NCBI RefSeq assembly: GCF_033095965.1
Contig: NZ_AP026801.1
Span: 1,818,001-1,882,000, forward strand
Origin: Xylocopilactobacillus apis
GTDB taxonomy: Bacteria > Bacillota > Bacilli > Lactobacillales > Lactobacillaceae
Direction: 5' to 3'
DNA: 64,000 nucleotides
Shown here: positions 1 to 64,000 of the stretch, one piece after another
Layout of the letters: each line of letters begins with the position of its first letter
How positions within the stretch are numbered: position 1 is the first letter of the stretch
Notes under the pieces: model-generated
What the model was told of the DNA's origin: nothing
What the model saw: only the letters and a program-made list of their open reading frames with translations
Database searches by the model: none
Translations under genes and position numbers: made by a program

Positions 1-3000
1 TATCAACATCATTGATCGCAGCACCAACAGACGGGTTTGATAACATATCCGTGCTGACATAATCTTCAAGAATAAAGTTTGGACCAAATGTAAGCTTCCA
101 CAGCTTCGGCGTATTCGCTAACATCCCTTTGCGGTAGCTGCTGTACACCCGCTTCGTGTTGAATTTCGTTAAGTCCAAACTCGTTAACTTGCTGCACCCA
201 CTGAACATTGAATTAAAGTTCGCAACTTTTTCGGTGTCAAAATTGCTTACGTTTAACCTTGTGATCTCAGCACAGGACCCAAACATCCCATTCATATTCG
301 TTACATTACCTGTCTTAAAGAAACTGACATCAATAACTGGCAGTACAGTACAGCGATTGAACATATTATCCATTGCCGTTACCTGACTTGTATCAAACTT
401 CACTGGATCCATCTTGAGATCTGTTAATGACCGGCAGTAGTAAAACATCCCTGACATACTGGTAACCTTACTCGTATCGAAATTCCTTAAATCCAGCGAT
501 GTTAAAGCAGTACTAAAACCAAACATTGAATGCATGTCTAACACATTGCTGGTAACGAAACTGCTCACATCTATTGTCGGAAGCAGACTGCATTCAAAGA
601 ACATTAAACTCATATCCGTTACCTGACTCGTATTGAAGTGGGTCACATCTATACTTGGCAGCTTCTTACAGCTCGTAAACATTGCTGCCATATTGGTTAC
701 TTTGCTGGTATCAAAGTTAGTCACATCTAGATTTGTTAAGTTATTGCATTCCTTAAACATTGCTGACATGGTTTCTACTTTACTGGTGTCAAAGTGAGTC
801 ACATCTAAATTAGGCAGCTGGCTGCAGTAGGAAAACATACTTGACATATCTGTCACTTTGCTGGTATTAAAGTGAGTTACGTCTACTATCGGCAGTGATG
901 AACATTGTGAAAACATTGAACTCATGTTGGTTACTTGACTGGTATCAAGCTGGGAGAGGCCTTCGATTGAGGTCATTGCACTCATTCTGCTGAAAAGTCC
1001 AAAAAGTGAATTCTTGGCTGTTACCCCAGGAGAAATAACTGTTTTGACGATCTGACTGTCATTTTGATACCAAGGCCAATCAGATACAACTTTTCCATCG
1101 ACGTCAACGTAACTAACATGATCTACATCAAAGTTCAATTCATGCGGATAGATTGTCAATACTCCTAAATTATATCTCCACCAGTAAGTACCCCAAACAT
1201 ATGTGGATTTTGCTGCCCCCGTTCGATACCTAGTCATAATTTCATTCGCCGAAATTAAGGGACCGTTGGGACTTGTTTCACTACCTGTTCCAACTTCCTG
1301 CCAAGAAGTAGTTGGATTTTGTGAAGTATTACCAGCTGCTGCCGGTAAATCACCTGATTGTGGGAATTTTGTATATGGGCCTAAAGTTAGAACGTTTAGC
1401 GCTGTATCCCCGCTAAAGATATGATCAGTTTTAGTAGCATAAAACATGTTTAAAAGGCTTAAATCCAAAGTTGCTAGACTCGTACAGTTTTCAAAAAGAT
1501 GACTAAAATCTTGACACGAGGCAGTGACAACATTCTGCAAGCCGGACACTGAGGTTAGATAAGGCATGTTTGCAAACATGTAAGACATTGATCTAGCAAT
1601 TACCCCAGAATTAATAACAACACTTTTAACCTCATTTCGCCTTGAATCCCACGGCCAGCCTGCTGCATTTGTTGGTAAAAAGTCAATATTATGTGCATAT
1701 ATAATTAATGTTCCTTGGCTATTTATTTCCCACCAATTACTCTCAGTTAAAGTAACATTATTAGTCTTTGGAACATAGTTGGCTGTATTATAAACGAGAT
1801 CAGTGCTCGCTAAAGGAGAGTTAGAATTAGTACTATTGTAAAAATACGATCCCCACGTAGGGTTCCCTGCATCATCAATTAATTGATTAGACTGATCATA
1901 AATTGAAACACCAGAAACAATTTGTGAACTTCCCGGAGTAGAAGAATTACCAGGAACTTTAGTGACTACAATTTGCCCCTGATCATTTACCGTTAGATTT
2001 GCTTTATCTGCGCCTTGATAGGTCATCGTTACGGTGTTAGTACCCATATAACCCGGACTCAAGTTATTACTGGTTCCATATTTTAAAGGAACATAAAGTA
2101 ATCCATCTTTTTGAGTAACTCCTAAGGGTAATGGGCTATCCGGTTGAAAAATTCCTGCTAAAGACTGTACTGCCGTTACATTTGACCAGATTCCTGAAAT
2201 ATATAAACTGCGAGCAGAGTAACTAAAAGTAACTTTATCGCCTGGATTAATTGCTGATGATGTTGTTAAAGTCCCTCCATTAACTCTCATTTGAAGATTT
2301 GCGTATGGATCAGAAGCAATTCTTGGAATTTTACGATAAACATAGTTAAGGAAAATAATATTTCCAAAGTTAGTTTTAACTGTTACATTAGAGCCAACAT
2401 TAGTTACCGTTGCCCCACTACCAACTGATCCCAATCGTTTATTAATCCGACCATTATTTTGATAAAAAGTTCCATTAACTTGTGCTCTTTGATATGTATA
2501 CCCATCTTTAACAATGGTTGGAGTTGAACTAGTATCAACAAATTCTGTCGAACCTGGATGCGTCCTCTGCCAATCAGATTGTAAAGTAGTTACTGGCGTT
2601 TTTAAATCAGTACCATTTTCGTCAACATAACGAGTGGTAATAATTTCGTCGCCTGGGGTAAAAGTTCCTTGGATATTTTTAATTGTATTAGTTTCATAAG
2701 TATCTCCAGTTGAACCTAGAATCGAAAAAGCCCAGTTACTGCGATCTGCAATTACATTCCTTTCATCAGCATTTAAAACTTTTACCCAAGTTACTTTACG
2801 ATCAAGATCTACTGTTAAGCGATAGGTACTTGCATCGTAAGAAATGGTCATATGGTGCCAAGCACGATCAATCATCTGAAGTCTTGCGGTCCCACTTACT
2901 GTCCCTTCTGTATTGCTTTTAGAAGTTACAGTCATCCCGTTTAGTGGAGCAGAAAGAATAGAAGCATAACCATAACCATTACTATCAGTACTAATAAAGG

Positions 3001-3862
3001 CTCCATAAGTATTATCATCAATATTATTATATACAAAGCGATCATCTGGTTTTGAATACTGATCGAGCAAATGATACGTGGGATCTCCATAAGCTGTGCT
3101 CTGCATAGAAGGATACATTGGCAAATAATCTAATCCGTTAAAATGCGTATCAACTTTAAAAGCCAACGCATTCATTAAATCACTTACCCCCAAACATCCA
3201 CCGCGTAATCCAAGTGAATGAACAGTCTGCCCATTATCTGGATCACTAGCAGATGTAACTGAGCTTTGAGTCGAATCTGCATGACGTCCAAAAACGCTAG
3301 GCAAGATATAAGAACTCATTCCATGGGTCCCTGTTATTCGATCGCGTGGTCGATAGATTGGGTGGAAAACAAATCCTAGCCCATCCGCACCAGTTGTAGC
3401 CCCTGGAATGATTTGTAAATCCCAATTAAAGTTAAAATTCTTGGTCATATCAACCGTCGCATTTAGAGACACTGCTCCTAACTGCTTTACGGAGTTCGTA
3501 ATTACTACGGTACCCCAAGTTCCATCAGAGTTAACATTAACTCTCGCACTACCTACAGGAGCAAAGAAGTTTTGGCTATCTCCGACACCAATTGTTACTG
3601 GACTTATGTCTCCAACACCAAATGGGACTATATTAAAATTTTGCTTGTTTTGAGGGAGTGATGTTTGTTGAAGCGGGTCTATAAAACCGGAATTTAATTG
3701 ATTATTAAAGTCCCCAGAAGCGCTAACATTGTTTTCATTTAATTGACTTTGCGGAGAGCTGAACGCCTTGTTTTCTTGCTTATTACTTAAAACAAGCCCA
3801 ATAACTGCAATACTTAATAACGATACTATTAAATACCCTAATCTTTTTATTAACCCGTTCAT
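1..3862 (-). CDS. BspA-type LRR surface protein with L-type lectin domain (adhesin 1; 3' end outside window)
   Basis: About 1287 codons are open from ATG 3862 to the left edge with no stop; the C-terminus (expected WxL domain) lies outside. The start follows a GGGAG ribosome binding site. A signal peptide begins MNGLIKRLGYLIVSLL. An L-type lectin-like domain spans about residues 70-390 (ADGLGFVFHP, GGCLGVSDLMNA). A MucBP-like domain follows at about 405-505 (TTRYVDENGTDL), then a DUF11-like beta domain to about 645. Two cap-plus-repeat cassettes come next: a first cap near 1740-1550 with a short repeat region, and a second cap near 1190-960 with about ten DUF285/BspA repeats of the form SKVTDMSSMF. 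It is a paralogue of the gene at 4009-7693 but has no poly-G run, so it should be expressed constitutively. Role inferred: adhesion to glycans or host surfaces from the cell wall. Confidence 0.85.
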   Translation of the reverse strand, partial: MNGLIKRLGYLIVSLLSIAVIGLVLSNKQENKAFSSPQSQLNENNVSASGDFNNQLNSGFIDPLQQTSLPQNKQNFNIVPFGVGDISPVTIGVGDSQNFFAPVGSARVNVNSDGTWGTVVITNSVKQLGAVSLNATVDMTKNFNFNWDLQIIPGATTGADGLGFVFHPIYRPRDRITGTHGMSSYILPSVFGRHADSTQSSVTSASDPDNGQTVHSLGLRGGCLGVSDLMNALAFKVDTHFNGLDYLPMYPSMQSTAYGDPTYHLLDQYSKPDDRFVYNNIDDNTYGAFISTDSNGYGYASILSAPLNGMTVTSKSNTEGTVSGTARLQMIDRAWHHMTISYDASTYRLTVDLDRKVTWVKVLNADERNVIADRSNWAFSILGSTGDTYETNTIKNIQGTFTPGDEIITTRYVDENGTDLKTPVTTLQSDWQRTHPGSTEFVDTSSTPTIVKDGYTYQRAQVNGTFYQNNGRINKRLGSVGSGATVTNVGSNVTVKTNFGNIIFLNYVYRKIPRIASDPYANLQMRVNGGTLTTSSAINPGDKVTFSYSARSLYISGIWSNVTAVQSLAGIFQPDSPLPLGVTQKDGLLYVPLKYGTSNNLSPGYMGTNTVTMTYQGADKANLTVNDQGQIVVTKVPGNSSTPGSSQIVSGVSIYDQSNQLIDDAGNPTWGSYFYNSTNSNSPLASTDLVYNTANYVPKTNNVTLTESNWWEINSQGTLIIYAHNIDFLPTNAAGWPWDSRRNEVKSVVINSGVIARSMSYMFANMPYLTSVSGLQNVVTASCQDFSHLFENCTSLATLDLSLLNMFYATKTDHIFSGDTALNVLTLGPYTKFPQSGDLPAAAGNTSQNPTTSWQEVGTGSETSPNGPLISANEIMTRYRTGAAKSTYVWGTYWWRYNLGVLTIYPHELNFDVDHVSYVDVDGKVVSDWPWYQNDSQIVKTVISPGVTAKNSLFGLFSRMSAMTSIEGLSQLDTSQVTNMSSMFSQCSSLPIVDVTHFNTSKVTDMSSMFSYCSQLPNLDVTHFDTSKVETMSAMFKECNNLTNLDVTNFDTSKVTNMAAMFTSCKKLPSIDVTHFNTSQVTDMSLMFFECSLLPTIDVSSFVTSNVLDMHSMFGFSTALTSLDLRNFDTSKVTSMSGMFYYCRSLTDLKMDPVKFDTSQVTAMDNMFNRCTVLPVIDVSFFKTGNVTNMNGMFGSCAEITRLNVSNFDTEKVANFNSMFSGCSKLTSLDLTKFNTKRVYSSYRKGMLANTPKLWKLTFGPNFILEDYVSTDMLSNPSVGAAINDVD

Positions 3863-3905
3863 AAATTCACTCCCTAAATCAATTTATTTATACAAAGTTA
3901 AATTT

Positions 3906-3914
3906 ATTATATCA
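3906..3914 (-). promoter_or_regulatory. Extended -10 promoter of adhesin 1
   Basis: On the minus strand the sequence reads TGATATAAT, a consensus extended -10, about 45 bases upstream of the ATG. The surrounding 90 bases are nearly the same as those upstream of the gene starting at 7693. No convincing -35 is visible. Confidence 0.55.
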
Positions 3915-3956
3915 AAAAGCGTGTTTTATAAATTCTATTTTAAATAAATTTTTTTT

Positions 3957-3998
3957 AAAAAAAGCAACTAACTCACAATTTACTTGCTGTTAGCTGCT
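3957..3998 (-). terminator. Rho-independent terminator of adhesin 2
   Basis: Minus-strand stem AGCAGCTAAC (3998-3989) pairs with GTTAGTTGCT (3972-3963) and is followed by seven T. It lies just past the stop codon at 4009. A related hairpin sits upstream of the third adhesin at 11195-11230. Confidence 0.75.
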
Positions 3999-4008
3999 TA
4001 ATATATTT

Positions 4009-7000
4009 TTAAGGAGTGTCATTCACTAACGTAAATGTTACCGTCGCATTATATCTCCCTGCTTTCGGGATATCACTCGGACTTGCTTTAAAGCTTAATG
4101 TCCATGGATAATTCTTCACATCTTGATACAAACTAGTCGCTACCTCGCTGTAAAGTGTTTGTGCTGTTGGAAGCAGATGTGTTACTGTTCCCGTAGTTGT
4201 ATCGTGATAATAAAGGGGATCTCCTCGGATTACCTTCGTTGGGTCAGACGAAAGTTTAAATGGATTTGTGACGGATGCTTCAATTCGCCAACGTCTGCCA
4301 GCTCGATCATTTCTGTTATCAGTAACTTTCAAATTTTGCCCTGAACTATTATATTCCCGATTTCTTAAATAACCCGAATGGGTCCCAAAATCGATACTTC
4401 CTGGAGTCGCTTCTAGAGTTTGACTCCCCACCTGGTCCCAGACATAAGTGTGAGCAGACGTATTTGTTAACGAATCTGTTGCAATCTGAGCTGCAGTTTT
4501 TGCTGCTCCCGTTGGAGCATGAACCGTTGTTGGAGTTAATGCCTCCCGCCATTGCGCATTGGTCGCATAATATTGTGGATTTGGCGGAACTGGATTCGCT
4601 ATATCATTAATTGCCGTTCCAGGTTTCGGATTAGGGAGTAAAGTTTGACTTCCTAACTTAGTTCCCGATCCCAATGTCAACTTCCACAGCGCTGAGGTTC
4701 GATTAGGTTCAGTTACACTAGGTGGAGCTAGATTAAACATATTCAAGGTGTTAGCCGTTGGCTTAATGTTGAAACTTGATAGATCAAGTTCTGTTAAACC
4801 TGAACTATTTTCAAATAAGTACGACATATCTGTCACATTTGAAACATCAAACTTACTAAGATCCAAATGAGTGATCAATGGACAACCGGAGAACATTGAC
4901 TGCATATTAGTTAAACTGGTCGTTATAAAGCCAGACGTATTAAGCTCCTTGAGCTTAAAACAGTTCAAAAACATCCAATTTGCATTTGTCACATGGCTCA
5001 TATCGAAATGACTGACGTCAATTGCTTCTAACGATTCACACATCGAAAACATCGCATATGTGTTCTCTGCCTTACTTGTATCAAAGTGGCTGACATCGAG
5101 ATCAGTTAAACTTTTATCTCCTTCAAACATTCCTGAAAAATCATCAACATTACTCGTAATGAAATTTGGACCGAATGTTACTCTCTTTAAATTTGTACAC
5201 TTTTGAACTAATCGATACATTATCGTTACATTCGGTGTATTAAAAGTCGAGAGGTCTAAAGATTCAATGCTTGAACATCCAGCAAACAAACTATTTAAGT
5301 CGGTCGCATTCGTTAAATCAAGATTATTTAACCCCACAAATTCAGTTACTGCACTTAGACCGTTAAACAAATGAGAAACTGAACCGCTGGAAGTTACCCC
5401 TGGATTAATCACTACTTTGGTAATATCTGCTGAGTACTGTTTCCAAGGCCAGTCTACATCTGGAAAGTTAGGAATATTTGTTGGAGTTACGACCGCATCA
5501 TTATATGCATTTAAGGTGTGCGGATAAAGTGTTAAAACTCCGTTCTTGTATGTCCACCAAGGTGATCCGTCTAAATTCAAGATGTCAGATGAAGGAACAT
5601 AATTGCTAGTTTTGTATGTTGGATCTAAACCAGCGAGTGGCGATTTATCATTTCTGGCATCATAAAAGTATGATCCCCAAACTGGATTTCCCGCTTCATC
5701 TATTAACTGATTTGACTGGTCATAAATCGAAACCTTCATTTGAATTTTAGAAATCGTTGGTGAACTTGCAGTTTCTGGAACAGTAGTAACCGCTATTGAC
5801 CCCGCATCATTTGCTGTTATATGAGCATTTTCTCCACCTGTATATTTCAAGGTAACCGTGTTTGTTCCAGTTGCTCCTGGTATTAAATCATTACTAGCAC
5901 CGTTATTTAGCGGTACATACATATAACCACTATCTACTGATACTCCTGTCGGCAACGGGGCTGGGGTCTCAAACAAACCACCACCTAAAGGTTGAACGGC
6001 TGTTACTTTATTCCAGATCCCTGGCACATTATTGTTTTTTACATTGTAAATAAAAGTTACTCGATCACCATTATTAACATTTCCAGAGGTAACTGCCGGT
6101 CCATTGTTAATTTTAAACTTAATATCAGTTTGGATATCTGTATTGCTTGCAGTCATGTTCCTACGATAGACATAATTTAAAAACATAACGTTATTGAATT
6201 GGGTTGTTGAAACTAGATTATTACCGTTTGCTGTAACTGTCGTCCCACTCGAAACTGTTCCTAAACGCTTATTTATTCTCGTATTATTTGCAAAGATGGT
6301 TCCATTTACTTGCGCTCTTACATAAGTATTCCCGTCTTTACCAACAATTGTAGGCTGAGTGTTAGTATCAACAAAATTTGGATCACCTGGGTGCATCTTC
6401 TGCCAATCTTCATAAGTTGTTGTTACAGGCGTCTGAAGGTCGGTCCCATTTTCATCAATATAACGAGTTGTAATAACTGGATCTCCAGGCGTAAACGTTC
6501 CATTAATATTTTTTACGGAATGCCCCTCATAATAAGCTCCTGTTGAAGCTAAAATGGCAAAACCCCAGTTACTCCGATCTTGAATAACACTCTTCTCTCC
6601 TGCCGTCAGTGTTTTCTTCCAAGTAACTTGTCCGCTGCCGGTAGCATCATGTAAAATAACCGTCATCGTATAGGTACTAGCATCATATGAAATTGTCATA
6701 TTCCGCCATTGATGATCACCGACCTTCATAGCAGTCCCACTCACACTGCCTTCTGAAGTTGTCTTTGAAGTCACTGCACTCCCATTCAATGGTGCACTTA
6801 AAGGTGCCCTCTTAACAAAACCATTGTTACTTGTCATTGAAAATGAACCGAAACTGTTATCAGAAGTCACTTGACCTTCAACCCCATTAGGGCTTGGATA
6901 AGCATCGTCCACAACGTGATACCACTGGCTATGATGAATATTGTCTCCATAAGCATGACCTGGAGATTCTGGATCACCATAATTGTTATAATATGTATCC

Positions 7001-7693
7001 AGCTTAAAGCCCCAAGCGTTCATCATGTCCCCGATCCCAAGGCTTCCACCTGTTCTCCCAATTGAGCGGATCGTTTGACCGTTATAACGGCTAGTTGGAC
7101 TTGTTACAGGATCATCACCATTTTCTCTTCCAAAAACAGCTGGAAGTGTATACGGTGCTTCACCTTGAGAACCTACAATTCTCTCACCTGGCTTATATAA
7201 CGGATGAAACACAAAACCAATCCCATCTGCCATTCTAGAATCAGAAACTGGGTCAATTTTTACATCCCAACTAAAGTTGAAATTCTTAGTCATATCAACT
7301 GTCGCATTTAATGTAACAGCTCCAACATAATAGGTATGCGGTTTGTTTAATAAGATATTATCCCATGTACCATTTTCATTAACCGTGACTTCTGCTCCTT
7401 GAACTGGTGCAAAGAAGTTCTGAGAATCTCCTGCTCCAATTGTAATTGGAGTTAGGTTTCCGTCTCTATTAAGATTTAAAAAATTGTTTGTAGAATTGAA
7501 AGTGTTTGAAACAGGGATTAAATTGTTAGCTAAACGCCCCCCCCCTGAAAACGCTACCATTATTTTCAATTGCTACATTATGCGGAAAATCCGCTGCTTT
7601 ATCTTCCTGTTTATTGCTTAACCCAACCTTAACAGTAATAATACTTACGATCACTAGTACTAAATAACCTAATTGTTTTATTAATTTGTTCAT
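4009..7693 (-). CDS. Phase-variable lectin/BspA-LRR/WxL surface protein (adhesin 2), out of frame at a G9 run
   Basis: ATG 7693 has a GGGAG ribosome binding site and encodes a signal peptide (MNKLIKQLGYLVLVIVSI). After about 50 residues the frame hits a stop just past nine G at 7537-7545. The remaining 1180 codons are open in the other frame. Deleting one G gives a continuous 1227-residue protein. Domains in that product: L-type lectin about 84-390 (ADGIGFVFHP, GGSLGIGDMMNA), MucBP-like about 400-500 (TTRYIDENGTDL), DUF11-like about 520-645, WW/PHTLN/WPW cap about 713-784, about eight DUF285 repeats to 974, a C-cap ending TYVWDQ near 1080, and a C-terminal WxL domain with WTL and FTL motifs. 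WxL domains hold proteins non-covalently on peptidoglycan. The downstream frame has no credible start of its own. A homopolymer sequencing error is the main alternative to phase variation. Confidence 0.85.
7537..7545 (-). repeat. G9 homopolymer (slippage tract) in adhesin 2
   Basis: Nine consecutive C on the plus strand, nine G in the coding strand, inside a low-GC gene right after the signal peptide. Flanks (GGTAGCG before TTTCA, CG after) match those of the tract at 10939-10947. Lengths of 8 or 11 would put the gene in frame. Confidence 0.9.
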
Positions 7694-7736
7694 AAAACCA
7701 CTCCCTAAATTCATCAATTTCTACAAAGTTAAATTA

Positions 7737-7745
7737 ATTATAACA
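7737..7745 (-). promoter_or_regulatory. Extended -10 promoter of adhesin 2
   Basis: Minus strand TGTTATAAT, an extended -10, at the position matching the adhesin 1 promoter. The 80-base region from here to the ATG is closely similar to that of adhesin 1, which indicates the promoter was duplicated with the gene. Confidence 0.55.
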
Positions 7746-7881
7746 AAAAGTGTGTTTTATAAATCCTATTTTAAATAAATTTTTTTCAAATTAAAACTAT
7801 CCTTTGTTTTACAGGTAACTAGGAAGATATTTATAAGTAAATTTTATCCAACACATTATCTTTTATTAATATTTACGTTTC

Positions 7882-10800
7882 TTAAGGCACTGCATCCAAC
7901 AGAGTAAATGTAATTTGACCGCTGTAACTTCCAGCTTCTGGGATATTGTTAGCTGTCGTTTTGAAAAGTAAATCCCAGGCCTCTTCCCACGTATCTTCAT
8001 ATGTCACACCAGGGATCACTTTGTCTGCCAAAAGCGTTGCCACCGGCGTCAGATTCGTTTCCACTCCTGAACTATTGCGGTGATGCAAAGGATTGCCCGT
8101 AATTCTCTTTGTTCCTTTAGTTAGAGGCTGTGTCATTGCTCCTTCAATCCGCCACTTCTTGTTCTTACGAGAGTTACGGTTGTCGGTAACTTTAAACTTG
8201 TGATCTGTACTTTCGTAGTTATGATTCCGAACTGATCCTCGATTCGTTCCAAAATCAATCGCAATCGGTGCTTCAAGCTGGACACGTCCACGCTGATCCC
8301 AAACGTAAGTTCGAACATCATTGCGAGTTGCTGATTCACTCATAATCTGGGATGCCGTCTTAACATCACCTTTGGGTTCATGATCACTTCCACCAACCCC
8401 GATCTCTCGCCACTTAGCATCAGTTGCAAAGTATTGCGGATTAGGCGGAACAGGTTTATCTAAATCAATTATTGGCGTTCTAGGATTCGGATTTGCTAAA
8501 CCTGTCGTACTTGATAACTTTGTATTTACTCCTAACGTTAATTTCCATAAATTTGTTGTCCCATTTAAAGAATCATCCATATTCATGGTATTGGGATTCG
8601 TTGTGAAACTTGAAAGATCTAAACTACTCAAAGAACTGCAGTTCTCAAATGCATGATTCATTGTTGTTACATTTGTTGTGTTAAAATTTTCTCCAAACGT
8701 GATCTTTTTTAGATTCGTGTCTTCCATAAACATATATGCCATTGTTGTAAGACTTGCAGTATTAAAATTACTCAGATCTATCTCGGATAGATTATTATCA
8801 AATTCAAACAACCAATTCATATTTTTTACATTCGAGGTGTTTAGACGACTTACATCTAAAGTTTTTAAACTTCGACAAACTGCAAACATTGCTTGCATAT
8901 CCAGCGCACTGCTTGTATCAATATGATCCATATCAATACTCTCTATACTCTGCATCCCTTCAAAGAAGCCGCCAAAGTTAGTCACATTTGACGTTATAAA
9001 ATTAGGCCCAAACTTTAGATCAGTTACACTTGAACAATTTCTCAAAAATCGGAACATATTATACGCTTTTAATGTATTAAAGCCTGACAGATCAATTGCC
9101 GTAAGATTCTTACAATCATTAAACATCCAGCTATAGTCCGTTACTTCTGTGGTGTTAAGATTAGTTAGCCCTACAATTTCCGTCATTGCTGTAAAACCTT
9201 TGAAAAGTTGAGCAATACTCGCTTTTGCGCTTACTCCTGGACTTATTACAGTTTTAGTAATTTGAGTTTTATACTGATCCCAAGGCCAAGTAACTGTTGG
9301 ATTAATTGGATCAACTGAAGAATCTATCACTGCATCTACTAAGGCATTCAACTCATGCGGATAGATGGTCAGAACCTTGGTGGTTGAATCAAAATACCAC
9401 CATACATAGTCATTGAGGTTTATGTGTTTGACCTCTGAAACATTATTTGAATTATCCACCGCCACAATATGGAGATATTTATTTAAACTCGCTGGCAGGG
9501 ATAAACTTAGATTAGCCGACGGATCAGTTGTTGAAGTGGCGGATAAATTAATATTAGTTACTTCACCAGTAGATGGATTCTTAGTTACTGCCGGCGTACT
9601 TGTCGGTGAACTGTCTAAAGTGTAGACATACCCTTTTACCCCGCTCTCTACCGAAGTTTTAATCACATCTGAATATTTATCTCTTAATGCAGTTTTGGCT
9701 TTTACTCGATAGTAGTAGTCGGTCGGATTGTCATTAGTATTTACTTTTAAATTAAGTTGGCTTACATTCGTTCCCGTAAGCGTTGTACTTGGTGCATCTG
9801 GCGCTGCCAGATCTTTAACGGTAAAGTCTTCGCCATGACGTGTTGTATTCAAAGTACTTGTATAATAGACCATATTAGCAATAATTTTTGCCTCATCAGG
9901 GGTACACTGACCAGTTGTATGACCAGTCTGAATCATTGCGTAATTTCCTTTAGTAAGTAAATACCAGTTATCATCGCCAATAACTCTACCTGAATAATCG
10001 TATGCATGGTTAGTGTAGTTAGTAAAATCGATATCATTAACAGAGTTGGGCGGGTATCCTCCCTCATACTGCATCCACCTAGTAGCGCTATCATCATACA
10101 TATAAAACTGAGCAAGTGAATGAGAAACAGAAATATTATATGTAACAGTTGGATCAAGATAATAAGGATACTGATTCAACATCCCATTAGAAGTAAATGA
10201 AACATGATTTGCCCCACGCCACTTATAACTATCAACTCTGCCTCCTTGATTTTCAATATCACTAGGAAACATCCAGCCTAATTTTGGAGCAAATCTATTG
10301 AAATAATGGTGTGATCCCATATAAATGCCAGCCAACGTGTCATGTCCTAAAATAATTGATCTCCCTGTATTAGCAAAAGATTCCACAATAGGTTGTGACG
10401 TTGCCGTTAAATCATTAACTCCTGGAGTCCACCCACCATTACTATCCGAAGAACCAAAATAAATTCCGTCATACCGATAATTGCCATCAACATCTTTCAA
10501 ATATCCATCAGGATTAGCATTAAAATCAGATAAAGAAATTTCATCAACGTCAATTAAATTCATAGAAACAGGTTGCCCAGATCCATTATTCTGATTCATC
10601 CATGCTTTTAAAAATCGACCATCAGGAGGATAAACGTTTAGAATCTTAATTTTTTTACCGTAGTTAGTTGGAGCTGTTTCCCACGCTGTATCATTATCAG
10701 AAATTATGTTGCTTGTTGATCTCTGCACAATATAACCATCAGAAATATCAGAAACAATATCCCAATCTAAAGAAATCGAGGCCTGATTCCCCACAAATTT

Positions 10801-11095
10801 ACTCTCGCCTCTTAAACCAAATTCTCCGTTCTTAACTATTGTTGAAGGCGAACGCAGATTAATCCTTGGATTGATCTTCGGAGTTCGCGGAAATTGTAAA
10901 GGATCCGCGAAAACAACTTCCGAGGGTCTATCTAAGCGCCCCCCCCCTGAAATCGCTACCATTAGTTTCAATTGCTACGTTGTGAGAAAAATCTGCGGCT
11001 TTATTCTCTTCTTTATTGGTTAATCCAATTCCAACAGCTGTGATACTTATTACTGCGATCAGAAAAGTTCCCATTAATTTTATATACTTGTTCAT
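7882..11095 (-). CDS. Phase-variable BspA-LRR/WxL surface protein with a different N-terminal domain (adhesin 3), out of frame at a G9 run
   Basis: The signal peptide starts at ATG 11095 (MNKYIKLMGTFLIAVISI), aligned with the two neighbouring paralogues. Nine G at 10939-10947 shift the frame into a stop; with eight G the product is 1070 residues. The N-terminal part is not a lectin: about 100-125 looks Fn3-like, and about 145-420 (ILNVYPPDGR, ISLSDFNANPDGY, GRSIILGHDT) resembles DUF5057-type domains, a guess from memory. A second Fn3-like stretch (YYRVKAKTA) is near 460. Then come the WW/PHELN/WPW cap (about 565-638), about seven DUF285 repeats, the C-cap (REIGVGGSDHEP) and a WxL domain with WDL and FTL motifs. 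It lies directly downstream of the response-regulator operon but has its own promoter. Confidence 0.83.
10939..10947 (-). repeat. G9 homopolymer (slippage tract) in adhesin 3
   Basis: Nine G in the coding strand at the same codon position as in adhesin 2, with the same flanks (GGTAGCG ... TTTCA before, CG after). Eight or eleven G restore the frame. Confidence 0.9.
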
Positions 11096-11135
11096 TAAAC
11101 TCATTACTCCCGTCTGATTTGATGAATGTTTTCTA

Positions 11136-11144
11136 AGTATAACA
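11136..11144 (-). promoter_or_regulatory. Extended -10 promoter of adhesin 3
   Basis: Minus strand TGTTATACT, an extended -10 about 40 bases upstream of ATG 11095. It resembles the motifs upstream of adhesins 1 and 2. Confidence 0.45.
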
Positions 11145-11186
11145 AAATTGCTATTAATTTTATATTTATTTTTACGAATTTTTTTT

Positions 11187-11230
11187 ACAAAATAAGCAAC
11201 CAACTGTTATTTCACTAGCAATCAGCTGCT
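11187..11230 (-). terminator. Terminator-like hairpin after the two-component operon
   Basis: Minus-strand arms AGCAGCTGA and TTGGTTGCT pair, with wobbles, around a 20-base loop, followed by a poor T run. It is clearly related in sequence to the terminator at 3957-3998. It lies just past the response regulator stop at 11249. Confidence 0.5.
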
Positions 11231-11248
11231 CTTCTTATAAGTTAAATA

Positions 11249-11857
11249 TTATTTAAGCCACTTATTTTTCTTAGCAATCTTTACAGCCTCCATCCGGCTA
11301 TGAACCCCTAACTTACTAAAGATTGCAGATAAATAATTTCGCACCGTCCCAACAGACAAAAATAATGTAGTCGCAATTTGTTTTGAAGACATCCCATCGG
11401 AAGCAGCGGCTAATACTGCTAGTTCTCGCTTAGTTAAGGGATTTTGATCAGAGCTCACCATATTTATTACCAGTTCTGGTGAATAACGCGTCAGACCCGC
11501 CATAACTTGCCGAATTGTGTCAATTAACTCGTCACTTGGACTATCTTTTAATAAATAACCAGCAACTTCTGCCCTCACAGCTCGTTCGAAATAAGCTCTC
11601 TGGGCAAAAGTCGTTAAAATTATTACTTTAGTGGTCAAGTCACTTGTGTGGATCTGATCAGCTACATCGAGTCCTGTCATCTCTGGCATTTCAATATCTA
11701 AAATTGCCACATCCGGCTTAAAAGCTTGAATTCCTTCCCAAGCAATGACCCCGTTACTCGCCGTTCCAACTACCTCCAGATCATCTTCTAAATCTAGTAA
11801 TTGGCTCAGAGCCGACTGTAAAATGCTTTGATCTTCTGCTAAAAAAACTTTTATCAT
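11249..11857 (-). CDS. NarL/LuxR-type response regulator (DesR/LiaR-like)
   Basis: The 202-residue product has an N-terminal receiver domain with phospho-acceptor Asp in DVAILDIEMPEMTG (about residue 54) and the conserved Lys in LLKDSPSDE. A C-terminal LuxR helix-turn-helix follows at about 135-200 (LTKRELAVL, SSKQIATTLFLSVGTVRNYL). The start overlaps the kinase stop by four bases, so the two are translationally coupled. It is the last gene of a four-gene operon (ATPase, permease, kinase, regulator). By analogy with DesKR/LiaSR-type systems it probably controls the neighbouring transporter. The signal is unknown. Confidence 0.93.
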   Translation of the reverse strand: MIKVFLAEDQSILQSALSQLLDLEDDLEVVGTASNGVIAWEGIQAFKPDVAILDIEMPEMTGLDVADQIHTSDLTTKVIILTTFAQRAYFERAVRAEVAGYLLKDSPSDELIDTIRQVMAGLTRYSPELVINMVSSDQNPLTKRELAVLAAASDGMSSKQIATTLFLSVGTVRNYLSAIFSKLGVHSRMEAVKIAKKNKWLK

Positions 11858-12951
11858 TGCTGTTCCTTAAAAATTTCAAATTGAACTTGAGTGCCATGGC
11901 TTCCGTGACTGATCTCAAAATTACCGTCTGCTTCTGACATCCGGCTTTCCATTCCAGTGATCCCATGAGATCCTGACCGTATAAAATCCTTAGCTCTTCC
12001 ATCATCTAAAACAATAATTTGATAACGATCCTTAAATTCAGCAAAATTAATTTGAACTTCATGTGCATGCGCATGACGAATTATATTGGTAATTGCTTCC
12101 GGCAACACTTCAGCAAAATGATTCTGCACCGAGGTCGGCCACTCAGCAGCTTCTGATTCACCTTTAGTGTTTAATATTAGGTCTGCCGCAGCTAAATTTT
12201 TTCCTTGTTCTAACAAAACTTCCGTCAATGACTTTTGGTGTAAATCACTAACAATATTACGCACAAGCTGCAGATTTTTCCGACTCGCTGCTGCAATATC
12301 TGATAATTCACTTTCCACTTGTTCTGGTCTTTTGACCAATAATTTTTGTGCAAGCTCAGCCTTAACGGTAATCATTGAAAAGCTTTGACCTAAAGTATCA
12401 TGTAAGTCTCTGGCAATTCGATCCCGCTCTCCTTGGCGGACAATTGCTTCAAGCCGTCGATTATCTTGACGAAGTTGATATCTTCTAAGCCACGCATGCG
12501 AAAGTCCATATGCCAGCATTGGAGAAAAGAAAACGAAAACTAACATGTAAAGAACACTGGCTAAGTCGAAATTATTATGCTTAATTGTGAGCAAATGAAT
12601 AATTCCACCGCCAAGACAAAGATAATAAACTAAACAAAACCAATTAAAATACTTTTTCGGATAATGGCCAAGCGTATACGGCAGCTGCCAGCCCGAAAAA
12701 ATGATTATGTAAAAGTTCATTTCAAAGACGCAAAAAGCGCCGGTTATTAACAACTCGATTGGAATTGTAAAACGACGCCATGCGCTTTTTTCAAAAACTA
12801 AAACGTAATCTGCCAAGAAAATCACGATTGCCAAAAGCCAAAAAACATCATGCCAGCTCCTAACTGGTAGATAAAACGACATCGTCATTGGCAGATAAAC
12901 CAGCCAAATATAATTCATCCAAGCATCAGGCCGCGAAAAAATTTTACGCAT
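11854..12951 (-). CDS. Sensor histidine kinase, HisKA_3 family (DesK-like)
   Basis: The 365-residue membrane kinase has about five hydrophobic segments in residues 10-155. The phospho-acceptor His is in RDRIARDLHDTLGQ (about residue 187), the HisKA_3 signature. The catalytic domain has the N box EVLPEAITNIIRHAHA, DDGR and HGITGMESRM. There is almost no extracellular loop, so it is likely an intramembrane sensor of membrane or envelope state. It overlaps the permease gene by eight bases and the regulator by four, so the four genes are one transcript. Confidence 0.92.
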   Translation of the reverse strand: MRKIFSRPDAWMNYIWLVYLPMTMSFYLPVRSWHDVFWLLAIVIFLADYVLVFEKSAWRRFTIPIELLITGAFCVFEMNFYIIIFSGWQLPYTLGHYPKKYFNWFCLVYYLCLGGGIIHLLTIKHNNFDLASVLYMLVFVFFSPMLAYGLSHAWLRRYQLRQDNRRLEAIVRQGERDRIARDLHDTLGQSFSMITVKAELAQKLLVKRPEQVESELSDIAAASRKNLQLVRNIVSDLHQKSLTEVLLEQGKNLAAADLILNTKGESEAAEWPTSVQNHFAEVLPEAITNIIRHAHAHEVQINFAEFKDRYQIIVLDDGRAKDFIRSGSHGITGMESRMSEADGNFEISHGSHGTQVQFEIFKEQQ

Positions 12952-13708
12952 TACTAGTTACAACACCTTTTTTACCAATTAGTTTAGTTATGAAAACCAC
13001 TAAAATCAATCCTAAAACGATCCAAATTGCGATTCCACCAAAATCAGTCAGTTTTATTTTTTGATCTATTAAAATTTTGCTTAAAATATTGTTAGCGAAA
13101 TAAGTCGGCATCAATTTACCAATTTTCTGAACCCAATCGGGCATCATCGTAAGCGGCCACCACAGACCACTGATAATTGCCATCGGAAATGTAACCAAAT
13201 TACTTACAACACTGAGTGTTTCATGACGAGTTATATTAGACATCGCAAGCCCAATTAAGAGCAGCGGAATTTGACCAATCATTGGAATAATTAATAAAGC
13301 AATAAACTGACCAATCGTTAATTTAACTCCGTTAAAAATAATCGCTGTAATTGTTAAAACCAAAATCGAAAACAAGCTCAGCATAATCATCCAAAATCCA
13401 AGTGAAAAATAATAAGGAAGTTTCCCCTTAGGAGATAAACCTAAGAAGTCCACAAAGCCTTGATCGCGGTCACCGCGCATAATCTGCGCAAAGCCAAAAA
13501 TTGCACTGATTAACACACTATAAATGATCATGCTGCCCAAATATGACTTATTAAATATTTTCATTTCGGCTGCATTTCCAACCGTAAATATCTTCGTAAA
13601 TAAAAGATAGAAAGCCAGTGGCATCAGTGTCGTAAAAAATTGATATGAATAATCACGAAACACTAATCGTTTACCATCAAATTTCAACTGGGTCATAAAA
13701 GTCTTCAT
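12944..13708 (-). CDS. ABC-2 type transporter permease
   Basis: The 254-residue protein has about six hydrophobic segments with the ABC-2 layout: an N-terminal cytoplasmic stretch, a first membrane segment near 25-40 (FFTTLMPLAFYLLF), and a conserved GLWWPLTMMPDW near 180. It overlaps the upstream ATPase by four bases and is its membrane partner. The substrate is unknown. Such modules paired with DesKR-like systems usually export drugs, peptides or lipids. Confidence 0.88.
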   Translation of the reverse strand: MKTFMTQLKFDGKRLVFRDYSYQFFTTLMPLAFYLLFTKIFTVGNAAEMKIFNKSYLGSMIIYSVLISAIFGFAQIMRGDRDQGFVDFLGLSPKGKLPYYFSLGFWMIMLSLFSILVLTITAIIFNGVKLTIGQFIALLIIPMIGQIPLLLIGLAMSNITRHETLSVVSNLVTFPMAIISGLWWPLTMMPDWVQKIGKLMPTYFANNILSKILIDQKIKLTDFGGIAIWIVLGLILVVFITKLIGKKGVVTSNA

Positions 13709-14592
13709 CGTGTCTCCTCCTTAGCGGTCATTTTCACAAATATTTCTTCTAGTGACTGCCGCTCCACTCTGATCTCTTTAATTCGATCAAACATCGGAAC
13801 TAAAGACTTGATAGTCAAATCGCCATCACTGCTTGTTAATTCAATTTGCTCTTCATGCTGTGCAACTTTTTCGACTGCTGATACAGTTTGAAAAAGAGCT
13901 GGCTGCAGGTCAGTTTTAAAAATGATTGTTGTCTCATGGTGCTGCGCTTGTAATTCAGCAAGTGTTCCCTGAAAACTAAAAACTCCGTCTTGCAGGATCA
14001 AAAGCCTTGAAGCTGCCTGCTGAATTTCTTCCAAATAATGACTGGTGATGACAATTGTTTTGCCTTGCATCTTTAGATCATTTATCATCTGCCAAAACTC
14101 TTGTCGAGCGCTTGCGTCCATGCCTGCCGTTGGTTCATCAAGAAATAAAAGTTCTGGATCACCAATCAAAGCGATGCCAAAAGTCACGCGCCGCATTTGA
14201 CCGCCCGAAAGGCTCGTGAGCATCTGTTTTCGCTGGTCACTAAGTCCAATGATGTCTAGGACGCGATCGACTGGAAGAGAATTTTCGTGTTGTGCGGCGG
14301 CTTCTGTTAACATTTCTTCAACGCTAACTTTTTTAATCCGCATATCGCCTTGAAGCATTGATCCAATTTTTTCTTTATTGATCAAAACTCCCGGCCTTGT
14401 ATTAAAGACTTCTGCTTCACCACGGCCTCGTAAAACTCCTAGCAGAATATTGAGAAACGTTGATTTCCCAGCACCGTTTTCACCAATTAGGCCGATGATT
14501 TCACCTTTGGCAACTTTAAGATTAAGACCTTTTAGAACTTCTTTTTTCCCATAACTAAATTTTAAATTATGAGTTTCAATGATATTATCCAC
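13705..14592 (-). CDS. ABC transporter ATP-binding protein (ABC-2 partner)
   Basis: Walker A GENGAGKS (about residue 37), signature LSGGQMRR, Walker B LLFLDEPTAGMD and switch His in TSHYLEE are all present, so it is a complete single-domain ATPase with a C-terminal extension (about 215-295). I place the start at GTG 14592 because GAGGTG lies at the right distance; the in-frame GTG at 14601 overlaps that ribosome binding site. It is the first gene of the operon with the permease and the two-component system. A TGTGA-N6-TCACA palindrome lies 70 bases upstream. Confidence 0.9.
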   Translation of the reverse strand: MDNIIETHNLKFSYGKKEVLKGLNLKVAKGEIIGLIGENGAGKSTFLNILLGVLRGRGEAEVFNTRPGVLINKEKIGSMLQGDMRIKKVSVEEMLTEAAAQHENSLPVDRVLDIIGLSDQRKQMLTSLSGGQMRRVTFGIALIGDPELLFLDEPTAGMDASARQEFWQMINDLKMQGKTIVITSHYLEEIQQAASRLLILQDGVFSFQGTLAELQAQHHETTIIFKTDLQPALFQTVSAVEKVAQHEEQIELTSSDGDLTIKSLVPMFDRIKEIRVERQSLEEIFVKMTAKEETR

Positions 14593-14662
14593 TTCGTTCA
14601 CCTCGATATTTATTATCTATGAGTGAACGTATTAGAAGTAGTTCTCTTTGTCATCAGTTGAC

Positions 14663-14678
14663 TGTGACTTTTGTCACA
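14663..14678. promoter_or_regulatory. Perfect TGTGA-N6-TCACA palindrome
   Basis: TGTGA CTTTTG TCACA lies between the divergent ABC/two-component operon and hicAB. The arms extend one base further (CTGTGAC/GTCACAG). It matches the general Crp/Fnr-family (ArcR-like) site. The operon's own LuxR-type regulator is the other candidate, since an overlapping imperfect palindrome (GTCATCAGT-TG-ACTGTGAC) adjoins it. Confidence 0.55.
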
Positions 14679-14695
14679 GATGAACATATAAATTA

Positions 14696-14724
14696 TTGAT
14701 AATCTACACGCATAGGCGTATTAT
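14696..14724 (+). promoter_or_regulatory. hicAB promoter with internal inverted repeat
   Basis: -35 TTGATA, a 17-base spacer and -10 TATTAT precede an AGGAGG ribosome binding site at 14731. The spacer holds ACGC-ATAG-GCGT, an inverted repeat well placed for HicB autorepression. The latter role is inferred. Confidence 0.65.
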
Positions 14725-14745
14725 TTATTTAGGAGGTATAAAGGA

Positions 14746-14972
14746 GTGACTGAAATAAAAGCCGGTGATGTTTTGAAGTTCCTAAAGAGTAATGGCTTAA
14801 AGAATTAAAAAGCCGAACTAACGGAGATCATCACCGTTTCATAGACGACAAAGGACACAAAGTAACTGTACCCTTTACATCAAAAAAAGATACGATTTCA
14901 AAAAAACGTATAATTCAGTTCTTAAACAAGCTGGGGTTAAATAAACCTTTGTTTGTTGCACTCCTTAACTAA
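14746..14972 (+). pseudogene. hicA: hicA toxin pseudogene (single-base frameshift)
   Basis: GTG 14746 follows AGGAGG by nine bases. The first frame reads VTEIKAGDVLKFLKSNGLKN and stops at 14806. The -1 frame continues from about 14808 with NGDHHRFIDDKGHKVTVPF and ends at TAA 14970. Adding one A in the A-rich stretch 14801-14811 joins them into a HicA-like protein of about 75 residues with the double-stranded-RNA-binding fold pattern and the catalytic His in GDHH. HicA is an mRNA interferase. Here it is inactive unless the missing base is a sequencing error. hicB follows four bases later. Confidence 0.75.
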
Positions 14973-14976
14973 AAAC

Positions 14977-15375
14977 ATGAATAAAACAGATTATCTAATT
15001 TATCCTGCTATTTTTGATAATATCGACAATGGGGGTTATTATACTGTAACTTTCCCAGATGTTCCGGATACTGTATCCCAGGGAAAAACATTAGAAGAAG
15101 CTTTTAAAAATGCTCCTTATGCTTTAGCTGTTGCACTTCCAGATTATGATCCCTACCCAACACCTACACCAATTGAAGAGGTTATGAAAGATAACCCCGG
15201 TTTGATTGTTAACTATGTTGGAATCGATTTAAAAATTGTTCGGAGATACGCTAAAGATACGACGGTTAGAAAGAATGTAACCATCCCTCAATCATTAGCA
15301 AAATGGGCTGAAGAACAGCACATTAATTTTAGTCAAGCTTTAACAAATACGCTTGAATATATGAGAGAAAGCTAA
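14977..15375 (+). CDS. hicB: HicB-family antitoxin
   Basis: The 132-residue protein has the HicB partial RNase H-like fold at the N-terminus (YPAIFDNIDNGGYYTVTFPD, GKTLEEAFKNAPYAL) and a C-terminal DNA-binding segment (VRKNVTIPQSLAKWAEE) of the ribbon-helix-helix type. I chose ATG 14977, the family-typical start; an upstream in-frame TTG at 14953 lacks support. It has no ribosome binding site of its own, which suggests coupling to hicA. It probably neutralises HicA and represses the shared promoter. It remains intact although hicA is frameshifted. Confidence 0.88.
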   Translation: MNKTDYLIYPAIFDNIDNGGYYTVTFPDVPDTVSQGKTLEEAFKNAPYALAVALPDYDPYPTPTPIEEVMKDNPGLIVNYVGIDLKIVRRYAKDTTVRKNVTIPQSLAKWAEEQHINFSQALTNTLEYMRES

Positions 15376-15384
15376 CGAATCCTA

Positions 15385-15410
15385 AGACGCTAAAAAGCGT
15401 CTATTTTTTT
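15385..15410 (+). terminator. Terminator of hicAB
   Basis: AGACGC / GCGTCT arms with loop TAAAAA, followed by a run of seven T, ten bases after the hicB stop. Confidence 0.85.
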
Positions 15411-15563
15411 TACTCTAAATAATTCTACAAATATTCTCTTTGATTTTATCCAACTTTAAGGAGATGCTGTGATAAGTCACAAATTCTATAGAAACCTGAG
15501 GAGTTTATATATTCATTTTTATACCTTAATTATAGAATACCAACAAGTGTCACTGTTTAATCC

Positions 15564-16295
15564 TTATTTATTTTCATTTGCTAATTTCTGTGCATTTGGA
15601 TCACCAACCATTTGCCAGGTAATTTCGTGAGTCTCTCCTTTACCGCTACCGCTAAAATCATAGTCCTTCCACGTTTGAAAATAGACAGCGTCACCTTTTA
15701 TTTCATAAGGAATCGTATAACTAATCGTATTAATCATTAAACTTGAGCCAATAACATCAAAACCCTTACGATGAGGCTCTTGATCATCACCCATCCCCTT
15801 AACAATTACATGACCTTTATCAGCAAAATATACTAGTTTAGTTCCATCTTCAATTAGATTCGCGGGAACTTTTTCTTCGGAAATTGCCTGACTGACACTT
15901 TCATCATCATAAAGAGCCGGTTCAATTCGGTAGCCTTTGCCTACAATATAATTTTTAAAGGCCTTCTCTTTTACTGTATCTAAACTATTATCTGCATCTG
16001 CAGAATCATAAGATGATTTACTCATACTCTCTGTTTGTTTAACTCCAAATAAAGAAGCAGCGTAACTGATAGGATCATGGGTCTTGTGATATTTTGAAGC
16101 TACATAGCCTCCATACAGCCAAATTCCAATGTTAGCTATTATAAATAAAAGGATTCCCATAATGATCATGTCACGTCGAACAATTTTTTGTGCTTCAATA
16201 AAACCATCATGCCATTTTGGATCATTCCGCCTTTTCTTTAAAAATTCATAGGTATGCCAAGTATTCGTCTTAGGATTTAAAAAAGTTCTCTGCAC
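15564..16295 (-). CDS. Unknown single-pass membrane protein, co-transcribed with an ABC exporter
   Basis: I do not recognise this 243-residue protein. It has a charged cytoplasmic N-terminus (about 1-42, LKKRRNDPKWHDGF), one membrane segment about 43-66 (MIIMGILLFIIANIGIWLYG), an acidic/serine-rich linker, and an outside domain of about 130 residues with a beta-rich pattern ending WQMVGDPNAQK. The start is GTG, eight bases after GGGG. It begins 18 bases after the ABC exporter gene, so the two are probably one operon. It may be an accessory or immunity-type partner of the exporter; nothing direct shows this. Confidence 0.75.
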   Translation of the reverse strand: MQRTFLNPKTNTWHTYEFLKKRRNDPKWHDGFIEAQKIVRRDMIIMGILLFIIANIGIWLYGGYVASKYHKTHDPISYAASLFGVKQTESMSKSSYDSADADNSLDTVKEKAFKNYIVGKGYRIEPALYDDESVSQAISEEKVPANLIEDGTKLVYFADKGHVIVKGMGDDQEPHRKGFDVIGSSLMINTISYTIPYEIKGDAVYFQTWKDYDFSGSGKGETHEITWQMVGDPNAQKLANENK

Positions 16296-16313
16296 CTTAT
16301 ATTCCCCAATTTT

Positions 16314-18086
16314 TTACTGTTTAAACTGCTCACTGACATACTGCTTATATAACGCATGTGTCTTAAGTAACTCTTCATGCGTTCCTGAACCCGTGATCTT
16401 TCCGTGTTCCACAAAATAGATATTATTAGAATCAACAATCGTTGCTAATCTGTGGGCAATGACTAAAGTTGTTCGTCCCTTCATTAACTCATTGAGCGCA
16501 ACTTGAATTTTGGCTTCTGACTCTGAATCTAGACTAGCTGTTGCTTCATCTAACATTAAAATTTTAGGATCTCTTAAAAAAGCCCGTGCAATTGCAATTC
16601 GCTGTCTTTGACCACCAGAAAGAGTAACCCCTCGTTCACCAACTTCTGTATTCAACTGCCTTGGCATTGCACTCACAAATTGATCTGCATAAGCTAATTT
16701 TAAAATTTCCCAAAGTTTATGATCTGAATAGCTGCCTTTTAAACCATAAATTAAATTATCTCGAATGGTTCCGGCCATTAATGGTGAATCTTGGCCAACA
16801 ATCCCAATTTGTTCCCGCCAATTTTCTAAATTAATTTCATTAATGTTATGCTCCCCAATCAAAATTTCTCCTGTGTCTACGTCATAGAAGCGTTCAATCA
16901 ATGAAAAAATGGTTGATTTACCACCGCCTGATGGTCCGACAAAAGCAATAATCGTATTGGGTTTCGCTTCAAAGGAAATATTGTTAATCACAGGTTCATT
17001 TTTAAGATAAGAAAATGTAATGTTCTTGGCTGCTAAAATTTCACCGTCAATATCAAATTTTAATCCTTGTTCAAACTCTTCAGAAGTTTCTTCCAAAATA
17101 TTACTAATCCGATCAGTCGATCCCGCAACCTTTGCCGTCTGAGAAAACAGATTTGTAACCACTGGGATCGATGCAACAAAATTACACAAATATAAAACAA
17201 AAGAAGTTAGCATTCCAAAAGTCATCGTTCCCTTAGACACCCGATGAACCCCGTAAACCATGATTCCTAAGATCAAAAACATCAAGACTGTAGTCAGAAA
17301 TGGTGGAAAAATCGAATCATAAACTGCTTCTTGTCGTCCAATTTTATTAAGGTCATCGACCATTTTATCGCCTTTTGTTCGTTCTTCGTTCTCAGCGTTA
17401 GAAGACTTCACCAACCTAATCTCACTCATTGACTCACTAACCGCTGCATTAAAATCAGCTAACTTACTCTGACGAAGACGTCCAATTTGCTGTCCAAAAT
17501 GAATTAACGGAAGCAAAACTAACAAAAGTATCGGCAGACAAAAGAAAATAATAATTGTCATTTTCCAATCCATAATTAACATCATGACGATTGATCCCAA
17601 AATCAAGAGCATTGATGAGAATGCACTAGGAAAAGTATTGGCAATTAAATCTTTCACTTGCGTCGTATCGTTAGATAATCGTGAAGCTAAATCCCCCGAT
17701 TTAACAAGATCAAAATATTTAACCGGCAGATTAATAACTTTTTTCCACAATTCTTTTCTTAAATTAGCAACAACATTTTCCCCAAAAATTCCTAAAATTG
17801 TCCCTGATGCCGCTGATAGTATTGCAGTTACAACAAGCATCCCGACAATTCCAACAATTAACCAATAATCAATATGATGTTTAAAACTATTAATTAAGAA
17901 CTGTGCTAGGATTGGAATTAATAATTGAACTCCTGAAGAAATCATGCCGAATACGATGCCAATTAAAAGATGAAAGTATTGTGGATGGGCAAAAACTATT
18001 AATTTTCTGAAATTTTTTAGATTAAATTGAAATATTTTCGTATTTGACTTTACTTTTGCATTCAATGTCTTAAGACCCGTCTCCAC
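16314..18086 (-). CDS. ABC exporter half-transporter (MsbA/LmrA/BmrA type)
   Basis: The 590-residue protein has a six-helix transmembrane domain (about 30-320) fused to an ATPase domain (about 350-585). Motifs seen: Walker A GPSGGGKST, signature TLSGGQRQRIAIARAFL, Walker B ILMLDEATASLD and switch His in IAHRLATI. It probably works as a homodimer exporting lipids or drugs. The annotated start is GTG 18086, with no clear ribosome binding site, so the exact N-terminus is uncertain (a TTG at residue 8 is possible). The unknown membrane protein follows 18 bases downstream. Confidence 0.93.
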   Translation of the reverse strand: METGLKTLNAKVKSNTKIFQFNLKNFRKLIVFAHPQYFHLLIGIVFGMISSGVQLLIPILAQFLINSFKHHIDYWLIVGIVGMLVVTAILSAASGTILGIFGENVVANLRKELWKKVINLPVKYFDLVKSGDLASRLSNDTTQVKDLIANTFPSAFSSMLLILGSIVMMLIMDWKMTIIIFFCLPILLLVLLPLIHFGQQIGRLRQSKLADFNAAVSESMSEIRLVKSSNAENEERTKGDKMVDDLNKIGRQEAVYDSIFPPFLTTVLMFLILGIMVYGVHRVSKGTMTFGMLTSFVLYLCNFVASIPVVTNLFSQTAKVAGSTDRISNILEETSEEFEQGLKFDIDGEILAAKNITFSYLKNEPVINNISFEAKPNTIIAFVGPSGGGKSTIFSLIERFYDVDTGEILIGEHNINEINLENWREQIGIVGQDSPLMAGTIRDNLIYGLKGSYSDHKLWEILKLAYADQFVSAMPRQLNTEVGERGVTLSGGQRQRIAIARAFLRDPKILMLDEATASLDSESEAKIQVALNELMKGRTTLVIAHRLATIVDSNNIYFVEHGKITGSGTHEELLKTHALYKQYVSEQFKQ

Positions 18087-18142
18087 TTTTAAAATAATTT
18101 ACAAAAACAACTTTTTATATTTTACCATTAATAAATTAATAT

Positions 18143-18176
18143 AAAAAAAATACCAGGTTTTTCCTGGTATTTTTTT
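18143..18176. terminator. Terminator after clpB
   Basis: Perfect arms ATACCAGG / CCTGGTAT with a five-T loop. A run of eight A on one side and six T on the other let it work in both directions. It sits just past the clpB stop at 18180. Confidence 0.85.
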
Positions 18177-18179
18177 AAA

Positions 18180-20786
18180 TTATACTTTGACTTCGCTTTC
18201 GACGTTTTGACTTACAAAAACTAACTTCTTATTGTCAAGTTCAGCTGTCACCTTAGTATCTGGTAAAACCTTACCTGCTATAATTTCTTTCGCAAGTGGA
18301 GTTTCAACGTTATTCTTAATAAATCTTTGAATTGGTCGGGCACCATAACTTGGCTCATATGAGCTCTTACCGATCCATTCCAAAACAGCGGGCTGAATTT
18401 CAAGATTGATTCTTTGATCAACAAGTCGATCTTTAAGATCCTGCATATCAATATTTACGATTCTTACCACATCATCTTCAGTTAAAGCATTAAATTGCAA
18501 GATTGCATCCACTCGGTTAAGAAATTCTGGTTTGAAGTGGGCTCGAACGACATTCATTAATTGTTGGTGCAATTCTTCCTTTGTCTCTTTTTGCTGCTCA
18601 TCTAAGATTAAATCTGCACCTAAGTTACTAGTCATAATGATTAAAGTATTCTTAAAATCAACCGTTTGACCTTTTCCGTCAGTCAAGCGTCCATCATCCA
18701 ATACTTGCAGTAAGATGTTGAATACATCCGGGTGCGCCTTCTCAATTTCGTCTAACAAAATGATCGAATACGGATTTCTGCGAACTGCTTCTGTTAATTG
18801 TCCACCTTCTTCATATCCAATGTAACCTGGAGCAGCCCCAATCAAACGAGAAACTGATTCTTTCTCCATATATTCACTCATATCGATTCTGACCATATGT
18901 TTTTCTGAATCAAACAAAAGCTCTGCTAAACTCTTAGCCAATTGAGTTTTCCCAACTCCCGTTGGTCCTAAGAAGATGAAGCTGCCTAATGGACGATTTG
19001 GATCTTGAATCCCTGCTCTTGAACGAATAATTGCATCTGAAACAACTTTAATTGCCTCATCCTGACCAACGACACTCTTCTTTAAATCATCTTCAAGATG
19101 CAGCAATTTATCGCGGTCACTTTGAACTAATTTAGAAATTGGAATCCCAGTTTGACGACTAATTACTTCAGCAATCTCATTTTCGGTTACCGATTCATCA
19201 ACCATCCAATCAGCATGACCTTTTGAGCTTCCTTCTGCCTCTTGTAATTCGTGTTCTAAATCAGGTAAAGTTCCGTGCTGAATTTTAGCTGCCGTTTCAA
19301 AATCAGAACGATTTTGCGCTTCTTGTAAATCATGCCGCGCTTTTTCAATTGCTTTTTTCTTTTCGTTTAAAGAATTGATTGATTTTAATTCTTCATTCCA
19401 ACGAGCTTTTAAGCGATTATTTTCTTCTTTGGCTTCAGCGATTTCTTTCTTGGTATCTTCTAATCTAATCTTTGAAGCTTTATCAGTTTCTTTTTTAAGA
19501 GATTCTTCTTCAATTTGCAGCTGCACTAATTTTCGATTGCTCTCATCAAGTTCTTCTGGCACTGAGTGCATCTCAACGTTAATATTAGCGCTGGCTTCAT
19601 CGACTAAATCAATCGCCTTATCCGGCAAAAATCGATCCGTAATATATCGATTAGATAAAGTAGCAGCGGCAACTAATGCACTATCATGAATTCGTACTCC
19701 ATGATAAACTTCAAATCTTTCTCTAAGACCCCGCAAAATACTGATGGTATCTTCAACAGTTGGTTCATTAATCATTACTCGCTGGAAACGACGTTCTAAG
19801 GCTTTATCTTTTTCGATATACATTCTGTATTCATCAAGCGTTGTTGCCCCAATTAACCGCAGTTCTCCTCGTGCCAGCATTGGTTTTAGTAAGTTCCCGG
19901 CATCCATACTGCCTTCAGTTTTACCTGCACCAACGATATTGTGAATTTCATCGATGAAAAGAACAATTCTGCCTTCAGATTTCTTAACTTCTTTCAACAC
20001 GGCCTGCAGACGTTCTTCGAACTCTCCCCGATATTTAGCGCCGGCAATTAAAGCACCCATATCTAAGTTATAAACAACTTTATCTTTTAAATTGTCAGGT
20101 ACATCGCCGTTAACAATTCGCTGAACTAAACCTTCGACAACGGCTGTCTTTCCAACCCCTGGATCTCCTATTAAAATTGGGTTATTCTTCGTCTTACGCG
20201 AAAGAACTCGAATGACATTCATAATCTCTGCATCACGGCCGATAACTGGATCTGCATTACCTTTTCTGGCTTCTGCCACCATGTTAGTGCCATACTTCTC
20301 TAATGCTTTATAGTTCTTTTCTGCATCTTGACTCGTAATTTTACCGCCGCCGCGTAGATCTTCAACTATTTTACGCATTTTAGTTTTGTTAAGCCCACGG
20401 CTTTGGAGAAATTTCGTAATTGCTAATTGCTCATGATCGAACAAAGCTAAAAGAATCGTATCAATCGCAACAAATTCATCACCGTTACTTTTGGCAATTT
20501 TCTGCGCAGTTGTAAAAAGGTTTAGTAAGTCACGAGAAATTGATTGTCCATTATTGCCGCCTGTAACTTTTGGCAAATTGGCAATTTCCTGCGTTAATTC
20601 TGCTGTTAAAACATCATTGGGAATATTTTGCCCTTCAAAAAGTGTCTTGCCCAATGAATCATCTTGATCCATAATTCCTTTGATCAAATGAGGAACGTCA
20701 ATTTCATAATTTTGATTTTCGATTGCTATTTGTTGTGCTGTTTGAATTGCTTCATTTAATGTGTTAGTAAATTTATTCTGATCCAT
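18180..20786 (-). CDS. clpB: ClpB disaggregase
   Basis: The 868-residue Hsp100 protein reactivates aggregated proteins with DnaK. It has an N-terminal Clp repeat domain (about 1-145), AAA-1 with Walker [15 protein letters not shown], a coiled-coil M-domain (about 400-525, rich in E/K), AAA-2 with Walker [15 protein letters not shown], and the C-terminal D2-small domain. Length is normal for ClpB. ATG 20786 has a GAGG ribosome binding site. The promoter carries a CtsR-like direct repeat, so class III heat-shock control is likely. It is monocistronic. Confidence 0.97.
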
Positions 20787-20815
20787 AATTATTACCTCGA
20801 AATTGGTTTAAATAT

Positions 20816-20845
20816 ATTATAGTCAGGATTGGTCAAAAAGTCAAA
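20816..20845 (-). promoter_or_regulatory. clpB promoter with CtsR-like repeat
   Basis: On the minus strand -35 TTGACT (20844-20839), a 17-base spacer and -10 TATAAT (20821-20816). On the plus strand two heptads, GGTCAAA (20831-20837) and AGTCAAA (20839-20845), overlap the -35. CtsR half-sites are RGTCAAA, but the usual spacing is three bases and here it is one. Confidence 0.65.
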
Positions 20846-20888
20846 AACAATTTTAAAAATTTTGTTATAATATTTTCAGGTTAAAAAA

Positions 20889-21809
20889 ATGATAAAAACA
20901 AATAATAATTATCCCAACTTTAATTGGATTCAAGTGATTGATCCAACTGATGAAGAACTAATTGAAATTAGTGATAAATATAAATTAAATCTAGAAATGA
21001 TTGAGTATGCAACTGATAAGTTTGAGTCTCCACGCTTTGAACACGATGGTGATACCGACTTGATAATCATGGATGGTATTGCTGAACATTCAGATAAAAA
21101 AGCAGTAATCCAACCAATTTCTTTTTTTGTACAAAAAAATGATCGTTTGATTACTTTTACTAATCACGGAACCAGTCAAATGTTAGACGAAACGATGCAA
21201 AAATCACCTAAGAGTTTTTTAAGCAGCATCACTAATGAAAAAACCAAACCGTTAGACCTCGTTTTAAATGCATTCTTTAATTTAACAGCTAATTATTTAG
21301 ATGCCCTGTCAGAAGTCGAACGTCAGCATAATCTTCTTCAAAAAGAAATCTATGTGCATCGCAATAGTGAGTATTTGAGTGAGCTTCTAAACGTTAAAGT
21401 AAATCTAATTTATTATCTCAATGCTTTAGAACGAAACAAAGCAACGTTGGACCAATTTCGAAACGACAACCAACAAAAAATCGATATCTCCGAAGATGAA
21501 TTTCTCGAAGATATCGAAATTGAAATGAAACAAGCTTTAGATATGGCAAATATTTCGACCAAAATCATGAATTTATTGTCTGATGCCTATGAAAATATTG
21601 TTACGAATAACACTAACCGTTCAATGAGTATTTTAACAGTTGCTTCAATCGTTCTTGCAATTCCCGCAATTGTAGTGGGCTTTTTCGGAATGAATGTCCA
21701 TTTGCCAATGACCGACGGAACTTTCTCATGGATTCTTATAACTTTTGGAACGACAATTATTATGGTCTGGGTTTACCAAATCCTTAAAAGACATGGATTT
21801 TTTAATTAA
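20889..21809 (+). CDS. corA: CorA-family Mg2+/divalent cation channel
   Basis: The 306-residue protein has a long cytoplasmic domain followed by two C-terminal membrane helices (about 245-265 and 280-300). The signature GMN is in GFFGMNVHLPM after the first helix. The coiled stretch EVERQHNLLQKEIYVHRNS is the usual stalk. It is divergent from clpB; a TATAAT lies 18 bases before ATG 20889. It is a pentameric Mg2+ (possibly Co2+/Ni2+) uptake channel. Confidence 0.92.
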   Translation: MIKTNNNYPNFNWIQVIDPTDEELIEISDKYKLNLEMIEYATDKFESPRFEHDGDTDLIIMDGIAEHSDKKAVIQPISFFVQKNDRLITFTNHGTSQMLDETMQKSPKSFLSSITNEKTKPLDLVLNAFFNLTANYLDALSEVERQHNLLQKEIYVHRNSEYLSELLNVKVNLIYYLNALERNKATLDQFRNDNQQKIDISEDEFLEDIEIEMKQALDMANISTKIMNLLSDAYENIVTNNTNRSMSILTVASIVLAIPAIVVGFFGMNVHLPMTDGTFSWILITFGTTIIMVWVYQILKRHGFFN

Positions 21810-22586
21810 CTATTTCTTATTGAAAACTACTCCCGATAAGTAATCGCCTACCCGTGGCGCAAATGGATATAATTTAGCAGCAGCTTCCATATACCACGGC
21901 AAATTCACTTCTCGCTTATAGCGCTCCAACAAGAGTGCTATTTTTTTGGCAACGGCCGTAGAATTCAAAAGATAGTTTTGTACTGAATTCGAATAATTAC
22001 CTGTTTTATCTGCTTTATTAAGAAAAGGGGTTTCAACTGGCCCGGTGTTTACTGTCGATACCAAAACGTGATAGGGTCTCATTTCTAAGCGCAGACCATT
22101 TGAAAAAGCAATTACTGCTGCTTTCGAACTTCCATAAACTGCAGCTTTTGGAGTTGTCAATTTTCCCGCCATCGATGCCACATTAATAATGTGACCAAAA
22201 CCTTGTTTAACCATCAATTGCGCAACATATTTTGTTAAATAAATCAAACCCAAAGCATTCGTCTGAAAAGTCTGAGCAATTTCTTCATCAGTTGAATCAA
22301 TCGTATTTTTAAAATACCCTACTCCCGCTGCATTAACTAAACCGTGAATTGGCATTTGGCTTTGGCGAATTATATTAACAGTCTGGCGAATAGAAGCTAA
22401 CTGACTCAAATCACAGCTTAAAATCTTTGTTGTTTCCCTCATTGGATCAAGTGAATTCTGAACTTCTAAGAGACGCGATGAATTGCGCCCAAGCATAATT
22501 ACATAATAATTCTGTTCAACTAAAATACGACTTACTTCTCGGCCAATTCCTGAATTAGCCCCGGTTACAATAACTGTCTTTTTCAT
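21810..22586 (-). CDS. Short-chain dehydrogenase/reductase
   Basis: About 258 residues. The N-terminal Rossmann motif is TGANSGIGREV, followed by NAAGVGYF and the catalytic YxxxK in YGSSK preceded by VASMAGK. I use ATG 22586 (MKKTVIVTG) because GGGAG lies at the right distance and it leaves one base after the rnz stop; an upstream in-frame start would extend into rnz. The order obgE-OatA-like-rnz-SDR is compact and same-strand. The substrate is unknown. Confidence 0.9.
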   Translation of the reverse strand: MKKTVIVTGANSGIGREVSRILVEQNYYVIMLGRNSSRLLEVQNSLDPMRETTKILSCDLSQLASIRQTVNIIRQSQMPIHGLVNAAGVGYFKNTIDSTDEEIAQTFQTNALGLIYLTKYVAQLMVKQGFGHIINVASMAGKLTTPKAAVYGSSKAAVIAFSNGLRLEMRPYHVLVSTVNTGPVETPFLNKADKTGNYSNSVQNYLLNSTAVAKKIALLLERYKREVNLPWYMEAAAKLYPFAPRVGDYLSGVVFNKK

Positions 22587-22587
22587 T

Positions 22588-23526
22588 TTACTCTCCCTTT
22601 TTTTGAGGAATGTCATAAGTGCTAAAATCATTTGCAACGCGTACTTGAGGGAAAATCTTCTCAGCCTGCTTTTGTAAAATCATTGCCGTTTTTCCCAAAT
22701 AACGAGCAGAAATATGAGTCAAAATTAAATATTTAACGTTAGCGTCTTTCGCTAATTGAGCAACTTGGCTGCTAGCTGAATGATAATACTGTCTTGCAAT
22801 ATCTCGATCTTGATGGGCAAAAGTACTTTCGTGAACTAGTAGATCAGCATCTTGGGCTAAAAATTGGTGATTCTTACTGATTCTTGTATCTCCAAAAATC
22901 GAGACAATCCGACCGGGAATCCTCGGTCCAACATAATCTTTACTGAATAAAGTTCTTCCATCCGGCAAAGTAACATCTTCACCATTTTTCAGCTGTCCAT
23001 AAATTGGGCCTGATGGTACATTTTGTTCTCTTAATTTATCAACTAAAAGTTCACCTGGCTTAGAAGATTCAGTAATTCGAAAACCATAACTCGCGATTCG
23101 GTGATCTAAAATTGCATATTCCACCCGAAAATTCTCATTAAAAAATAGAACTCCTTGGTCTTTTTTGATTTCGTGAAAATTAATCCGATATCCCAAATGA
23201 GTTCCTGATAATTTTAAGCTCATCATGACATAGTCTTTTATTCCAAGTGGTCCATAAATATCAACTGGTTCATCTCCATTTTGAAAAGAGCGGCTCGACA
23301 AAAAGCCCGGTAAACCGAAAATATGGTCACCATGCATGTGAGTAATAAATATTTTTGTAATCTTTCTCGGCTTAATCGTGGTTTTTAATATTTGATGCTG
23401 AGTTGCTTCTCCGACATCAAAAAGCCAAATTTCGTTAATTTCATCCAACAATTTTAAAGCCAGACTAGAAACATTACGGCTTTTTGATGGTGCTCCTGCA
23501 CCCGTTCCTAAAAATTCAATTTCCAT
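22588..23526 (-). CDS. rnz: Ribonuclease Z
   Basis: The 312-residue beta-lactamase-fold enzyme trims tRNA 3' trailers. The zinc motif is [13 protein letters not shown] (about 60-72), with further ligands in FGDTR, VHEST and the terminal LTHISARY. Length is typical. tRNA 3' processing is relevant here because the tRNA-Tyr in this window lacks an encoded CCA. Co-directional with obgE and the OatA-like gene. Confidence 0.96.
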
Positions 23527-23537
23527 ATACTATACAA

Positions 23538-25517
23538 TCATTTCTTTTCCAAAGTTTTAAGAATATTCTTCGCGATAAAAGTTCCATATTGAACCGAGCC
23601 TTCCTGATTAGGATGGGTTAAATCTGCATAAAGCCATTCATTATGAGAATTTACAAATTTATGCCATTCAATTATATGCATATTATTATATTTATGTGAT
23701 TCTTGGACAAGCACTGCATTGTTAGAATCTTGCCATGAACGAGTTGGAACGTGATCAGTAATCCAGAAAACATCTCTTTGAGTCGTCGCAATCTTCATTG
23801 TTTCATCAATAATATTAGGGGTAAGAATCCCGTTTGTTCCAAGTCCGATTACAATTGTATCAGCAATAATGCCTTGATCGGCCTTTTGTTTTAAAAGATC
23901 TGGCAATTCTGAGGCCTGGCGGCTAACTACCGCATCAATAACAATTTTCGGAAAAATTTTCGTCAAAACTGGCTGTCCATCGACCATCACACTATCACCA
24001 ATTGCCGTTAATCCGATGTGCTGACCCATCTGAAGTTCAAACTGGGTCAGGCCATATTTTTCATATTCCTGATTAACCGGATGCTTTTTGGCCAAGACTT
24101 CATATTTCTTGTGTTGAGATTTACTAAACGAGCGAGATAAGGATTTATTCTTTTCAAGCTTTCGAGATTCCTTATTTGCAATTAATGCCTTTTTTTCTGC
24201 TAGTTTATTATGGGCTTTTTGAAGTTTAGTGTTAGCTTTTATTTTCCGAGCTAACGGCGTGTCATTAGGATTTTGCCCTTTTGCAAATACTGACAAGACA
24301 TTACTTGATAAGCCTAGAATTAAAATTGGGACTAAAGCCATCATACCAATTTTAGATTGAGGTTTATTTTTAAGTTCAAAGATCTGTTTAAAATCGTCTT
24401 TTAAACTCGACCAAGTAACTTTCGCAAAATATTGTTCAATAAAGTAATAAGAAAAAGTACTGATCCCTATAATAATTATAATTTCGATCACTGGATAAAT
24501 TATGGGATGTTTAGAAATCAGCTTCACTTTATTTTCAAAAAAAATCATTACTGGAAACTGGTAGATATAAATCCCGTAACTAATTTTGCCAATAAAACTA
24601 AAGATTGGATTGGTAAGGATTCGATTGAAACTTCCGCCCGGATGAGAAACTGCAGCTATTAAAATTGTCGCAAAAGCTGAAAAAATCAACATTCCATAAC
24701 GATACAGTCCGCTTGATTGATCTCGGACTGTAAAAATCATGATCAACATGACCAGTGCTGAAATTCCTCCACATGAATCAATTAGAATTCGACTTTCTCG
24801 ATTTAAATGTCGATTTAATCTGCTAACCGGCCAAACAAACGCCAAGGCGCATCCTAAAAGAATTGATACAGATCTCGTATCAGTCCCATAATACACTCGA
24901 TTAATATTAGCAGGCGAGTAAAGTACAGCCATTTCAAAAGCTGAAATGAGTGCTAAAACTAAAACAATCCGTGACCTTTTTTGATTTGATTTAACAAACT
25001 TATAAAGCAAGAAAAAAACAAACGGCCAAATTAAATAAAATTGGCCTTCGATTGAAAGAGTCCAAAGATGAGTAAAAGGAGATTCATTATCAGCAAATCT
25101 TTCAAAATAGGACTGACCATTAAAAATTTGCCACCAATTATACAAATAAGTAAGATTGGATAAAACAATCTGCCATAATTTATCTAATAAATTGCGTTGA
25201 AACAACAAAATATAGCTGCTTGTTGCAAACAGCATTGTGACTAACGCTGGATATAGGCGCTTGGCCCGACGACTAAAAAAAGAACGATAATCAATCTTTC
25301 CTTTTTGCCTAACTTCCCGCATTAGCGAACAAGTAATTAAATATCCTGAGATTACCATAAATATAGGAACCCCAAAATAACCGCCTGGAAATAGTTCCGG
25401 GTTGATATGATAAAAAATAACTAACAATACTCCGATTGCTCTTAAGCCATCGAAGCCAGTTATATAATTAGAAGAACTTGAATTTTCTTTGACTGTTCCC
25501 CTTGAACCACGAACCAT
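23538..25517 (-). CDS. OatA-like cell-wall O-acetyltransferase
   Basis: The 659-residue protein has an N-terminal acyltransferase-3 domain of about ten membrane helices (about 20-375; FDGLRAIGVLLVIFYH, GGYFGVPIFMVISGYLIT) and a C-terminal extracellular SGNH esterase-like domain (about 500-655; IGDSVMVDG, GLGTNG, DLTHPNQEG with the Asp-His pair). This two-part layout is that of OatA, which O-acetylates peptidoglycan MurNAc and gives lysozyme resistance. A close relative acting on another glycan is possible. Confidence 0.88.
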   Translation of the reverse strand: MVRGSRGTVKENSSSSNYITGFDGLRAIGVLLVIFYHINPELFPGGYFGVPIFMVISGYLITCSLMREVRQKGKIDYRSFFSRRAKRLYPALVTMLFATSSYILLFQRNLLDKLWQIVLSNLTYLYNWWQIFNGQSYFERFADNESPFTHLWTLSIEGQFYLIWPFVFFLLYKFVKSNQKRSRIVLVLALISAFEMAVLYSPANINRVYYGTDTRSVSILLGCALAFVWPVSRLNRHLNRESRILIDSCGGISALVMLIMIFTVRDQSSGLYRYGMLIFSAFATILIAAVSHPGGSFNRILTNPIFSFIGKISYGIYIYQFPVMIFFENKVKLISKHPIIYPVIEIIIIIGISTFSYYFIEQYFAKVTWSSLKDDFKQIFELKNKPQSKIGMMALVPILILGLSSNVLSVFAKGQNPNDTPLARKIKANTKLQKAHNKLAEKKALIANKESRKLEKNKSLSRSFSKSQHKKYEVLAKKHPVNQEYEKYGLTQFELQMGQHIGLTAIGDSVMVDGQPVLTKIFPKIVIDAVVSRQASELPDLLKQKADQGIIADTIVIGLGTNGILTPNIIDETMKIATTQRDVFWITDHVPTRSWQDSNNAVLVQESHKYNNMHIIEWHKFVNSHNEWLYADLTHPNQEGSVQYGTFIAKNILKTLEKK

Positions 25518-25519
25518 TC

Positions 25520-26809
25520 TTATTCCCTAAACTCCAACTCAAAATCATCAATTAAAACGGTATCACCATCTTGAACCCCAAAATTACGAAGTGCTTCATC
25601 AACTCCCATTTTTCTCAAAGCCCGCGCAAAGCGCATAATCCCATCTTGGTAATTAAGATTGCTTTTTTCTAATAAATGATCAACTTTTTCACTTTCAAGC
25701 ACGTAGCGTCCATCATCAATTTTTGTAATTTTAAAGCCATCATCTGGATTAAATTTATAATCAACATGCTTAACTGCGTCTATCTTCTCACTTATTGGTT
25801 TTGGAGCTTTGGCTAACTCTTTAAAGCTAGCATCAACCAATTCATCAACTCCTTGATGTGTCGTATTGGAAATTGCATAAACTGGAAAGCGCCCCGGATA
25901 TTTAGCAGCTAATTTCTTTTTAAACTCTGCTAATTTCTCGTCAGCTCCAATTAAATCTGACTTTGTTCCAACTACAACGGTTGGTTTACTAACAACTTCT
26001 TCACCGTAAGTCTTTAATTCATTCATAATTGTTTCAAAATCGTCAAAAGCATCGCGCCCGTTATTTGGATCCAAATCTACTAGATGCAAAAGAATCCTTG
26101 TCCGTTCAATATGGCGTAAAAAAACTAATCCTAGTCCAACACCAGTGGATGCTCCCTCAATAATCCCTGGTAAATCAGCTATCACTAGTTCACGTCCATC
26201 TTTTAATCGCAAAACTCCTAAATTAGGCTTTAAAGTTGTAAAAGCATAGGATGCAATTTTGGGCTTAGCACTTGTAACCACGGAAAGAAATGTCGATTTA
26301 CCAACCGAAGGGAACCCGACTAATCCTACATCAGCGATCATCTTCATTTCTAAGTAAATTTCTCGCTCTTCGCCCGGATCCCCATTTTCAGCAATTTCTG
26401 GAGCTTGATGGGTTGACGTTGCAAAATGAATGTTGCCCCGTCCTCCTCGGCCGCCTGATGCTACAACAAATTTTTGGTCAGGAGTCGTCAAATCTGCCAA
26501 TACCTGCTTAGTATTGGCATCTTTAATTGTTGTGCCTAACGGAACTTTCAAAATTAAATCTTTGCCGCCATGACCGTACATCGATTTAATTTGACCATCT
26601 TCACCTCTTTCAGCTTTAAACTGACGATGATACTTAAAATCCATCAAAGTTTTTAGTCCTGAATCGGCAACCACGACAACATTACCGCCTTTGCCGCCAT
26701 CTCCCCCAGCAGGTCCACCATTGGGAACATATTTTTCATGTCGGAATGCAACCATCCCGTTGCCCCCGTTACCTGCCTTAACCTTCACATACGCTTCATC
26801 TACAAACAT
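25520..26809 (-). CDS. obgE: Obg GTPase
   Basis: The 429-residue ribosome-assembly and stress GTPase has the glycine-rich Obg fold (about 1-158, GGDGGKGGNVV), the G domain (about 159-330) with P-loop GFPSVGKST, DLPGIIEG and GTKSD, and the C-terminal OCT domain (about 345-429). Length is typical. ATG 26809 overlaps nothing. Confidence 0.97.
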   Translation of the reverse strand: MFVDEAYVKVKAGNGGNGMVAFRHEKYVPNGGPAGGDGGKGGNVVVVADSGLKTLMDFKYHRQFKAERGEDGQIKSMYGHGGKDLILKVPLGTTIKDANTKQVLADLTTPDQKFVVASGGRGGRGNIHFATSTHQAPEIAENGDPGEEREIYLEMKMIADVGLVGFPSVGKSTFLSVVTSAKPKIASYAFTTLKPNLGVLRLKDGRELVIADLPGIIEGASTGVGLGLVFLRHIERTRILLHLVDLDPNNGRDAFDDFETIMNELKTYGEEVVSKPTVVVGTKSDLIGADEKLAEFKKKLAAKYPGRFPVYAISNTTHQGVDELVDASFKELAKAPKPISEKIDAVKHVDYKFNPDDGFKITKIDDGRYVLESEKVDHLLEKSNLNYQDGIMRFARALRKMGVDEALRNFGVQDGDTVLIDDFELEFRE

Positions 26810-26892
26810 CTATAAACCTCTTATTAGTACGATATCTTATTTGGGAGTAAACATCAATTAATAAATAAGTAATAAATTATCAAAAAGAATAA

Positions 26893-29568
26893 TTAATTAC
26901 CTTTTCTACTGAAAACTCTTTGGAATAATTTTACAAACTCAACAATTACGACCATTAATATTCCACCAAGAACTACTACACCCCACTGTGACAAATTAAG
27001 TTGAGTTACATGAAACATTTGGTTAAATCCGGGAACTAAAATCGTAACTCCTAAAAGAATCAACGAGACAACTATTGCCCAGTTAAAGGTCTTGTTGGCA
27101 AAAATATTCTGTTGAAAAATTGATTTACTGAATGATTTAACATTAAACGCGTGGAAAAGCTGAATTAATCCTAAAGTAACATAAGCCATCGTTTGAGCAT
27201 CATGATGAATCATTGCATAGTCAGTATGAACTGGGAAATTCAAGGCCCAATAGTAAACTCCTAAAGTAATCAATCCTTCAATAATTCCTTGGTAAATAAT
27301 TGCAGGAAATACTCCGCCAGAAAAGAAAGTAGAATTACGGCCTCTCGGCTTTTCTTTCATAATTCCTTTTTCTGTCGGTTCTACGCCAAGGGCAATTGCC
27401 GGAAATGTATCAGTTACAAGATTGATCCATAATAGCTGAACTGGAGCTAAAATATCCCAACCCATTATTGTCAAGACAAAAAGGGTAAGAACTTCTCCCA
27501 GGTTAGCTGACATTAAATACTGGATCGACTTTTGAATATTAGCAAAAACTTTTCGTCCTTCTTTGATTGCATGAACAATCGTTGCAAAGTTGTCATCTGC
27601 TAACACCATATCACTGGCATTTTTTGAAACTTCGGTCCCATTAATCCCCATGCCAATTCCAATATCAGCCGCTTTTAAAGCCGGAGCATCATTAACCCCA
27701 TCACCAGTCATTGCAACAACTTTATTTTTACTCTGCCAAGCTTTAACAATTCGAACTTTATCAGCTGGATTTACTCGCGCGTAAACAGAGTATTGTTCAA
27801 CATTTTGATCTAATTCCTCATCGCTCATTTGGCTCAACTGACTACCCGAAATAACCGCTTCATTAGCATTTTCTGAAATAATTCCCAATCTCGTTGCAAT
27901 TGCTTGGGCGGTAACCTGATGGTCGCCGGTAATCATAATTGTCCGGATGCCTGCCTGTTTAGCTTCTGCAACGGCTGCTTTTGCTTCTGGGCGTTCGGGA
28001 TCAATCATTCCTACCATACCAGCAAAAACGAGATCATTTTCAATCGTATCAGAATTAATCGGCGAAGGCATTTCGTCAATTACTTTATAGGCAAATCCTA
28101 AAACTCTTAAAGCTTGTTTCGCTAAATCATTATTAACGTCTAAAATATCTTTTTGATCTTCTTCTGTTAAGTCATGGAGTTCATTACCTTGGAGATACTG
28201 ATTACACCGTTTTAAAATTTCATCCGGCGCCCCTTTAGTCATCACTAAGTAAGCATTGTCGCCAAATTGATTAATTGAAGTCATCATTTTCCGATCAGAA
28301 TCAAACGGCAAATCATTAACTCTTGGAGTTATCTTTAATTCATCTTGAATAAAAAAGTCATTTTTCTGGCCAAACTTAATCAAAGCCGTCTCAGTCGGAT
28401 CACCTAACAAAGTTCCGTCAGCTTGAATTTGAGAATCGTTAGCAAAATTCATAATTCTTAAAGTCATATCCTGCTGATCTAAGCCAACATCACTATCAAG
28501 CAGCTGCCGATCAGTATAAACCTTCTCAACTGTCATTTGATTAAGAGTTAAAGTTCCGGTTTTATCAGATCCAATAATATCTGTACTTCCTAATGTTTCA
28601 ACGGCTGGAAGTTTACGAATAATTGCATTTCTTTTAGATAATTTCTGAGTTCCTAACGCTAGAATGATCGTGACAATTGCTGGTAGTCCTTCGGGAATTG
28701 CCGCCACTGCAATCGAAATCGCCACAATCAACATATCAATCCAATTAGCATCGTTTTTAACCATGCCAATTAAAAAGATTAAGGCAGAAATTGCTAAAAT
28801 AATATAGGTTAAAACTTTACCTAGTTGAGAAAGGTTGCGCTGCAGCGGTGTTGTAGTATCATCATTTTCTGAAATCATCGAAGCAATCTGACCAATTTCT
28901 GTATTCATGCCGGTACTGACAACAATTCCTGTTCCCCGCCCAAAAGTCACGTTGGTCCCAGAAAAGGCCATATCTTTCTGGTCTCCTAACGCAACATTAG
29001 GTTCAGTAATTGTTGTTCCTAATTTCTGCACGGGAATTGATTCACCCGTTAGAGACGATTCTTCAATTTTTAAAGTCGAAGTTTCATACAAACGTAAATC
29101 TGCAGGAACAATGTCTCCTGCTTCTAAAACAACAATATCCCCAGGTACTAAATCGGTGCTGTCAATTTCTTGAATGTCCCCGTCTCTTTTCACGCGCGCT
29201 TTAGGGGTTGCCATGTTTTTTAAGGCTTCAATGGCATTTTCTGCCTTAGATTCTTGAAAAACACCAAAAATAGCGTTAAGAATTACGACCGCCAAAATAA
29301 TCACGGCATCCGTCCATTCATGGGCAATTAAGCCTGCAATTAATGCTGCTGCTAATAAAACAATGATCATAAAATCTTTAAACTGTTCAATGAACATCTC
29401 TAAATAAGTTTTGTGATGTCCTGCTGACAATTTATTCTCACCATATTCCATTTGAAGACGCCTTACTTGCGTCGAACTTAATCCGTCGTATGATGTCCGA
29501 TATTTTTGAATAATATCTTCAACAGGTAATGAATAAAACTTTTCTTTTTTCTCTGGCTTAATTTCCAA
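26893..29568 (-). CDS. P-type cation ATPase under a Mn2+ riboswitch (probable Mn2+/Ca2+ exporter)
   Basis: The 891-residue P2-type ATPase has the actuator TGES, the ion-site motif AAIPEGLPA in helix 4, the phosphorylation site SDKTGTLT, the nucleotide motif KGAPDE and hinge TGDGVNDAPALK. About ten membrane helices are visible. PEGL in helix 4 is typical of Ca2+ (PMR1-like) pumps, but the leader is a yybP-ykoY Mn2+ riboswitch, as for Lactococcus YoaB, so Mn2+ efflux is the better prediction. The start is TTG 29568, ten bases after GGAGG. Confidence 0.93.
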   Translation of the reverse strand: MEIKPEKKEKFYSLPVEDIIQKYRTSYDGLSSTQVRRLQMEYGENKLSAGHHKTYLEMFIEQFKDFMIIVLLAAALIAGLIAHEWTDAVIILAVVILNAIFGVFQESKAENAIEALKNMATPKARVKRDGDIQEIDSTDLVPGDIVVLEAGDIVPADLRLYETSTLKIEESSLTGESIPVQKLGTTITEPNVALGDQKDMAFSGTNVTFGRGTGIVVSTGMNTEIGQIASMISENDDTTTPLQRNLSQLGKVLTYIILAISALIFLIGMVKNDANWIDMLIVAISIAVAAIPEGLPAIVTIILALGTQKLSKRNAIIRKLPAVETLGSTDIIGSDKTGTLTLNQMTVEKVYTDRQLLDSDVGLDQQDMTLRIMNFANDSQIQADGTLLGDPTETALIKFGQKNDFFIQDELKITPRVNDLPFDSDRKMMTSINQFGDNAYLVMTKGAPDEILKRCNQYLQGNELHDLTEEDQKDILDVNNDLAKQALRVLGFAYKVIDEMPSPINSDTIENDLVFAGMVGMIDPERPEAKAAVAEAKQAGIRTIMITGDHQVTAQAIATRLGIISENANEAVISGSQLSQMSDEELDQNVEQYSVYARVNPADKVRIVKAWQSKNKVVAMTGDGVNDAPALKAADIGIGMGINGTEVSKNASDMVLADDNFATIVHAIKEGRKVFANIQKSIQYLMSANLGEVLTLFVLTIMGWDILAPVQLLWINLVTDTFPAIALGVEPTEKGIMKEKPRGRNSTFFSGGVFPAIIYQGIIEGLITLGVYYWALNFPVHTDYAMIHHDAQTMAYVTLGLIQLFHAFNVKSFSKSIFQQNIFANKTFNWAIVVSLILLGVTILVPGFNQMFHVTQLNLSQWGVVVLGGILMVVIVEFVKLFQRVFSRKGN

Positions 29569-29586
29569 AAAAATTTTCCTCCGAAT

Positions 29587-29619
29587 AAAAAGAGACTTAC
29601 TGCATGACGCATAAGTCTC
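29587..29619 (-). terminator. Riboswitch expression-platform terminator
   Basis: Minus-strand arms GAGACTTA / TAAGTCTC followed by five T. The inner CTTATG can instead pair with CATAAG at the 5' side of the aptamer, giving a switch between termination and readthrough. Confidence 0.8.
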
Positions 29620-29698
29620 ACAAATTATGACAGCCCGGGTTTATCCTGCTTGACGAGCGTGCCGCAGTTGATTGCTTGTTACTCCCTTATGATTATGA
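29620..29698 (-). promoter_or_regulatory. yybP-ykoY (Mn2+) riboswitch aptamer
   Basis: On the minus strand the leader has the conserved elements in order: AAGGGAGTAAC, then ACGCTCGTCAAGCAGG, then AACCCGGGCTG, as expected for the two Mn2+-binding L1/L3 loops. Mn2+ stabilises the aptamer and prevents termination in the known members. The ATPase gene follows directly. Confidence 0.85.
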
Positions 29699-29706
29699 AA
29701 ATTATA

Positions 29707-30783
29707 TCAAAGATTTTCCTTTTTGCTAAATAAATCATAACCGTTTTTCATCTGTTTATAAAAAGATTCTGGCCCAAAATGATCAATTGCATATTTGCGG
29801 TTTTTTAATCCCATCTCACTAAGCTGTTCGATTCCAAAAGAATATGCCTTCTCAATTCCTGATTTAATGCCCTCTAAGCTATTATCCACAGCAATTCCAT
29901 GTTCCTCATCGGGAATCACTAAATGAGTGGCTGATAATTCAGTCATTAAAACAGGCACTGCATTATTTGCTGCTTCTAAAAATACCAGCGGAAATCCCTC
30001 GCTTTTAGAAACAATTAAAGCCAAATCCATTTTACGATAAAGCTCATTTATTTCAGATGATTTTAAAGCTCCATAAAATTCAACCTGATGATTTAACTCA
30101 TATTGATCTACGAGCTGTTCCAAAGATTCTCTTAGTTCACCATCGCCGACAATATTAAGAAAAATATGATCATTTTTCACTTCGGATAAAGCTTTAATTA
30201 AACGCGCATGTTCTTTAACTGGATGAAGACGGGCAACAATGATCATCTGCATAAACTGATGATTTTCTTTTGGCCTTACATCATTTGAAAACGTCATGGC
30301 ATTGTTAATTTGAACAATTCGGTTAGAGTTAATACCTAATTTGGTCAGCTCATCTTTTAATTCACTTGAAACGACGAACAAGCCATCAGAATGCTTTAAA
30401 CTCCAAACATTTAATTTACTTTGGATGTTTCCTTTAATTCCGCCGCCTAAGAAGTCATAACGCGGATCACTGTGAACCGTTACGATGTGAGGAACATGAA
30501 TATTTTTACGATGAAGGGTTACAAGGAAATTTGCTCTCGGTCCGTGAGTTTGAACTAAATCAAAATTATTTTCATTTAGATAATTAATCCATTCAGAAGT
30601 ATTCTTCTGATTGATAACTTTATAGGCTAAACCTAATTCTCTTGCAGCTTTGGAAATTGTTCCTTCTTCAAAGACTAATAGAACATTATCGATGTTGTGC
30701 TCTTTTAAAACTTGGGCCATAAAGATTAAGTGAGTTAATGCTCCGCCTGTCTCTTGTCCGGCATTAATATTAACGACTTTCAT
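29707..30783 (-). CDS. Glycosyltransferase family 4
   Basis: The 358-residue GT-B enzyme has an N-terminal acceptor half (GQETGGALTHLIFMAQ) and a C-terminal donor half with VARLHPVKEH (Glyco_trans_1) and the E-x7-E-like SKSEGFPLVFLEA. It overlaps the epimerase by 14 bases and is co-transcribed with it. Likely role: adding a sugar to a lipid-linked polysaccharide or teichoic acid. Donor and acceptor are unknown. Confidence 0.9.
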   Translation of the reverse strand: MKVVNINAGQETGGALTHLIFMAQVLKEHNIDNVLLVFEEGTISKAARELGLAYKVINQKNTSEWINYLNENNFDLVQTHGPRANFLVTLHRKNIHVPHIVTVHSDPRYDFLGGGIKGNIQSKLNVWSLKHSDGLFVVSSELKDELTKLGINSNRIVQINNAMTFSNDVRPKENHQFMQMIIVARLHPVKEHARLIKALSEVKNDHIFLNIVGDGELRESLEQLVDQYELNHQVEFYGALKSSEINELYRKMDLALIVSKSEGFPLVFLEAANNAVPVLMTELSATHLVIPDEEHGIAVDNSLEGIKSGIEKAYSFGIEQLSEMGLKNRKYAIDHFGPESFYKQMKNGYDLFSKKENL

Positions 30784-31711
30784 TCAGTGAATCCCAATAT
30801 TTTTTTAGGCCCGTATTTAAATCAACTTTTGTTTTTAAGCCTAAATTGTTTAATTTACTTGGGTCGCCATAGGAATACTTAATATCTCCTGCTCGTTCTG
30901 GCAAAACTTTTCGCTGCAATTTTTTACCAGCTATTTTTTCAATAATTTCGATAACTTCATTTAGTGATGCTTTATTGCCCGTCCCGATATTGATGACTTG
31001 ACCAATTGCCTTTGGTTCCTGAAGTAATGCTAAAATACAATCAGCGATATCAGTGACATAAGTAAAGTCACGAATCTGCTCACCGTCACCATATTGATTG
31101 AATGTACTATCATTTAACAAGCAATTAGTGATAATTGATAAAACACCTGAATAAGGCGACTTGGGATTTTGTTTTGGACCATAAACATTAAAAGGACGAA
31201 CTGCCATCGTTGGCATCCCATAAAGAGTATGATAATTAATAACATTTCTTTCAGTGCTGTATTTATCTACTGCATATTGAGTTAAAGGTTCCACTGGTGA
31301 CAATTCTGTTTTTGGAACTCCTGGTAAATTACCATAAACTGCAGCTGACGAAATAAACAAAAGTGATTTAAAAGACAGCTTTGCTGCTCTTAAATGCTCT
31401 AAAATATTAAAATTTGCTTCAGCATTAACCGCATGGGTTCGACCAGGATCGGCAATACTATCTGCTACACTTGCAACAGCTCCAATTAAAAGAATATAAT
31501 CAAATTTTTCACGGTCTAAAAGATCGTTCATATATTCGTGATCAGTAATTGTATGTTGAAAAAAGTGCATCTGATCTGTTGGTTTCAGATTTTTAACCTG
31601 TCCCATTGAAAGATCATCAACTACAAAGACAGTCTGTCCTTGTTCAAGTAAGGTATCTGCGATCGTTGAGCCGATAAAACCAGCTCCCCCAGTTATTAAA
31701 TATTTTGCCAA
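30770..31711 (-). CDS. NAD-dependent sugar-nucleotide epimerase/dehydratase
   Basis: The 313-residue SDR-extended enzyme has the Rossmann motif GGAGFIGSTIAD, the catalytic Ser in SSAAVYG and YxxxK in YAVDK, and the C-terminal substrate segment VNIGTGNKASLNEV. It resembles UDP-glucose/GlcNAc 4-epimerases. The start is a TTG (31711) with a weak ribosome binding site. Divergent from tagA, 67 bases away. Confidence 0.9.
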   Translation of the reverse strand: MAKYLITGGAGFIGSTIADTLLEQGQTVFVVDDLSMGQVKNLKPTDQMHFFQHTITDHEYMNDLLDREKFDYILLIGAVASVADSIADPGRTHAVNAEANFNILEHLRAAKLSFKSLLFISSAAVYGNLPGVPKTELSPVEPLTQYAVDKYSTERNVINYHTLYGMPTMAVRPFNVYGPKQNPKSPYSGVLSIITNCLLNDSTFNQYGDGEQIRDFTYVTDIADCILALLQEPKAIGQVINIGTGNKASLNEVIEIIEKIAGKKLQRKVLPERAGDIKYSYGDPSKLNNLGLKTKVDLNTGLKKYWDSLNESR

Positions 31712-31778
31712 TTTAATTAATCCAATCTTTTAAGATATTATTATTATAACAGTCAAGAGAGGTCGATAAAATTTATCC

Positions 31779-32504
31779 ATGAAAACACAAAAAATTTTAA
31801 ACTTTGATTTTGTAAATGCAACCAACCAAGAATTCCAAACGGAACTTATTAAGCTGATCGATAGTAAACAAAACACTTTTATTGTCACTGCTAATCCAGA
31901 AATTGTGATGTATGCCAGAAGTCATCCTAATTTTGCCGAACTAATTAGGACCGCTTCTTTTATTACGCCTGACGGCATTGGAATCATTTATGCCGGAAAA
32001 AAACTTAATACGCCTTTACAGGAAAGAATTACCGGATTTGATACCTTTTTATTTCTTTTAAAAATAGCCCAAGAAAAAAAATTAAAAGTTCTCTTCTACG
32101 GTGCAAAACCAGAAGTTATTGCTGCTCTTAAAGAAAAAGCAGCAGCTGAATATCCCGATATCAAAGTAGCTGGTGCTTTTGACGGATATTTAAGTGATCC
32201 TGCTCCGGTTCAACAAAAAATCAAAGAAAACCAGCCGGATTTAGTTTTTGTAGCTTTAGGCGCTCCTAAACAAGAAGAGTTCATTAAAAATAATTTTCAT
32301 TTGACTAACGCCATTTGGATGGGAATCGGCGGCAGCTTTGATGCGTTTACCGGCAAAGTAAAACGAGCTCCTAAAGTAATCCAAAAAATAAATTTGGAGT
32401 GGCTCTATCGGCTCGTTACTAATCCTTCAAGATTTAAAAGATATCTCGCAATTCCGAAATTTATGCATGTTGTTAAAAAGACTAAGAAAGACCGTGTTCA
32501 ATAA
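31779..32504 (+). CDS. tagA: WecG/TagA/CpsF-family glycosyltransferase
   Basis: The 241-residue GT26 enzyme has TPDGIGIIYAGK, ERITGFDTF and the signature GAPKQEEF. The family transfers ManNAc (or similar) to lipid-linked GlcNAc at the start of wall teichoic acid or related glycans. Within the polysaccharide cluster it alone is on the plus strand. Its 3' end overlaps the opposing GT2 gene by 23 bases. Confidence 0.9.
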   Translation: MKTQKILNFDFVNATNQEFQTELIKLIDSKQNTFIVTANPEIVMYARSHPNFAELIRTASFITPDGIGIIYAGKKLNTPLQERITGFDTFLFLLKIAQEKKLKVLFYGAKPEVIAALKEKAAAEYPDIKVAGAFDGYLSDPAPVQQKIKENQPDLVFVALGAPKQEEFIKNNFHLTNAIWMGIGGSFDAFTGKVKRAPKVIQKINLEWLYRLVTNPSRFKRYLAIPKFMHVVKKTKKDRVQ

Positions 32505-33444
32505 TAATTAATTTTTTGTACATTTTCTTATACTGATAGCTATTCTTAAAATAATCACGATAAATTTTGCGCTGAAGCAACGGGGTTAATGCTTTAACTC
32601 CGCTAAATTTAAATTTACGAAGATCTTTTAACCCCTTACTGAAACCATTAACTGCATCTGAAAATTCTTCTCTTAATTTATCACTATATCCATGACAGCT
32701 GAGATATTTATGATATTTTTCCAAGTCAAAGTCATCTAATGATTTATTTTGAAAATTATCACGCAAATACTGAGCAGTTAAAAACATCTTTAATTTATTG
32801 CTTTGAGTCATTGAAGTACTGCGGATCCGATACTTAAGTAATTCACTATTAATTCCACCAATTTTCTTTTGATGTTCAATTAATCTTAACCACAAATCGT
32901 AATCCTCAGCGGTTGGATAATTATGGTAACTAAATTCGCGTAAAACACTTCCTTTAAAAAAAGCACTGGAATGAACTAAATTGCTCCCAAAAGGCAATAA
33001 TTTGTCAATTCTGCTAGGTGTAGTCAAAATTGGATCATGTGATCCAACAATTTTTCCTTCTTCATCTATAAAAGTCGCAGAACTTGTCACTACATCATAA
33101 TCCCGTTCTTTAATTAGCTCTAGTTCATCGGCAAATCGATTTGGAAAAGAAATATCATCTGCATCCATCCGGGCAATGTACTCACCTGAACTTAATGCGA
33201 TCGCCCGATTAAGTGATTGAGCCAACCCCATGTTTTGATCGTTAACTTTAAATTTAATCCGCTGATCTACTTCGGCTAGAGCTTCAATGTTTTTTTCAAG
33301 TTCAGTATTAGTCGGGTCATCAAGAATTATAATTAGCTCTAAATCAGGGTAAGTTTGATCAAGGATTGAATTTACCGCTTCTGTTAGTTCTTTTGTATTT
33401 TCGTTGTAGGCAGTCATGATGACTGAGATAAGATTGTCTTTCAC
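32482..33444 (-). CDS. Glycosyltransferase family 2
   Basis: The 320-residue GT-A enzyme shows SVIMTAYNEN, SILDQTYPDLELIIILDD and the metal motif ARMDADD. Later AEDYDLWLRL is the usual acceptor-side motif. The start is a GTG seven bases after the polymerase-like gene, so the two are coupled. Acceptor and donor are unknown; a surface polysaccharide is likely. Confidence 0.92.
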   Translation of the reverse strand: MKDNLISVIMTAYNENTKELTEAVNSILDQTYPDLELIIILDDPTNTELEKNIEALAEVDQRIKFKVNDQNMGLAQSLNRAIALSSGEYIARMDADDISFPNRFADELELIKERDYDVVTSSATFIDEEGKIVGSHDPILTTPSRIDKLLPFGSNLVHSSAFFKGSVLREFSYHNYPTAEDYDLWLRLIEHQKKIGGINSELLKYRIRSTSMTQSNKLKMFLTAQYLRDNFQNKSLDDFDLEKYHKYLSCHGYSDKLREEFSDAVNGFSKGLKDLRKFKFSGVKALTPLLQRKIYRDYFKNSYQYKKMYKKLIIIEHGLS

Positions 33445-33450
33445 TACAAA

Positions 33451-34998
33451 TCACGCTTCAAAAGGGTGTTCTTTTGAATCAATCGTTCGATTAAAGAACG
33501 TACCCGCCTGACCTACAAAAAACGCTAATAAGACCGCCGAAGTAAGAAAATCAAGAATATTTCCGGCATAAAGAGAAAAGCCAATAATTCCTAAAATGGT
33601 AAAAGTCATCACCGCATTCAAAAAAGTAAAATACTTTTTGAATTTAAAAAGCAAAAGATAAATAAAACGTAAAGTTAGATAAATCATTGGTCCTAATAGA
33701 ATAATTACGCCAAAAAATCCCATCGAATACCATTGAGATAAGAAATCCCTTTCCAAATTAAAAATATTATTCATTCTGGTATAAGTAATACCAAACCAAT
33801 TATCGAGCTTATTATGATTAATTTTTTTAACTCGATCAAGCATTGCTTTTTCAAGATATCGATAATCCATGCGTTTTTTAAGTGGCATCTTCATAACATC
33901 GGACCAAAAAACTGGATCAATAATATAAGAATACTTACCGTTAACAAATTCTGGATTTAACGAATAATTCTGATAATTAGCTTGAATATAGCGCATTAAA
34001 CGAGTGGATTTACCATGTGCTTTATGGTTCAATTCTCGCTCGAGCTTACGCTTTTGCTTTAAAAGGGCAACTTTATTGCTGCTTTTTTCGGTAATAGTGA
34101 CATCATTGGTCAAACTTCGGTTAGACATTGGCGAAAATGGAATCATAAAACCAACAATAAGCGATAATCCCAACACTAAAATAACTGATGAACGGTGAAG
34201 TTTCTTTTCTTTGCCCAAACAATAAGTAAACAAAAATAGCGCTAGCGTTCCAAAAAGCATTGCAAGATACCCTAAAACTGCTGTCTTTGTTCCAAGCATC
34301 AGACAGCTTAGAAGCTGAACCACAGCTAAAGTAAGATTATGCCATTTGGGAGCCGTAAAGTTTAAATAAAGAATAAAGGGAACCAGCAGTAAGACTACTC
34401 CAGAAATAGAATTAGCGTAGTAGAAAAATCCTTTTGAAGCAAATCCGTAAAAGCTTCCTGGATCTCCATTTGTAAACCAATCAAAAATATTACCGGTGAT
34501 GAATCCTCCACCGTAAGAAGCTAAACTTAATTTTATTAGATTAAATAAGACGATACTGCCTGAAACAACCCATGCTAGTATCTGAACAATTAAGCTAAAT
34601 GAATGCAAATCAAAATTCACATGAATAGTCAATAAAATTATGAAAACTGGAATCAGCATTCGAACCATGTAAAAAGCTTCACCAAAGATTGAAAAATTAA
34701 AATTAGTTGGTGAATACGAAGTAAAATGATGCGCATTCCAAACATGCAGAATAAAATAAACAATACAAATCCCTAGATAGATTAGAATTAATTTTAAAAT
34801 TCTTCGGTCCGGATTATCACGTAAATAAAAAAAAGCCAAAAATGCCGTAAAAATAATTCTTATAATGGTCGAAATAGCAAAAGGAAAAATATTTGATAAC
34901 GGGGGTACATAGAAGAAATAAAAATCAAGAAACGGCTGTAATAAAATAAATACTACAAACGTTTTACCCAAAAAACTTAATTTTTTAAACTCGTTCAT
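33451..34998 (-). CDS. Multi-pass membrane protein, O-antigen ligase/Wzy polymerase type
   Basis: The 515-residue protein has about ten to eleven membrane segments and one large outside loop (about 290-420, with HGKSTRLMRY), the layout of Wzy polymerases and WaaL-like ligases. It follows the GntR stop by three bases and has no good ribosome binding site, so it is probably translationally coupled to it. Function inferred from topology and neighbours only. Confidence 0.75.
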   Translation of the reverse strand: MNEFKKLSFLGKTFVVFILLQPFLDFYFFYVPPLSNIFPFAISTIIRIIFTAFLAFFYLRDNPDRRILKLILIYLGICIVYFILHVWNAHHFTSYSPTNFNFSIFGEAFYMVRMLIPVFIILLTIHVNFDLHSFSLIVQILAWVVSGSIVLFNLIKLSLASYGGGFITGNIFDWFTNGDPGSFYGFASKGFFYYANSISGVVLLLVPFILYLNFTAPKWHNLTLAVVQLLSCLMLGTKTAVLGYLAMLFGTLALFLFTYCLGKEKKLHRSSVILVLGLSLIVGFMIPFSPMSNRSLTNDVTITEKSSNKVALLKQKRKLERELNHKAHGKSTRLMRYIQANYQNYSLNPEFVNGKYSYIIDPVFWSDVMKMPLKKRMDYRYLEKAMLDRVKKINHNKLDNWFGITYTRMNNIFNLERDFLSQWYSMGFFGVIILLGPMIYLTLRFIYLLLFKFKKYFTFLNAVMTFTILGIIGFSLYAGNILDFLTSAVLLAFFVGQAGTFFNRTIDSKEHPFEA

Positions 34999-35001
34999 TA
35001 G

Positions 35002-35715
35002 TTAAAAAGTGTTTCTCCTCTCCAGATAAAACTCAAAACGATCGCCAACATACTGTGCTATTACTAGTTCAAAAGGGCGATCATCATCAAGATATGAAAC
35101 TTGTTGTAACTTTAAAATTGCCGAAGCACGCGGAATTTCCAAATACCTTGAAATTTTTTCATTACTTAGAACTGCCGTAACTGTCTGTTCCGCCCGTCCA
35201 ATCTGACAACCTGAATTTTTTTTAATTGTACTATAAAGTGAATTAGTAACTTCTTCTTTCTTTGAACCATCAATAAAACTCATTGGAACTGCAGCTATTT
35301 CAAAACAAATTGGACTTTTATCACCAAAACGAATCCGTTCAATTCTAACGATCTTTTCTTTCGCAGATAAATTCAAAATTTGTTTCTCTGTATCGTTAGG
35401 AATTCCTTCAACAAAAGAGACCGTTTTTAACGACGGAACTTTACCTTGAGCACGGATTAGTTCTGAGAAGCCAGTAACACCTTCCATCTTCTCTTGAATC
35501 TTTTTGCTGGCAACAAATGTTCCAGCACCTACCCGCCGAATCAAAAGTCCGTTACGCACTAAAAACTGAATTGCTTGGCGTAAAGTCATCCGTGATACAT
35601 TATACACTTTTGCTAATTCTCTTTCAGAAGGCAGCTTCTGTCCTACTTGCCAACTATTAGTTTCTATTTTTTTTCTAATATCATTATATATTGCAATATA
35701 AGCCGGATCAGTCAT
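35002..35715 (-). CDS. GntR-family regulator with UTRA domain (HutC subfamily)
   Basis: The 237-residue protein has an N-terminal winged helix (about 8-75; [22 protein letters not shown]) and a C-terminal UTRA effector domain (about 95-235). The effector is often a sugar phosphate or amino acid. It heads the transcript of the polymerase-like and GT2 genes, which is unusual for this family and suggests control of surface glycan synthesis in response to a metabolite. Confidence 0.92.
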
Positions 35716-35732
35716 AATCTACATTTTCTTAC

Positions 35733-35754
35733 AAAAAAAGCTCCGACCGGAGCT
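35733..35754 (-). terminator. Terminator after tRNA-Tyr
   Basis: Arms AGCTCC / GGAGCT with loop GACC, followed on the minus strand by seven T. It lies between the tRNA and the GntR gene. Confidence 0.8.
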
Positions 35755-35760
35755 AAGATA

Positions 35761-35841
35761 TGGAGGAGAGTGGATTCGAACCACCGAACCCGAAGGAGCG
35801 GATTTACAGTCCGCCGCGTTTAGCCACTTCGCTACTCCTCC
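35761..35841 (-). tRNA. tRNA-Tyr (anticodon GTA)
   Basis: On the minus strand it starts GGAGGAGTAGC and ends CTCCTCCA. The anticodon stem-loop is GCGGACTGTAAATCCGC, giving GTA. A long variable arm is present, as expected for a class II tRNA, and the T-loop GGTTCGAATCC is intact. The 3' CCA is not encoded. Confidence 0.96.
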
Positions 35842-35855
35842 GATGTAACTATTTT

Positions 35856-35884
35856 ATTTTATAGACTTTAGGTTCACTTTGCAA
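35856..35884 (-). promoter_or_regulatory. tRNA-Tyr promoter
   Basis: Minus strand -35 TTGCAA (35884-35879), a 17-base spacer and -10 TAAAAT. The -35 is palindromic and could also serve a divergent promoter towards the small gene at 35979. Confidence 0.5.
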
Positions 35885-35978
35885 GTAATAAATATTATTG
35901 GTAAAACATTATTAATAAAACCCCTTTCTTTTTTATCGTGAGCATACTAAAATAAAAAATAAAAAGAAAGGAGTGTCT

Positions 35979-36116
35979 ATGGCTTTAAAAATTCATCGAG
36001 ATTTAGAAATTGAAAATCTCTTCGATAAGTTTGCTACTCTTCCTGAAGACAAAAAAAAGAAAGAAAAAGATCTTCAGAAACAAGATCAAAACTTAAACAA
36101 AAAAGATAAAAAATAA
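35979..36116 (+). CDS. 45-residue charged small protein
   Basis: ATG 35979 follows AAAGGAG by six bases. The product begins MALKIHRDLEIENLFDKFAT and continues LPED, then turns into a tail that is almost all Lys, Gln, Asp and Asn. A bidirectional terminator follows at 36155. It resembles a short conserved Lactobacillales protein (SPJ_0845 family in my memory, not checked). Function unknown; a nucleic-acid or ribosome-associated role would fit the basic tail. Confidence 0.8.
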   Translation: MALKIHRDLEIENLFDKFATLPEDKKKKEKDLQKQDQNLNKKDKK

Positions 36117-36154
36117 AATTAGAATAATTTACGTTCTTTATATATAAATTTCAC

Positions 36155-36192
36155 AAAAAAATAGACATTCATAAAAGATGTCTATTTTTTTT
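36155..36192. terminator. Bidirectional terminator between the small gene and engB
   Basis: Arms ATAGACAT / ATGTCTAT with A-run on the left and T-run on the right. It serves the small plus-strand gene and the convergent engB. Confidence 0.85.
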
Positions 36193-36195
36193 GTT

Positions 36196-36789
36196 TTAAA
36201 AATTTGTTAATTCAGAGATCCACGTTTTTAAATCAGTTATCCCTCGCTTACTTACGGTACTAGTCAGTAAATATTCCACCATTTCAACGTTTTCTCCAAA
36301 ATCTTTTTCAATCCGATTCTCAAGTTTGCCGATTTCACTTTTTTTAACCTTATCTGTCTTAGTGACTGCAATCATCTGCGGCACTCCAACCTGATTTAGA
36401 AATTTCTCAAACTCTAGATCGACAGGTTGAGTTGGAATTCTTCCGTCCACTAGTTGAACAATTCCCCGTAAATTATCTATTTCTGAAACAGTCGTTCTAA
36501 TCATCTGATTTATTTCAGCACGCTTTTTCTTTCCTAATTTAGCGTATCCATAGCCAGGATAATCGACTAACTGATAACTATTATCGGTTGCTAAATAAAA
36601 GTTCACTGTCTGTGTTTTACCTGGAGTGCTTGAAGTTCTTGCTAGATTTTTTCGATTCATTAACGTATTTATCAAACTAGATTTCCCGACATTTGAACGA
36701 CCAAAAAAAGCAATCCGAGGAAGATTGCTTTTCGGAAAATCAACCGCCTTAACTGCACTTGTTACGAATTGTTGATCTTTATTTGCCAT
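36196..36789 (-). CDS. engB: Ribosome-biogenesis GTPase EngB/YsxC
   Basis: The 197-residue GTPase has the P-loop GRSNVGKSSLIN, DYPGYGYAK and TKTDK. It is needed for 50S assembly. Its ATG overlaps the clpX stop by one base, the usual clpX-engB arrangement. Confidence 0.97.
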   Translation of the reverse strand: MANKDQQFVTSAVKAVDFPKSNLPRIAFFGRSNVGKSSLINTLMNRKNLARTSSTPGKTQTVNFYLATDNSYQLVDYPGYGYAKLGKKKRAEINQMIRTTVSEIDNLRGIVQLVDGRIPTQPVDLEFEKFLNQVGVPQMIAVTKTDKVKKSEIGKLENRIEKDFGENVEMVEYLLTSTVSKRGITDLKTWISELTNF

Positions 36790-38024
36790 TAAGATGCCTC
36801 AGCAGTTTTTAAAATTATTTTTGGACTTTTTCCTTCTTCAATTGAAGACTTATTAACAATCACTTTTTGAACGTCACTTTCACCAGGAATATCAAACATC
36901 ACATCGCGCATTGCATTCTCAATAATCGATCTTAATCCTCTAGCACCAGTCTTACGCTTAATCGCTTCCGTTGCAACAGCTTCAAGAGCACCATCTGTGA
37001 ATTCTAAATCGACATTATCCATTTTCATCAATGCTTGATATTGTTTAACTAATGCATTTTTTGGTTTAGTTAAAATATTCACCAGATCTTGTGTTGTTAA
37101 TTTATTTAAAGTTTGAATAACCGGTAACCGTCCAATAAATTCTGGGATCAAACCAAACTTAAGTAAATCTTCTGGAATCACTTGGTGTAAAATTTGATCG
37201 TCAGTAAAATCTTCAGTATTTGCTCCAAAACCGATTACTTTCTTGCCTAATCGCTCTTTGATAATCGTTTCTAGACCATCAAAAGCCCCTCCGACAATAA
37301 ATAAGATATTTTTAGTATCAATTTGAATCATTTCTTGTTGAGGGTGTTTTCGGCCACCTTGAGGTGGAACACTAGCAACTGTGCCTTCTAAAATCTTTAA
37401 AAGCGCCTGTTGAACTCCTTCACCAGATACATCACGAGTAATCGAAACATTTTCTGTTTTTCGGCCAATTTTATCAATTTCATCAACGTAAATAATTCCG
37501 CGTTGAGCTTTATCTATATTATAATCAGCAGCCTGTAATAATTTTAATAAAATATTTTCGACATCTTCTCCGACATATCCTGCTTCTGTCAGAGAAGTTG
37601 CATCAGCAATTGCAAAAGGCACATTTAAAATTTTAGCCAAAGTTTGAGCTAAATAGGTCTTACCTGAACCTGTTGGACCAATTAAAGCAACATTACTTTT
37701 TTGAATTTCTACGCTGCTCTGATTTTGCTGAGAAATCCTTTTATAATGATTATAAACCGCTACCGAAAGCGACTTTTTAGCCTCACTCTGACCTATTACA
37801 TATTCATTTAGTTGATCATAAATTTCCGCCGGTTTTGGAAAATTTTCTAAAATCTCTTCATCTTCTGTTTGATCGATTTGAATTTGATCGTCAATGATTT
37901 TCTTAGATAAATTAATGCACTCATTACAAATATAAACGCCAGGTCCAGCGATAATCTTCTCTACTTCATCTTGTGATTTACCACAAAATGAACATCTAAT
38001 AACCCCATTTTCTTCGTTGTTCAA
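36789..38024 (-). CDS. clpX: ClpX, ATPase subunit of ClpXP
   Basis: The 411-residue AAA+ unfoldase has an N-terminal zinc-binding domain (CSFCGKSQ ... CNECI), Walker [13 protein letters not shown], Walker [12 protein letters not shown], and the IGF-type ClpP-binding loop (VIGFGANT). Length is typical. It lies between tig and engB as in other lactobacilli. Confidence 0.97.
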
Positions 38025-38070
38025 TATAACCTCGAAACTTTAAATTAGATCAAGAGCGAAGGCAATAGTT

Positions 38071-39408
38071 TTACTTCTCGGCTTGATCTTCTGATTTTTC
38101 TTTAGAATCTTTTTTGTCGTCTTTTCCTTCAACTTCTTTTGCAGATTCTACAATAACATCAATTGCTTTTTTAATGCCAATATCATGAACAAGCATATCA
38201 TCAGTTAAAGTTTGACGAACTCGATTAACATCCATCTTATATTCATCAGCTAACTCTTTGATTTCATTATCAATATCTTCTTTAGTCGGCTTAATATTTT
38301 CTGCTTTAACAACTGCTTCTAAAACCAAGTTAGTCTTTACGTTGTCTTGAGCTTCTTCTTCGTATTGTTTGCGAAGATCCTCATTGCTGGTTCCAGTAAT
38401 TTGCTGATACATCTGCATACTTAAACCACGTGTTTGTAATGCTGAATTAAAGCGCTGAATCTGCTGATTAACTTCATTATCAATCATTACCTGGGGAACT
38501 TCTTCGATTTCTGTAGTTTCTAAAACTTGATGAATTGCCTCATCCTGCATTTCTCGCTCAGCATCGTCATTTTTTTCATCTTGTAAAATCGATTTGATTT
38601 TTTCTTTCAATTCATCGACAGTTTTGACGTCAAGATCTAAATCTTTCGCAAAGTCATCATCCAAAGCAGGTAACTCTTTAGACTTAACTTCATGAATTTT
38701 GACTGCAAAATGAGCTTCTTTTCCTGCAAGATCCTTTGCTTGATAATCTTTTGGAAAAGTGACATTTACATCAACATCTTCTTCAGCTTTATGGCCGATC
38801 AACTGATCTTCAAATCCTGGAATAAAACTATCTGATCCTAGAACAAGTGAATAATTCTTAGCTGATCCACCATCAAATTCTTTACCATCAATTGTTCCAA
38901 CATAGTCAATAACAACTGTATCGTCTTTTTCAGCTGCACCGTCTTTAAGAACTAGTTCAGCTTCTTTTTCACGACGCTTTTGAATATCATCATCGACATC
39001 TTTATCAGTTACTGTGCGATCGATTTTTTTAACTTCGACTCCTTTATATTTACCAAGTTTTACCTCTGGCTTCACAGTTACCTTAACTTCTAAGACCCAA
39101 GGTTCATTAGAATTCATTTTATCAACAGTAACTTCTGGTTGACCAACAGGTTCGATTTCAGCTTTCTTATAAGCTTTTTCATAAGCATCTGGAAATACTT
39201 CTTCTAATGCACTTTGGTAAAGTGATTCATCACCATAAAATTGACGATAAAGTTCTCTCGTTACTTTACCCTTACGAAATCCTGGTAATTGGATCCGATT
39301 TTTTACTTTATTGAAAGCATGGTCAACAGCTTTAGAAACTTCTTCTGTCGAAACTTCAAACTTTAAAGTCCCTTCATTAGTTCCTGTTTTTTCCCATTCT
39401 GGTTCCAT
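38071..39408 (-). CDS. tig: Trigger factor
   Basis: The 445-residue ribosome-bound chaperone has the signature GFRKGKVTRELYRQFYG in the ribosome-binding domain, an FKBP-type PPIase domain (about 150-245; DTVVIDYVGTIDG, FIPGFEDQLIG) and a C-terminal helical chaperone domain ending in an acidic/Lys-rich tail. It follows tuf, separated by a terminator. Confidence 0.97.
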   Translation of the reverse strand: MEPEWEKTGTNEGTLKFEVSTEEVSKAVDHAFNKVKNRIQLPGFRKGKVTRELYRQFYGDESLYQSALEEVFPDAYEKAYKKAEIEPVGQPEVTVDKMNSNEPWVLEVKVTVKPEVKLGKYKGVEVKKIDRTVTDKDVDDDIQKRREKEAELVLKDGAAEKDDTVVIDYVGTIDGKEFDGGSAKNYSLVLGSDSFIPGFEDQLIGHKAEEDVDVNVTFPKDYQAKDLAGKEAHFAVKIHEVKSKELPALDDDFAKDLDLDVKTVDELKEKIKSILQDEKNDDAEREMQDEAIHQVLETTEIEEVPQVMIDNEVNQQIQRFNSALQTRGLSMQMYQQITGTSNEDLRKQYEEEAQDNVKTNLVLEAVVKAENIKPTKEDIDNEIKELADEYKMDVNRVRQTLTDDMLVHDIGIKKAIDVIVESAKEVEGKDDKKDSKEKSEDQAEK

Positions 39409-39501
39409 TAATTTCCTCCATGATTTAAGTCATCATCTAGAATTTTATTATAGTAGACTTTCATTGTAAATCTAATCTATTTAAAAAACATGCATTCCCT
39501 T

Positions 39502-39531
39502 AAAAAAAAGAAGGCTCTGTCTAAGAGCCCT
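39502..39531 (-). terminator. Terminator of tuf
   Basis: Minus strand arms GGCTCT / AGAGCC followed by TTC and eight T, just past the tuf stop at 39557. Confidence 0.88.
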
Positions 39532-39556
39532 CTATTTGAACTAATACTAATTTCAA

Positions 39557-40747
39557 TTAGTCAAGAATATCAGTAACCTGTCCGGCACCGACGGTCTTAC
39601 CACCTTCACGAACAGTGAACTTAGTTCCCTTTTCAATAGCAACTGGTGAGATCAATTCAACGTCAAACGATACGTTATCACCAGGCATAACCATTTCAAC
39701 TCCATCAGGAAGTTCAATAGTACCTGTAACATCAGTTGTATGGAAGTAGAACTGAGGACGGTAATTTGAGAAGAATGGAGTATGACGTCCACCTTCATCT
39801 TTAGAAAGGATATAAACTTGTCCCTTGAATTTCTTATGAGTCTGAATTGAACCTGGTTTAGCAAGAACTTGCCCACGTTCGATCTGATCATGGTTAATTC
39901 CACGAAGTAAAATTCCGACGTTATCTCCTGCTTCACCTTCGTCAAGAGTCTTATGGAACATCTCGACACCAGTAACAGTAGATTTCAAAATTTCAGGTTT
40001 TAAACCAACGATTTCAACTTCATCACCAATCTTAACTGTTCCACGATCAACACGACCAGAAGCAACAGTTCCACGACCAGTAATTGTAAATACGTCTTCT
40101 ACTGGCATTAAGAAAGGCTTGTCAGTATCACGTGTTGGAGTTGGAATATATTCGTCAACTGTATCCATCAACTCTTCAATATTCTTTTCCTGTTCTGGAT
40201 CACCTTCAAGTGCTTTTAAAGCTGAACCTTTGATGACAGGAATATCATCTCCAGGGAAATCATAGTCGCTTAATAATTCACGAACTTCCATCTCCACTAA
40301 GTCAACTAACTCAGGATCATCAACTAAATCTGTTTTGTTGATAAATACAATAATGTATTCAACACCAACCTGACGAGCAAGTAAGATATGTTCACGAGTC
40401 TGAGGCATCGGACCATCAGTAGCGGCAACAACTAAAATTGCACCGTCCATCTGAGCAGCACCAGTAATCATGTTTTTGATGTAATCAGCATGTCCTGGGG
40501 CATCCATATGTGCGTAATGACGTTTTTCTGTCTCATATTCAATATGAGCAGTGTTAATTGTAATTCCACGTTCCTTTTCTTCAGGAGCTGCATCGATTCC
40601 TGCATAGTCAAGGGGTTGTGCTAATCCCTTCTTTGCAAGCACGTGAGTAATAGCAGCTGTTAAAGTTGTTTTACCATGATCGACGTGACCAATCGTACCA
40701 ATGTTAACGTGCGGCTTGGTTCTTTCGTAGTGCTCTTTTTCTGCCAT
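39557..40747 (-). CDS. tuf: Elongation factor Tu
   Basis: The 396-residue protein has the P-loop [10 protein letters not shown], effector [20 protein letters not shown] and NKTDLVDD, plus the beta-barrel domains 2 and 3. ATG 40747 follows AGGAGG. It has its own promoter and terminator, so it is expressed as a single gene. Confidence 0.99.
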
Positions 40748-40830
40748 TTAAAAATGGACCTCCTAAATTTTCTTTATATTTAAATTATCGTTATTTAGCA
40801 GTTAATTGCTTGGAAGCGTTCCGATTATGT

Positions 40831-40859
40831 ATTATACCGAGAAAATCAATCTTTGTAAA
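40831..40859 (-). promoter_or_regulatory. tuf promoter
   Basis: Minus strand -35 TTTACA, a 17-base spacer and -10 TATAAT, about 85 bases upstream of the ATG. Confidence 0.75.
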
Positions 40860-40879
40860 TATGTAAAAAATTATCTGCC

Positions 40880-42562
40880 TTATTGCCGATTTGATTTATT
40901 TTGATTTACTTCCATAATAACAGGCAAAATGACAGGGTGTCTCTTGGTTTGCTCAAACAAAAATTTGTTTAAGTCATCTCTAACATCTTGCTTGATTTCA
41001 GACCAATCGAAATCATCATTTTCCATATAGTTTAAGACTGATTTCTTGATTACTTCTTTACTATCATTCAACAATTCTTGATTAGTTTTATTATAAACAA
41101 AACCCTTTGCAACAATTTTTGGTGTTGAAATAATTTTCTTGTTTCTCCTATCAATAGTTACAGTCGAAACAAAAACACCATCTTCTGAAAGCATCTTACG
41201 GTCACGAAGGACAATGCTTCCAATGTCTCCTACTCCAATTCCATCAATCATCGTATCTCCGGCAGGAACTGCCTTGCCTAAATGCATTTCTTCGTCTTTG
41301 ATTTCAAGAACGTCGCCCATGGCAGTAATAAAGATATTTTTTTCTGGAATCCCGGCTTCTTTAGCAATCTCTTTATGAGCGTCTAAAAGACGATATTCAC
41401 CTTGAATAGGCACCAAATATTTTGGATGAATTAACTTAATAAGCATCTGTAGGTCATATCTGCTGGCATGACCCGTTGCATTGATGTCATCACTAAGAGT
41501 TTTCACTTCAGCTCCTGCGCGATAAATCAAATCTTTGGTCTTTGCCATTGAAGTTTCCATTGCATAAGAAGGAGAAGAAGTAATAAAAACTAAATCACCT
41601 TGTTTAATACGAACATTCTTGTAACGCCCGGTAGCCATGCGCTGTAAAGACTTCATCGGCTCACCTAATTTACCCGTTTCCAAAATCACAACTTGATCGT
41701 CTTGATATTTTTTAAGATCCTTTAAGGGAATCAACAGGCCGTCTGGAATCTTCAAGTATTTGAGCTTCATTGCAGTGCGAACAATTTTTTCTAAATCACG
41801 ACCAGAAATTGCTAATTTACGTTGGCTATAGACCGCTGCGTTAATTATTTGCTGGATTCTGACAATATTTGAAGCAACGGATGCAACAATGATCCTGCCC
41901 GCCTGATATTTAAAAGTTTCATTAATATAGGTAGTAACTTCTCGATCAGTATTATAAGGTGCCGCTTGAGCTTCAGCATTTGAGGAATCGCTTAATAAAG
42001 CAATAACGTTGCTTTCACCAATTTTTGCTAACCGATTTAAATCTGTTTCATACGGACCTGTCTGTGAAAAATCAAACTTAAAGTCTCCCGTATAGACGAT
42101 CTTACCTTCTGAAGTGTTAAGTACAATCCCTAAGCTATCTGGAATTGTATGAGTGGTCTTAAAAAATGAAACTGTAGTTTTTTCAAAATCGATCTCAGAC
42201 TTTTCATTAATTACATTGAAGCTGTATTTGTTCTTCATTTTTTGGTCAATGATGTTATTTTTAACTAATTCAATTGTCAGTTTAGAACCAAAAATTGGAA
42301 CATTATAGCCTTTGTGTAAAAAGTACGGCAAGGCGCCAATGGCATCTGCATGTCCATGAGTTAAAAATACTCCTGCAATGCGGTCAATGTTCTCTTCAAG
42401 ATAATTAAAATCAGGTACGACAACGTCAATCCCTAACATTTCATTCTCTGGATACTTCAACCCAAAATCTAAAACAAAGATTTCACCATCAGCATCTACT
42501 GCATAAATATTTTTGCCATCTTCTCGAACACCGCCGAGCATGGCAATTTTTACTTTTCCCAA
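40880..42562 (-). CDS. rnjA: Ribonuclease J1
   Basis: The 560-residue metallo-beta-lactamase/beta-CASP nuclease has HGHADAIGALPY (HxHxDH), ATGHASRYDL (beta-CASP) and a C-terminal domain. It performs 5'-3' and endonucleolytic mRNA decay and rRNA maturation. The start is a TTG (42562) nine bases after GAGGTG, with no upstream ATG in frame. Confidence 0.96.
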   Translation of the reverse strand: MGKVKIAMLGGVREDGKNIYAVDADGEIFVLDFGLKYPENEMLGIDVVVPDFNYLEENIDRIAGVFLTHGHADAIGALPYFLHKGYNVPIFGSKLTIELVKNNIIDQKMKNKYSFNVINEKSEIDFEKTTVSFFKTTHTIPDSLGIVLNTSEGKIVYTGDFKFDFSQTGPYETDLNRLAKIGESNVIALLSDSSNAEAQAAPYNTDREVTTYINETFKYQAGRIIVASVASNIVRIQQIINAAVYSQRKLAISGRDLEKIVRTAMKLKYLKIPDGLLIPLKDLKKYQDDQVVILETGKLGEPMKSLQRMATGRYKNVRIKQGDLVFITSSPSYAMETSMAKTKDLIYRAGAEVKTLSDDINATGHASRYDLQMLIKLIHPKYLVPIQGEYRLLDAHKEIAKEAGIPEKNIFITAMGDVLEIKDEEMHLGKAVPAGDTMIDGIGVGDIGSIVLRDRKMLSEDGVFVSTVTIDRRNKKIISTPKIVAKGFVYNKTNQELLNDSKEVIKKSVLNYMENDDFDWSEIKQDVRDDLNKFLFEQTKRHPVILPVIMEVNQNKSNRQ

Positions 42563-42598
42563 AAATGTATCACCTCTTTCTTTATTAAAATTTAATCT

Positions 42599-42620
42599 AA
42601 AAAACCTGCAATTAAGCAGG
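42599..42620 (-). terminator. Terminator of rpsO
   Basis: Arms CCTGC / GCAGG with a six-base loop, followed on the minus strand by six T. It lies just past the rpsO stop at 42630. Confidence 0.8.
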
Positions 42621-42629
42621 CCGTTAATA

Positions 42630-42899
42630 TTATCTTCTTAATCCTAATGAGCTAATCAAATTACGATAACGGTCAAGATCGTTTTCTCTTAAATATCTAA
42701 GTAAGTTACGACGATGACCAATTTTTTTCATCTGACCTACGTATGAATGATGGTCTTTTTTATGTTTTGTTAAATGTTGATTTAAAACATTAATCTCTTC
42801 AGTTAAAAGAGCAACTTGAACTTCAACAGAACCAGTATCTCCTTCACTGCGACCATACTTCTTAATAATTTCTTCTTTACGTTCTTTTGTAATTGCCAT
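42630..42899 (-). CDS. rpsO: 30S ribosomal protein S15
   Basis: The 89-residue protein shows the family motifs [28 protein letters not shown] and RRNLLRYL. Divergent from rpsT, 180 bases away. Confidence 0.99.
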
Positions 42900-43030
42900 T
42901 AATCTATTCCTTTTATTTATTCCATAAAGCTAAGTAAGAGGAAATTCCTCAAACATAGTAATAGGTGTTATCATAATATCATTAAATGGATCAGATTTCA
43001 AAATTGCTAGTCAAATTAAAGTTTAATTGG

Positions 43031-43036
43031 TATAAT
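43031..43036 (+). promoter_or_regulatory. -10 element of rpsT
   Basis: TATAAT preceded by TTGG, 44 bases upstream of ATG 43080; AAGGAG is the ribosome binding site. The -35 is not clear. Confidence 0.5.
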
Positions 43037-43079
43037 GAGAAAGATTAATTTCACTATACCAGGAAGGAGTATCTAGTTA

Positions 43080-43340
43080 ATGCCACAGATCAAATCAGCG
43101 ATTAAGCGCGTTAAGACTCAAAACAAGCGTCGTTTGGCAAACGCATCTCAACGTTCAGAAATGCGTACAGCAATCAAGAAATTCAATTTAGCAGCTGAAA
43201 AAGGCGAAAAAGATAATATTGAAGTTCTTTACAAGAACGCAGCTAAACTTATCGATTCAGCTAAGCACAAAAAATTGATTCATAGCAATAAAGCTGCACG
43301 TGACTTATCCAAAATTACGTTACGTAAGAACAGTCTTTAA
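43080..43340 (+). CDS. rpsT: 30S ribosomal protein S20
   Basis: The 86-residue basic helical protein begins [18 protein letters not shown], typical of S20, and ends in the usual helix ([16 protein letters not shown]). It is monocistronic, with a terminator directly after the stop. Confidence 0.99.
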
Positions 43341-43365
43341 AAAGAACCTGCGGGTTCTTTTTTTT
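43341..43365 (+). terminator. Terminator of rpsT
   Basis: AGAACC / GGTTCT arms with loop TGCG and a run of eight T. Confidence 0.9.
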
Positions 43366-43474
43366 GTGGTGAAATTTGGATTAGATTATAGTGAACCTGC
43401 TCTTTGTCCATCAAATGTATGTAACATACTCCTGCGAGTCACAACGAAATTTCAAACAATACCTGGAAAATCAT

Positions 43475-43506
43475 AAAAAAAACGCCAATAAAATATCAGC
43501 GTTTTC
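43475..43506 (-). terminator. Minus-strand terminator upstream of the DUF3800 gene
   Basis: Arms AACGC / GCGTT, loop of 13 bases, and on the minus strand eight T. It is the first minus-strand terminator after the threonine aldolase stop at 44551, on the far side of the opposing DUF3800 gene. Confidence 0.65.
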
Positions 43507-43522
43507 TCTAGTTGACCTATTT

Positions 43523-43541
43523 TTATCCATCTAGATAAGTA
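43523..43541. promoter_or_regulatory. Palindromic operator copy 1
   Basis: TTATC-CATCTA-GATAA-GTA. The same pattern recurs 43 bases downstream with a coordinated change in both arms (TTGTC/GACAA). Such compensatory changes point to selection on the symmetry. Confidence 0.6.
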
Positions 43542-43565
43542 ATAAGCCAAAAATTTGTAGAACAG

Positions 43566-43584
43566 TTGTCAATCTAGACAAGTA
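43566..43584. promoter_or_regulatory. Palindromic operator copy 2, overlapping a likely -35
   Basis: TTGTC-AATCTA-GACAA-GTA. TTGTCA at 43566 is followed 16 bases later by TATAAA, giving a possible plus-strand promoter for the DUF3800 gene that this site would block. Confidence 0.6.
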
Positions 43585-43713
43585 CTCTATAAAGATAGAC
43601 TATAATTTTTTTATTTTTTTGTCAAATAAAATTGCTCACTTGTTTCTAAAGAAATGATATATAATTTTTATTACGCAAAATTAATTATAAATTTTTTGAT
43701 TGTGAGATTATAA

Positions 43714-44565
43714 ATGACAGATAGAAAAATAAGTATCTTTTTTGATGAGTCTGGAAAAAATTCAAATGATATTTCTCTAATGGGTGGCGTGTCTGTTCCT
43801 AACGACTATTACTTTTGCAAAGATATTCAGTTTTTAAACCAGCAACTTCAAAGAAAAACTTTTCGTATGCATTTTACTCAATATGACAAAAGTGATTACT
43901 CAAATTTCAAAATGGTTATTCAATCATTTTTGAAATTAACTGATGCAATTCAAGTAAATATCATTTCATATAAACTAAATAATTTAAAAGATCATATTTT
44001 ATATGCATCAATGAAAAAAGATATGTTATATAGTAGACTACCTGAACGAGTAATTTACGGATTATTGCGCAATTATAGTAACATGGATAATTTAAAAGCT
44101 GACATTTATATAGAAAATTCCAATGAATATGCTAAATTACACATAGATAAATCTATAAAAAAACAGATGAATATCCATTCTTTATATAGATATGACAATT
44201 TTAAAATTGAAAATTCAAAACTTGTTCCCAAAAATCAAGAAATAGGTATCGAGTTTACTGACACAATTTTAGGAATTATTCGGTTAATTATTCAAAACAG
44301 CAGCTTAACAAATAATAATCAAGAAATTAAAAGAAGCCTTTTAGCAAAGAATTTACTAATTAATGATCTTATGGATGAATTGGAGCCTTTGTTAAAATCA
44401 ATTAAAATTTATGAGCTTACCCAAAATGACCATTTAAAAAAAATAAATTTTGAAACATATTTAAGATTCTACAAAGCCAATATTAATTCATTTAAAGAAA
44501 CAAACAAAGACGATTTCTATGATTTAAATAATAAAATGTTGCCCATCAAATCAGATCAAATCTAA
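43714..44565 (+). CDS. DUF3800 domain-containing protein
   Basis: The 283-residue protein begins ISIFFDESGKNSNDISLMGG, the DUF3800 signature with the acidic DES motif of a putative RNase H-like metal site. Base composition is more AT-rich than its neighbours, with many AAA and ATA codons, which suggests transfer. No good ribosome binding site is seen. The last 15 bases overlap the convergent threonine aldolase gene. DUF3800 proteins often lie in mobile or defence contexts; function unproven. Confidence 0.85.
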   Translation: MTDRKISIFFDESGKNSNDISLMGGVSVPNDYYFCKDIQFLNQQLQRKTFRMHFTQYDKSDYSNFKMVIQSFLKLTDAIQVNIISYKLNNLKDHILYASMKKDMLYSRLPERVIYGLLRNYSNMDNLKADIYIENSNEYAKLHIDKSIKKQMNIHSLYRYDNFKIENSKLVPKNQEIGIEFTDTILGIIRLIIQNSSLTNNNQEIKRSLLAKNLLINDLMDELEPLLKSIKIYELTQNDHLKKINFETYLRFYKANINSFKETNKDDFYDLNNKMLPIKSDQI

Positions 44566-45576
44566 CAAATAATCCACGTTTTCTTCTTTTGTCGCCCACG
44601 AAGTTACAAAACGTACAACTTGGTGTTCATTGTCTAGTTTTTCCCAAAAAGAAAATCGAACTTTCTTTTGTAATTCTTCGATTTGCGAATTTGTCATAAT
44701 TACAAATTGCTGATTAGTTGGCGAATCAATATGAAGCTGATAACCTTTGGCAACAAATCCTTCTTTCATTTTTTTCGCCATTTTAAGCGCATGTCGGCTG
44801 ATTTCAAAATAAAGATCATTAGAAAACAATTCTAAGAACTGCACACCCGTTAAACGGCCTTTGGCTAAGAGCGCTCCGTGCTGTTTGATCATCGTCAAAA
44901 AGTGCGGCGGTTCATTCTTTTTAGTAAAAACTACTGCTTCACCACATAATGCTCCAACTTTTGTGCCTCCGATATAAAAAACGTCACAAAGGCGGGCGAT
45001 ATCAGTTATATTAAGATCTGCTTCTTCACTAACCAATCCATAACCTAAGCGTGCTCCATCAATATAGAGCGGAATCTCATATTTTTGGCATACATCAGAT
45101 AGTTTTGTTAATTCATTTTTCGTATAGAGAGTGCCATATTCAGTTGGATAAGAGACATAAACCATGCCGGGAATAACCATATGCTCATAATTTACGTCAC
45201 CATAAAATTCTTCACAATACTTGTCCACTGCTTCAGCAGTTATTTTGCCTTTTCGAGCTGGAAGAGTAATAACTTTATGTCCGCTGTGCTCAATTGCTCC
45301 TGCCTCATGACTGCTAACGTGTCCTGTATCAGCTGCAATTACGCCTTCGTATTTTTTTAACAATGCATCAATAACTACTTGATTAGTTTGAGTCCCTCCC
45401 ACCAGAAATTTAACGCTGGCTTCAGGACATTTAATTACTTCTTTTATTTTAGATGCCGCCTGCAAGCTAAAATCATCGAAACCATACCCAACTTCTTGGT
45501 CAAGATTAGTTTGAACTAACCGTGCTAAAACTTTTTCATGGGCTCCTTCAGAATAATCATTTTCAAATGAGATCAT
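44551..45576 (-). CDS. ltaE: Low-specificity L-threonine aldolase (PLP)
   Basis: The 341-residue beta-eliminating lyase family enzyme has the PLP Lys in GGTKVGALCGE and the Asp-Ala-Arg motif DGARLGYGL. It cleaves threonine/allo-threonine to glycine and acetaldehyde. ATG 45576 overlaps the binding-protein stop by four bases, so it is the last gene of the T-box-controlled amino-acid transport operon. Confidence 0.92.
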   Translation of the reverse strand: MISFENDYSEGAHEKVLARLVQTNLDQEVGYGFDDFSLQAASKIKEVIKCPEASVKFLVGGTQTNQVVIDALLKKYEGVIAADTGHVSSHEAGAIEHSGHKVITLPARKGKITAEAVDKYCEEFYGDVNYEHMVIPGMVYVSYPTEYGTLYTKNELTKLSDVCQKYEIPLYIDGARLGYGLVSEEADLNITDIARLCDVFYIGGTKVGALCGEAVVFTKKNEPPHFLTMIKQHGALLAKGRLTGVQFLELFSNDLYFEISRHALKMAKKMKEGFVAKGYQLHIDSPTNQQFVIMTNSQIEELQKKVRFSFWEKLDNEHQVVRFVTSWATKEENVDYLLDLI

Positions 45577-46397
45577 TTATTTTTCCTTTCTAGGTTTCCA
45601 AACCACTTCTTATGAATTTCAGCCATTTTACCAGATTTTTTTAACTCTTTAAATCCTTGATTTATTTTTTGCGCTAATTCATGATCAGATTTTCTCATCC
45701 CAACAACAAAACTTTCGGGCTTAAAACCACCATTTATTAGTGAATAATCATCTGGATTACTTTCATGGGATAAATAATAACTGGCGTACCCACGATCAAT
45801 TAAAAGCCCATCGATGCGCCCTGCATTTAAATCCATGAAAGCTTCACTAAAACCATCGTACAAAACGGGCGTCTGATTTTTGACAAAGTCTTTTAAAACA
45901 TGGGGCTGCTGTTCGAAGCGATCATAACCAGAAGATCCATTTTGAATGCCGATAATTTTACCTTTCATGTCTTTAAAACTGTTAATTTTTTTCTTTTTTA
46001 GAGAAACTACAACTTGATCATTACTCATGTAACTATCGCTAAAAAGAACCTTTTTCTCTCTTTCTGCGGTTTTAGAGTAGCCATTCCAAATTAAATCAAT
46101 CGTCTGGTTTTGTAACTCATTTTCCTTCATTGACCAATCAATCGGCTGAAAATCAACCTTAATTCCATAAAGTGCAAAAACTGCCCTTGCTAAATCTACA
46201 TCATACCCAACAATTTGGCCTGATTTATTTTGAAATCCCATTGGGACAAAGGTATCATCGAGTCCAACGATTACTCGTTTTTCATCTTTGATGCGCGACC
46301 ATTGATCACTATTTGTTTTTTGACGTCCGCATCCTGTTAAAACAAAAATACTCAAAAAACTTAACAGAAAAACTAGCCCAATCTTTTTTTTAGTCAT
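45573..46397 (-). CDS. Amino-acid ABC transporter substrate-binding lipoprotein
   Basis: The 274-residue SBP_bac_3 protein has a lipoprotein signal peptide with lipobox LTGCG (Cys about residue 23). Motifs typical of polar-amino-acid binders include GLDDTFVPMGFQ, GYDVDLARAV and GIQNGSSGYD. It works with the permease and ATPase upstream. The leader T-box with a CAC specifier predicts histidine as ligand; glutamine or cystine cannot be excluded from the protein alone. Confidence 0.92.
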   Translation of the reverse strand: MTKKKIGLVFLLSFLSIFVLTGCGRQKTNSDQWSRIKDEKRVIVGLDDTFVPMGFQNKSGQIVGYDVDLARAVFALYGIKVDFQPIDWSMKENELQNQTIDLIWNGYSKTAEREKKVLFSDSYMSNDQVVVSLKKKKINSFKDMKGKIIGIQNGSSGYDRFEQQPHVLKDFVKNQTPVLYDGFSEAFMDLNAGRIDGLLIDRGYASYYLSHESNPDDYSLINGGFKPESFVVGMRKSDHELAQKINQGFKELKKSGKMAEIHKKWFGNLERKNK

Positions 46398-46409
46398 GTC
46401 TAACTCCTT

Positions 46410-47042
46410 TTAAATCGATTCTACCGTTAACATCTCGTCAGCAATGTGTTCAGCAAAATCTAAATCATGAGTTACAACAATTTGGGTTATCCCTTGATCT
46501 CTTAAGGTTAAAATTACTTTTTCGACTTGTTCTCTTAATTCTGGATCAAGCGCACTAGTCGGTTCATCATAACCAATAATTTTGGGCTTCATCGCTAAAG
46601 CTCTAGCTAATGCAACCCGCTGTTTTTGACCACCTGAAAGCTGATATGGATAAAGATTTTCTTTACCTTCAAGGCCTAATTTTTCAAGTAAGTACATCGC
46701 CTGATCCGTACTTTCCTGTTTATTTTCTTTTAAAACAATTGTCGGAGCTAACGTGATATTATTTAAAACCGACAGGTGCGGAAATAATTGAAAATCCTGA
46801 AATACCACACCCACAATTTGATCTGCATTAGCCATTTCAACAGGATTAAAAGGGACTCCGTCCATAATTAATTCACCTGAATCAATTGTTTCAAGACCTG
46901 CTAAACAACGAAGCAAAGTTGTTTTACCAGCACCGGAAGGTCCAACAATCGTTAAAATTTTGCCGTCATTGATAGTCAATTTCAAGTCATCAATAATTTT
47001 GCGGCCGTCAAAACTTTTTACTAAATTTTTTATTTCTAACAT
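46410..47042 (-). CDS. Amino-acid ABC transporter ATP-binding protein
   Basis: The 210-residue ATPase has Walker A GPSGAGKTTLLR, signature LSGGQKQRVALARAL, Walker B IIGYDEPTSALD and switch His in VVTHDLDFAE. It is the GlnQ/HisP type, on the short side because the C-terminal tail is trimmed. It lies between the permease and the binding protein. Confidence 0.95.
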   Translation of the reverse strand: MLEIKNLVKSFDGRKIIDDLKLTINDGKILTIVGPSGAGKTTLLRCLAGLETIDSGELIMDGVPFNPVEMANADQIVGVVFQDFQLFPHLSVLNNITLAPTIVLKENKQESTDQAMYLLEKLGLEGKENLYPYQLSGGQKQRVALARALAMKPKIIGYDEPTSALDPELREQVEKVILTLRDQGITQIVVTHDLDFAEHIADEMLTVESI

Positions 47043-47054
47043 TTGGCAATCTCT

Positions 47055-47696
47055 CTATTTATAATACTGATAGTGTTTTTCTAATTTTTTAGATAAAAGG
47101 GTTAAAAATGCCGTTAACAGCAAGTAGATAAGCCCAACTAAAAGCAGTGGAATTAAACTGACATCACGACTCATGGCAATTTTCCCCGCTCGAAGCAAAT
47201 CGCCTAAACCTAAAACGTAAATTAAAGACGTGTCCTTAACTAAATTAATTACTTCGTTACCAATTGAGGGAAGCACAATTTTTATTACCTGTGGCAAAAT
47301 AATGCGCACAACCGTCTGTCCTTTAGTCAGCCGTAAGACTTTGGCAGCTTCATATTGACCTTCGGGAATTGACTGAATCCCACCCCGAAAAATTTCGGCA
47401 AAATAAGCGGCATAATTTAAAATAAAAGCAAATAATGCTGCATCATATCGTTCAAAGACGATTCCCATTAACGGAAGCCCATAAAAAACAAAAATCAATT
47501 GGAGTAGTAACGGAGTCCCGCGCATTAACCAAATGTATAAATTAATTATCCATTGCAATGGTTTAAAGCGAGTTTGTAGAGCGAATGAGATTAAAATTCC
47601 TAACGGAATCGACCCTAATAAAGTAAAGAAAAAAACTTTCAAGGTCATCACTGCTCCATTTAATAATGCTGGCAAAATTTCTATCGCATAGTTCAT
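47055..47696 (-). CDS. Amino-acid ABC transporter permease (HisM/GlnP type)
   Basis: The 213-residue protein has five membrane helices and the EAA loop (YEAAKVLRLTKGQTVVRIILPQ shortened here to EAAKVLRLTKG). First gene after the T-box leader, with AGGAGG before ATG 47696. It is the membrane component for the ATPase and lipoprotein that follow. Confidence 0.94.
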   Translation of the reverse strand: MNYAIEILPALLNGAVMTLKVFFFTLLGSIPLGILISFALQTRFKPLQWIINLYIWLMRGTPLLLQLIFVFYGLPLMGIVFERYDAALFAFILNYAAYFAEIFRGGIQSIPEGQYEAAKVLRLTKGQTVVRIILPQVIKIVLPSIGNEVINLVKDTSLIYVLGLGDLLRAGKIAMSRDVSLIPLLLVGLIYLLLTAFLTLLSKKLEKHYQYYK

Positions 47697-47714
47697 TTGA
47701 TCCTCCTTAAAAAC

Positions 47715-47950
47715 AAAAAAGCCCTTTAGCTAAAATAGCTAAAGGACGTCTAATCGTGGTTCCACCTTTGTTCGTTAGCGCCTCACGACGATAACCTCAC
47801 GAAGTCTAACAACTTCTGATGCAATAACGGGCATTCCCGAACCTTTCTACTTAATTCAAAAGGGATACTCCCAGATGTGTTTCGCCTTACTCTTCTGTCT
47901 TTTTCCACCAACCAAAGACTCTCTGTCTAGAATAAAATAAAGTTACTCTT
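47715..47950 (-). promoter_or_regulatory. T-box riboswitch, probable histidine specificity
   Basis: On the minus strand: stem I with AGACAGAGAG and GGTTGGTGG, a specifier region GAAACACATCTGGGAGTA, the T-box AAGGTGGAACCACG (47768-47755), and a terminator GTCCTTTAGCT / AGCTAAAGGGC followed by six T (47747-47715). The likely specifier is CAC (47879-47877), His, because it is followed by the usual purine and stem. Uncharged tRNA-His would stop termination and switch on the transporter operon. T-box identity is firm; the codon call is moderate. Confidence 0.9.
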
Positions 47951-48018
47951 CTGTTCAAAGCATATGATTTTTATATATATTACTCGTTTATTCAATAATT
48001 TAAAAGCCCTAATTTTAA

Positions 48019-51000
48019 TTAAGGTGTTGTATCAATTAAAGTAAATGTTACTGTACCCTTGTAAGTTCCAGCTTCTGGAATCGCATTAGGACTTGATTTA
48101 AACATTAAGTTCCAAGATTTAGCCCATTCATCACTATACCCAACGCCAGTACTTGTTTCCATATAAAGACTAGTTGCTGTTGATGTTAACTGATGCTCTC
48201 CAAGCGCATCTTTAACATATAAAGGATTACCGGAAATCTTTTTCGCAGCATCATCTGTTTTAACTAAATCCGTTGCCTCTACAGTTACCTGCCACTGTTT
48301 ACCACCACGCAAGTTTCTGTTATCACTAACATCCATACTTTGAGCGGTACTTTGATAATCTTTTTGGCTTGAAGGTGCTGAATGGGTGCCTAAATCAATT
48401 TCTGTCGGTGCAGTAAAATTAAGTTGTCCCGTTTGATACCAGACGTAAGTCCTAGATTCCGTGTGTGCCGCTTGCGAATCCTTAAAAATATCGGTAACTG
48501 TTTTTTCAGCTCCATTGGGTTCATGATCTGATCCAGTTCCAACCTCTTGCCATTTTGCGCCTTTACAATAGTATTCTCCTGTGGGATCGGCTGGATCGTT
48601 AATGAGTGTGCCTGCAGTGGGATTATCTAAACCATTTCCATAGTTTATCCCTCCCCAATTCGTTGGTTCAAACAACTGCGTTTTCGGTCCGAGAGTGATT
48701 TTCCAAAGAGACGTCATGTCAGAAAGCATTCTTCTCATTCCTATATAACCAAGGCGAGAGTTTGTGGTATCTAAGAAGCTTAAATCAAGCGTTGTTAAAG
48801 ACTTACAGCCGTCAAACAAAAACGACATATCGTTTTCTGATTTTCCTGGATCATATGCTCCTACTTGACTTGTATCAAAACCACTCCCAAACTTAATACT
48901 CTTTAAAGATGCACATTGAGAAAACATCTGGTTGACCGAATGGAGTTTTGGGGTAGAAAAATGAGAAAGATCGAGACTAACCAACGAAGGACAGGATCTA
49001 AACATTCTCCGCATATAAACTACATTACTTGTGTCAAAAAGTGCACCCTTGAGATCAAGTGATGTTAAATTTGTACACATCTCAAACATTGAAATCATTG
49101 CAGTAACTTTCCTGGTGTCAAAACTTGAACAATTAAGAGCAGTGACAGTTTCACAGCCAGAAAACATACTGGACATATCTGTCACTAATCCTGTACTCCA
49201 TCCGCTAACATCAATTACTGGTACTAATTTACATCCGGCAAAAGTAGAATTCATATTTGTCGCTGCTTTGGGATTCCAATTACTAACATCAAGACCTGTT
49301 AGACTGGAACACTTATTAAATGTATAGGATAAATTCGTTACCTTATCAACGTTCCAATTTTTGGTATCTAAAATTCCTCCCAAATTACTATCATTATTAA
49401 ACATATAAGACATATTAGTTACTTGGCTTGTATCCCAATTACTAACGTCAAGGGCACTCAAAGCTTTGCAATCATTAAACATGTATGTCATGTTTGTTAC
49501 CATTCCGGTAGTCCATTTACTAGTGTCGAGATTATTTAATATTGCACACCCGCTGAACATATACGACATAATAACAGATTTAGAAGTATTCCAATTACTA
49601 ACATCAAGAGTTGGTAAGCTTGAACAATTAAAAAACATATAATTAAAAGATCCACAATTACTTACATCCCATTTACTAACATCAACGCTTACTAAAGAAC
49701 TGCATTTTTCAAACATATTCTGCATATTTGTTACATTGCCGGTATTCCAAAGGCTTGTATTAACTGTTGTTAAGTTCGTACATCCACTGAACATGTAAAA
49801 CATTAAAGTTGCGCTTGAGGTATCCCAGTTACCTGAATCCACGCTTACTAAACTTTTACAATCCTTAAACATGGCATACATGTTTTTCACTTTACCTGTA
49901 TCCCAAGTATTTGTCCCCACTGTTGTCAATTTACTGGAACTAAACATATTATCCATACTTTCAACATTACCAGTATTTAATTGACTGATGCCATCAAAAG
50001 AAGAAATTGTACTGTTTTGAAACATGCTTTTCATTGTTGTGACTTTACTTGTATCAAAATTAGGAGCTTTATTAAAATCAAAATCTCCTATTGACGTATA
50101 CGCAAACATAAAGTCCATTGTTGTAACATTAGACGTATTTAAATGATTTAAACATTCATAATCCTTTAGTCCACAGTATTGAAACATATACGACATATCG
50201 GTGACCTGACTCGTATCAAAATTTGTAAAGTTTAACGAAGTTAGGGCTGTACACTGAAAAAACATTCGAGTCATATTAGTTACAAGACTCGTATTAAAAC
50301 TTGATAAATCTAAATTTGTCAATTTAGAGCTTCCACTAAACATCGATTCCATATTAGTAACTTTTTCTGTGTTAAAGTTAGTTATATCAAGAGTTGTCAG
50401 CCCGGTTAAAGAGCCAAACATATATGACATATCTTTAACTTTACTCGTATCAAATTTACTAACATCAAGACTTGTTTGAGCATAATTACTAGTGAACATA
50501 AACGACATATCAGTCACCTGGCTAGTATCAAAGTGACTTAAGTCCAATGATGATAATTTATAGCATCCTCGAAACATACTATTCATATCAGTTACTTGAC
50601 TTGTATCTACATTCTCCAAGCCCTCAATAGTTGTTAAGACACTAAAACTTTCAAATAACTTTTTCAGTGATCCTTTGGCTGTTACCCCCGGTTCAATTAC
50701 TACCTTAGTAGCATAGTAGCAAGCATTGATCGGTTTTCTAGACCAAGGCCAAACATAAGAAGGAGTTGTCGCAGTTCCATTGTTTACTGAATCAAGATCA
50801 TAATTTAATTCGTGAGGATGGATAGTAAGAACTTTACTTGTCGCATCATAATCCCACCAAGTACCATCTTTTAATAAATAATCTTTACTCATCCCTGAGC
50901 TGTCTTTTGCTGTTAGTTTAACGGAAGAGGCCTTGGGATCAAGATTACTAGGCATTTCTGCCTGCCAATTATGTTTATTTTCGTCATTATTTGCAGTTAA

Positions 51001-52503
51001 ATCATTAGATAAATTATTGTAGTAAGTTACATTTAGAGGTTCCTGTTCGTGAACCTTGCCTGCGTAATCCTTGTAGGTAATATTTAATTTAAGTTGATCA
51101 GTATCACTGGTTTCTCCACTAAAGTGGGTCATCCCAGGATAAATTGAACTTTGATCTAGTGTAACTTTTGGTAATGCCGCCTTAACTTTATTTGTCGCTG
51201 AATTCGTAGATTTAGTAATGGTTTTTCCCGCAATTTTCATTGTCACTTTTGCGTTATTCGGTGCACTAAATTCAATACTTTCCTGATTCGAATCAACACT
51301 TGGCTGATGCTCAGAATCTAATCTGCCGTTAATTGAAATAAAATACGTATGACCAAAGAATTCAGGATTTTGAAGAGCTTTTTGCGTTGCATCAATTGTT
51401 AAATGATTGTTCTCAATCATTACTTGAAATAAATTTGTGACATTTTCTTTTAGTTCATTTGTGATTTTAATATTCTCGGGTTTCACTAACCATGCAGAAT
51501 TTAAATCATCATCAATTTGATACCAACCCAAATACCCAAACTGACCTTTGGGAACTGTCTGTTGAATCACATATAACGGATGAATTATTTTTCCCTCAGG
51601 TGCTTCTGTTTGATCATTTTCTGACTGAGTTAGATTTTCAATAGGAGATGTTTCATTTAATTTTCTCAAATTTACCGTTTCATCAACGCCCGTCATAATG
51701 GCATCCGGCATCTTAAAATCAACTACTGCATTTTTGTTAAATATCACTTGTGCTTTATCATTTTGATTTTTTAAAGCGTAATCCAACTCCATTTGACGAT
51801 CGAAAACCATGGTAAAATCGTTCTGCTTACTCTTTTCAGCAACTAAAAAATCAGTCATATTATTACTTTTAGAAAATTTTACCTTTGTTTCGGCAAAAGT
51901 AAAAATCTGTTTAGTTTGATTTAAGTTAAAACCAACTCTTTGGTTTGAAGTAAGCTCACCTACTGTAAGATGACCTGACATCGCCTCTGGTGTCATTGTG
52001 CCATGAATTACAAAACGCATCTTCATTTGAGCTGATGCATTTTTTCCAGTTAGTGCGACTGAGCCTACAGGTGCAATTATCATTTTCTCAGTATCATGAG
52101 CAGTAATTGTAACTACTGCATCAAGTGCATCTCCTTTTACATTAAGGCCAATATTAGAGTAGATAACCTGACCTTTAATTTGCTTAGAGGAATTAGAAGT
52201 CAATTGATAAGTTTGATCTGGTAATCTTTCAATTACAGCACCTGAGAAATCATTAACTGTTACTTTTGAATTAGGGCTTAGTTGAGGAGTGAATGAATAA
52301 ATGCTGTCCAGGGGTGTTTTAAGATCAGTGCTTACATTTGAAAGTTGGGTAATTTCTGTAAAATCATCAGCTTTTGCTTTAAAAGAACGATATTTTTTTC
52401 CGCCAAAAAATACAAATAACGCTGTTAGAAGTAAAATCTGCCAGAACAAAATTTTATGAAATTTTTTTAAACTTTTAGAATCTTTTGGAAACTTTAATTG
52501 CAA
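48019..52503 (-). CDS. Giant BspA-type LRR/WxL surface protein (adhesin 4)
   Basis: The 1494-residue protein starts at TTG 52503, ten bases after GAGG. A hydrophobic signal segment lies at about 17-36 (ILFWQILLLTALFVFF). A beta-rich region covers about 45-540. The WW/PHELN/WPW/PGV cap follows at about 544-624, and then about 23 DUF285/BspA repeats (628-1244) of the form DTSKVKDMSYMF, the longest array in the window. The C-cap (QEVGTGSDHEPNG) and a WxL domain (WNL and FTL motifs) finish it. It has no lectin domain and no poly-G run. It is out of the tandem array, 37 kb away, in the accessory block between rpsT and holA. Likely role: wall-anchored adhesion. Confidence 0.9.
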   Translation of the reverse strand: MQLKFPKDSKSLKKFHKILFWQILLLTALFVFFGGKKYRSFKAKADDFTEITQLSNVSTDLKTPLDSIYSFTPQLSPNSKVTVNDFSGAVIERLPDQTYQLTSNSSKQIKGQVIYSNIGLNVKGDALDAVVTITAHDTEKMIIAPVGSVALTGKNASAQMKMRFVIHGTMTPEAMSGHLTVGELTSNQRVGFNLNQTKQIFTFAETKVKFSKSNNMTDFLVAEKSKQNDFTMVFDRQMELDYALKNQNDKAQVIFNKNAVVDFKMPDAIMTGVDETVNLRKLNETSPIENLTQSENDQTEAPEGKIIHPLYVIQQTVPKGQFGYLGWYQIDDDLNSAWLVKPENIKITNELKENVTNLFQVMIENNHLTIDATQKALQNPEFFGHTYFISINGRLDSEHQPSVDSNQESIEFSAPNNAKVTMKIAGKTITKSTNSATNKVKAALPKVTLDQSSIYPGMTHFSGETSDTDQLKLNITYKDYAGKVHEQEPLNVTYYNNLSNDLTANNDENKHNWQAEMPSNLDPKASSVKLTAKDSSGMSKDYLLKDGTWWDYDATSKVLTIHPHELNYDLDSVNNGTATTPSYVWPWSRKPINACYYATKVVIEPGVTAKGSLKKLFESFSVLTTIEGLENVDTSQVTDMNSMFRGCYKLSSLDLSHFDTSQVTDMSFMFTSNYAQTSLDVSKFDTSKVKDMSYMFGSLTGLTTLDITNFNTEKVTNMESMFSGSSKLTNLDLSSFNTSLVTNMTRMFFQCTALTSLNFTNFDTSQVTDMSYMFQYCGLKDYECLNHLNTSNVTTMDFMFAYTSIGDFDFNKAPNFDTSKVTTMKSMFQNSTISSFDGISQLNTGNVESMDNMFSSSKLTTVGTNTWDTGKVKNMYAMFKDCKSLVSVDSGNWDTSSATLMFYMFSGCTNLTTVNTSLWNTGNVTNMQNMFEKCSSLVSVDVSKWDVSNCGSFNYMFFNCSSLPTLDVSNWNTSKSVIMSYMFSGCAILNNLDTSKWTTGMVTNMTYMFNDCKALSALDVSNWDTSQVTNMSYMFNNDSNLGGILDTKNWNVDKVTNLSYTFNKCSSLTGLDVSNWNPKAATNMNSTFAGCKLVPVIDVSGWSTGLVTDMSSMFSGCETVTALNCSSFDTRKVTAMISMFEMCTNLTSLDLKGALFDTSNVVYMRRMFRSCPSLVSLDLSHFSTPKLHSVNQMFSQCASLKSIKFGSGFDTSQVGAYDPGKSENDMSFLFDGCKSLTTLDLSFLDTTNSRLGYIGMRRMLSDMTSLWKITLGPKTQLFEPTNWGGINYGNGLDNPTAGTLINDPADPTGEYYCKGAKWQEVGTGSDHEPNGAEKTVTDIFKDSQAAHTESRTYVWYQTGQLNFTAPTEIDLGTHSAPSSQKDYQSTAQSMDVSDNRNLRGGKQWQVTVEATDLVKTDDAAKKISGNPLYVKDALGEHQLTSTATSLYMETSTGVGYSDEWAKSWNLMFKSSPNAIPEAGTYKGTVTFTLIDTTP

Positions 52504-52547
52504 TACTGTTTTTCCTCACATATAGTTATTACTGCTTTATCTGATTG

Positions 52548-52556
52548 ATTGTAACA
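52548..52556 (-). promoter_or_regulatory. Extended -10 promoter of adhesin 4
   Basis: Minus strand TGTTACAAT, similar to the extended -10 motifs of the three tandem paralogues, about 45 bases upstream of the start. Confidence 0.45.
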
Positions 52557-52633
52557 TCGGAATATGAAGAAAAGTTTCTTTTATTTATAATTTTTTCTAA
52601 ACATTATGAAACAAAGTTGCTCAAGTACGCGCT

Positions 52634-52687
52634 AAAAAAAGACGGTTCAATTTTTGAAAAAAATTTTTAAAAATTTGAATCGTCTTT
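52634..52687 (-). terminator. Minus-strand terminator between the Cof-phosphatase gene and adhesin 4
   Basis: Long arms AAAGACGGTTCAATTTTT (52638-52655) and AAAAATTTGAATCGTCTTT (52669-52687) pair with few mismatches, and on the minus strand end in seven T. It is upstream of the adhesin promoter, so it stops transcripts coming from holA rather than acting as an attenuator. Confidence 0.65.
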
Positions 52688-52758
52688 AAATTTATAAAAC
52701 AAAGCTAACTATCTTCTCTGTTAAAATAAGGTTAATTGTTACTTGAAAGGAAGCAAAA

Positions 52759-53571
52759 ATGAACAAAGCAATTGCTTTAGACATGGATAACACCTTATTA
52801 AACAGTAAAAAAGAAATCAGCCGCCGTAACAAATCAGTTCTAAAAAAACTACATAATAGCGGCATTAAAATTATTCTTTGTTCTGGCAGACCCTATAATA
52901 GTCTGCGCCCTTATCTTGAAAATTTGGATCTATTCCAACCAAATGATATCTGTATCTGCTTTAATGGTGGTCTAGTTGAATCAAGTGATGCTAAACAAAA
53001 AATTGATTCTCACACCATCTCTAAAGATGATCTAATACCCGTTATTAAACTAGCTGAATCTGAACACTTTACACTCGATTTAGTAGCAGAAAATAAAGTT
53101 TATTCTTTAGCTGAATTTGGAAAATCTCATTACGAAGATTATATGGGAAAGTTTATGCCTTTTGAAAACACTACTTTTGATAAAATTCCTATCGATGTAG
53201 TTTTCTTTAAAGCAATGGTAATCGGATCAGTTAGTGAAAATACCAAATTGCGTACGCAAATTGAAAAATTAAATTTATTTCATACAACACGCTCTCACCC
53301 GACTTTTCTTGAAATTTTGCCGCTTAAAGTAAATAAAGCAGTTGGTTTAAAAACGGCTTTAAACTATTTAAACATCGATCGAAAGGATTTAATTGCTTTT
53401 GGTGACGAAGCAAATGACCAAGAAATGATTGAATTTGCTGGAACTGGAGTTGCGATGGGAAATGCTGTCCCTGAACTTAAAGAAATCGCTGACGAAATAA
53501 CCGTAAGTAATGATTTAGATGGGGTCGCCGTTTTCTTAGAAAAGGTCTTCCCTCAAATTTTAAATAATTAA
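52759..53571 (+). CDS. Cof-type HAD phosphatase
   Basis: The 270-residue HAD IIB enzyme has DMDNTLLNSKKEIS (nucleophile Asp), CSGRPYNSLRPYL, Lys in VNKAVGLK and GDEANDQEMI. It dephosphorylates sugar phosphates or cofactors; substrate unknown. ATG 52759 follows AAAGGAAG. Its stop overlaps the convergent holA by four bases. Confidence 0.93.
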   Translation: MNKAIALDMDNTLLNSKKEISRRNKSVLKKLHNSGIKIILCSGRPYNSLRPYLENLDLFQPNDICICFNGGLVESSDAKQKIDSHTISKDDLIPVIKLAESEHFTLDLVAENKVYSLAEFGKSHYEDYMGKFMPFENTTFDKIPIDVVFFKAMVIGSVSENTKLRTQIEKLNLFHTTRSHPTFLEILPLKVNKAVGLKTALNYLNIDRKDLIAFGDEANDQEMIEFAGTGVAMGNAVPELKEIADEITVSNDLDGVAVFLEKVFPQILNN

Positions 53572-54575
53572 CGCTCTTTTAATTGGAGCACTAAGTCGCT
53601 AAATAATTCATCATAACTAACAGTGCTGGTTTTAATTTTTTGATCCATCACCAACAAGAGATGATTAATTTTGATGAGCTGGGTGAGCGAAAAATATTGA
53701 CTGTTTTGTAGGGCCAATTTAATTCGATATGGATGAATGCCCCCAAGTTTTTTCTGCATTTGTCCTTGATCATAGCCAGAATCATTTAAAATCTTAACCT
53801 GCAGCAAAATTTGAAAATTATTGATTAACGCTCCATTTAAAACATACGGCTGCCCAAAATAATCCAACAAGTCTCGATAGATTTGCATTACATCATTAAA
53901 CTTCTTTGAGCTTAACGCGCCAATTAGACCAAAAACATTATCATCAAGACTTGCCGTGATTAGACTTTTTACGTCATCTGATGATAATTTGTTGGTATTA
54001 GCTAAGAAAAGTTCTAATTTTGGAAGTTCTGCTCTTAGCGCCGTGTAATCAAAATTTGTGCGTGATAAAATTTCCTCAATCGTTGATTTATCTACTTCAA
54101 TTTCAGGTCTCTTTTGAAAATAGTTAACCATTTTTGATCTTAATTCATTAGGCTTTAGCTTTTCAAGCTCAACGACACTAGCATTTCTGGTAATTAATTT
54201 ATTAATTGAAAGCCTGCGATCAATCGTTTCACCGCTTGAACTAAAAATTAAGGTCACTTCGGGCAGCGATCCTCTTAAACGTTCTTCAAAAAAATTAGCC
54301 TCTTTCGTAGAGAATTGTTTCTTGAAATTAGAAAAAAAGTGTTCCAGATATAAATATCTTCGTTTAGTAAATAAGCTTGAATTATCAAGTTCAACCAAAA
54401 ACCGCTCAACCGGATCCTCTGCAAAATCAAAAGATGTAAACTCTGCTTGCTGCAAGGCTGCAATTTGTTGAGTTTTTTGACGTAAATCAGCATATAAAAC
54501 CGCTTCGTCCCCCTTTAATAAATAAATTACGGCGGGGCTTTTTTTTATTTCTTTTAAATAACTACTTAAATCCAT
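53568..54575 (-). CDS. holA: DNA polymerase III subunit delta
   Basis: The 335-residue clamp-loader delta subunit has the family pattern (VIYLLKGDEAVLY, LDNSSLFTKRRYLYLE, NFDYTALRAELPKLELF). It opens the beta clamp. It overlaps comEC by 14 bases, the normal lactobacillus arrangement. Confidence 0.94.
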   Translation of the reverse strand: MDLSSYLKEIKKSPAVIYLLKGDEAVLYADLRQKTQQIAALQQAEFTSFDFAEDPVERFLVELDNSSLFTKRRYLYLEHFFSNFKKQFSTKEANFFEERLRGSLPEVTLIFSSSGETIDRRLSINKLITRNASVVELEKLKPNELRSKMVNYFQKRPEIEVDKSTIEEILSRTNFDYTALRAELPKLELFLANTNKLSSDDVKSLITASLDDNVFGLIGALSSKKFNDVMQIYRDLLDYFGQPYVLNGALINNFQILLQVKILNDSGYDQGQMQKKLGGIHPYRIKLALQNSQYFSLTQLIKINHLLLVMDQKIKTSTVSYDELFSDLVLQLKER

Positions 54576-56778
54576 CTTTTTTATAACACTTCAATTCGTT
54601 TTTAAATAAATTATATTCATAATAAACCATTCCCACATCTTTTGTCGCAAGCCAAGGAATCTTTTTTTGTTCAAGACTATGCAGAGTTTCAGGGCTTGGG
54701 TGACCGTAACGATTTTTCTGACCAACGGAAATCCAGGCCATTTTCGGCGCCGATTTCTTAAGAAATTCTGGACTTGTTGAAGTTTTGCTTCCATGGTGTC
54801 CTGCTTTTAAGATATCTGTTTTCACCGAAAATTTCTGCATAATTCTTCTTTCGCCAGCTTGGTCTAAATCACCTGTAAACAAAAACTTTAGCTGACCTAC
54901 TTTCGTTAAAAAAGTAACGGAATCGGTATTTTCTCCTAATCCCGGTTGATCCGGATTCAAGATTTGTAAATGCTGCCCTTTTACATTAACCACTTGTCCA
55001 GCCTGAACTGGAATAAATTTGGTTTGTTTCTTAAGCGGAGCAACCTTTTTAAGGTAATGTTCATTATCCAGAATTCCATTTCCATAAATCAGACGATCAA
55101 TCCGAATTTTTTTAATTAGCTCTGGTAAGTCACCAATGTGATCTGCATCTTGGTGAGTTGTAACAACCGCATCCAGGTGACTGATCCCTCGACTGTGTAA
55201 ATAATTTAACGTTACCGTATCAACCCGTGCTTTTCGTTTGCGCGCCTGCCAACCTGAATTATTAAAAGCCAATTTACCGCCGGTATCAATTAAAATTATT
55301 TGACGGTGAAACGGTGTCTCAATTAACAAGGAATCACCTTGACCAATATCAAACATGATTACACGCCCACTTAACGGAAAGTGAATCATTAAAAATAGTG
55401 TTAAATAAGTCGTGAACAGTACTAACATATTCGACAATTTAAAACTTTTTTTACTTAAAATCCATAATCCCGCAAAAGTTAAGATTAGCGCCATTACTAC
55501 TGGAATTTTACCATATACTAAATTAAAAGCCTTAATTCTTGCAATTCCATTAATGATCTGAAAAAGCACATAACATCCAAAATTAATCACTTGATCAATC
55601 AACGGAAAATGCAAAACCCAATTTAGACAAAACAGCGGGAACAAAAAGGAAATGACTGGGAAAAAAATTGCATTAGTAACTAGACTCATAAAATTCCAGA
55701 CATAAATCTGCTGTAAAATAACCGGCAAAATTAAAATATTGATTTTTATGTTGGTAATCCATCGATTCTCTCTTACCTTAGTCTGCATAAAAAATGTTAT
55801 CAAAAAGCTTAAAATTCCACCTAAATTAAATAATAAATAAGGTTTAACGGCGATGAAGAATAAAAAGATAAATGACCAAAGATCCAACGAGGAGTATTTT
55901 TTCCCAAACAATCTCATTAAACGTGAAACAAATAGAAAAATGGCACTCCGCATTAATCCTACGTGATCAGAATATAAACAGATTATCAGCAGCAAAAAGA
56001 ATAAACAAAAAATGTTGACTTTATCTTCGGTGATTCGAAGCCGTGCTCCTAAACTCCGCCAAATATCCAACCAAAAATACAGCTGCATACCGCCTAATGA
56101 AAGTAAACTCAGCAATCCCAATCTACTTAATTGATCTTTACCTAATAAATCATCCTGATCTCCGATCAACATTTTGTAAAAAATTCGAGAATAGCGGGGA
56201 AACGTACTTAAATAAAGATTAAGCTTCTTCTTAAAGCCTAATAGTTTCCGCCATCCATTTTCTTTAACTAAAATTGGTTCAAAATGATTAATAAATACTG
56301 TGTAATCGCAATGAACTTGTCGGTGTTCATATTTGGCATAGTCAAACTCCGCAACATTGCGTGCTCCTTCAATTCTGGTGAATTCCTCTTTAATTTTTAA
56401 CTTAAACCAGCGGGTATTTTTCTCTAACTGCGCCTTTTGGGCTGCTGAATCAAGTTTAGCTGTTACCAACACCGCAACTCCCTCAGCCGTTCCTTTCATT
56501 TGAGCTAAATCTCCATTAACTTTAACATCATTGGGATCAACCAAAACAGTTTGGCTCTTTGGTACATATACTTGCCGGTCAATACTTTCACAAAATATTC
56601 CTCCGATAAACGCTGCAGCACCAAAAATTACACACCAAAGCCAAACGTTTAAATCTTTTAACGAGTACAACCGGATTAACCAAAAACAGATAAACAACAT
56701 TAAAATCAGCTGTTTACTTAAAATTAAATAGAATAATGAAATGAATAAAATGGTTGGGAAAACCCAAACTCCTGACAT
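54562..56778 (-). CDS. comEC: ComEC DNA-uptake channel
   Basis: The 738-residue protein has an N-terminal DUF4131 part, a central Competence domain of about eight to ten membrane helices (about 200-460) and a C-terminal metallo-beta-lactamase domain (about 490-735; FDIGQGDSLLIE, THQDADHIGDLPEL, KAGHHGSKTS). It moves single-stranded DNA across the membrane during transformation. It is full length, so uptake may be functional. Directly follows comEA. Confidence 0.95.
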   Translation of the reverse strand: MSGVWVFPTILFISLFYLILSKQLILMLFICFWLIRLYSLKDLNVWLWCVIFGAAAFIGGIFCESIDRQVYVPKSQTVLVDPNDVKVNGDLAQMKGTAEGVAVLVTAKLDSAAQKAQLEKNTRWFKLKIKEEFTRIEGARNVAEFDYAKYEHRQVHCDYTVFINHFEPILVKENGWRKLLGFKKKLNLYLSTFPRYSRIFYKMLIGDQDDLLGKDQLSRLGLLSLLSLGGMQLYFWLDIWRSLGARLRITEDKVNIFCLFFLLLIICLYSDHVGLMRSAIFLFVSRLMRLFGKKYSSLDLWSFIFLFFIAVKPYLLFNLGGILSFLITFFMQTKVRENRWITNIKINILILPVILQQIYVWNFMSLVTNAIFFPVISFLFPLFCLNWVLHFPLIDQVINFGCYVLFQIINGIARIKAFNLVYGKIPVVMALILTFAGLWILSKKSFKLSNMLVLFTTYLTLFLMIHFPLSGRVIMFDIGQGDSLLIETPFHRQIILIDTGGKLAFNNSGWQARKRKARVDTVTLNYLHSRGISHLDAVVTTHQDADHIGDLPELIKKIRIDRLIYGNGILDNEHYLKKVAPLKKQTKFIPVQAGQVVNVKGQHLQILNPDQPGLGENTDSVTFLTKVGQLKFLFTGDLDQAGERRIMQKFSVKTDILKAGHHGSKTSTSPEFLKKSAPKMAWISVGQKNRYGHPSPETLHSLEQKKIPWLATKDVGMVYYEYNLFKNELKCYKKDGFK

Positions 56779-56779
56779 C

Positions 56780-57412
56780 TTACGGACTGACAGTGATCTG
56801 GTCCTTTATTGACTCATAAGTTTTATCGCCAATTCCGTTCACATTTTTTAATTCATCAATTTTTTTAAATTGACCTTTTTCTTTACGATATTCTAAAATT
56901 TTTTCAGCTTTTTTCGCACCAATTCCATTTAAAGTCTGGAGTTTAGTTAAATCGGCTGTATTAAGATCAACAAGATCACTTTTTGCTTCAACAGGGGCCT
57001 CTTCACTAACCGCTGGATTCTTCTCAGCTGGTGCCGGCGCTTCTCCTTTTTGAGGAATATAAAAAGATTCTTGATCGTGGGCAACTTTCGCCAGATTCAC
57101 AGTTTTTAAATCGGCGTTCGGCGTTGCACCTCCTGCTTGCTGCAATACCTCTGCTAAACGGGTATTGGCTTTGATTGGATAAATTCCTGGCTTAACTACT
57201 GCCCCCTTAATTTCAACAAATTTACTTTGATTTTTGACTTCTGCAGTAACCGTTTTTGAAGAACTTTTTTTCTGACTGCTAAAGAGCTGTTCATTTTCTT
57301 TTGCTGCGTTCTGACCTTTTGCCTGTGAGAAAAAGATCATCACTACTCCGCCAATAATAATCACTGCTCCAGCAATAATTGCTAGATAATATTTCTTTAC
57401 TATATTTTTCAT
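56780..57412 (-). CDS. comEA: ComEA DNA-binding competence protein
   Basis: The 210-residue protein has an N-terminal membrane helix (about 10-28), an SLBB domain (about 65-115; FVEIKGAVVKPGIYPI) and a C-terminal double helix-hairpin-helix (about 146-210; LVDLNTADLTKLQTLNGIG, GIGDKTYESI). It binds incoming double-stranded DNA at the surface. GGAGG precedes ATG 57412. Confidence 0.95.
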   Translation of the reverse strand: MKNIVKKYYLAIIAGAVIIIGGVVMIFFSQAKGQNAAKENEQLFSSQKKSSSKTVTAEVKNQSKFVEIKGAVVKPGIYPIKANTRLAEVLQQAGGATPNADLKTVNLAKVAHDQESFYIPQKGEAPAPAEKNPAVSEEAPVEAKSDLVDLNTADLTKLQTLNGIGAKKAEKILEYRKEKGQFKKIDELKNVNGIGDKTYESIKDQITVSP

Positions 57413-57440
57413 TAATTTACCTCCAAAGGTAAATTACGCA

Positions 57441-57477
57441 AAAAAGAGCTAATTCGTCGATCGAATTAGCTCTTTTT
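57441..57477 (-). terminator. Terminator of the coaD/SepM transcript
   Basis: Perfect 11-base arms GAGCTAATTCG / CGAATTAGCTC with five-base loop and five T on the minus strand; A-run on the other side. Confidence 0.88.
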
Positions 57478-57547
57478 CAATTAAATAAATATGTATATAG
57501 AAATGTACAAGTAATTATATTAGTTTAATAACTTAAAAACAAGCTTT

Positions 57548-58621
57548 TTATTTTAGATTATTTAAAGCTTTAACTGCTCCATCGAAAGTCTTAACTGGAA
57601 TAATTTTGATCTTTAATTTAAATTTCTTTTTTGCCTCTAAGGCCAAATGATAATTGTTAACGTAATCAGGATTTTCTTTCTTAATCTCCTTGGTAACAGG
57701 GTCATCCGGCGCAATAAAATATTTTGCCCCCGATTTATCAGCACTCACAATCTTCTTATCAATGCCCCCAATCGGACCAACTGAACCATCATTTTCAATT
57801 GTACCAGTTCCTGCAATTTTTTGACCATGACGTAAATCTTTCCTAGTTAAAAGTTCATACAACTCTAGAGTAAACATTAAGCCGGCCGATGGACCACCAA
57901 CATTTTCGAGATCAAAGTTAACTTTTTTATCAGTTTTAACCTTAGTATGATCGATTGGAATGATCCCAACACCAGCACGCTTTTTGGTTATTTTAACCAA
58001 ACCGCCGGTAACTTTGACCGTTTTCCCTTTTCGTTTAACCTGAATAGTTACTTGCTGTCCGCGTTTTTTCGCTGCCAAAAGTTTTCTAAACTGAGCACTA
58101 GTATGAATTTGCTGTCCGTCAACCTGAGTGATCGTATCTCCAACTTGAAGTTTCTTTTTAAATTGAGAATCTGCGTCAATACTCATCACATACACGCCCA
58201 AATATTTCGTTTCGACCTTTTCGCCGGCTTTATTAAAAGCCGTTGAAATGGCTGTATTTTGAGCGTTTTCCATATAATATTCCTGCAGATTATTATATTC
58301 ATCATTTGTCTGACCGCTCATCAAGGTTTTTTTATCAATAATCGTTGAATGAGGATTAAGTGATGCTAACCCTAACATCATTAGATTAACTGGTCCTTTA
58401 AGCGAAACATCAGTAAAATAAAAAGCCCCTTTTCTTTGATCTTGTTTTCCATCAATCGTAATTACTGATTTTAAAGATTGGGCATCTCCTAACCCCTCAA
58501 TATAATATTGAGTGGGAAATTGTATGGGAACTAATAAAACCACTAAGATTAAAAAAAGCGCCGCAATACTAAAATTACGACGAAATATTTTCTTATTAGA
58601 TATTTCTTGGTCGTTATCCAT
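57548..58621 (-). CDS. SepM/YlbL-type PDZ-Lon serine protease
   Basis: The 357-residue protein has an N-terminal membrane helix (about 16-33), a PDZ domain (about 130-215; GVYVMSIDADSQFKKKLQ) and a C-terminal Lon protease domain with catalytic Ser in NVGGPSAGLMF and Lys in GIDKKIVSADKSGAK. SepM processes the competence pheromone in streptococci; the neighbouring comEA/comEC make that worth noting, but the location is a general Firmicute one. Overlaps coaD by eight bases. Confidence 0.93.
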   Translation of the reverse strand: MDNDQEISNKKIFRRNFSIAALFLILVVLLVPIQFPTQYYIEGLGDAQSLKSVITIDGKQDQRKGAFYFTDVSLKGPVNLMMLGLASLNPHSTIIDKKTLMSGQTNDEYNNLQEYYMENAQNTAISTAFNKAGEKVETKYLGVYVMSIDADSQFKKKLQVGDTITQVDGQQIHTSAQFRKLLAAKKRGQQVTIQVKRKGKTVKVTGGLVKITKKRAGVGIIPIDHTKVKTDKKVNFDLENVGGPSAGLMFTLELYELLTRKDLRHGQKIAGTGTIENDGSVGPIGGIDKKIVSADKSGAKYFIAPDDPVTKEIKKENPDYVNNYHLALEAKKKFKLKIKIIPVKTFDGAVKALNNLK

Positions 58622-59105
58622 TAATCTTAAATTTTTCCTTTAATTTTTTTACAACGGGTGCCGGTACTACATTGGAAACATCTCCTCCAAGAGATGAAAC
58701 TTCTCGAATCATCGTTGAAGAAATGTAAGTAAAATGTTTCGGTGGAATAAAAAATACCGTTTCAATTGTCGGATCGAGGGTATGATTCATATTTGAAATA
58801 TCAGCCTCATATTGAAAATCTGCTGAATTTCTAATGCCTCGAATTAAAAATTGAGCGTTAAGTTTTTTAGCAACTTCAACGGTTAACTTTCCCGGCTGCT
58901 CAATTACTTCGACATTAGATAAATCGGCAATACTTTCTTCAATCATCTCTTTTTTTTCTACAAAAGAGAAAAGTCCAACTTTTTGGGTATTGGTTTCAAC
59001 CGCAATATAAATTTGATCGAAAAGCGGATCAGCATATTTTAAGGTCTGCAGATGACCATTAGTAAATGGATCAAAACTTCCAGGAAACAAAGCAATTTTC
59101 TTCAT
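58614..59105 (-). CDS. coaD: Phosphopantetheine adenylyltransferase
   Basis: The 163-residue enzyme of coenzyme A synthesis has PGSFDPFTNGHL (HxGH variant NGHL) and ISSTMIREVSSLGG. ATG shares one base with the rsmD stop. Confidence 0.97.
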   Translation of the reverse strand: MKKIALFPGSFDPFTNGHLQTLKYADPLFDQIYIAVETNTQKVGLFSFVEKKEMIEESIADLSNVEVIEQPGKLTVEVAKKLNAQFLIRGIRNSADFQYEADISNMNHTLDPTIETVFFIPPKHFTYISSTMIREVSSLGGDVSNVVPAPVVKKLKEKFKING

Positions 59106-59659
59106 TATTCTTCCACTCGATAAATATATATATATGTTTTACCATACTTTTTAAATTTTAAAAGATCTAGTGAGCTATTTGATGATGATTCTAATTCTTG
59201 ATCTCCCTGACAGACAAAAATTGTCCCTTTTTCTACCAAACCTAAATCAATTATTTGATCCATATCTGAATTTTGATTTTGATAGAGATACGGAGGATCA
59301 AGAAAAACTAAAGAAAATTTAATTCCTTGTTCCTGAAATAAAATCAAAGCTTTATGAGCGGTTGATTTAATGATTTTGAATTGGGATTCTGCGTGAAGTT
59401 TATCTACGTTATTATTAATTGCCCGAATTGCATCATTAGAACGATCAACTAAGTATCCTGGGGTTGAAAAACGGGAAAAAGCTTCAATTCCCAGAGCACC
59501 TGAACCAGCATAAAGATCAAGGCACGGACCGTTAAACTCGTAATTCTGCAGCATATTAAAGATCGACTCTCTAACCATTTCTGTCGTTGGCCGTGTATTA
59601 TCTCCTTTTGGAGCTGCTAGCTTAATTCCGTGATACTGTCCCCCAACAATTCTTAACAT
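59105..59659 (-). CDS. rsmD: 16S rRNA m2G966 methyltransferase RsmD
   Basis: The 184-residue methyltransferase has LDLYAGSGALGIEA (SAM motif I) and the catalytic motif FLDPPY. rsmD-coaD is a standard pair. Confidence 0.96.
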   Translation of the reverse strand: MLRIVGGQYHGIKLAAPKGDNTRPTTEMVRESIFNMLQNYEFNGPCLDLYAGSGALGIEAFSRFSTPGYLVDRSNDAIRAINNNVDKLHAESQFKIIKSTAHKALILFQEQGIKFSLVFLDPPYLYQNQNSDMDQIIDLGLVEKGTIFVCQGDQELESSSNSSLDLLKFKKYGKTYIYIYRVEE

Positions 59660-59661
59660 TT

Positions 59662-59883
59662 TTAAATATCCTTATATTCATTAAATTCTGGTGAAATTTC
59701 CACTTTTTTTATTCTTCGATTTTGTTTAAGCTGTTTCATAATTTGCGGTACTTCTGATTCATTAACATAAACTACTGCGTAATGAAAAGTATTTGAATAA
59801 TACTGCAAATTGGCTGCTGATCGTAAAAATCTCAGGTTTATAAGATGATCAGTATAAATTATTAATTTTGTCCTTTTAATCAC
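59662..59883 (-). CDS. ylbG: YlbG family protein (DUF2129)
   Basis: The 73-residue protein (LIIYTDHLINLRFLRSAANL, KKVEISPEF) is a short conserved Firmicute family of unknown function next to rsmD. Overlaps ftsW by eight bases. Confidence 0.9.
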   Translation of the reverse strand: MIKRTKLIIYTDHLINLRFLRSAANLQYYSNTFHYAVVYVNESEVPQIMKQLKQNRRIKKVEISPEFNEYKDI

Positions 59884-61078
59884 GAATTGATATTTTCGCC
59901 TCGATTCTCCTCAAACGATCCTCATTGGAAATATGGAACAAAAGAGCCAATTCAATCGATAATAACAAAATACTAGATCCTCCATAACTAATAAACGGCA
60001 AAGTTACTCCAGTTATTGGTAAAAGACCAGTGACTCCTCCAACGTTAAACACCGTTTGAATAAAAAAGGTTGTCGCAATTCCGACGCATAACATCGAGTA
60101 GTAATTATTCTTGCTTCTAATTGCTAAAATCACGGCCCGCGTAATAATTGTAAAAATGGCTAATAAAATTAAAATTACCGTTATAATTCCCATTTCTTCA
60201 GAAATTATCGCTAAAATAAAGTCAGTATTTTGTTCTGGTAAATAACCGTGCTTTTGAATACTATTGCCGATTCCAACGCCAAACCAACCACCATTATTAA
60301 TAGCAAAATAGGAATTAGTTAGCTGAACTCCTGACGCACTGCTATTTTTCCAAGGATCTCCAAAAGCGATGACTCGCAAAATCTGATAAGGCAACTTAGA
60401 AAGAATGTGTTTATTATAAAGAGTTAAAATTAAACTAATAACACCTTTTGCTAACAAGAGCAGACCCGCAAAAGTTGAAACCCCTATTATCCATGGAATG
60501 CCACTGACTGCTACAATCATGATCGTAATCAAACCAATTGACATTGCTCCGCCAGTATCAGGCTGTTTTAAAACTAAAACTCCAATCAGGATCACCAAAA
60601 GCAAAGGCCCAAGGATTGATTTAAAGTAAGATTTCAAATTATGCCAAAGCGGATGTGTTTTTTCTCCTCGTTTTGCCAGCATTCGCGCCAAATAAAGAAT
60701 AACTGCTAATTTCACAAACTCACTTGGTTGAATATTAATCGGTCCAACTTGAATCCAGGCTGCTGCTCCATTAACCGACTTCCCTTTAAAAAGGACAAAA
60801 ACCAACATTGCAACAACAATTAACAGAAAGCCATTAGTTACTTTGGGATTCCTTAAAAAGCTAAATTTCAGATGAGAAATCACGAAAACAAGAAAAAGCC
60901 CGACCAAAAAGAATCCGGTTTGACGGATCAAATAACTGGTTGGACTCATTGATGGATTACCGTTTTGGGTAATATTCGCACTTGAAGAATAAACCATTAA
61001 AATTCCAATTAAGCTTAAAAACAAGTATGGAATCATTAGCCAAGGATCATATTTAAATTTGTTTTTCTTGTTTTCCAT
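59876..61078 (-). CDS. ftsW: FtsW/RodA/SpoVE peptidoglycan polymerase
   Basis: The 400-residue protein has ten membrane helices with the SEDS signatures (NIQPSEFVKLAVILYLAR, KQPDTGGA, LPITGVTLPFISYGGSS). It polymerises glycan strands at the septum. FtsW rather than RodA is chosen from context between typA and ylbG; this is not certain. Confidence 0.92.
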   Translation of the reverse strand: MENKKNKFKYDPWLMIPYLFLSLIGILMVYSSSANITQNGNPSMSPTSYLIRQTGFFLVGLFLVFVISHLKFSFLRNPKVTNGFLLIVVAMLVFVLFKGKSVNGAAAWIQVGPINIQPSEFVKLAVILYLARMLAKRGEKTHPLWHNLKSYFKSILGPLLLVILIGVLVLKQPDTGGAMSIGLITIMIVAVSGIPWIIGVSTFAGLLLLAKGVISLILTLYNKHILSKLPYQILRVIAFGDPWKNSSASGVQLTNSYFAINNGGWFGVGIGNSIQKHGYLPEQNTDFILAIISEEMGIITVILILLAIFTIITRAVILAIRSKNNYYSMLCVGIATTFFIQTVFNVGGVTGLLPITGVTLPFISYGGSSILLLSIELALLFHISNEDRLRRIEAKISIRD

Positions 61079-61101
61079 AGGACGTTAAAACAAAAACGCT
61101 A

Positions 61102-62946
61102 TTAACCATTTATTGAAGAACGACGACGCTTCTCTGCCTTTTCACGCGAATTTGTATCTAAAATCTTTTTGCGCAAACGAACACTTGTTGGCGTAACTTC
61201 GCAATATTCACTATCATTTAAAAATTCAATTGATTCTTCAAGTGATAACTTACGAGGAGTTTTAATTGCTGCCGCGTGATCTTTACCAGAAGCACGAGTA
61301 TTAGTTAAGTTCTTTCCTTTAGTAACAGTTACTGAAATATCACGGTCACGACTGCTTTCTCCGACAATCATTCCTTCATAAACTTCAACACCTGCATCAA
61401 TAAATAAAGTTCCGCGTCCTTCAACACTCTGTAAACTATAAGTTGTAGCTGAACCTTGATTGATTGACACTAAGGCACCGGTCTTACGACCAGGTTCCCA
61501 ATTTTTGATAACGGGACCATATTCTTCAAAACTATGGTTCAAAATTCCGTAACCACCAGTATCAGACATGAATTGAGTAGGGAATCCGATTAGTCCTCTT
61601 GAGGGCACTTTAAACAGGATTCGAGTCTGACCATTACCTTCATTGATCATATCAATCATTTCACCCTTACGTTTAGCCATGGCATCAATAACTGTTCCAG
61701 TATACTCATCTGGAATATCAACTTGCACTGATTCAAAAGGTTCTTGTAATTTTCCATCAATTTCTCGATAAATAACTTGTGGACGAGATAATTGAAGTTC
61801 AAATCCTTCACGGCGCATTTCTTCAACTAAGATCGATAAATGTAATTCTCCACGGCCGGATACAAGCCATGCTCCTGGCTGATCTGTTTCTTCTACCTTC
61901 AACGATACATCAGTACGCTGCTGAGCCATTAGACGATCTTCAAGCTTACTAGGTGTTACTTGAGTTCCCTCTTTACCCGCAAAAGGCGAATCATTTGCCA
62001 AGAACATCATCTGAAGAGTCGGCTCGTCAATTCTTAAAAGCGGTAATGGTTCAATAGCATCGGTTGGAGTGATTGTCTCACCGATAAAGATATCATCGAA
62101 TCCTGAAACACCAATTAAATCACCTGCCTGGGCTTCTTGAATATCTTGGCGGCTTAAACCAAAAAATCCAAATAGTTTGGTAACCCGGTAGTTTTTAACG
62201 CTGCCGTCAAGCTTTGTCAAAGCAACTTCGTCACCGATTTTGACTTTCCCGCGGAAAACTCGGCCTATTCCAATTCTTCCTACAAAATCATTGTATTCAA
62301 GCATTGCAACTTGAAATTGTAGTGGCTCGTCACTATTATCAACAGGAGCTGGAATTGCCTTAACCACGGTATCAAAAATAGGCTTCATAGTATGCTCTTG
62401 CTTTTCAGGTTCTGAAGCATAGCTGGAAGTTCCGTTAATCGCACTAGCGTAAACAACTGGAAAATCAAGCTGGTCTTCGTTAGCTCCTAACTCAATAAAT
62501 AATTCAAGAACTTCATCAACTACTTCTTCAGGTCGAGCTCCAGGTCGGTCAACCTTGTTAATTACCACAACCGGAGTTAAATTCTGTTCCAAAGCTTTCA
62601 TTAACACAAAGCGAGTTTGCGGCATCGTACCTTCAAACGCATCAACGACTAGTAACACGCCATCAACCATCTTCATGATTCGTTCTACTTCACCACCAAA
62701 GTCAGCATGCCCTGGCGTATCAAGAATATTAATCTGAGTATCGCCGTATTTAACTGCGGTGATCTTTGAAAGAATTGTAATTCCTCTTTCACGCTCAATT
62801 GGGTTACTGTCCATTGCACGATCCTGCAGATCAGTATGTTCTGAAAGCGTGTCTGATTGTTTCAATAATTCATTTACCAACGTAGTCTTACCATGATCAA
62901 CGTGGGCAATAATTGCTATATTTCTTATATCTTCTCTTCTCTTCAT
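61102..62946 (-). CDS. typA: TypA/BipA ribosome-associated GTPase
   Basis: The 614-residue translational GTPase has the P-loop [36 protein letters not shown] and [10 protein letters not shown], plus EF-G-like domains III and V and a C-terminal CTD. Length is typical. Confidence 0.97.
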
Positions 62947-63167
62947 TTAGTACTTTAATCCCTTCATATTATCTGAATTTTATCATACATTTACTAATAA
63001 GATGGAAATCCATTTAATTTTTTTCATTTTAAGCGTTTTCTTATCTGTTATTTTCAATCAGTTATGACTAATGAAAAAACTTTCTTACGAATTCTCAAAT
63101 CATCATGGTAAATACCCAAAATTCTATTAACATTTTTTGCTTCTATTTCATACATAAACTTTTATCC
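62947..63167. other. AT-rich intergenic stretch upstream of typA
   Basis: It holds the typA leader. A 33-codon minus-strand ORF (63054-63155) lacks a ribosome binding site and I do not call it. No other structure seen. Confidence 0.6.
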
Positions 63168-63195
63168 AAAAAAAAGAGCGACCAAAAAGCCACCC
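63168..63195 (-). terminator. Terminator of the sORF/structured-RNA unit
   Basis: Minus strand arms GGGTGGC / GTCGCTC (with wobbles), loop TTTTTG, then eight T. Confidence 0.8.
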
Positions 63196-63310
63196 GCAAA
63201 CGTCTATAACTATTTCCGCCGATTAATTGATGTAAAAAAGTCCCCACTTCCCTACATCCGGGAAATAACACACAACGATGCCTCTCAGTACGCGTTCCCG
63301 CGTCCCTCTA
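63196..63310 (-). ncRNA. Structured RNA segment downstream of a 40-codon ORF
   Basis: On the minus strand a 13-pair hairpin GATGTAGGGAAGT / ACTTTTTTACATC with GGGG loop (63258-63229) and a hairpin ACGCG / CGCGT with GNRA loop GGAA (63303-63290) are seen. A third stem CCTCTA / TAGAGG (63335-63305) spans the ORF stop. Three of the 13 pairs are G-U on the minus strand and would be A-C mismatches on the plus strand, which fixes the transcribed strand. It ends in a terminator. I do not recognise it as tmRNA, 6S, RNase P or SRP RNA. Confidence 0.65.
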
Positions 63311-63315
63311 TTAGG

Positions 63316-63438
63316 CTATTTGTCTAAATTAGAGGCGCCGTACCATTTCATCACTTTTAAATCGTCAAAAGCAGTGGATAAACAATAAGGCAACCTCACA
63401 CCACAATCTGACGATGGTCCAGCAGAATCAGTTGTCAT
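63316..63438 (-). CDS. 40-residue small protein or leader peptide of unknown function
   Basis: ATG 63438 follows AAAGGTGGTGG by seven bases and the unit has a consensus promoter. The product starts MTTDSAGPSSDCGVRLPYC and ends WYGASNLDK, with two Cys, one Trp, and no signal peptide or double-Gly leader. I do not recognise the family. It may be translated in its own right, or the ORF may be incidental to a structured RNA. Confidence 0.5.
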   Translation of the reverse strand: MTTDSAGPSSDCGVRLPYCLSTAFDDLKVMKWYGASNLDK

Positions 63439-63461
63439 TATTTACCACCACCTTTCGTCTT

Positions 63462-63506
63462 TTAATTACAATTGATAATAATATCGTTAATTACAATCGA
63501 TGTCAA
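63462..63506 (-). promoter_or_regulatory. Consensus promoter with two direct repeats
   Basis: Minus strand -35 TTGACA (63506-63501), 17 bases, -10 TATTAT (63483-63478). Two copies of TTAATTACAAT-N-GAT (plus strand 63462-63476 and 63487-63501), 25 bases apart, flank the -10. One lies in the spacer, the other at the start site, a typical repressor layout. Confidence 0.7.
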
Positions 63507-63523
63507 ACTTTTTGTAAATTTAT

Positions 63524-64000
63524 TTAAGATATCAGATCTTTAATCATTTCTAGTGCCCCAATCGCATTTTGTAAAAAGTGTCCTATCATCGAATACTCTA
63601 GATTTTCAGTTTTCCAATAGATTAATCCTAAAAATAAACCAGTCATAAAATAAGTCATAAATTGAATAATATTATCAACAGAATGAGATGCGCCAAAAAG
63701 CAATGCTTGAGTAAAAACGCCAATCAGGCGATGTTCTTTGAATACCCCATCAACAATTAAACCACGATAAATAACTTCTTCGAAAATTGGAGAAAATAAA
63801 ACCGCTGTCGACAATAATACAACTGCAAAATCAATTCTCAAGCCTGCTATTTCTTCAATTGATGAATTATTCGCCGACTGCATATTACCATTTATTACAT
63901 AATCTAATTGACCCAGGACAGTCTGAACAACTATACTTCCAATAAAAAGTCCCGTTGAGGTTCCAATTTTTCTAAGCGTAAATTTTTGAAAAGGCTTTTT
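63524..64000 (-). CDS. CPBP-family intramembrane metalloprotease (5' end outside window)
   Basis: The frame is open from the right edge to the stop at 63524, about 158 codons seen. Motifs of CPBP/Abi proteases are present: FEEVIYRG (EExxxR), FGASH and MIGHFLQNAIG. It includes membrane segments around each motif. Such proteins often sit near bacteriocins or surface genes; role unknown. Confidence 0.88.
   Translation of the reverse strand, partial: KKPFQKFTLRKIGTSTGLFIGSIVVQTVLGQLDYVINGNMQSANNSSIEEIAGLRIDFAVVLLSTAVLFSPIFEEVIYRGLIVDGVFKEHRLIGVFTQALLFGASHSVDNIIQFMTYFMTGLFLGLIYWKTENLEYSMIGHFLQNAIGALEMIKDLIS

Follow-up and report, generated by a model that had tools for sequence, protein, structure and literature searches.

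A candidate poly-G phase-variation system in WxL-like surface-protein genes of Xylocopilactobacillus apis and a sister species

The surface-protein genes described here very probably constitute a multigene contingency (phase-variation) system operating by slipped-strand mispairing of poly-G. In this system, 11 PARCEL/WxL-like genes of X. apis and 13 of a sister species would be controlled by a G8–G10 run lying in a shared cassette, just 3' of the signal peptide, and the run would gain or lose one G by slipped-strand mispairing during replication. For most genes, the ON length is 8 or 11. A run of the ON length would place signal peptide and body in one frame and permit export and display of the protein; with any other length, the out-of-frame stops of the cassette would halt translation within 4–8 codons, and the surface protein would be absent. 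With a separate run at every locus, the genes would switch independently of one another, so that many combinations of surface proteins (2^11 in principle) could arise within a clone. The sequences themselves show the anatomy of the loci, the exclusivity of the run, the mixed states, the conserved bodies and the nucleotide conservation of the cassette; slippage in living cells and surface display of the products are inferred.

The window, that is, the whole stretch of 64,000 nucleotides analysed, corresponds to positions 1,818,001–1,882,000 of the 2,271,855-base single-contig genome of Xylocopilactobacillus apis and has a GC content of 35.7%. The sister species is represented by a same-genus genome of 2,311,735 bases, also in a single contig, and its sequence is GC-richer. 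The source organism probably lives in carpenter bees as a symbiont, and is likely to be a mutualistic lactic acid bacterium of this solitary host. Two carpenter-bee gut bacteria, X. apis KimC2 (2.27 Mbp, 34.9% GC) and X. apicola XA3 (2.31 Mbp), have been sequenced with PacBio Sequel/RSII and assembled with CANU, and the available sections of that report do not mention short-read polishing (PMC10433979).

Two neighbouring genes with a G9 run

A sequence-only reading of the window had described a single G9 run, switching off one adhesin gene (gene A). The run was confirmed, as C9 on the forward strand and G9 on the coding strand (Table 1), but a second case in the window, in gene B, and nine further cases in the genome had been overlooked. 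The signal-peptide ORF of gene A starts with an ATG at 7693, with the Shine-Dalgarno sequence GGGAG, and ends, as had been claimed, soon after the run (TAA at 7528–7526, 8 nt past it). The body is open from 7536 to 4012 (stop at 4009–4011) in a different frame, and one G fewer does join the two parts: G8 works, likewise G5 or G11. The statement that the body has no start of its own has to be qualified, because an in-frame ATG (7560–7558) and a TTG (7569) exist at G9, but this ATG lacks a Shine-Dalgarno sequence (anti-SD dG of +0.4, versus −7.5 for the real start). Strong Shine-Dalgarno sites precede the genuine starts of the run-bearing genes. The internal ATG was therefore discarded as a start at G9, although an ATG is present at this place, position −15 of the cassette, in 23 of the 24 genes. 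It is kept there despite amino-acid changes.

Gene B is a paralogue adjoining gene A, with its run in the same context and at the same place. Its body is open from 10938 to 7885 (stop at 7882–7884), and its orthologue in the sister species (95% identity) is likewise OFF. A third paralogue has a signal peptide of the same type and, being run-less and in frame, is predicted to be constitutive. Another long PARCEL/WxL-like gene, of 1498 codons (window, about 48022–52515), has no G-run and a different N-terminus.

Table 1. Features of the run-bearing loci and of a run-less paralogue. Coordinates are window positions unless stated otherwise; cross-species pairs give the X. apis position first and the sister-genome position second.
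Feature	Coordinates	Strand	Remarks
G9 run, adhesin gene A	7537..7545	-	OFF as assembled, ON at G8
Micro-cassette, gene A: AATGGTAGCGTTTTCA-G9-CGTTTAGCTAAC	7525..7565	-	ON frame encodes RLAN; stops in the 2 other frames
Upstream ORF, gene A, signal peptide MNKLIKQLGYLVLVIVSIITVKVGLSNKQEDKAADF...	7526..7693	-	TAA just past run
Body, gene A: L-type lectin domain, DUF285/PARCEL repeats, WxL-like C-terminus	4009..7536	-	1175 codons
Internal ATG, gene A, body frame at G9	7558..7560	-	No Shine-Dalgarno; unlikely start
Second G9 run, adhesin gene B	10939..10947	-	OFF as assembled, ON at G8
Upstream ORF, gene B, signal peptide MNKYIKLMGTFLIAVISITAVGIGL...	10928..11095	-	TAG just past run
Body, gene B: DUF285/PARCEL repeats, WxL-like C-terminus	7882..10938	-	1018 codons
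Third paralogue, no run (AGCGCTTCTGGGGACTTTAAT at matching place)	1..3862, past window start (genome 1817429-1821883)	-	In frame
Runs of G8, X. apis genome	genome 107508, 724903, 1516303, 1565350, 1681982		ON
Runs of G9, X. apis genome	genome 728719, 1577735, 1763336, 1825537 (window 7537), 1828939 (window 10939), 1888289		OFF
Cross-species pair, OFF/OFF	genome 1828939/337221		95% identity over 1018 aa; dN/dS 0.10
Cross-species pair, OFF/OFF	genome 1763336/943239		75% identity; dN/dS 0.10 at dS 1.7
Cross-species pair, OFF/OFF	genome 1888289/1729308		90% identity; dN/dS 0.34

The assumption that a G9 run is not expected by chance was borne out by first- to fourth-order Markov models for each strand of the 64-kb window, which gave expectations per window of 0.00008–0.004 (forward strand) and 0.005–0.06 (reverse strand) for the G9 word, whereas two were found. 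The remaining G or C runs within the window were all of five bases or fewer.

The domain content read from the sequence of gene A was largely recovered by profile searches. The 25-residue PARCEL repeats (TIGR02167 and PF03382) scored above the cut-off in gene A (E-values of 1.9e-29 and 5.4e-40) and were also found in gene B (2.6e-26 and 5.1e-26), and the L-type lectin of gene A (PF18483, legume-lectin beta-barrel) obtained 96.8 bits versus a cut-off of 78.3. No lectin match was obtained for gene B in the domain search, so not all members of the family are lectins. The proposed WxL anchor of gene A fell below the curated Pfam cut-off (E 0.0015; 19 bits versus 25) and can be retained only as WxL-like, which is the safe label since PF13731 (WxL) was matched weakly, by 17 of the 23 paralogues (best E 1.8e-5). 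The C-terminal 150 residues nevertheless form a conserved family, with a W, a D-RN and a terminal TL as conserved motifs among the paralogues. A pilin-like fold for this domain (window 4012–4461) was set aside, as there were only weak matches to chaperone-usher pilins; the confident AlphaFold model of the domain gave TM values of at most 0.59 with either normalisation. The domains suggest a role of the run-bearing proteins in adhesion or as lectins.

A cassette shared by two genomes

All runs of G8 or more, 11 of 11 in X. apis and 13 of 13 in the sister genome (G8–G10), lie within the cassette AATGGTAGCG(A/T)TT(T/C)CA-G8/9-C(G/A)(T/C)TTAGnTA, some 50 codons from the start of genes for PARCEL/WxL-like surface proteins. 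The runs are thus over-represented and confined to such genes (24 of 24 in the two genomes, with a window expectation below 0.1), and the only G7 runs outside the cassette are four in X. apis and six in the sister genome. With up to two mismatches allowed, the cassette was detected in 2 of 201 family genomes, both from the genus Xylocopilactobacillus. The word TTNCAG8 was present in 2 of 151 family genomes and in none of the 147 sampled outside the genus, and two further genus genomes, drafts about 85% complete, contained no G8 run. A scan of genome contigs yielded no exact match to the cassette and, for the C-terminal domain, a single MAG contig.

In the ON frame, the cassette reads N-G-S-D/V-F/S-R-G-G-R/H-L-A-N. 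The DNA 3' of the run, C(G/A)(T/C)TTAGnTA, gives TAG or TAA/TAG in the two other frames, and both wrong frames are closed 4–8 codons past the run in all 24 genes. Loci with altered amino acids (RLVN, RLDR) retain these stops, as do four loci that have an ON length of 9 or 10 owing to flanking indels. Over the five codons that precede the run, comparisons within and between species revealed no synonymous difference (0 in 845 same-residue codon pairs). Elsewhere, the proportions were 31–50% in the signal-peptide region, 19–39% at codons −6 to −10 and 45–62% at codons +13 to +40, with 11–23% in the first four codons past the run, which still belong to the cassette. Either the nucleotides of the pre-run stretch are constrained or this short stretch has been homogenised, and the data fit both. 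A run-less cassette serving as a separate recombination site was dismissed, since all 20 exact matches to the upstream half carry the run. The run itself is also lost in some cases, as in the run-less but in-frame sister gene 101564, which has CAAGGGAGCGTTAGATAAT versus CAG9CCGTTAGATAAT in its paralogue 214052.

Two variants are rewired. At position 724903 of the X. apis genome, the cassette precedes a second, different signal peptide, which makes the run part of an N-terminal extension. In the sister genome (1811423), a G10 (ON) run is carried by a short leader ORF encoding a signal peptide; the stop of this ORF overlaps the ATG of the surface-protein gene that follows (CTTTATGAATAA), behind AGAGGTGAT, an arrangement that looks like phase-variable translational coupling. 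We tentatively consider the possibility, which we regard as somewhat doubtful, that the cassette of about 40 nt is a switch module in its own right, dedicated to switching at the DNA level, maintained or disseminated through selection or gene conversion acting on its nucleotides, and joined to different 5' ends (a gene with the second signal peptide behind the cassette and one leader ORF overlapping the start of the next surface gene), with flanks that may tune slippage or act as recombination points. The C-terminal profile matched 29 places in X. apis and 31 in the sister genome, a few fragments included, as against 11 and 13 run-bearing genes, so about 40% of the WxL-like repertoire of this Lactobacillaceae symbiont would be independently switchable.

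Run states, selection and alternative explanations

Both states were found in each genome, with 4 ON and 9 OFF loci and lengths of 8, 9 and 10 in the sister genome (see Table 1 for X. apis). Relative to the ON length, 9 of the 24 loci are in frame, 12 are at +1 and 3 at +2. Run length differs between paralogues and in one orthologous pair (1888289/1729308, G9 versus G10). At all 24 loci, a simple repeat (G8–G10) is placed between signal peptide and body, where a change of one unit would alter expression. From their length, the runs are expected to be hypermutable. Loss of mismatch repair was dismissed as a driver because mutS, the presence of which would damp slippage, was found in all four genus genomes. 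By analogy with Bifidobacterium breve, in which a G10 run slipped much less than a G11 run (PMC9187656), lengths of 8–9 would be at the short end for fast switching.

The bodies of 23 of the 24 run-bearing genes are open over 820–1303 codons and interrupted only at the run, the 24th being the coupled leader variant. These genes are otherwise intact and under selection: the three cross-species pairs that are OFF in both assemblies have dN/dS ratios of 0.10 to 0.34, which would not be shown by genes that are never translated. Pairs 1828939/337221 and 1888289/1729308 have a dS of only 0.17–0.26, and the available text on these species gives less than 75% ANI between their genomes and related taxa (PMC10433979). 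Such a dS is low for species this distant, suggesting that a recent exchange of surface genes between the two species is likely.

Phase variation, as first proposed for gene A, was thus strengthened by the occurrence of all 24 runs at one place in one gene family, the mixed lengths and states, the conserved OFF bodies and the built-in stops in both wrong frames. The idea of a single phase-variable lectin was not, as the putative switch belongs to a genome-wide family.

It could be argued that all the runs are truly at the ON length and that the OFF states are homopolymer errors in an unpolished PacBio assembly, given the sequencing reported for X. apis KimC2. The OFF loci (15 of 24) are each off by only one or two bases, G8–G10 runs are the hardest case for assembly, and a run annotated as G11 in B. 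breve was mostly G12 in the population according to the available text (PMC9187656). However, the bodies of the 23 run genes (71.4 kb) hold 66 homopolymers of at least six bases and not one frame break, so the assemblies are not generally poor. Furthermore, PacBio consensus tends to drop bases, whereas most of the OFF calls are too long (+1, +2), and an artefact would leave the conservation of run and cassette without a reason, GGG accounting for only 17% of Gly codons. We therefore consider this explanation improbable. If the genome is that of X. apis KimC2, each called length may nevertheless be off, the assembly being PacBio-only, and the ON/OFF call at any one locus is provisional. The pattern across the family is independent of any single call.

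Programmed ribosomal frameshifting or transcriptional slippage, yielding some full-length protein at any DNA length, is more improbable still. A run of GGG codons allows cognate slippage both ways and a low-level leak is conceivable, but the immediate stops in both wrong frames oppose it. The shifts needed also differ among the 24 loci (none in 9, one kind in 12 and another in 3), so no single programmed shift fits the family, and structure-stimulated frameshifting was dismissed because the mRNA around the run is no more structured than shuffled sequences (mean z of −0.09). Least credible is the decay of the OFF genes as pseudogenes with runs broken by chance: OFF genes outnumber ON genes and fragments of the C-terminal domain occur elsewhere in both genomes, but the OFF bodies are otherwise intact, with the low dN/dS given above, and are broken at the run and nowhere else.

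Relation to known switches

Pathogens such as Neisseria and Campylobacter provide the best-known examples of independent poly-G switching at multiple loci. In the present case, such switching appears to control a large part of the surface proteins of a lactic acid bacterium that is probably a bee mutualist. If so, cells of one strain would wear differing sets of lectin-like adhesins, and this would bear on how insect gut symbionts achieve host specificity, are transmitted vertically and escape phages.

The mechanism class, SSR contingency, is already known. In design, the nearest system is the sortase-pilus switch of B. breve and other Bifidobacterium spp., likewise Gram-positive gut commensals, in which a G-run splits a signal-peptide ORF from an anchor ORF, the loss of one G joins the two ORFs, and tract lengths were sequenced and replication slippage measured (PMC9187656). 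That switch, however, involves one or two pilus operons, LPXTG sortase anchors and runs of G10–G12 (PMC9187656), whereas X. apis and its sister have 11–13 scattered genes, WxL-like anchors and one conserved micro-cassette. In organisation, the closest parallel is opa of Neisseria gonorrhoeae, with up to 11 scattered paralogues, a repeat in each leader region and independent frame switching (reviewed in PMC3960869), but there the repeat is a CTCTT pentamer within the leader and the products are outer-membrane proteins, unlike the poly-G past the signal peptide and the cell-wall proteins of X. apis. The PARCEL lipoproteins MAG1330 and MAG3260 of Mycoplasma agalactiae have an N-terminal poly-G tract; the available part of that report mentions these two in passing and describes no shared cassette, and the organism is wall-less and the anchor unrelated (PMC2996958). 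Gardnerella has many runs of 8 or more near surface-protein genes, with one length change detected by Sanger sequencing, but these lie in diverse genes, mostly upstream of ORFs, include A/T tracts and share no single cassette (PMC11287997). In the open-access literature, we found no paper on phase variation of WxL proteins or on poly-G switching in lactobacilli or other Lactobacillaceae. Within the literature searched, three features seem new: a cassette common to all the loci, its deployment throughout the WxL repertoire of a member of the Lactobacillaceae, and the two rewired variants.

Annotation pipelines may label many run-bearing genes as split genes or pseudogenes. Some pairs of DUF285 matches with identical scores lie far apart in the genome (2142k/2188k and 21k/2168k), which suggests large recent duplications.
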